From Dichomitus squalens LYAD-421 SS1 (Eukaryota > Basidiomycota > Agaricomycetes > Polyporales > Polyporaceae), in contig NW_006766908.1 of the NCBI RefSeq assembly GCF_000275845.1, positions 325,385 through 343,198 of the forward strand: a stretch of DNA of 17,814 bases, read 5' to 3'. This document shows positions 1-17,814 of the stretch, one piece after another. Each line of letters opens with the position of its first letter. Within the stretch, counting starts at the first letter, position 1. A model generated the notes under the pieces. It was not told where the DNA came from. It searched no databases and worked only from the letters and a program-made list of their open reading frames with translations. The translations under genes were made by a program, and so were the position numbers.

Positions 1-618
1 ACCCAATGCTGCTATGCAATGACCTAACGTACCGGCATATANAGCACCATGAGCCCATCTCCTCCTCTCGGCGCCCTTCTTCCTCATCCACAAACACAAC
101 TGTCTCGCGCACGGAGAAGATCAGCCAGAGGTCCTGCGTCATCTCCTTCTTCATCGTTTTTTCTTCAGGAGGGTGAGTTCTTCGTTGTCAGATGACTGGA
201 CATGTTCATCAGGTGAGTAGTCTGCCTTGAACACCATCACACACACCTCGTTGTCTCCATCCCCAACCCCATCCTCCTCTCCAGCATGCTCACTCTCCTT
301 GTTGCCCTCCGGGCCATTGTCTCGCTCATCACCTTCCTCATCGATCTCGATCACCTCATTGCTCGTTCCCGCCGTCTTGCCTCTCCCTCCCATCGACTTC
401 TTTTGTGCCGCCCCGGTCTTCTTCTCGCCCACCTTCCCCTGTGTCTTCCCTTCCCTCGAAACCCTTCCCTTCGCATCAGATTTGTGTGCCCCACCGACTT
501 TCTGTGCCTTCTTCACCACAAGCAGTTCTTTAATCTCCTCGCTCTCGGAGCTGTCCTCTACCACCTTCTTTCGCTTGATCACCTTTTTCGTTGTTGTTGT
601 CTCCTCCTCGCTAGCCAT
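1..618 (-). pseudogene. Partial acidic/Lys-rich hypothetical protein, 5' part, probable frameshift
   Basis: Reading starts at the ATG at 618 (MASEEETTTTKK). A more upstream ATG at 690 exists but adds an unlike, less charged leader. The first 156 codons are low complexity: Lys/Glu/Ser-rich, basic in the middle and acidic towards the end, as in a disordered nuclear protein. The frame stops at 151-153, directly after an A6 run (157-162 on the plus strand). One extra A there would continue into an open frame to the left edge that contains KKEMTQDLWLIFS and a Trp-Cys-x-Ile-Cys pair. This resembles Agaricomycete proteins with a disordered N-terminus followed by a short zinc-binding-like domain; that match is from memory and unverified. 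GTACGT at 32-27 (minus) could be an intron donor after the Cys pair. Base 42 is N. The gene continues past the left edge. A sequencing error and a true pseudogene are equally possible. Confidence 0.45.
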
Positions 619-1510
619 GCCAGTAGATTGTAGTTGTGTGGACCAGGGCAGTAGAGGAGAAATGAACAGTCTTGTTGAATCAATGCACACAACTTTTCGT
701 CTGCTATGATTACGTAATCGTATGTTGTGCTCTACCGCCTGCTCTCTCTATGGCCCCGAAGACCGGTCCCTATCAGTCTGTTACGGTCTTTTTGGTCGGT
801 CCTGGACCGGTCATGACTGGTCCTCCTTGGTCCTTACAGACAGGTATGTACAGGAAGATCGGAACCGGGACCATAGACAGGACCGCTATACAGGCGGTCC
901 TGGTCCGGTTACTACAGGTCCTGCCTCAGCACTGCGTGCCGGGATGGTCGGAGGAATGACGATAGGGATTTACGACATATTGGGCTCGAAAGTCCCGGGT
1001 TTCGCGTGTTTAGCGCTCGTCGAAATCTGCGACTTAGACCCCGTTTCCCATCCCTGATTTTTCGTCAAGAAACTTTCCCTTTTACGACCTTGCTAAAAGT
1101 GGGATACGGTTGAAAAAAGTCGTATGTAGTGTTGTATATGCAGGAGTAAAGGCCTTGAGATACAATAGGAGACGTAGTCTTTGTTCCTGGCGCCTTTGAT
1201 CTCAGATCTGGCAGGCCGCTTCCCAGCAATCGCGTTGCGCGCTGTCCTGCTTGTTGCAGCTCTCTCATGCTTTTTGATACCGCTCACGCCTCCATATAGG
1301 TTACTCGAGTACTAGCATATAAGTCATATGAAGACATACAAGATGAGGATTATAAGGTAAAGTAAACTTGGTGGGCAGGCAGAAGTGCATCTGAAGGTAC
1401 GTGAGCCGAGCAATCTTACTGACTGCAAGCTCTAAACGTCTCACACGTTCGGCTTGCATCCTAACCCTTCACATACAGACATGTTTGACCTCCGTTGGGC
1501 TCCGCTGTAC
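619..1510. other. Gene-free spacer with repeat cluster
   Basis: I see no supportable gene here. The open frames are short and overlap one another. The notable content is the GGTCC/GGACC cluster at 765-921. There are also copies of TTTACGAC at 968-975 and 1079-1086, with an inverted AGTCGTA near 1119-1125, followed by TAGTG at 1127-1131. Such short, mixed-orientation motifs are typical near DNA-transposon ends, but no matching inverted end was found. Confidence 0.5.
765..921. repeat. Cluster of ten GGTCC/GGACC motifs
   Basis: Ten GGWCC pentamers lie in 157 bp, at 765, 798, 804, 819, 829, 868, 880, 896, 902 and 917, in both orientations and often extended to GGACCGG or CCGGTCC. The segment 804-823 is a 20-bp palindrome with a single mismatched pair. 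The pattern resembles subterminal repeats of DNA transposons, where the transposase or an accessory protein binds. That role is inference. Confidence 0.55.
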
Positions 1511-2361
<851 letters not shown>

Positions 2362-2402
2362 CTGTGTCAGTGACGATGTGGCATGATAAGTGAGGTTCAT
2401 AC

Positions 2403-2847
2403 TACTGGGGCCATGTCCGACTGATGACGGAGGTTCTAATGTAGCGGTGTATGTAGCGGTGGTGTGGGTTGGTAACAAGCAAGGAAGGTTGAACACTGGG
2501 AGCTAGGATAGATGCTGCTGGTGGGCGATGGTCATCGTGGAGGAGTGCTGTAAGTGCTCATTTATATCTCGAGAGATATGGGTGCCCGGAGAGCCTTTAT
2601 ATACTGACGCGTCAGCGTGTTTGGTTTGTTGATAGGGTCACGCGTTTTTGCAGCAGGAACAGGAGTTGATTGGTTGAGCGCCGAACACGACCAAAAGCAG
2701 GGTTTGTCAGGCCTATTGTAGCTGACTGTTGTAGGACTCCTAAGTCCGAAGCGCCCGTTCTTCGTTAGATTTTCTGTCTGTTGCTAGCAGCCCCTCAGCT
2801 CCCCAGAGTGTACTTGCTTCAATTCATATCCACTTGTCTGCCTAGCC
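2403..2847. promoter_or_regulatory. Divergent promoter region between minus-strand gene and transposase
   Basis: This stretch separates the two divergent genes; its left part (about 2403-2500) may still hold a 5' exon of the minus gene. Visible sites are a minus-strand TATA box TATATAAAG at 2603-2595, an inverted repeat ATATCTC/GAGATAT with a 2-nt spacer at 2564-2579, and two ACGCGT boxes. No clear TATA box was seen for the plus-strand transposase. Confidence 0.5.
2604..2615. promoter_or_regulatory. Palindrome CTGACGCGTCAG containing an MCB-type ACGCGT box
   Basis: A perfect 12-bp palindrome contains ACGCGT at 2607-2612. A second ACGCGT lies at 2640-2645. In fungi ACGCGT is the MluI cell-cycle box bound by MBF-type (APSES domain) factors at G1/S genes. 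Both copies lie in the divergent promoter just upstream of the minus-strand TATA box. Function here is inference. Confidence 0.45.
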
Positions 2848-5800
2848 ATGCCTGCTGAAGGAAAAATTCGCTGTGATGTGCCCGGTTGTTGTGGCCAGCT
2901 AGTCACCCGAAAGACGCTCCGAGCGCACCGTTCCGGACGTGCTCCTATCCTCCTACGGGCCTCTATTGCAGAAGCACGAGCTGAACAACGTCCACAGCCC
3001 ATTAGTGACCCTTCACGCCGTGTCACCCGCTGTCTCGATCCCCGACAGCCTTCTCTTTCACCTCCGTCAATCTCCGTGCCTTTGCCGTCCGTTCAGATGC
3101 CTGAGGTGGATATGGACTTTGGATACATGGATGCTGACCGAGAAGCGGATCCTGGTATGTCAATCGATTCAGTGTACTCTATTATGCTGCATGCAGTCAA
3201 TGATTGATCATTTCCTAGGCCTACTGAATGATGCAGAGGCTGCAGATAGCATTGGCATCGCTGAAGTGGAGCAAACAATGCAAGAACAGATCTGGTGCAG
3301 GTCTCAGTTCCGTACAACGGTGGAGGACTCCTCAGATGACGAGGATGAAGGCATTTCTCTGGCTAGAGATCACAATCTGCACCCTCGACTGGGAGACGAT
3401 CCCTATCATGGTTGTAGAGATGACGATGAGAGTTTTGAAGACGAGTTTGAGGCTATTTCCGTGTGGGATCAGCTGGCAGAAGCTCTGATTAGGGCAGGGA
3501 TCGTGACAGGTGCGCAAATGTATGCTATAGAAGCTTTGCGGATGCTGACATCTTCCTTGATAAGCTGAAGATCTCTCCGAAGAGGATCTACAATATCTAC
3601 GAGCGTTTTCTCTCAAGGTTTCAGAGCACATGCCCGGTCGCACGTTTGCCAAGCTTCCATACGTCTTCCCTACGTCGAAGCTTGGTACTTGGAAGCAGGT
3701 ACAGTCACGCGTTGCCGAGCTGTCTGGATTCGAGCCGAAAGTGTACCATTGCTGCGTCAATTCATGTTGCTGCTTTGTGGGCCCCCATGTGAACCTCAAC
3801 AAGTGTCCGTTCTGTGATGAGTCACGCCTCAATTCCCGTAATCAGCCTCGACAAGTCTTCGTATACCTCCCCCTCATTCCCCGCCTCAAAGCGATGCTGA
3901 GCAATCAAGAGCTAGCAACTCTGCTTCTATGGTGAGCTCGTGGACATGTACACACCCCTGGTGTGATCAAGGATGTCATGGATTCATTACACTATCGGTC
4001 CCTTTGCAACCGTCGCGTCCAGATCGGTGGGAAGACACTGCCTCATAGGTATTTTCAGGACGATCGTGACATTGCCATTGGCCTTTCCACAGACGGTTTC
4101 GCCCCTTTCAAACGTCGCAGCAAGACAGCATGGCCACTTCTTGCTGTCATCTACAACCTTCCGCCAGAGATCCGCAACAAACTCGAGCACATCCTTGGGT
4201 TAGGCGTGATTCCGGGTCCTCGCAAACCTGATGACATGGATTCCTTCCTTTGGCCGTTCAGCCAGGAGATGCTCCAACTAGCCATTGGCGTTCACACCTA
4301 CGACTGTCTCACCGATGACTTCTTTGCTCTACGGGTGTTCCTCTTACTTGTCTTTAGCGACATTCCAGCGATCTCGATAATTATGCGCATGAAGGGGCAC
4401 AACGCCCTCGTGCCATGCCAGATGTGCAATATCCATGGTATCCGAATACCAGACTCCCGGAATCTGATCCATTACGTCCCCCTTGATCGCAGCCACCATC
4501 CTGACGTCCGGTCATATCCTGACACTGTGCAGGTGTACGATCCCCTTTCTCTTCCCCTTCGGTCTCATGCGCAGATTCTCTCTCAAGCACGAGAAGTTCA
4601 ATCAGCCCTCACAGGTGCTGAAGCGGAGCGTCTTGCCAAGCAGTACGGCATTAAAGGTCTTCCCCTCCTCAGCGCCCTAGACTCCCTCTCATTTCCTGCC
4701 TCCTTTCCATACGATTTCATGCACCTCATCTTTGAAAACGTCATAAAGAACCTGATGAACCTTTGGAGTGGGAACTACAAGGATCTCGATGATGGTCTTG
4801 AGAATTACGAGCTCAAATCGGCAATCTGGGAGGATATCAGCGCCGCAAGCGAGGAGTCAGGTTTGTACATCCCATATGTGTATGGCCTCCGCCCACCCAA
4901 TGTCGCAAGCGATAAGACGTCCTGGACAGCAGACACACGATCATTCTGGATGCAATACATTGGACCTGTACTCCTCAAAGGGCGATTTGCGCAGCCTAAG
5001 TATTATGAACATTACCTCTTATTCGTCCACCTGGTTCGAAAATGTCTCCAGTGGGAAGTTTCGTCAGCAGATGTCCAGTACATCCGGGAGGGGTTCGCAC
5101 AATGGGTGACAACCTATGAACAGTGCGTGTATTAATAGCATGACAGCCTCTGACTGACTTTCAAACCTTATCGCACAGGTACTACTATCAGACGGACCCA
5201 CGACGGCTATCGACGTGTCCCCTCACCATTCATGCTCTCCTTCACACTGCTGACAGCATACGGGACATCGGACCTGTGTGGGCTGCATGGGCATTTCCCA
5301 TGGAGCGGTATTGCGGCTCGCTACAGCCTGCAATTCGGAGCAGACGGTTCCCATATGCTTCGCTCAACCGGTACGTACTGGACAAGGCACGGCTCGATCA
5401 TATCAAGCTTCGTTATGGCAGCACGCTCCGCACTCATCTAACGCTTCATGCCCCACTTGGAGTTCTACCAACATCTGTTGAAGGATGTACGTTGCCTTCA
5501 TTCTGATCTTAGCATCCTTGTTGACATGTAACTGACCACAGATACATCACTTGTCCTACTCCCATCTTCTCGTACCGTGGTCCTGGACCGTGGCACCCAA
5601 ACCAAGATCATTGGTGCGTTGTGCACTCGCTTCACAACTGCAGCGCCCTCCATCATACGTCAAGCCCTGCCCACTGAAGTGGAGGAATGGGCGAAGTTCC
5701 GCATCCTGAATGATGGTGATACCATTCGTTCAGCGGCACTGGATGCTGTGGCAGGGGACAGCCGTAATGCAAGCTACGTGCGGGTACGTTAAAGACTCCC

Positions 5801-6232
5801 CTGTCCAGTTTGATTACACTCACAGATCTGGCATCTCCCTTCTGACCGCAGTACGAGCTTTTCATTGATCTGCTTGCTAGACAGCGGAACGCTCCATCTA
5901 TCTTTCGGCCACAAGTCTTCTACGGTGAACTGCAACACATCTACCTCGTTAACCTATCCCCGATTCCATCGTACAGTATCAACACTGTGACCCCCATCCT
6001 TCTGGCTGCGACAAAAACCTGCAACATCGACCGCACCGATAGCACCCTCGATATCCACTGGTACACCTCTCTTGGAGCTGTCGACTTTGTGGACCTCGAG
6101 ACCATCCAGGCTGTAGTTGGGAGGGTCAAAGATTGGGGACACTTTGCAATCATAGACAGGAACACAGTTAATCTGGTAAGTACTCATTATATTGACGAGC
6201 CAGAGGGTCCGGAGGAGGTAGTGCCAAGGTGA
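2848..6232 (+). pseudogene. Tnp2-type (CACTA/EnSpm, Transposase_21) transposase, six exons, one in-frame TGA
   Basis: Cut-and-paste transposase rebuilt as exons 2848-3154, 3219-3509, 3565-5122, 5179-5486, 5542-5783 and 5852-6232 (1028 residues). All five introns are GT-AG and 55-68 bp, and the phases agree throughout. The start is the ATG before a Cys-rich N-terminus (CDVPGCC). An acidic linker follows, then a Cys-rich segment (YHCCVNSCCCF..CPFC, about residues 255-285) and the catalytic core. The core shows LSTDGFAPF (Asp near residue 376), a YNLPPEIRN..IPGPRKPDD block, DIPAISIIMRMKGH..CQMC, and DFMHLIFENV (Asp near 583), matching the Tnp2 DDD/E pattern. The C-terminus includes WAFPMERYCGS. 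The only break is TGA at 3933-3935 (residue 323), between LLLW and ARGHVHTPGVI; a CGA to TGA transition explains it. Without readthrough the catalytic core is lost, so the copy is probably inactive. The last codons after a GTAAGT at 6176 are less certain. Confidence 0.88.
3933..3935 (+). other. Premature TGA in transposase
   Basis: The frame is open and family-like on both sides of this codon, so it is read as a nonsense mutation (probably CGA to TGA). An intron starting at the overlapping GTGAGC is less likely, because it would remove the HTPGVI block that the family usually keeps. Confidence 0.75.
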
Positions 6233-7379
6233 TAGTCCATCGCAGTTCACCCCAAGCCGTGCCCTTGTAGTACTGTATTCAGGACAGGTGTATTATATCT
6301 GCTTTTACATCTATCATATGTATATTCTGTGATGCTAAGAGGAATGGAAAGGGCATGAATGTGAGCATATATGAAGCTGCGATTGCGAAGGCACTCTAAT
6401 GACCGCTCGTTCGACTCGAATCAAGCGCCCGTTCCCTCGTCTGAATTGTGCAAGTCTTTCTCCTATCAATTCTTCTATTGTAAGTTATTCATTCAATTGT
6501 ATATGTGCATATCTTTGTTCCAATAATTTAACCCCACATAATCACGCCTAGAAAGGGGATAGAATCAAGGCCGAGTCGGCCCGGCGCCTAAGGTTGTACT
6601 AGCGGACGCCCGGAGCCCACGAGTCGATGCATGTCATTCTCCGAATTTGGTTGGTGGTACTTTTTGATGCATTAGTCTGCTAATGTCTCTCTACTATAAT
6701 CCGACCTTCATGCCCGTCAATCTTGGTGTCTGTGTGGTGTGAAACTAGTAGTGAATAATCCCTAGAATACATCGCTCGTACGAAAGACTACTTAATCCTG
6801 AATCCGACCTTGTCCCGACTTAGGGTAGCGAAGCGCGAAAAGCGCCGTGTAACTCCTTACGAAAGCCAGTCTGTCAGGCGCATTGTGCGGTCACAAGACC
6901 AGTCTTCAGCAGTCCTGGGACTGGACCCAGCAGCACTAGACTAAGAGGTCGAGATGGGGACTAGGGCCTAAAGGACTCTACTCTATATACCTGTAGGCCG
7001 GTGCACAGACCACGTAGCTATCTGTACGTGTTTGGCACAGCCAGAGGCTTGAGGACTTAAGTACTAGGCACGAGGCAGAGGGGGTGTATCTCGTACTAAC
7101 TACTGTGGGGTGATCCTTATCTAATCTAATGATCGTGAGGCCATGAGGGAGGGAGCATGGTGGCGGTGCATTACTGGGGTTATAGGCGCTTAGACTGAGC
7201 GCCAGGAACATGGATGCCGACGTGAGGCTGCACGTGGCGAACATCGTGGTGCTGCTGGAAAGAGGGCACTGTACTGAGCGCTGTTGGGCTTGGAGGGGGG
7301 AATGGCGGATTCCGAAGTGTTGTTGGTACTGAGAGGTGGAGAGTCCCGGTCCGTACAGTTGAAGAAGGCAGGCAGAGGG
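6233..7379. other. Gene-free stretch, degenerate sequence
   Basis: No gene is supported. The left part (to about 6560) is AT-rich and could hold the transposase 3' UTR. At 6569-6581 there is a perfect inverted repeat GGCCGA/TCGGCC around one central base. The 143-codon minus-strand open frame at 7409-6978 has no domain I recognise and no intron-exon logic. No terminal inverted repeat matching the left side of the transposase region was found. Confidence 0.5.
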
Positions 7380-7448
7380 TGTCATGGGCGCTATGCAGAG
7401 TGCGGCCATGACACGCTCCGTCCCCTGACGACTAGGTTTCCAGACTCT

Positions 7449-7665
7449 GCCCTTTCCCCTTAATGCCTTCCCCTTTTGTCTACATGACCGGACCCTGAGT
7501 CCGACCCTGACCCTTTCCCTTTTCGGCTACATTACTTTACCCTGACCCAGATCCGGACCCTTGTTGCACCCGTTTCCCCTTTCGGTTACATGACCCGACC
7601 CTGATCTAGACTCAGGACCCTGTCCCACCTCTATCCCCTTTCAGTTATACCACAGGACCCTGACC
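7449..7665 (+). repeat. C-rich imperfect tandem subrepeats in LTR 1
   Basis: About four imperfect copies share the pattern CCCYTTTC-GG-TACATGACC-GACCCTGA. They begin near 7471, 7517, 7577 and 7636, so the spacing is about 46-60 bp. They lie upstream of the TATA box in the presumed U3, a usual place for enhancer repeats. Copies differ by several bases and small gaps, which suggests age. Confidence 0.6.
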
Positions 7666-7782
7666 TAGGTCGCATACTATACTGGGCCCAGCCTCGACCA
7701 GACGTGTTCCCTTACAGTCTCCCTGTACCTCCCTACTTTTGTCGGTTCCCTTTGCCTTCCTAATACGATCAGTACCCCATAG

Positions 7783-7789
7783 TATATAA
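7783..7789 (+). promoter_or_regulatory. TATA box of LTR 1
   Basis: TATATAA lies 35 bp upstream of 7818, where the segment complementary to the primer site begins. The same spacing (33 bp) is seen in element 2, supporting transcription start at or just before 7818. Confidence 0.65.
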
Positions 7790-7971
7790 GGAGGCCTGTA
7801 GTCAGCAGAGGCTCCCCACTTCTGTTCTCCTCTTCATTACCTCCTGTATCCCTATATCCCTCAATCTAGGGACTTGCGCGATACTCTCTCCCCCGTGTGC
7901 TACACCGCGTACTTGAAAGAGTCTGCGTGATAAGTCTGGATAGAATTGTGTTAGTACTTCAGTGTAACATT

Positions 7972-7982
7972 AGAACAGAAGT
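7972..7982 (+). other. Self-priming primer-binding site, element 1
   Basis: AGAACAGAAGT begins two bases after the LTR end. It is the exact reverse complement of ACTTCTGTTCT at 7818-7828, just downstream of the LTR TATA box. In Tf1-type elements the first 11 nt or so of the mRNA fold back onto the primer site and, after cleavage, prime reverse transcription. Eleven of eleven bases pair here. Confidence 0.75.
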
Positions 7983-8012
7983 TTTTCTACCACACCCTGG
8001 ATAGGACTCATC

Positions 8013-10748
8013 GTGGCGCGCTCTATTCGTCAACTCACAGACCAACTTCGACGAATGCACAACCGTGACCACACTACAATCGGCGAGTTCTTGGACAACG
8101 AAGTAGTCATCCACAACCACAACCGCACCCCTGAGGAGCATCGAGTGTTCGACCTAGTATGGCGCCAGGCCACACCAGCAGATACTGAACATTTGATTTG
8201 ACAGCTAGAGGAAGCATACAGATGTGCGACCTACCAGGAGAGATTACTCCTCGATCAACTAGTAGCACCGACACCTCAGAGACAGGCATCTATCGAACTC
8301 ATCCGTCAACAGATGCTTGACCAGATCGGAAGGGCTCATGCACGAGCCATCCTTCACAGCCCAGTTTGGAACGAATATCACCAAAGTATCGGCTCTTGGG
8401 CACCAAACCAGGCAAGCCTCGAATTCACTATCCTTGATGAACTCGAGCATTGGGTACTCCGTGACGATGGGTACGACACGGACAATGAACTACCATTGCT
8501 CGTTAACACCAAGCAAGGATCATCGGCAGGCAACCCTCCAAGCCCCGAACCACTAGACATCCTCTCTCTCCTTACAAGAATTTGGGACAACGCAAGCGCG
8601 TTGTACAACATCACCAACCACCATCTGACCCTTACCCGGATCTCCAAGCAAGCACACATCCAGGTTCTCATCGAACAAGTTCAACTGGTCATCAACACCC
8701 TTCACAACCTCCAACGGCTCATCAGCCCACTCCTCCCTCCTATTCCCATCAGTCACGATCCAGAAGAACACCACAGATCTGGTTACTTTACTGCTTGAAT
8801 TCGCGAACAGGCCAAGAATCTTCGTAACATACAGAGTCTTTTGGACCCGGACTTTGCCGAACACTGCCGACGCCTACATCTACTCGTTGGGGCCAGGGAA
8901 CTTTACGAATCTCACTGGCACATCATTCGAAACAGATACGAGTCCCCTGACGCTAGTTCCGATTCCGAGTATTTGGCGACTCTACGCAACTTCCACCTGG
9001 ACTAGGTACCCCTCCGCATAAATACGCAACGGACCGATCGCGCCCAACGCATTCACCGATACGACCCAGAGAATCAACGCGACATCAGCTTCAATAGAGA
9101 AGGACAGAACAAGCGCAATTGCAACAACCATCTGTGCCCCAACCGGTACAACGGACAGAGCAGCCCCAACATCACAACCGGAAACGCGCCTCAGAAAAGG
9201 CAGGAAGCACTCATCCGAACGACTTGGGCCCTCAGTCAAACGGCAGCCCCCTCCCCTCCACGTAGCCCTGCTACCCATCGAACCAGTTCCCTACCGGACG
9301 TAGTGAACGAACCTACTGAGGCTACCCTTCTGTCGGAAGACAACCCCGCTCCTCGAAACGACGAGGACATCGCCACCCCCCTTTACAATCTTCTCTGAGG
9401 ACAACCGGATGAACTAGACAGCGACACAGACACCACTATGTCCGCAACACAGCAAGAACAAGCTCAGACCCAGAGCTCCTCGTTCCGTGCAACGAACGAG
9501 CCAAGCGTCCCAGATGTACCACCGCATTCTAGCCTCCCCAGTTTCCAGCTCGGAAGCGTGTTCACCCCTCAAGACAGCATCTCCTCGCTACGCCAGGCGA
9601 TAGGGGCCCAACCCGGCCAAACCACTCGCTATGCCAGCAGTGGGACCCCGACAGCACAACCCATGATACCACCTACTACTGCTGTACTGCCTAGTTGCCC
9701 ACCTACACCCACTGGTCTGCCTCGAGGACCTGGCGGACCTCCGCAGGGCGGCGGACCTCCTCAGGGACCTGGTGGACCTCCGCAAGGTGGCGGACCACCT
9801 CTGAGAGGTGGACCTCCTCAAGGACCTGGTGGACCACCACCTGTGGCACCTCTCGGCATACCAGGGGTCGCTGCTGGACGAACCAAAGTCCGCACACCCA
9901 ATGTTTTTGATGGTCGCGACAATCTACGCACCTTCCTCAATGAACTCTTCCTGTTCTTTGAGGCACGTCTAGCCGACTACGCCACAGACCAGAGCCACAT
10001 TGTCACCGCCTTAACGTTCATGGACAGACCAAAGGTGATCGCTTGAAAGGATGGGTACATCGCTCAGGCCCAATGAAACGGTTGGAACACCTAGAACACA
10101 TTCAAAACTGTCTTACAACAGACCTTCCAACCCATTGAGGAAGCCGCTACAGCAGCCTCCAAGCTGTACCACCTCGAATATCGACCTGCCGCACCAGACA
10201 CCTTCAATGCGGAGTTCTTCCACCTCTGTGCCATAGCCAGCATACTCGAAGACAGTGCTCAGCTGTCCCTCTACAAGGAACGTCTCCCAGAAAGCATGCG
10301 ATGACATGTTCGCCTCACCTACCCCATTCCCACCACCATTAACGAGTGGGCAGCACAGGTACTAGAGATCGAACACTCCAACTACGAAGAATGACACCTG
10401 CGCCAGCTCGAGGGACGCTCTCGCGATGACCGACAGGGTCAAGGCTCGAAGGGACAGTCTGTCCGTACCAACTCCATACGACAGGTTGACACTCCAGCCA
10501 TGAAGGAAGACAGAGAGAAGAAGCAGTGCTTCTACTGCCACAAGACTGGTCACATCGCACACGACTGCCTTAAGAAGAAGGTGGACAACCACGCCAAGGG
10601 ACGACAGCCTGGACAGAAGAAGCGCAAGGTGCGCAAGGTCGATGAACTAGAGGATGGCCAGGTCGCCGACGACGAGGACAATGGCGACGAGACGCCTGAC
10701 AAAACGATCAGCCAGGTCGACGTAGACGATTCGGATGAGGGTTTTTGA
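8013..10748 (+). pseudogene. gag of gypsy element 1, unusually long, nine in-frame stops
   Basis: One frame runs from 8013 to the TGA at 10746, about 911 codons, with no indel. It is broken by stops at 8199, 8796, 9003 (TAG), 9396, 10044, 10074, 10092 (TAG), 10302 and 10392; the rest are TGA. The first codon is GTG, so the original ATG may be lost (ATG to GTG). From N to C: a helical, charged region of about 460 residues (ARSIRQLTDQLRRMHNRDHT onward); a Gln/Ser-rich start at ATG 9438; a Gly-Pro repeat (9726-9842); a retrotransposon gag domain (NVFDGRDNLRTFLNELFLFF, and later QTFQPIEEAA..YHLEYRP); a CCHC zinc knuckle CFYCHKTGHIAHDC near 10530-10571; and a basic then acidic tail ending SDEGF. 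Gag packages element RNA in virus-like particles. The normal fungal gypsy gag is about 300-450 residues, so the N-terminal extension is odd. Confidence 0.82.
9726..9842 (+). repeat. Gly-Pro coding minisatellite in gag 1
   Basis: Repeated 9-27 bp units (GGACCTGGTGGACCTCC and variants) encode GPGGPPQGG-like repeats. They separate the N-terminal extension from the gag domain and probably form a flexible linker. Unit copies differ by silent changes. Confidence 0.85.
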
Positions 10749-10780
10749 ACGGGCAGCCTTCGCCAACAGAAGAACTGCCC
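10739..10780 (+). promoter_or_regulatory. Programmed -1 frameshift signal, element 1
   Basis: The gag end reads GAG GGT TTT TGA. The heptamer G GGT TTT (10739-10745) fits the canonical X XXY YYZ slippery pattern, and the protease frame is exactly -1, entering at TTG 10745. Five bases after the heptamer a stem-loop follows: GGGCAG (10751-10756) pairs with CTGCCC (10775-10780), with an inner CTTC/GAAG stem. The same heptamer plus TGA ends gag in element 2. Confidence 0.75.
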
Positions 10781-11090
10781 TCTGACTGTATTAGTATCTC
10801 GTTCGTTGCCACTACAGAACGACGACATCAATCTATTCTTATCCCGGGCAGCATCGAGTACGAGTCAACAAGCATCGGAGCTCATGCGTTCATCGATTGC
10901 GGAGCAAGTGCTTCTCTCATTAACCAGAACTTTGCCAAGAAGCACAAACTCCCTCTCATCACCCTACCCTCTCCCCTTTGTTTTGCCAATGTCAATGGCA
11001 CTGCCAACACGGCCGGACCAGTCACCCACAAATTCATAGGCCATTTCCGAATCAACAGCCACGAGTTCCCTACAGAACTCTACGTCGCGG
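10745..11090 (+). pseudogene. Protease N-terminal part of pol, element 1 (interrupted)
   Basis: The frame is entered by -1 frameshifting from gag. It shows a retropepsin-like start: FIDCGASASLINQNFAKKHKL, where the catalytic motif would normally be D-S/T-G-A, so the residue after Asp is Cys here. A mid-domain block (PLCFANVNGTAN) and HEFPTELYVA follow. Reading breaks at 11090/11091, where the 2032-bp insertion begins, and continues in frame at 13127 after the insertion and one GCGG copy are skipped. Confidence 0.8.
11087..11090 (+). repeat. Target-site duplication, left copy (GCGG)
   Basis: GCGG stands directly before TGTC at 11091. The matching copy is at 13123-13126, directly after GACA. 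With one copy and the insertion removed, ELYVA joins DCGQVDIIL in frame, as expected for a gypsy protease C-terminus. Confidence 0.75.
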
Positions 11091-11784
11091 TGTCGTACTT
11101 CTCGAGGTTTGGGTGTGAGAAGAGTTTATATAACAACTCTCTAAATGTTTGGGTGAGGGGTGAATCTCAGCTCTCTATAAACCTAAGAAGCTCTGCCACA
11201 AGGTGTATGGGGTTTCCTGTTTTTCCAAAATTGACCTCGTCGAGTTCGGGTTGGTTGCAGTTGTATTTGACGATTCTGACAAAAGTATGTGCAATACTGT
11301 CTAGCTTTATGGCACTGTGTGTGCGTACTCTGACTATGTAGACCGTTCACTGGCTCCACAGACTCCGTTCACAACTTTTTCGGGTGTACTGATTGTTCCG
11401 GCAGAGTTTCCTCTATATCCGGCTGTTCTATGCAGTCTGTGCTTGTTCCGCAACTCTATCTGAGACTCTTTCTGTCTTACCTATGCTGACTAGCCCTCTG
11501 ACTATCAGCTGACCTGAGTGTTACCAATTGCTAAACCCCAGGAATCCGATCCTGCTAAGGTCCAACTGACTAACACTAACACTGTACTTACTTCAACTGC
11601 CGAGTCAATATGTCTCTCCCCTCTTAGGAAAGGCTATACAACTCTCAACTGATATGAAACTAGACTTTCTAGCCTTACTATCAATTGCTTATGCAGTTAC
11701 TGAACACTTGCTTTAAGCACACTTGCTTTTGAACTGGTGAATTCTTGACTGATTTAATTCTCTTTTGGGGGGCACTTTCAGTCC

Positions 11785-11796
11785 GGTATATATACC
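11785..11796. promoter_or_regulatory. Palindromic TATA element in the insertion
   Basis: GGTATATATACC is a perfect 12-bp palindrome containing a TATA box readable on either strand. It is 12 bp from the nearest heat shock element (11809), on the proximal side for minus-strand transcription. Confidence 0.5.
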
Positions 11797-11808
11797 TTTC
11801 TGAAGACC

Positions 11809-11821
11809 TTCCAGAATGTTC
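11809..11821. promoter_or_regulatory. Heat shock element, three perfect units
   Basis: TTCCAGAATGTTC is TTCnnGAAnnTTC, a perfect three-unit binding site for trimeric HSF. Confidence 0.65.
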
Positions 11822-11907
11822 TATCTAGCTTACAAAAGTCTATTCTAGTGTCTTACTAAGCGCTTACTAATTTCTGACTAATCGCTTACTAATCCCTACT
11901 AATATTC

Positions 11908-11920
11908 TTCCGGAACCTTC
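11908..11920. promoter_or_regulatory. Heat shock element, three perfect units
   Basis: TTCCGGAACCTTC is TTCnnGAAnnTTC. A degenerate HSE-like row (GAG-TTC-TGA-TTC, correct 5-bp register) also lies at 11974-11991. Confidence 0.6.
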
Positions 11921-12113
11921 TCCAACATGCCTGAGATACTCCAGGACCTAGTAGAATAATCTGGTACGTGCTGGAGTATTCTGTGATCTTCTAGCTCATT
12001 CTATTATGTTATCCATGGACTATTGGTCTTATGTTGAGTCATGCCTAGTAGATTGATAAGCAGGCAAGTCCCTATGAGCTTTATATGAGACCATTTTCTT
12101 GCATAAAAGTCTG

Positions 12114-12151
12114 GAATGTTCTGGAACTTTCTGTAATGTTCTGGAATATTC
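12114..12151. promoter_or_regulatory. Heat shock element array, eight units in register
   Basis: GAA and TTC triplets alternate every 5 bp through eight positions (12114, 12119, 12124, 12129, 12134, 12139, 12144, 12149). Seven are perfect and one (12134) is TAA. This is a strong, canonical HSF site able to hold more than one trimer. The 10-bp periodicity also makes it a short tandem repeat, so slippage may have extended it. Confidence 0.75.
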
Positions 12152-12220
12152 TCCACCTTGTTCCCCAGTTCTGAAAGATGCTTAGTCAACTGTTACCCTT
12201 TATGGTTATATACCAGGACA

Positions 12221-12233
12221 TTCTAGAACGTTC
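12221..12233. promoter_or_regulatory. Heat shock element, three perfect units
   Basis: TTCTAGAACGTTC is TTCnnGAAnnTTC. A fourth degenerate unit (GGA, 12216-12218) precedes it in register. Confidence 0.65.
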
Positions 12234-12442
12234 TATGATCATAGCCTGCACATGTTTCTCCCAAACACTTAATCAATCCAAGCTCAGATACGCAAGTTGT
12301 CACTCTAGCCTGCAGTTTCACGTCCATTGATGTAACTACCAAACAAGTCCTGTCTGATTCTTGTGTAACTATACAGGACTATACGTGGCCTGAACCTCGT
12401 CATTGATCTCCCAATCATTTGCGATAGGGTCGAGGGAGACAC

Positions 12443-12961
12443 CTAACAACTTATGAGTTTTCTGTACTCAAATGGCAAACAGTGCGGCTCGCCTGGAAGA
12501 TAGTCTTCGTTATCTGGTTTCCGCAGGATCTTGACTCTGCTGACCACATTCCAAACCACTTGCGCCCACCAGGAACTCGTGTCACTGACAAAGTACTCGT
12601 ATGGTACAGCGAGGCTAAGGATCGCCGGCAACTGAATGTGTTGTACGAGCACGATGACGCGGCTCTCCTGATACTCGGCTACTCGAAGGACTCGACCAAG
12701 AAAGTGTACATCCTTAGGCAATGTCCAACCCGGCTCTAACTTGCTCGGAAGGATAAGCCAACATGGGGTATCGGGAGGCGGAATTGGACCAAATGGGCGC
12801 GTTTCCGGCACACGAATCTGCGGAGTGTAGAAGTGAAGATGGTGAGAGTCCTTGCGTACAATTACCGGGCAGCGGATGATTTTGTCCAAGTTGAGGTGGT
12901 CCGAGAGGTATGGGATTATCTCGTCGGGGATTGTGAGGGTCTGTCGGGGGACGGTAGACAT
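12443..12961 (-). CDS. Hypothetical protein, antisense ORF inside the insertion
   Basis: I do not recognise the family. The ORF runs from ATG 12961 (MSTVPRQTLTIPDEII) to the stop at 12443, 172 residues; an upstream in-frame ATG at 12976 would add five. Composition is protein-like: Pro-, Val- and Trp-containing, with blocks such as RPFGPIPPPDTPCWLILPSK, DVHFLGRVLRVAEYQESRVI and WWAQVVWNVVSRVKILRKP. No signal peptide or clear membrane segment is seen. It lies wholly within the 2032-bp insertion, near its right end. The HSEs and the TATA box lie beyond its 3' end, so they do not form its own promoter. It could be an ORF embedded in a long LTR, a captured host fragment, or a chance frame. Confidence 0.45.
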   Translation of the reverse strand: MSTVPRQTLTIPDEIIPYLSDHLNLDKIIRCPVIVRKDSHHLHFYTPQIRVPETRPFGPIPPPDTPCWLILPSKLEPGWTLPKDVHFLGRVLRVAEYQESRVIVLVQHIQLPAILSLAVPYEYFVSDTSSWWAQVVWNVVSRVKILRKPDNEDYLPGEPHCLPFEYRKLISC

Positions 12962-13122
12962 GATGGGAGGTGCCACATCACAAAATATGGACCCACCGTT
13001 TTACGCCTTTTTTGATGTTTGACGCCTGTGGTTATGTGATAGGTTCCGATTATTACTAATCACATGATTATGTAGCTCGTTGTAAGCCATGTCCAGGTGC
13101 CAATCCATTTTGGTGCCTGACA

Positions 13123-13126
13123 GCGG
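13123..13126 (+). repeat. Target-site duplication, right copy (GCGG)
   Basis: Right partner of the GCGG at 11087-11090. A four-base duplication, or five bases with one diverged, is within the usual 4-6 bp range of LTR-retrotransposon integrases. Confidence 0.75.
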
Positions 13127-14437
13127 ACTGCGGTCAGGTCGACATTATACTTAGAATGCCATGGCTAGTCCAGTACAACCCTCACATCGACTGGGTTCAG
13201 GGCAAGGTCCATTTTGATGCCAAATATCTACGGGTGGAACAGCGACTTTGGGAATACCACCAACACCCCTCAGGGAACCCCTGTCGACACCTGACTACCT
13301 TCCTTCACGGCGACATCTATCCCGAATGGAACCCCTCTGCCACCATCCGATGACTTATCATCGGAAACACCCCCATCGCCTGCACCACCGTTTCGACCCA
13401 ACTGGATGTCATAGCAGGGTCGAAGGCAGCCAACGTCAAGGCTAGCGTAGTCATCTCGGACTACCTCAAAACCTATCAACAGGTGTTTGAGAAGAAGGCA
13501 GCTGAACGAATGTCCAAGCCCCGGGCCTGGGATCACCCCATCGACCTGCGGCCCGACTTCAAACTCCGGGACTGCAAGCTGTACCCCCTGTCCCCACTCA
13601 AGATGCAGAAACTTCAGAAGTTCATTGACGAGAGCCTAGCCATGGGGTACATCCGCCCATCCACCTCACCGATGGCATCCCCGTTCTTCTTCGTGGATAA
13701 GAAGGACGGCTCCATGCAACCCGTCCAAGACTACCGCTACCTCAATTCTGGCACGATCAAGAATGTCTACCCCCTCCCCCTGATCAACGACCTCATCAAC
13801 AAGTTGCAAAGGGCCAAGTACTTCATGAAGTTGGATGTTTGTGCTGGCTACAACAACGTCCGCATCAAAGACGGTGACCAGTGGAAGGCGGCCTTCAAGA
13901 CCCCCCTCGGACTCTATGAGCCAACTATAATGTTCTTTGGGTTATGCATCGCCCCGGTGACGTTCGAGGTGATGACAAACAACGGCTTCAAGGACATGAT
14001 CACTGAAGGATAGATTATCATCTATATGGACGACATTCTGATATTCTCCAAAACGGAGGACGTCCACCATCGTCAAACGCAGCGGGTCGTTCAGCGTCTC
14101 ATCGAAATGGACCTGTTCCTCAAGCGCGAGAAGTGCGTGTTCGACGCTAGTGAAGTCGAGTTCCTGGGCACCATCATCCGTGAAGGATTGCTTGGCATGG
14201 ACCTAGTAAAGCTCGATGGCATCCGCGCCTGGCCTGTACCCACCACCGTCAAACAAGTCCAGAGCTTCCTCAGATTCTGCAACTTCTACCGACACCTCAT
14301 CCGTGACTACAGCAAGATCACTCGACCACTCACACAACTCATCCGGAAAGATCTACCCTTCCAATGGATGCCCGAATGTCAGGTTGCATTTGACATGCTT
14401 CGCAACCTCTTCCAGCAAAAGTCCATTCTTTGCATGG
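13123..14437 (+). pseudogene. pol of gypsy element 1: protease end, linker, reverse transcriptase (truncated)
   Basis: After the insertion the same frame continues: DCGQVDIILRMPWLVQYNP..IDW, where the usual ILGMPWL has Gly to Arg (GGA to AGA). A linker follows, then [63 protein letters not shown], the [12 protein letters not shown] block and the catalytic YMDDILIFS near 14023-14050. The thumb/connection follows (EFLGTIIREG, FLRFCNFYRHLIRDYS). Stops are TGA at 13351 and TAG at 14011, the latter probably TGG to TAG just before YMDD. Reading ends at 14437, where element 2's LTR begins, before RNase H. RT copies element RNA into DNA. Confidence 0.9.
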
Positions 14438-14872
14438 TGTCATGAACCGCCCCCATGGGGCTATGTTTCCCATTCCATTCAGACCACACTGCCTTGTATG
14501 TTCATCTATTGTTCTCTATCCAGCATGGTGTTCCCTTGTTTGCACACGGACAATAGCTCCCCTTGTGCTCCCCTTCGCTATTGTCCTACGCCCTTGTACT
14601 CAGTGCCCATGGCAACGCCATTGTCCCCTTAGCGCCCATTGTTCGTTCCTCGTATATAGTCGGATACCTTGCTATCTGGAGACTCTAGTTTCGACCTCTT
14701 GTCTCCAGGTAAGCCGTTGTGTATTTCGCTCTGTGAATACTTTGCTCAATACACACATTGTCTCCAGTCCTGCCTGTTGAGCTCCGCTCCAGTCTCACTG
14801 CGATCAGAGCTCGTCGGCGCTCCTGCCTGCCTCGCTCGTCTCTACTTACTCGCTCGACAGTCAGTCATAACA
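14438..14872 (+). repeat. 5' LTR of gypsy element 2, 435 bp
   Basis: The LTR starts TGTCATGA and ends TCATAACA, an inverted repeat with 7 of 8 bases matched. It carries TATATA at 14653-14658 and a predicted transcription start near 14686. Two bases (TT) separate its end from the primer site. The short open frames within it are not coding. Confidence 0.85.
14653..14658 (+). promoter_or_regulatory. TATA box of LTR 2
   Basis: TATATA lies 33 bp upstream of 14686, the start of the segment that pairs with the primer-binding site. The spacing matches LTR 1. Confidence 0.65.
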
Positions 14873-14874
14873 TT

Positions 14875-14886
14875 AGGTCGAAACTA
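14875..14886 (+). other. Self-priming primer-binding site, element 2
   Basis: AGGTCGAAACTA is the exact reverse complement of TAGTTTCGACCT at 14686-14697, at the predicted mRNA 5' end. Twelve of twelve bases pair. This is the Tf1-type arrangement in which the element primes itself instead of using a tRNA. Confidence 0.8.
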
Positions 14887-15068
14887 CCTCACAGGCACCA
14901 GCGCCCTCCCACGTTTAACACTCCGTTTATCACTGTCTCCCCCACCTTTTTATCCTGGATTGTAGCCCGTTTTTCAACAGCTTTCATCCCATCGCCGTAG
15001 AAGACCAGCACTACAACCACAACTATCAGCGGTGGCACATCTGCCCGAGCCAACCCTGCCCTCACCGG

Positions 15069-16349
15069 TTGGACAACGGGGTCGACAGCGGTACCGACTG
15101 GTCCCAATTCCCACACCACATACGACCTGAGGCGGACGAAGGAGCGCTCATCCAGGTTCGCTTAGCGACTCCCCTCCCAACGACAACTGAGTCAGGATGG
15201 CCGCTACGAGCAGCTGTACTCACGTCCATCAGCCTACCAGGGACTAGACAGCCCAGTCGCTCAGCAACCCGCGCCCCAAGCCGTATCCCTAGCCCAGGTG
15301 GCTCTCCCCGAACTGAGTCTCCTGCCGGAGGATCTTGTATCCCGCTCGACACCACTATCTCGCTCGTCACCAATCGTCTAGAACGACGAGCTTCAGGTGC
15401 GTTTGAACCTCCGGAAACCACCGAACCACCCCCGAGACCCCCACGAAACCCATCACGCTCCGAATCAAGCGTGCAATCCCCTCGTAGTCCATCCCCCACC
15501 ATGTCAGCCATCGACTCCAAGCTTCTCAGCCAACTCGCACCCAGAGACTACAATGGCAAGGAAGCTCAGGCCGGACTCCGCTTCGCTGCCATGGCCAAGC
15601 TTTACCATACGCAGCTGGTGGCTTCGTCGATCGCGGCCAACCTCGCATGGATCATGGTATTGAACAAGTTAACGGACGACGCCGCTCGATGGGCTGGGCC
15701 CCACATCATCGATCTCGCCGACGGCAAGGTCGTTTGGTCGAACGTGGATGCCTTTGAGACGGCCTTCAAGGCCCACTTCTGCGCAGTCGACAACAAGAAG
15801 GCTACGCTCTCCGAACTTGTCAAGCTGTGCAAGGCATTGCACAAGCTCGGCACGGCCAAGGACTACACAGCAAACTTCAACGCTATCGCGGCACGCACTC
15901 CGCTCTCCGACGAGGACAAGCGGGTGCGCTATGTAGATGGTTTGCCGTACAAGATTCAGAATGAGTTCGCGGTCACGGTGCACGAGGTCGACACACTAGA
16001 GAAGGCGCAGAAGGTCGCCCTGCGCATGGATCAGCAACTGGCTGAACGCGCCGAGGCGATGCCCAAGAACAAGGGCTGGGGCCGCCGTGGTGAACGAGTG
16101 GCAGCGGACTGACGTGGACCTGAGGAACGGTCCTGCTTCAACTGTGGCGAGAAGGGCCACATCCAGCAGAACTGCAGAAAGCCCCCGCGGGGACAGCAAG
16201 CAGCCGCGTCCACTGCCACTCCACCCAACCCCACCCCATCCTTGAACCCCTTGGCCTCGGACGAGCTGGTGGCTCTCCGTTCGCAGCTCAAGGAGCCCAG
16301 CAATCGCATTGCCGCCGTCAGCTTCGCCAAGGAGAAGGAGGGTTTTTGA
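15069..16349 (+). pseudogene. gag of gypsy element 2, one in-frame TGA, N-terminus unresolved
   Basis: The frame is open from before 15069 to the TGA at 16347, apart from TGA at 16110-16112. The first in-frame ATG is 15501 (MSAIDSKLLSQLAPRDYNGK). The Pro/Ser-rich sequence before it is in frame but has no ATG, and other frames there also hold gag-like stretches (for example TSARANPALTGWTTG), so upstream frameshifts are possible. The gag domain spans 15501 to about 16060 (AWIMVLNKLTDDAARWAGPH, FETAFKAHFCAVDNKKATLS, YVDGLPYKIQNEFAV). After the TGA, which sits where CGA (Arg) is expected, comes the CCHC knuckle CFNCGEKGHIQQNC at about 16134-16176. A short helical tail ends KEKEGF at the frameshift heptamer. 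Confidence 0.82.
16340..16349 (+). promoter_or_regulatory. Programmed -1 frameshift heptamer, element 2
   Basis: G GGT TTT at 16340-16346 is followed at once by the gag stop TGA. The protease frame is exactly -1 and begins TTG ATC at 16346. The codon context GAG GGT TTT TGA is identical to element 1. Downstream pairing is weak: CAGC 16353-16356 with GCTG 16367-16370. A pseudoknot was not resolved by eye. Confidence 0.7.
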
Positions 16350-16875
16350 TCTCAGCCACACTGGACGCTGCGCGTGCGGGCTCGTGTACCAATAGTCGCT
16401 ATGCTGTACTGGGATTGTCGTTAATCTATGAAGTCGACCATGCGGGTCACCACTTCCATATCCCTATACGACTGAGTGGCAAGCAGCGGAGCAAGGAGCT
16501 GGTGGCCATGGTCGATTCTGGTGCCACCACAAAGCTCCTCCACAGACGATTTGTGGCACGGAACCAGGTCATGACGAGGAAGCTGGTGAAGCCTATTCCT
16601 CTGTACAACATCGATGGATCGGAGAACCGAGACGGCACGATCACGGAAGTGGCTGTTCTCACTATGAAGATCGACGACCACGAGGAAGAGGTCGCATTCG
16701 TCGTCACAGACATCAGAGAAGAAGACGTGATCATCGGGCTGGACTGGCTGCGCGAACACAATCCGGAGATAGACTGGGAGCGTGGTTCGCTACGCCTGTC
16801 ACGATGCCCCAACGCCTGCCCAGCGACCCACAAGGCATCCAAACCAGTGGAGACTGAGGCGTGTGATACGGGGGG
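16346..16875 (+). CDS. Protease part of pol, element 2
   Basis: The aspartic protease has an intact active site: MVDSGATTKLLHRRFV (D-S-G-A) at about 16509-16556. A flap/core follows (PIPLYNIDGSENRDGTITEV), and the second conserved block is EDVIIGLDWLREHNPEIDWE at about 16721-16780. It is entered by -1 frameshift from gag and has no ATG of its own. After SRCPNACP the frame continues in a low-similarity linker to a G6 run at 16870-16875. Beyond it this frame stops at 16958, while the RT frame is +1 relative to it. One extra G in the run explains the shift. Confidence 0.85.
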
Positions 16876-17814
16876 TACGGCCTATGGCGCGCACAAGGTC
16901 TCCATGGGTAAGAAAAGCACGAACGGTGGGGCGTGTTTGCGGTACGGTAATGGTCAATGAGGCCGAAGACGAACCTCTCCTACCTCCAGCTGAAGAAGAG
17001 TGGGATGGTACAGAACAGTCTCTCATCGACGCTTGGCACAAGGGCCGAACACTCCGTGGTGCACCGCAACTCTTCGTATCGGCCAGTCACACCTACTCGC
17101 AGCAGCTCGCCAAACAAGAGTATGCCAAACGGGAAGTTCAAACCGTCGATGAGATGGTCCCACCGGAGTACCGAGAGCACATGCGCCTGTTTTCTAAGGA
17201 GGCCGCGGATAGACTCCCAGAACACCGCCCCTATGACCACACCATCGAACTGGTTCCTGGCGCGCAGACCTTCCACTCAAGGCTTTACCCGTTGTCCCCC
17301 AGCGAGCAGGTCGAGCTCGACAAGTTCCTGCAGGAGAACCTGGCCAAAGGCTACATTCGTGAGTCGAAATCCCCGATGTCCTCACCCTTCTTCTTCGTCA
17401 AGAAAAAGGACGGCAGCCTACGACCGGTCCAAGACTATCGACGGCTGAACGCCATCACGGTGAAGAATCGGTACCCACTTCTGCTCATCGCAGAACTCAT
17501 GGACCGGCTCAAGAACGCCAAGATCTATATGGTGCTCGATGTTCGCTGGGGCTACAACAACATCCGGATTAAGACCGGCGACGAATGGAAGGCCGCGTTT
17601 ACGACCAATCGAGGACTGTTCGAGCCTACGGTTATGTTCTTCGGGCTCACCGGCTCCCCCAGCACGTTCTCCGCATTCATGAACGACATCTTCAAGGACC
17701 TTATCATCGAAGGAAAGATCACCGTGTACCTGGACGACATACTCATCTTCGGTAGTGACCTTACGGAACATCGCAAGGTCGTGCACGAGGTCCTCAGACG
17801 ATTAGAAGCGAACG
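16876..17814 (+). pseudogene. Reverse transcriptase part of pol, element 2 (runs off window)
   Basis: The reading frame has codons starting at 16953 (VNEAEDEPLLPPAEEEW) and is open to the right edge. RT motifs in order: HTIELVPGAQTFHSRLYPLS, GYIRESKSPMSSPFFFVKKK, DGSLRPVQDYRRLNAITVKN, MVLDVRWGYNNIRI, MFFGLTGSPSTFSAFMNDIF and the catalytic YLDDILIFG near 17728-17754. No stop is seen in this part, which makes element 2 the better-preserved copy. It is +1 shifted relative to the protease frame, so gag-pol is broken in this copy unless the G6 run is a sequencing error. Confidence 0.88.

What the first reader, a model, noticed from the sequence alone, without database searches (positions are those of the whole stretch)
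10739..16349. Identical -1 frameshift junction in two diverged gypsy elements
Both gag genes end GAG GGT TTT TGA (10737-10748 and 16338-16349), and in both the protease frame is exactly -1, entering at TTG right after the heptamer G GGT TTT. Both gags end in E-G-F. In element 1 a 6-bp stem (GGGCAG/CTGCCC) with an inner CTTC/GAAG stem starts 5 nt downstream, the usual -1 frameshift layout. Conservation between elements whose proteins differ widely argues for selection on the shift site. The structure after element 2's site looks weak by eye.
Basis: partly seen in the sequence, partly recalled or inferred. Interest (0 to 1): 0.78.

Follow-up and report, generated by a model that had tools for sequence, protein, structure and literature searches.

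The report
Ribosomal frameshift site in fungal retrotransposons
Two decayed jumping genes in a wood-rotting fungus share a short slippery sequence at which ribosomes are expected to slip back one base to make their enzymes; other jumping-gene families in the same genome carry different versions of the same kind of site, so this is a new example of a known mechanism.

Summary
Both gag frames end GAG GGT TTT TGA (10737-10748, 16338-16349), the protease frame is -1, and GGGTTTT sits in phase at 10739-10745 and 16340-16346. In element 1 the -1 frame has a stop at 10736-10738, so a tandem slip has one possible phase, and that is GGGTTTT. In the host genome (probably Dichomitus squalens or a near relative; inference) I could read seven -1 gag/protease families: three use GGGTTTT, others GGATTTT, GGGAAAA, AAAAAAC, and one an unusual GTCTTTT; an eighth is single-frame. 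Of 49 gag relatives of element 2, 32 end in Glu-[Gly/Asp/Asn]-Phe, each codable as a slippery heptamer followed at once by the stop (codons not seen). Element 1's stem is conserved in 7 of 8 copies; element 2's family has none detectable. This is standard -1 programmed frameshifting, already reported for fungal Ty3/gypsy elements: new members of a known kind. No actual frameshifting is shown. Oddest: the GTCTTTT-stop family, and GGGTTTT families without local structure.

The parts
9438..10748 (+). gag frame of element 1 (family A), decayed: stops at 10044, 10074, 10092, 10302, 10392; true end TGA 10746-10748
   Evidence: a homologous copy P0020 matches Ty3_capsid PF19259 just above cut-off
10736..10738 (+). 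stop codon (TGA) in the protease (-1) frame directly before the heptamer; leaves one phase for a tandem slip
10739..10745 (+). slippery heptamer G GGT TTT of element 1
10746..10748 (+). gag stop codon TGA of element 1, abutting the heptamer
10751..10780 (+). stem-loop 5 nt after the heptamer (GGGCAG 10751-10756 / CTGCCC 10775-10780, inner CTTC 10758-10761 / GAAG 10769-10772)
10745..11090 (+). protease frame of element 1 up to the insert, -1 relative to gag
   Evidence: RVP_2 PF08284 above cut-off
15069..16349 (+). gag frame of element 2 (family B), one internal stop at 16110; true end TGA 16347-16349; 15069 is the first start codon of the open frame, real start not established
   Evidence: best homologue a Dichomitus squalens protein, 93% over 59% of the query
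16340..16346 (+). slippery heptamer G GGT TTT of element 2
16347..16349 (+). gag stop codon TGA of element 2, abutting the heptamer
16346..16957 (+). protease frame of element 2, -1 relative to gag; next stop at 16958
   Evidence: PF13975, PF08284, PF09668 above cut-off

Best explanation
Each junction is a programmed -1 ribosomal frameshift site that sets the ratio of Gag to Gag-Pol in a Ty3/gypsy LTR retrotransposon. Most ribosomes read GAG GGT TTT and stop at TGA, making Gag. A minority slip back one base on G_GGU_UUU (Gly and Phe tRNAs re-pair to GGG and UUU), read UUG as Leu, and continue into protease and RT. In element 1's family a stem-loop 5 nt downstream, at the mRNA entry of the ribosome, is the likely stimulator. 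In element 2's family no local structure is evident, so the heptamer alone, the stop codon right behind it, or a distant element would have to suffice. Shown: sequence, frames, phase, recurrence across families, predicted stem in family A. Inferred: the slip, its efficiency, the role of the stem. The two window copies themselves are decayed.
For: Exact phase and frames. Over 27 junction copies, canonical in-phase heptamers in 15 and GGATTTT in 4 more; the 8 without are 6 copies of family D, L013 and L027. Background 5 of 3537 positions canonical, 6 of 3537 with the looser set. The 10 copies that end E-G-F (families A, B, C) all use GAG GGT TTT, although GGT is 36 of 228 Gly codons, TTT 14 of 54 Phe codons and GAG 158 of 256 Glu codons in the pooled background; for three families the chance given the amino acids is about 1.6e-5. 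32 of 49 gag relatives end E-[GDN]-F; none of the other 17 ends in F. In 7 of 8 family A copies there is no Met in the protease frame before the active site (the eighth, L016, is out of frame), and element 2's first is residue 55, just before DSGA, so re-initiation is unlikely. Stem in family A: 7 of 8 copies z -2.5 to -3.9 in the 45-nt fold, L016 z -1.0. G_GGU_UUU is named among the most shift-prone sites with mammalian ribosomes (PMC5009743, passages).
Against: No translation data. Families B, C and D show no local structure better than shuffles in the folds; element 2 folds worse than 193 of 200 shuffles. Family D keeps the layout with GTCTTTT, which is not a classical heptamer, in 6 of 6 copies. 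The family A signal fades in 100-nt folds (z +1.3 to -2.5), and its stem shows no compensatory change; shuffles score as well, because the copies are too alike. Wide overlap windows in B and C (64-79 positions in L026, L028 and L018) make a heptamer somewhere in them less surprising; L028 has a second one. Some copies of B, C, E and G have an early Met in the protease frame (L028, L018, L036, L055). Both window copies are broken. E-G-F could in part be kept for the protein.
Confidence: 0.88

Rival explanations
1. The shared junction is inherited sequence kept for the Gag C-terminus (E-G-F as protein motif or protease cleavage site); the -1 frame of pol is reached by other means.
For: All 32 gag relatives that end in F have E two places before it; many of them are copies within Dichomitus or Ganoderma sinense, so they are not independent.
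Against: Codons are the slippery ones although GGT and TTT are minority codons; families E, F and G have quite different gag ends but again a heptamer in phase; the second-last residue is only G, D or N, each codable as GGG/GGA/AAA + UUUU.
Confidence: 0.05
2. Pol is expressed from a spliced mRNA or by re-initiation, not by frameshifting.
For: Fungal mRNAs are often spliced (general knowledge); not tested with RNA data here. An early Met exists in the protease frame of some copies of other families (L028, L018, L036, L055).
Against: No Met in the protease frame before the active site in 7 of 8 family A copies, and only at residue 55 in element 2; the heptamer recurs across families with different letters; in family A the -1 frame is closed by a stop 10 nt before the gag stop. 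No splice-site scan was run.
Confidence: 0.04
3. The -1 offset is a fossil indel in dead copies and the site means nothing.
For: Both window copies carry premature stops.
Against: The same offset and site in independent copies and in three families, with long open frames on one or both sides in several copies.
Confidence: 0.01
4. One-tRNA slip at the stop: the Phe tRNA in the P site slips UUU to UUU while the stop codon waits in the A site, so no tandem slip or RNA structure is needed (families A-D).
For: In families A, B, C and D the last sense codon is TTT (TCT in L013) followed by a stop, and by definition each of the 32 E-[GDN]-F gags ends directly at its stop. Would explain family D (TCT TTT TAG), where the first codon cannot re-pair well, and the lack of structure in B-D.
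Against: The XXX part is kept as GGG, GGA or (by amino acid) AAA in most families, which this model does not need; families E and F have their heptamer 5 and 1 codons before the stop.
Confidence: 0.15

Closest known systems
Fungal Ty3/gypsy elements with pol in -1 (Tf1/sushi group; Verticillium VdLTRE2-4)
   Same: gag and pol in -1 relation. PMC10085805 (passages) states that Tf1/sushi elements outside fission yeast predominantly use programmed -1 frameshifting, reclassifies grasshopper as -1, mentions a programmed frameshift in Tcn1, and lists marY1 and MAGGY in its figure; PMC3441728 (passages) reports -1 for three Verticillium families
   Different: In the passages seen, no slippery sequence or structure is given, and the entries for marY1 and MAGGY themselves were not seen; membership of the window's elements in that group was not tested
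Classical retroviral, coronaviral and plant-virus -1 sites (G_GGU_UUU, A_AAA_AAC, G_GA variants)
   Same: Same heptamers; 5-6 nt spacer and a predicted stem downstream in families A, E, G; review PMC5009743, passages
   Different: No structure found for families B, C, D; host is a basidiomycete
Rous sarcoma virus gag-pol and barley yellow dwarf virus polymerase sites (recalled, no call)
   Same: Heptamer directly followed by the zero-frame stop codon, as here in families A, B, C, D, G
   Different: Unrelated genomes; those have known downstream structures (recalled)
Survey of gag/pol recoding in LTR elements, Gao et al. 2003 RNA 9:1422 (paper not held; known through PMC5009743 passages)
   Same: As summarised there: -1 pol in 28 of 51 animal elements, many with classical heptamers, and both +1 and -1 in fungi
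   Different: I did not see the paper, so I cannot say which basidiomycete elements it covers

Membership tests
-1 programmed ribosomal frameshift site | Downstream frame is -1 to the upstream frame, with overlap | tested here: met
-1 programmed ribosomal frameshift site | X_XXY_YYZ heptamer in phase inside the overlap | tested here: met
   Elements 1 and 2; family D fails this in 6 of 6 copies
-1 programmed ribosomal frameshift site | Stimulatory structure 5-9 nt downstream | tested here: inconclusive
   Predicted in element 1, not in element 2
-1 programmed ribosomal frameshift site | Conservation of the site among copies and relatives | tested here: met
-1 programmed ribosomal frameshift site | Trans-frame product measured | not testable with these tools
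   no expression data
Ty3/gypsy (Metaviridae) LTR retrotransposon | Capsid-type gag, aspartic protease before RT | tested here: met
   RVP_2 and RVT_1 above cut-off in both; Ty3_capsid above cut-off only in family A copy P0020 (29.4 vs 29.1 bits), below it for gag 2 (25.2 vs 29.1 bits)
Ty3/gypsy (Metaviridae) LTR retrotransposon | RT upstream of integrase; LTRs | not tested
   window ends inside element 2's RT; LTRs and integrase not mapped
Tf1/sushi chromovirus group | Chromodomain at the integrase end, RT placement in that clade | not tested
   tree holds only this genome's families

The most novel reading that the evidence does not exclude
Within one lineage of polypore gypsy elements the shift site has lost its need for an RNA structure: a U-run abutting the gag stop (UUU-U-stop) lets the Phe tRNA slip while termination is slow, so Gag-Pol output would follow release-factor activity. 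Family D (TCT TTT TAG, GTCTTTT) would be the pure form, and elements such as family B would be on the way from a tandem heptamer to it.
Probability: 0.15. Interest if true: 0.6.

Novelty: new member of a known kind. Interest (0 to 1): 0.4.

Why it matters
It gives several predicted -1 frameshift cassettes from one basidiomycete genome, with heptamers that differ between families while the -1 relation and the place at the gag end stay. That is a natural series for asking how shift sites change letters in evolution and how much a downstream structure is needed. Practically, gene callers are liable to split or wrongly intron such genes; PMC10085805 (passage) reports such a wrong intron for Tcn1.

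Tried and rejected
Led nowhere: the viral-contig scan with element 2's protease found no relative; Rfam found nothing at gathering scores in window, L052, L054; homologues of family A gag were few, 7 proteins, of which only P0051 carries the same C-terminus. The covariation tests are not significant: family G, 186 of 500 shuffles reach the observed score; family A, 500 of 500. A pseudoknot that my crude search offered for six family A copies (L010-L015) is absent in element 1 and L016 and leans on G-U pairs; not claimed. The family C copy is not on the RT tree because tblastn gave no RT match for it. Rejected: stop-codon readthrough (pro is in another frame); fossil indel (same offset in many copies); +1 shift (frames are -1).

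Loci without a readable junction, left out of the count of 27: L017, L042, L043, L046, L053 (gag end not found in the stretch), L033 (masked), L037 (family E copy that has lost the heptamer stretch); L086 ends with its contig, and L088-L092 showed no -1 junction or were masked. L093 (family G) was read later.

I make no claim that these sites are absent from print.
Full report
Observation. The sequence holds what was described. GAGGGTTTTTGA lies at 10737-10748 and 16338-16349; GGGTTTT is 10739-10745 and 16340-16346; the protease frames run from TTG 10745 and 16346 and are -1 to gag. In element 1 the -1 frame is closed by TGA at 10736-10738, so a ribosome must change frame on GAGGGTTTT, and only one tandem-slip phase exists. 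In element 2 the last -1-frame stop upstream is at 16121, so its window is wider, 73 positions. Both copies are dead: gag 1 has stops at 10044, 10074, 10092, 10302 and 10392, gag 2 at 16110, and element 1's protease is split by an insert.

What the elements are. The protease pieces match RVP_2 and the RT pieces RVT_1 above cut-off; a family A gag copy (P0020) matches Ty3_capsid just above cut-off, and gag 2 matches it below cut-off. These are Ty3/gypsy elements. LTRs, integrase and chromodomain were not mapped. The best gag homologues are Dichomitus squalens proteins, 93% over 59% of gag 2 and 95% over 56% of P0020; that the host is this species or a close one is my inference. The two elements are distant: no significant protease match, gag relatives 25% identical, RT 57%.

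The site in the host genome. The 12-mer occurs 11 times in 40.3 Mb; the pattern read backwards 0 times. Nine of the 11 are gag/protease junctions (seven of family A, one of B, one of a third family C); the hits in L004 and L005 are not. Protease searches and gag searches led to 27 readable junction copies in seven -1 families; loci that could not be read are listed under Tried and rejected, and the searches score only the best candidates. Junctions: A G_GGT_TTT TGA (7 of 8; L013 has GGGTTCT); B G_GGT_TTT TGA or TAA (2 of 3; L027 has ACC TTT TAA); C G_GGT_TTT TGA (1 of 1); D G_TCT_TTT TAG (6 of 6); E G_GAT_TTT five codons before the gag end (4 of 4 counted; L035 has CGA where the others have the stop; a fifth copy, L037, has lost the stretch and was not counted); F G_GGA_AAA one codon before the stop (1 of 1); G A_AAA_AAC TAG (4 of 4, and a fifth copy L093 read later). 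One family A copy, L016, keeps the heptamer but has a one-base deletion further on. An eighth lineage, H, reads gag, zinc knuckle and protease in one frame in L065 and L075, with three and one scattered stops. So -1 shifting is not universal in this genome, and H serves as a control.

Chance. In-phase canonical heptamers occur at 5 of 3537 background positions upstream in the gag frame, 6 of 3537 with the looser set; copies are not independent and some are decayed. Canonical sites are found in 15 of 27 junction copies and GGATTTT in 4 more; 6 D copies, L013 and L027 have neither. The windows differ: one or two positions in A and F, seven in E, 14 to 61 in G, 64 and 79 in L028 and L018; in a wide window a heptamer somewhere is less telling, and L028 holds a second one. 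The three E-G-F families use GAG GGT TTT in all 10 copies ending E-G-F although GGT is 36 of 228 Gly, TTT 14 of 54 Phe and GAG 158 of 256 Glu codons in the pooled background; given the amino acids this has a chance near 1.6e-5 for three families. On an RT tree F groups with G (support 93/89) and H sits on a long branch (the root is a midpoint for drawing); A, B, D and E are unresolved, and C is missing. The two families with A_AA in the second codon thus group together and the others have U_UU: heptamers seem to change within one type. This is a reading from few families.

Relatives elsewhere. Of 49 gag relatives of element 2 (Dichomitus, Ganoderma, one Polyporus, unnamed environmental contigs), 28 end EGF, 3 EDF, 1 ENF; the other 17 end otherwise, none in F, and by eye lack or lose that segment. 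Several are copies from one genome. EGF, EDF and ENF can be coded as G_GGU_UUU, G_GAU_UUU and A_AAU_UUU, followed at once by the stop.

Structure. Family A: stem 5 nt after the heptamer, 45-nt folds z -2.5 to -3.9 in 7 of 8 copies, -1.0 in L016; in 100-nt folds z lies between +1.3 and -2.5. 97.7% of cells pair, but without compensatory change. Element 1 alone: -15 kcal/mol, z -2.29. Family E: stem of up to 11 bp 6 nt downstream, z -3.5 and -3.7 in two copies, -1.5 and -0.1 in the other two. Family F: z +0.8 at 45 nt, -1.6 at 70 nt, and 9 of 60 shuffles reach its best pseudoknot. Family G: stem of about 10 bp 5-6 nt downstream, z -3.2, -1.2, -2.2, -3.2. A crude pseudoknot search gave G scores that 0, 1, 0 and 0 of 60 shuffles and no neighbouring position reached, but with different pairings in different copies. 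The form I put forward (10-bp stem whose loop pairs over 9 bp with a downstream stretch) was put together by eye from the alignment; its 4-base link between the stems lay outside that search. Over 5 copies 92.6% of its cells pair, against 31.6 to 52.6% for slid versions, with one two-sided change; shuffles reach that in 186 of 500, so covariation is not shown. Families B, C and D show nothing beyond shuffles in the folds; one D copy (L030, 1 of 60 shuffles) stands out and the others do not. Element 2 folds worse than 193 of 200 shuffles.

Mechanism. The most likely course is tandem slippage on G_GGU_UUU, next codon UUG, giving a few Gag-Pol for many Gag. Slip, rate and stimulation are inferred. 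Re-initiation is unlikely: 7 of 8 family A copies have no Met in the protease frame before the active site, and element 2 has its first at residue 55; L028, L018, L036 and L055 of other families do have earlier ones. Splicing was not tested with RNA and no splice-site scan was run. The stop codon touches the heptamer in families A, B, C, D and G; this is also recalled for Rous sarcoma virus and barley yellow dwarf virus. Family D, with a first codon that cannot re-pair well, suggests that a one-tRNA slip at the stop may be enough; this is the boldest reading left open.

Known or new. The review PMC5009743 (passages) names G_GGU_UUU and A_AAA_AAC among the most shift-prone sites with mammalian ribosomes and G_GA as a natural variant, and says that in fungi +1 and -1 elements are less unevenly split than in animals. 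PMC10085805 (passages) says that Tf1/sushi elements outside fission yeast predominantly use -1 frameshifting; its figure lists basidiomycete marY1 and Tcn1. PMC3441728 (passages) has -1 families in Verticillium. The finding is therefore a good new example of a known kind; the family set and the structure-poor sites are the added interest.

Noticed in passing
11091-13122: A 2.03 kb insert in element 1's protease, beginning TG, ending CA, flanked by GCGG on both sides: looks like a solo LTR or non-autonomous LTR element. Its minus-strand ORF 12446-12976 has no Pfam match at E 0.01.
   Followed up: partly
3963-5135: 390-aa ORF matching Transposase_21 (tnp2, PF02992, 88.8 bits): looks like remains of a CACTA-type DNA transposon (the type is recalled).
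   Followed up: partly
1970-2075: Perfect CAG repeat, 35.3 copies with 100% matches, inside open frames that would code poly-Ser or, on the other strand, poly-Ala.
   Followed up: no
7466-7668: Overlapping 47- and 59-base tandem repeats of C-rich sequence.
   Followed up: no
9726-9801: Gly-Pro rich 18/39-base repeat in the N-terminal part of gag 1.
   Followed up: no
10044-10394: Premature stops in gag 1 face Trp or Arg codons of copy P0020 by eye, as expected from C-to-T decay on either strand.
   Followed up: partly
L029, L030, L031, L032, L038, L087: Family D: six copies with AAG TCT TTT TAG and protease in -1; GTCTTTT is not a classical heptamer.
   Followed up: partly
L052:1411-1494 and family G copies L054, L055, L085, L093: AAAAAAC followed by a candidate H-type pseudoknot (10-bp and 9-bp stems, put together by eye) at the gag/protease junction.
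   Followed up: partly
L065 and L075: A gypsy lineage with gag, CCHC and protease in one frame, interrupted only by scattered stops.
   Followed up: partly
16347-16446: The stretch after element 2's heptamer is less structured than its shuffles (194 of 200 fold at least as well); most family D folds also have positive z.
   Followed up: partly
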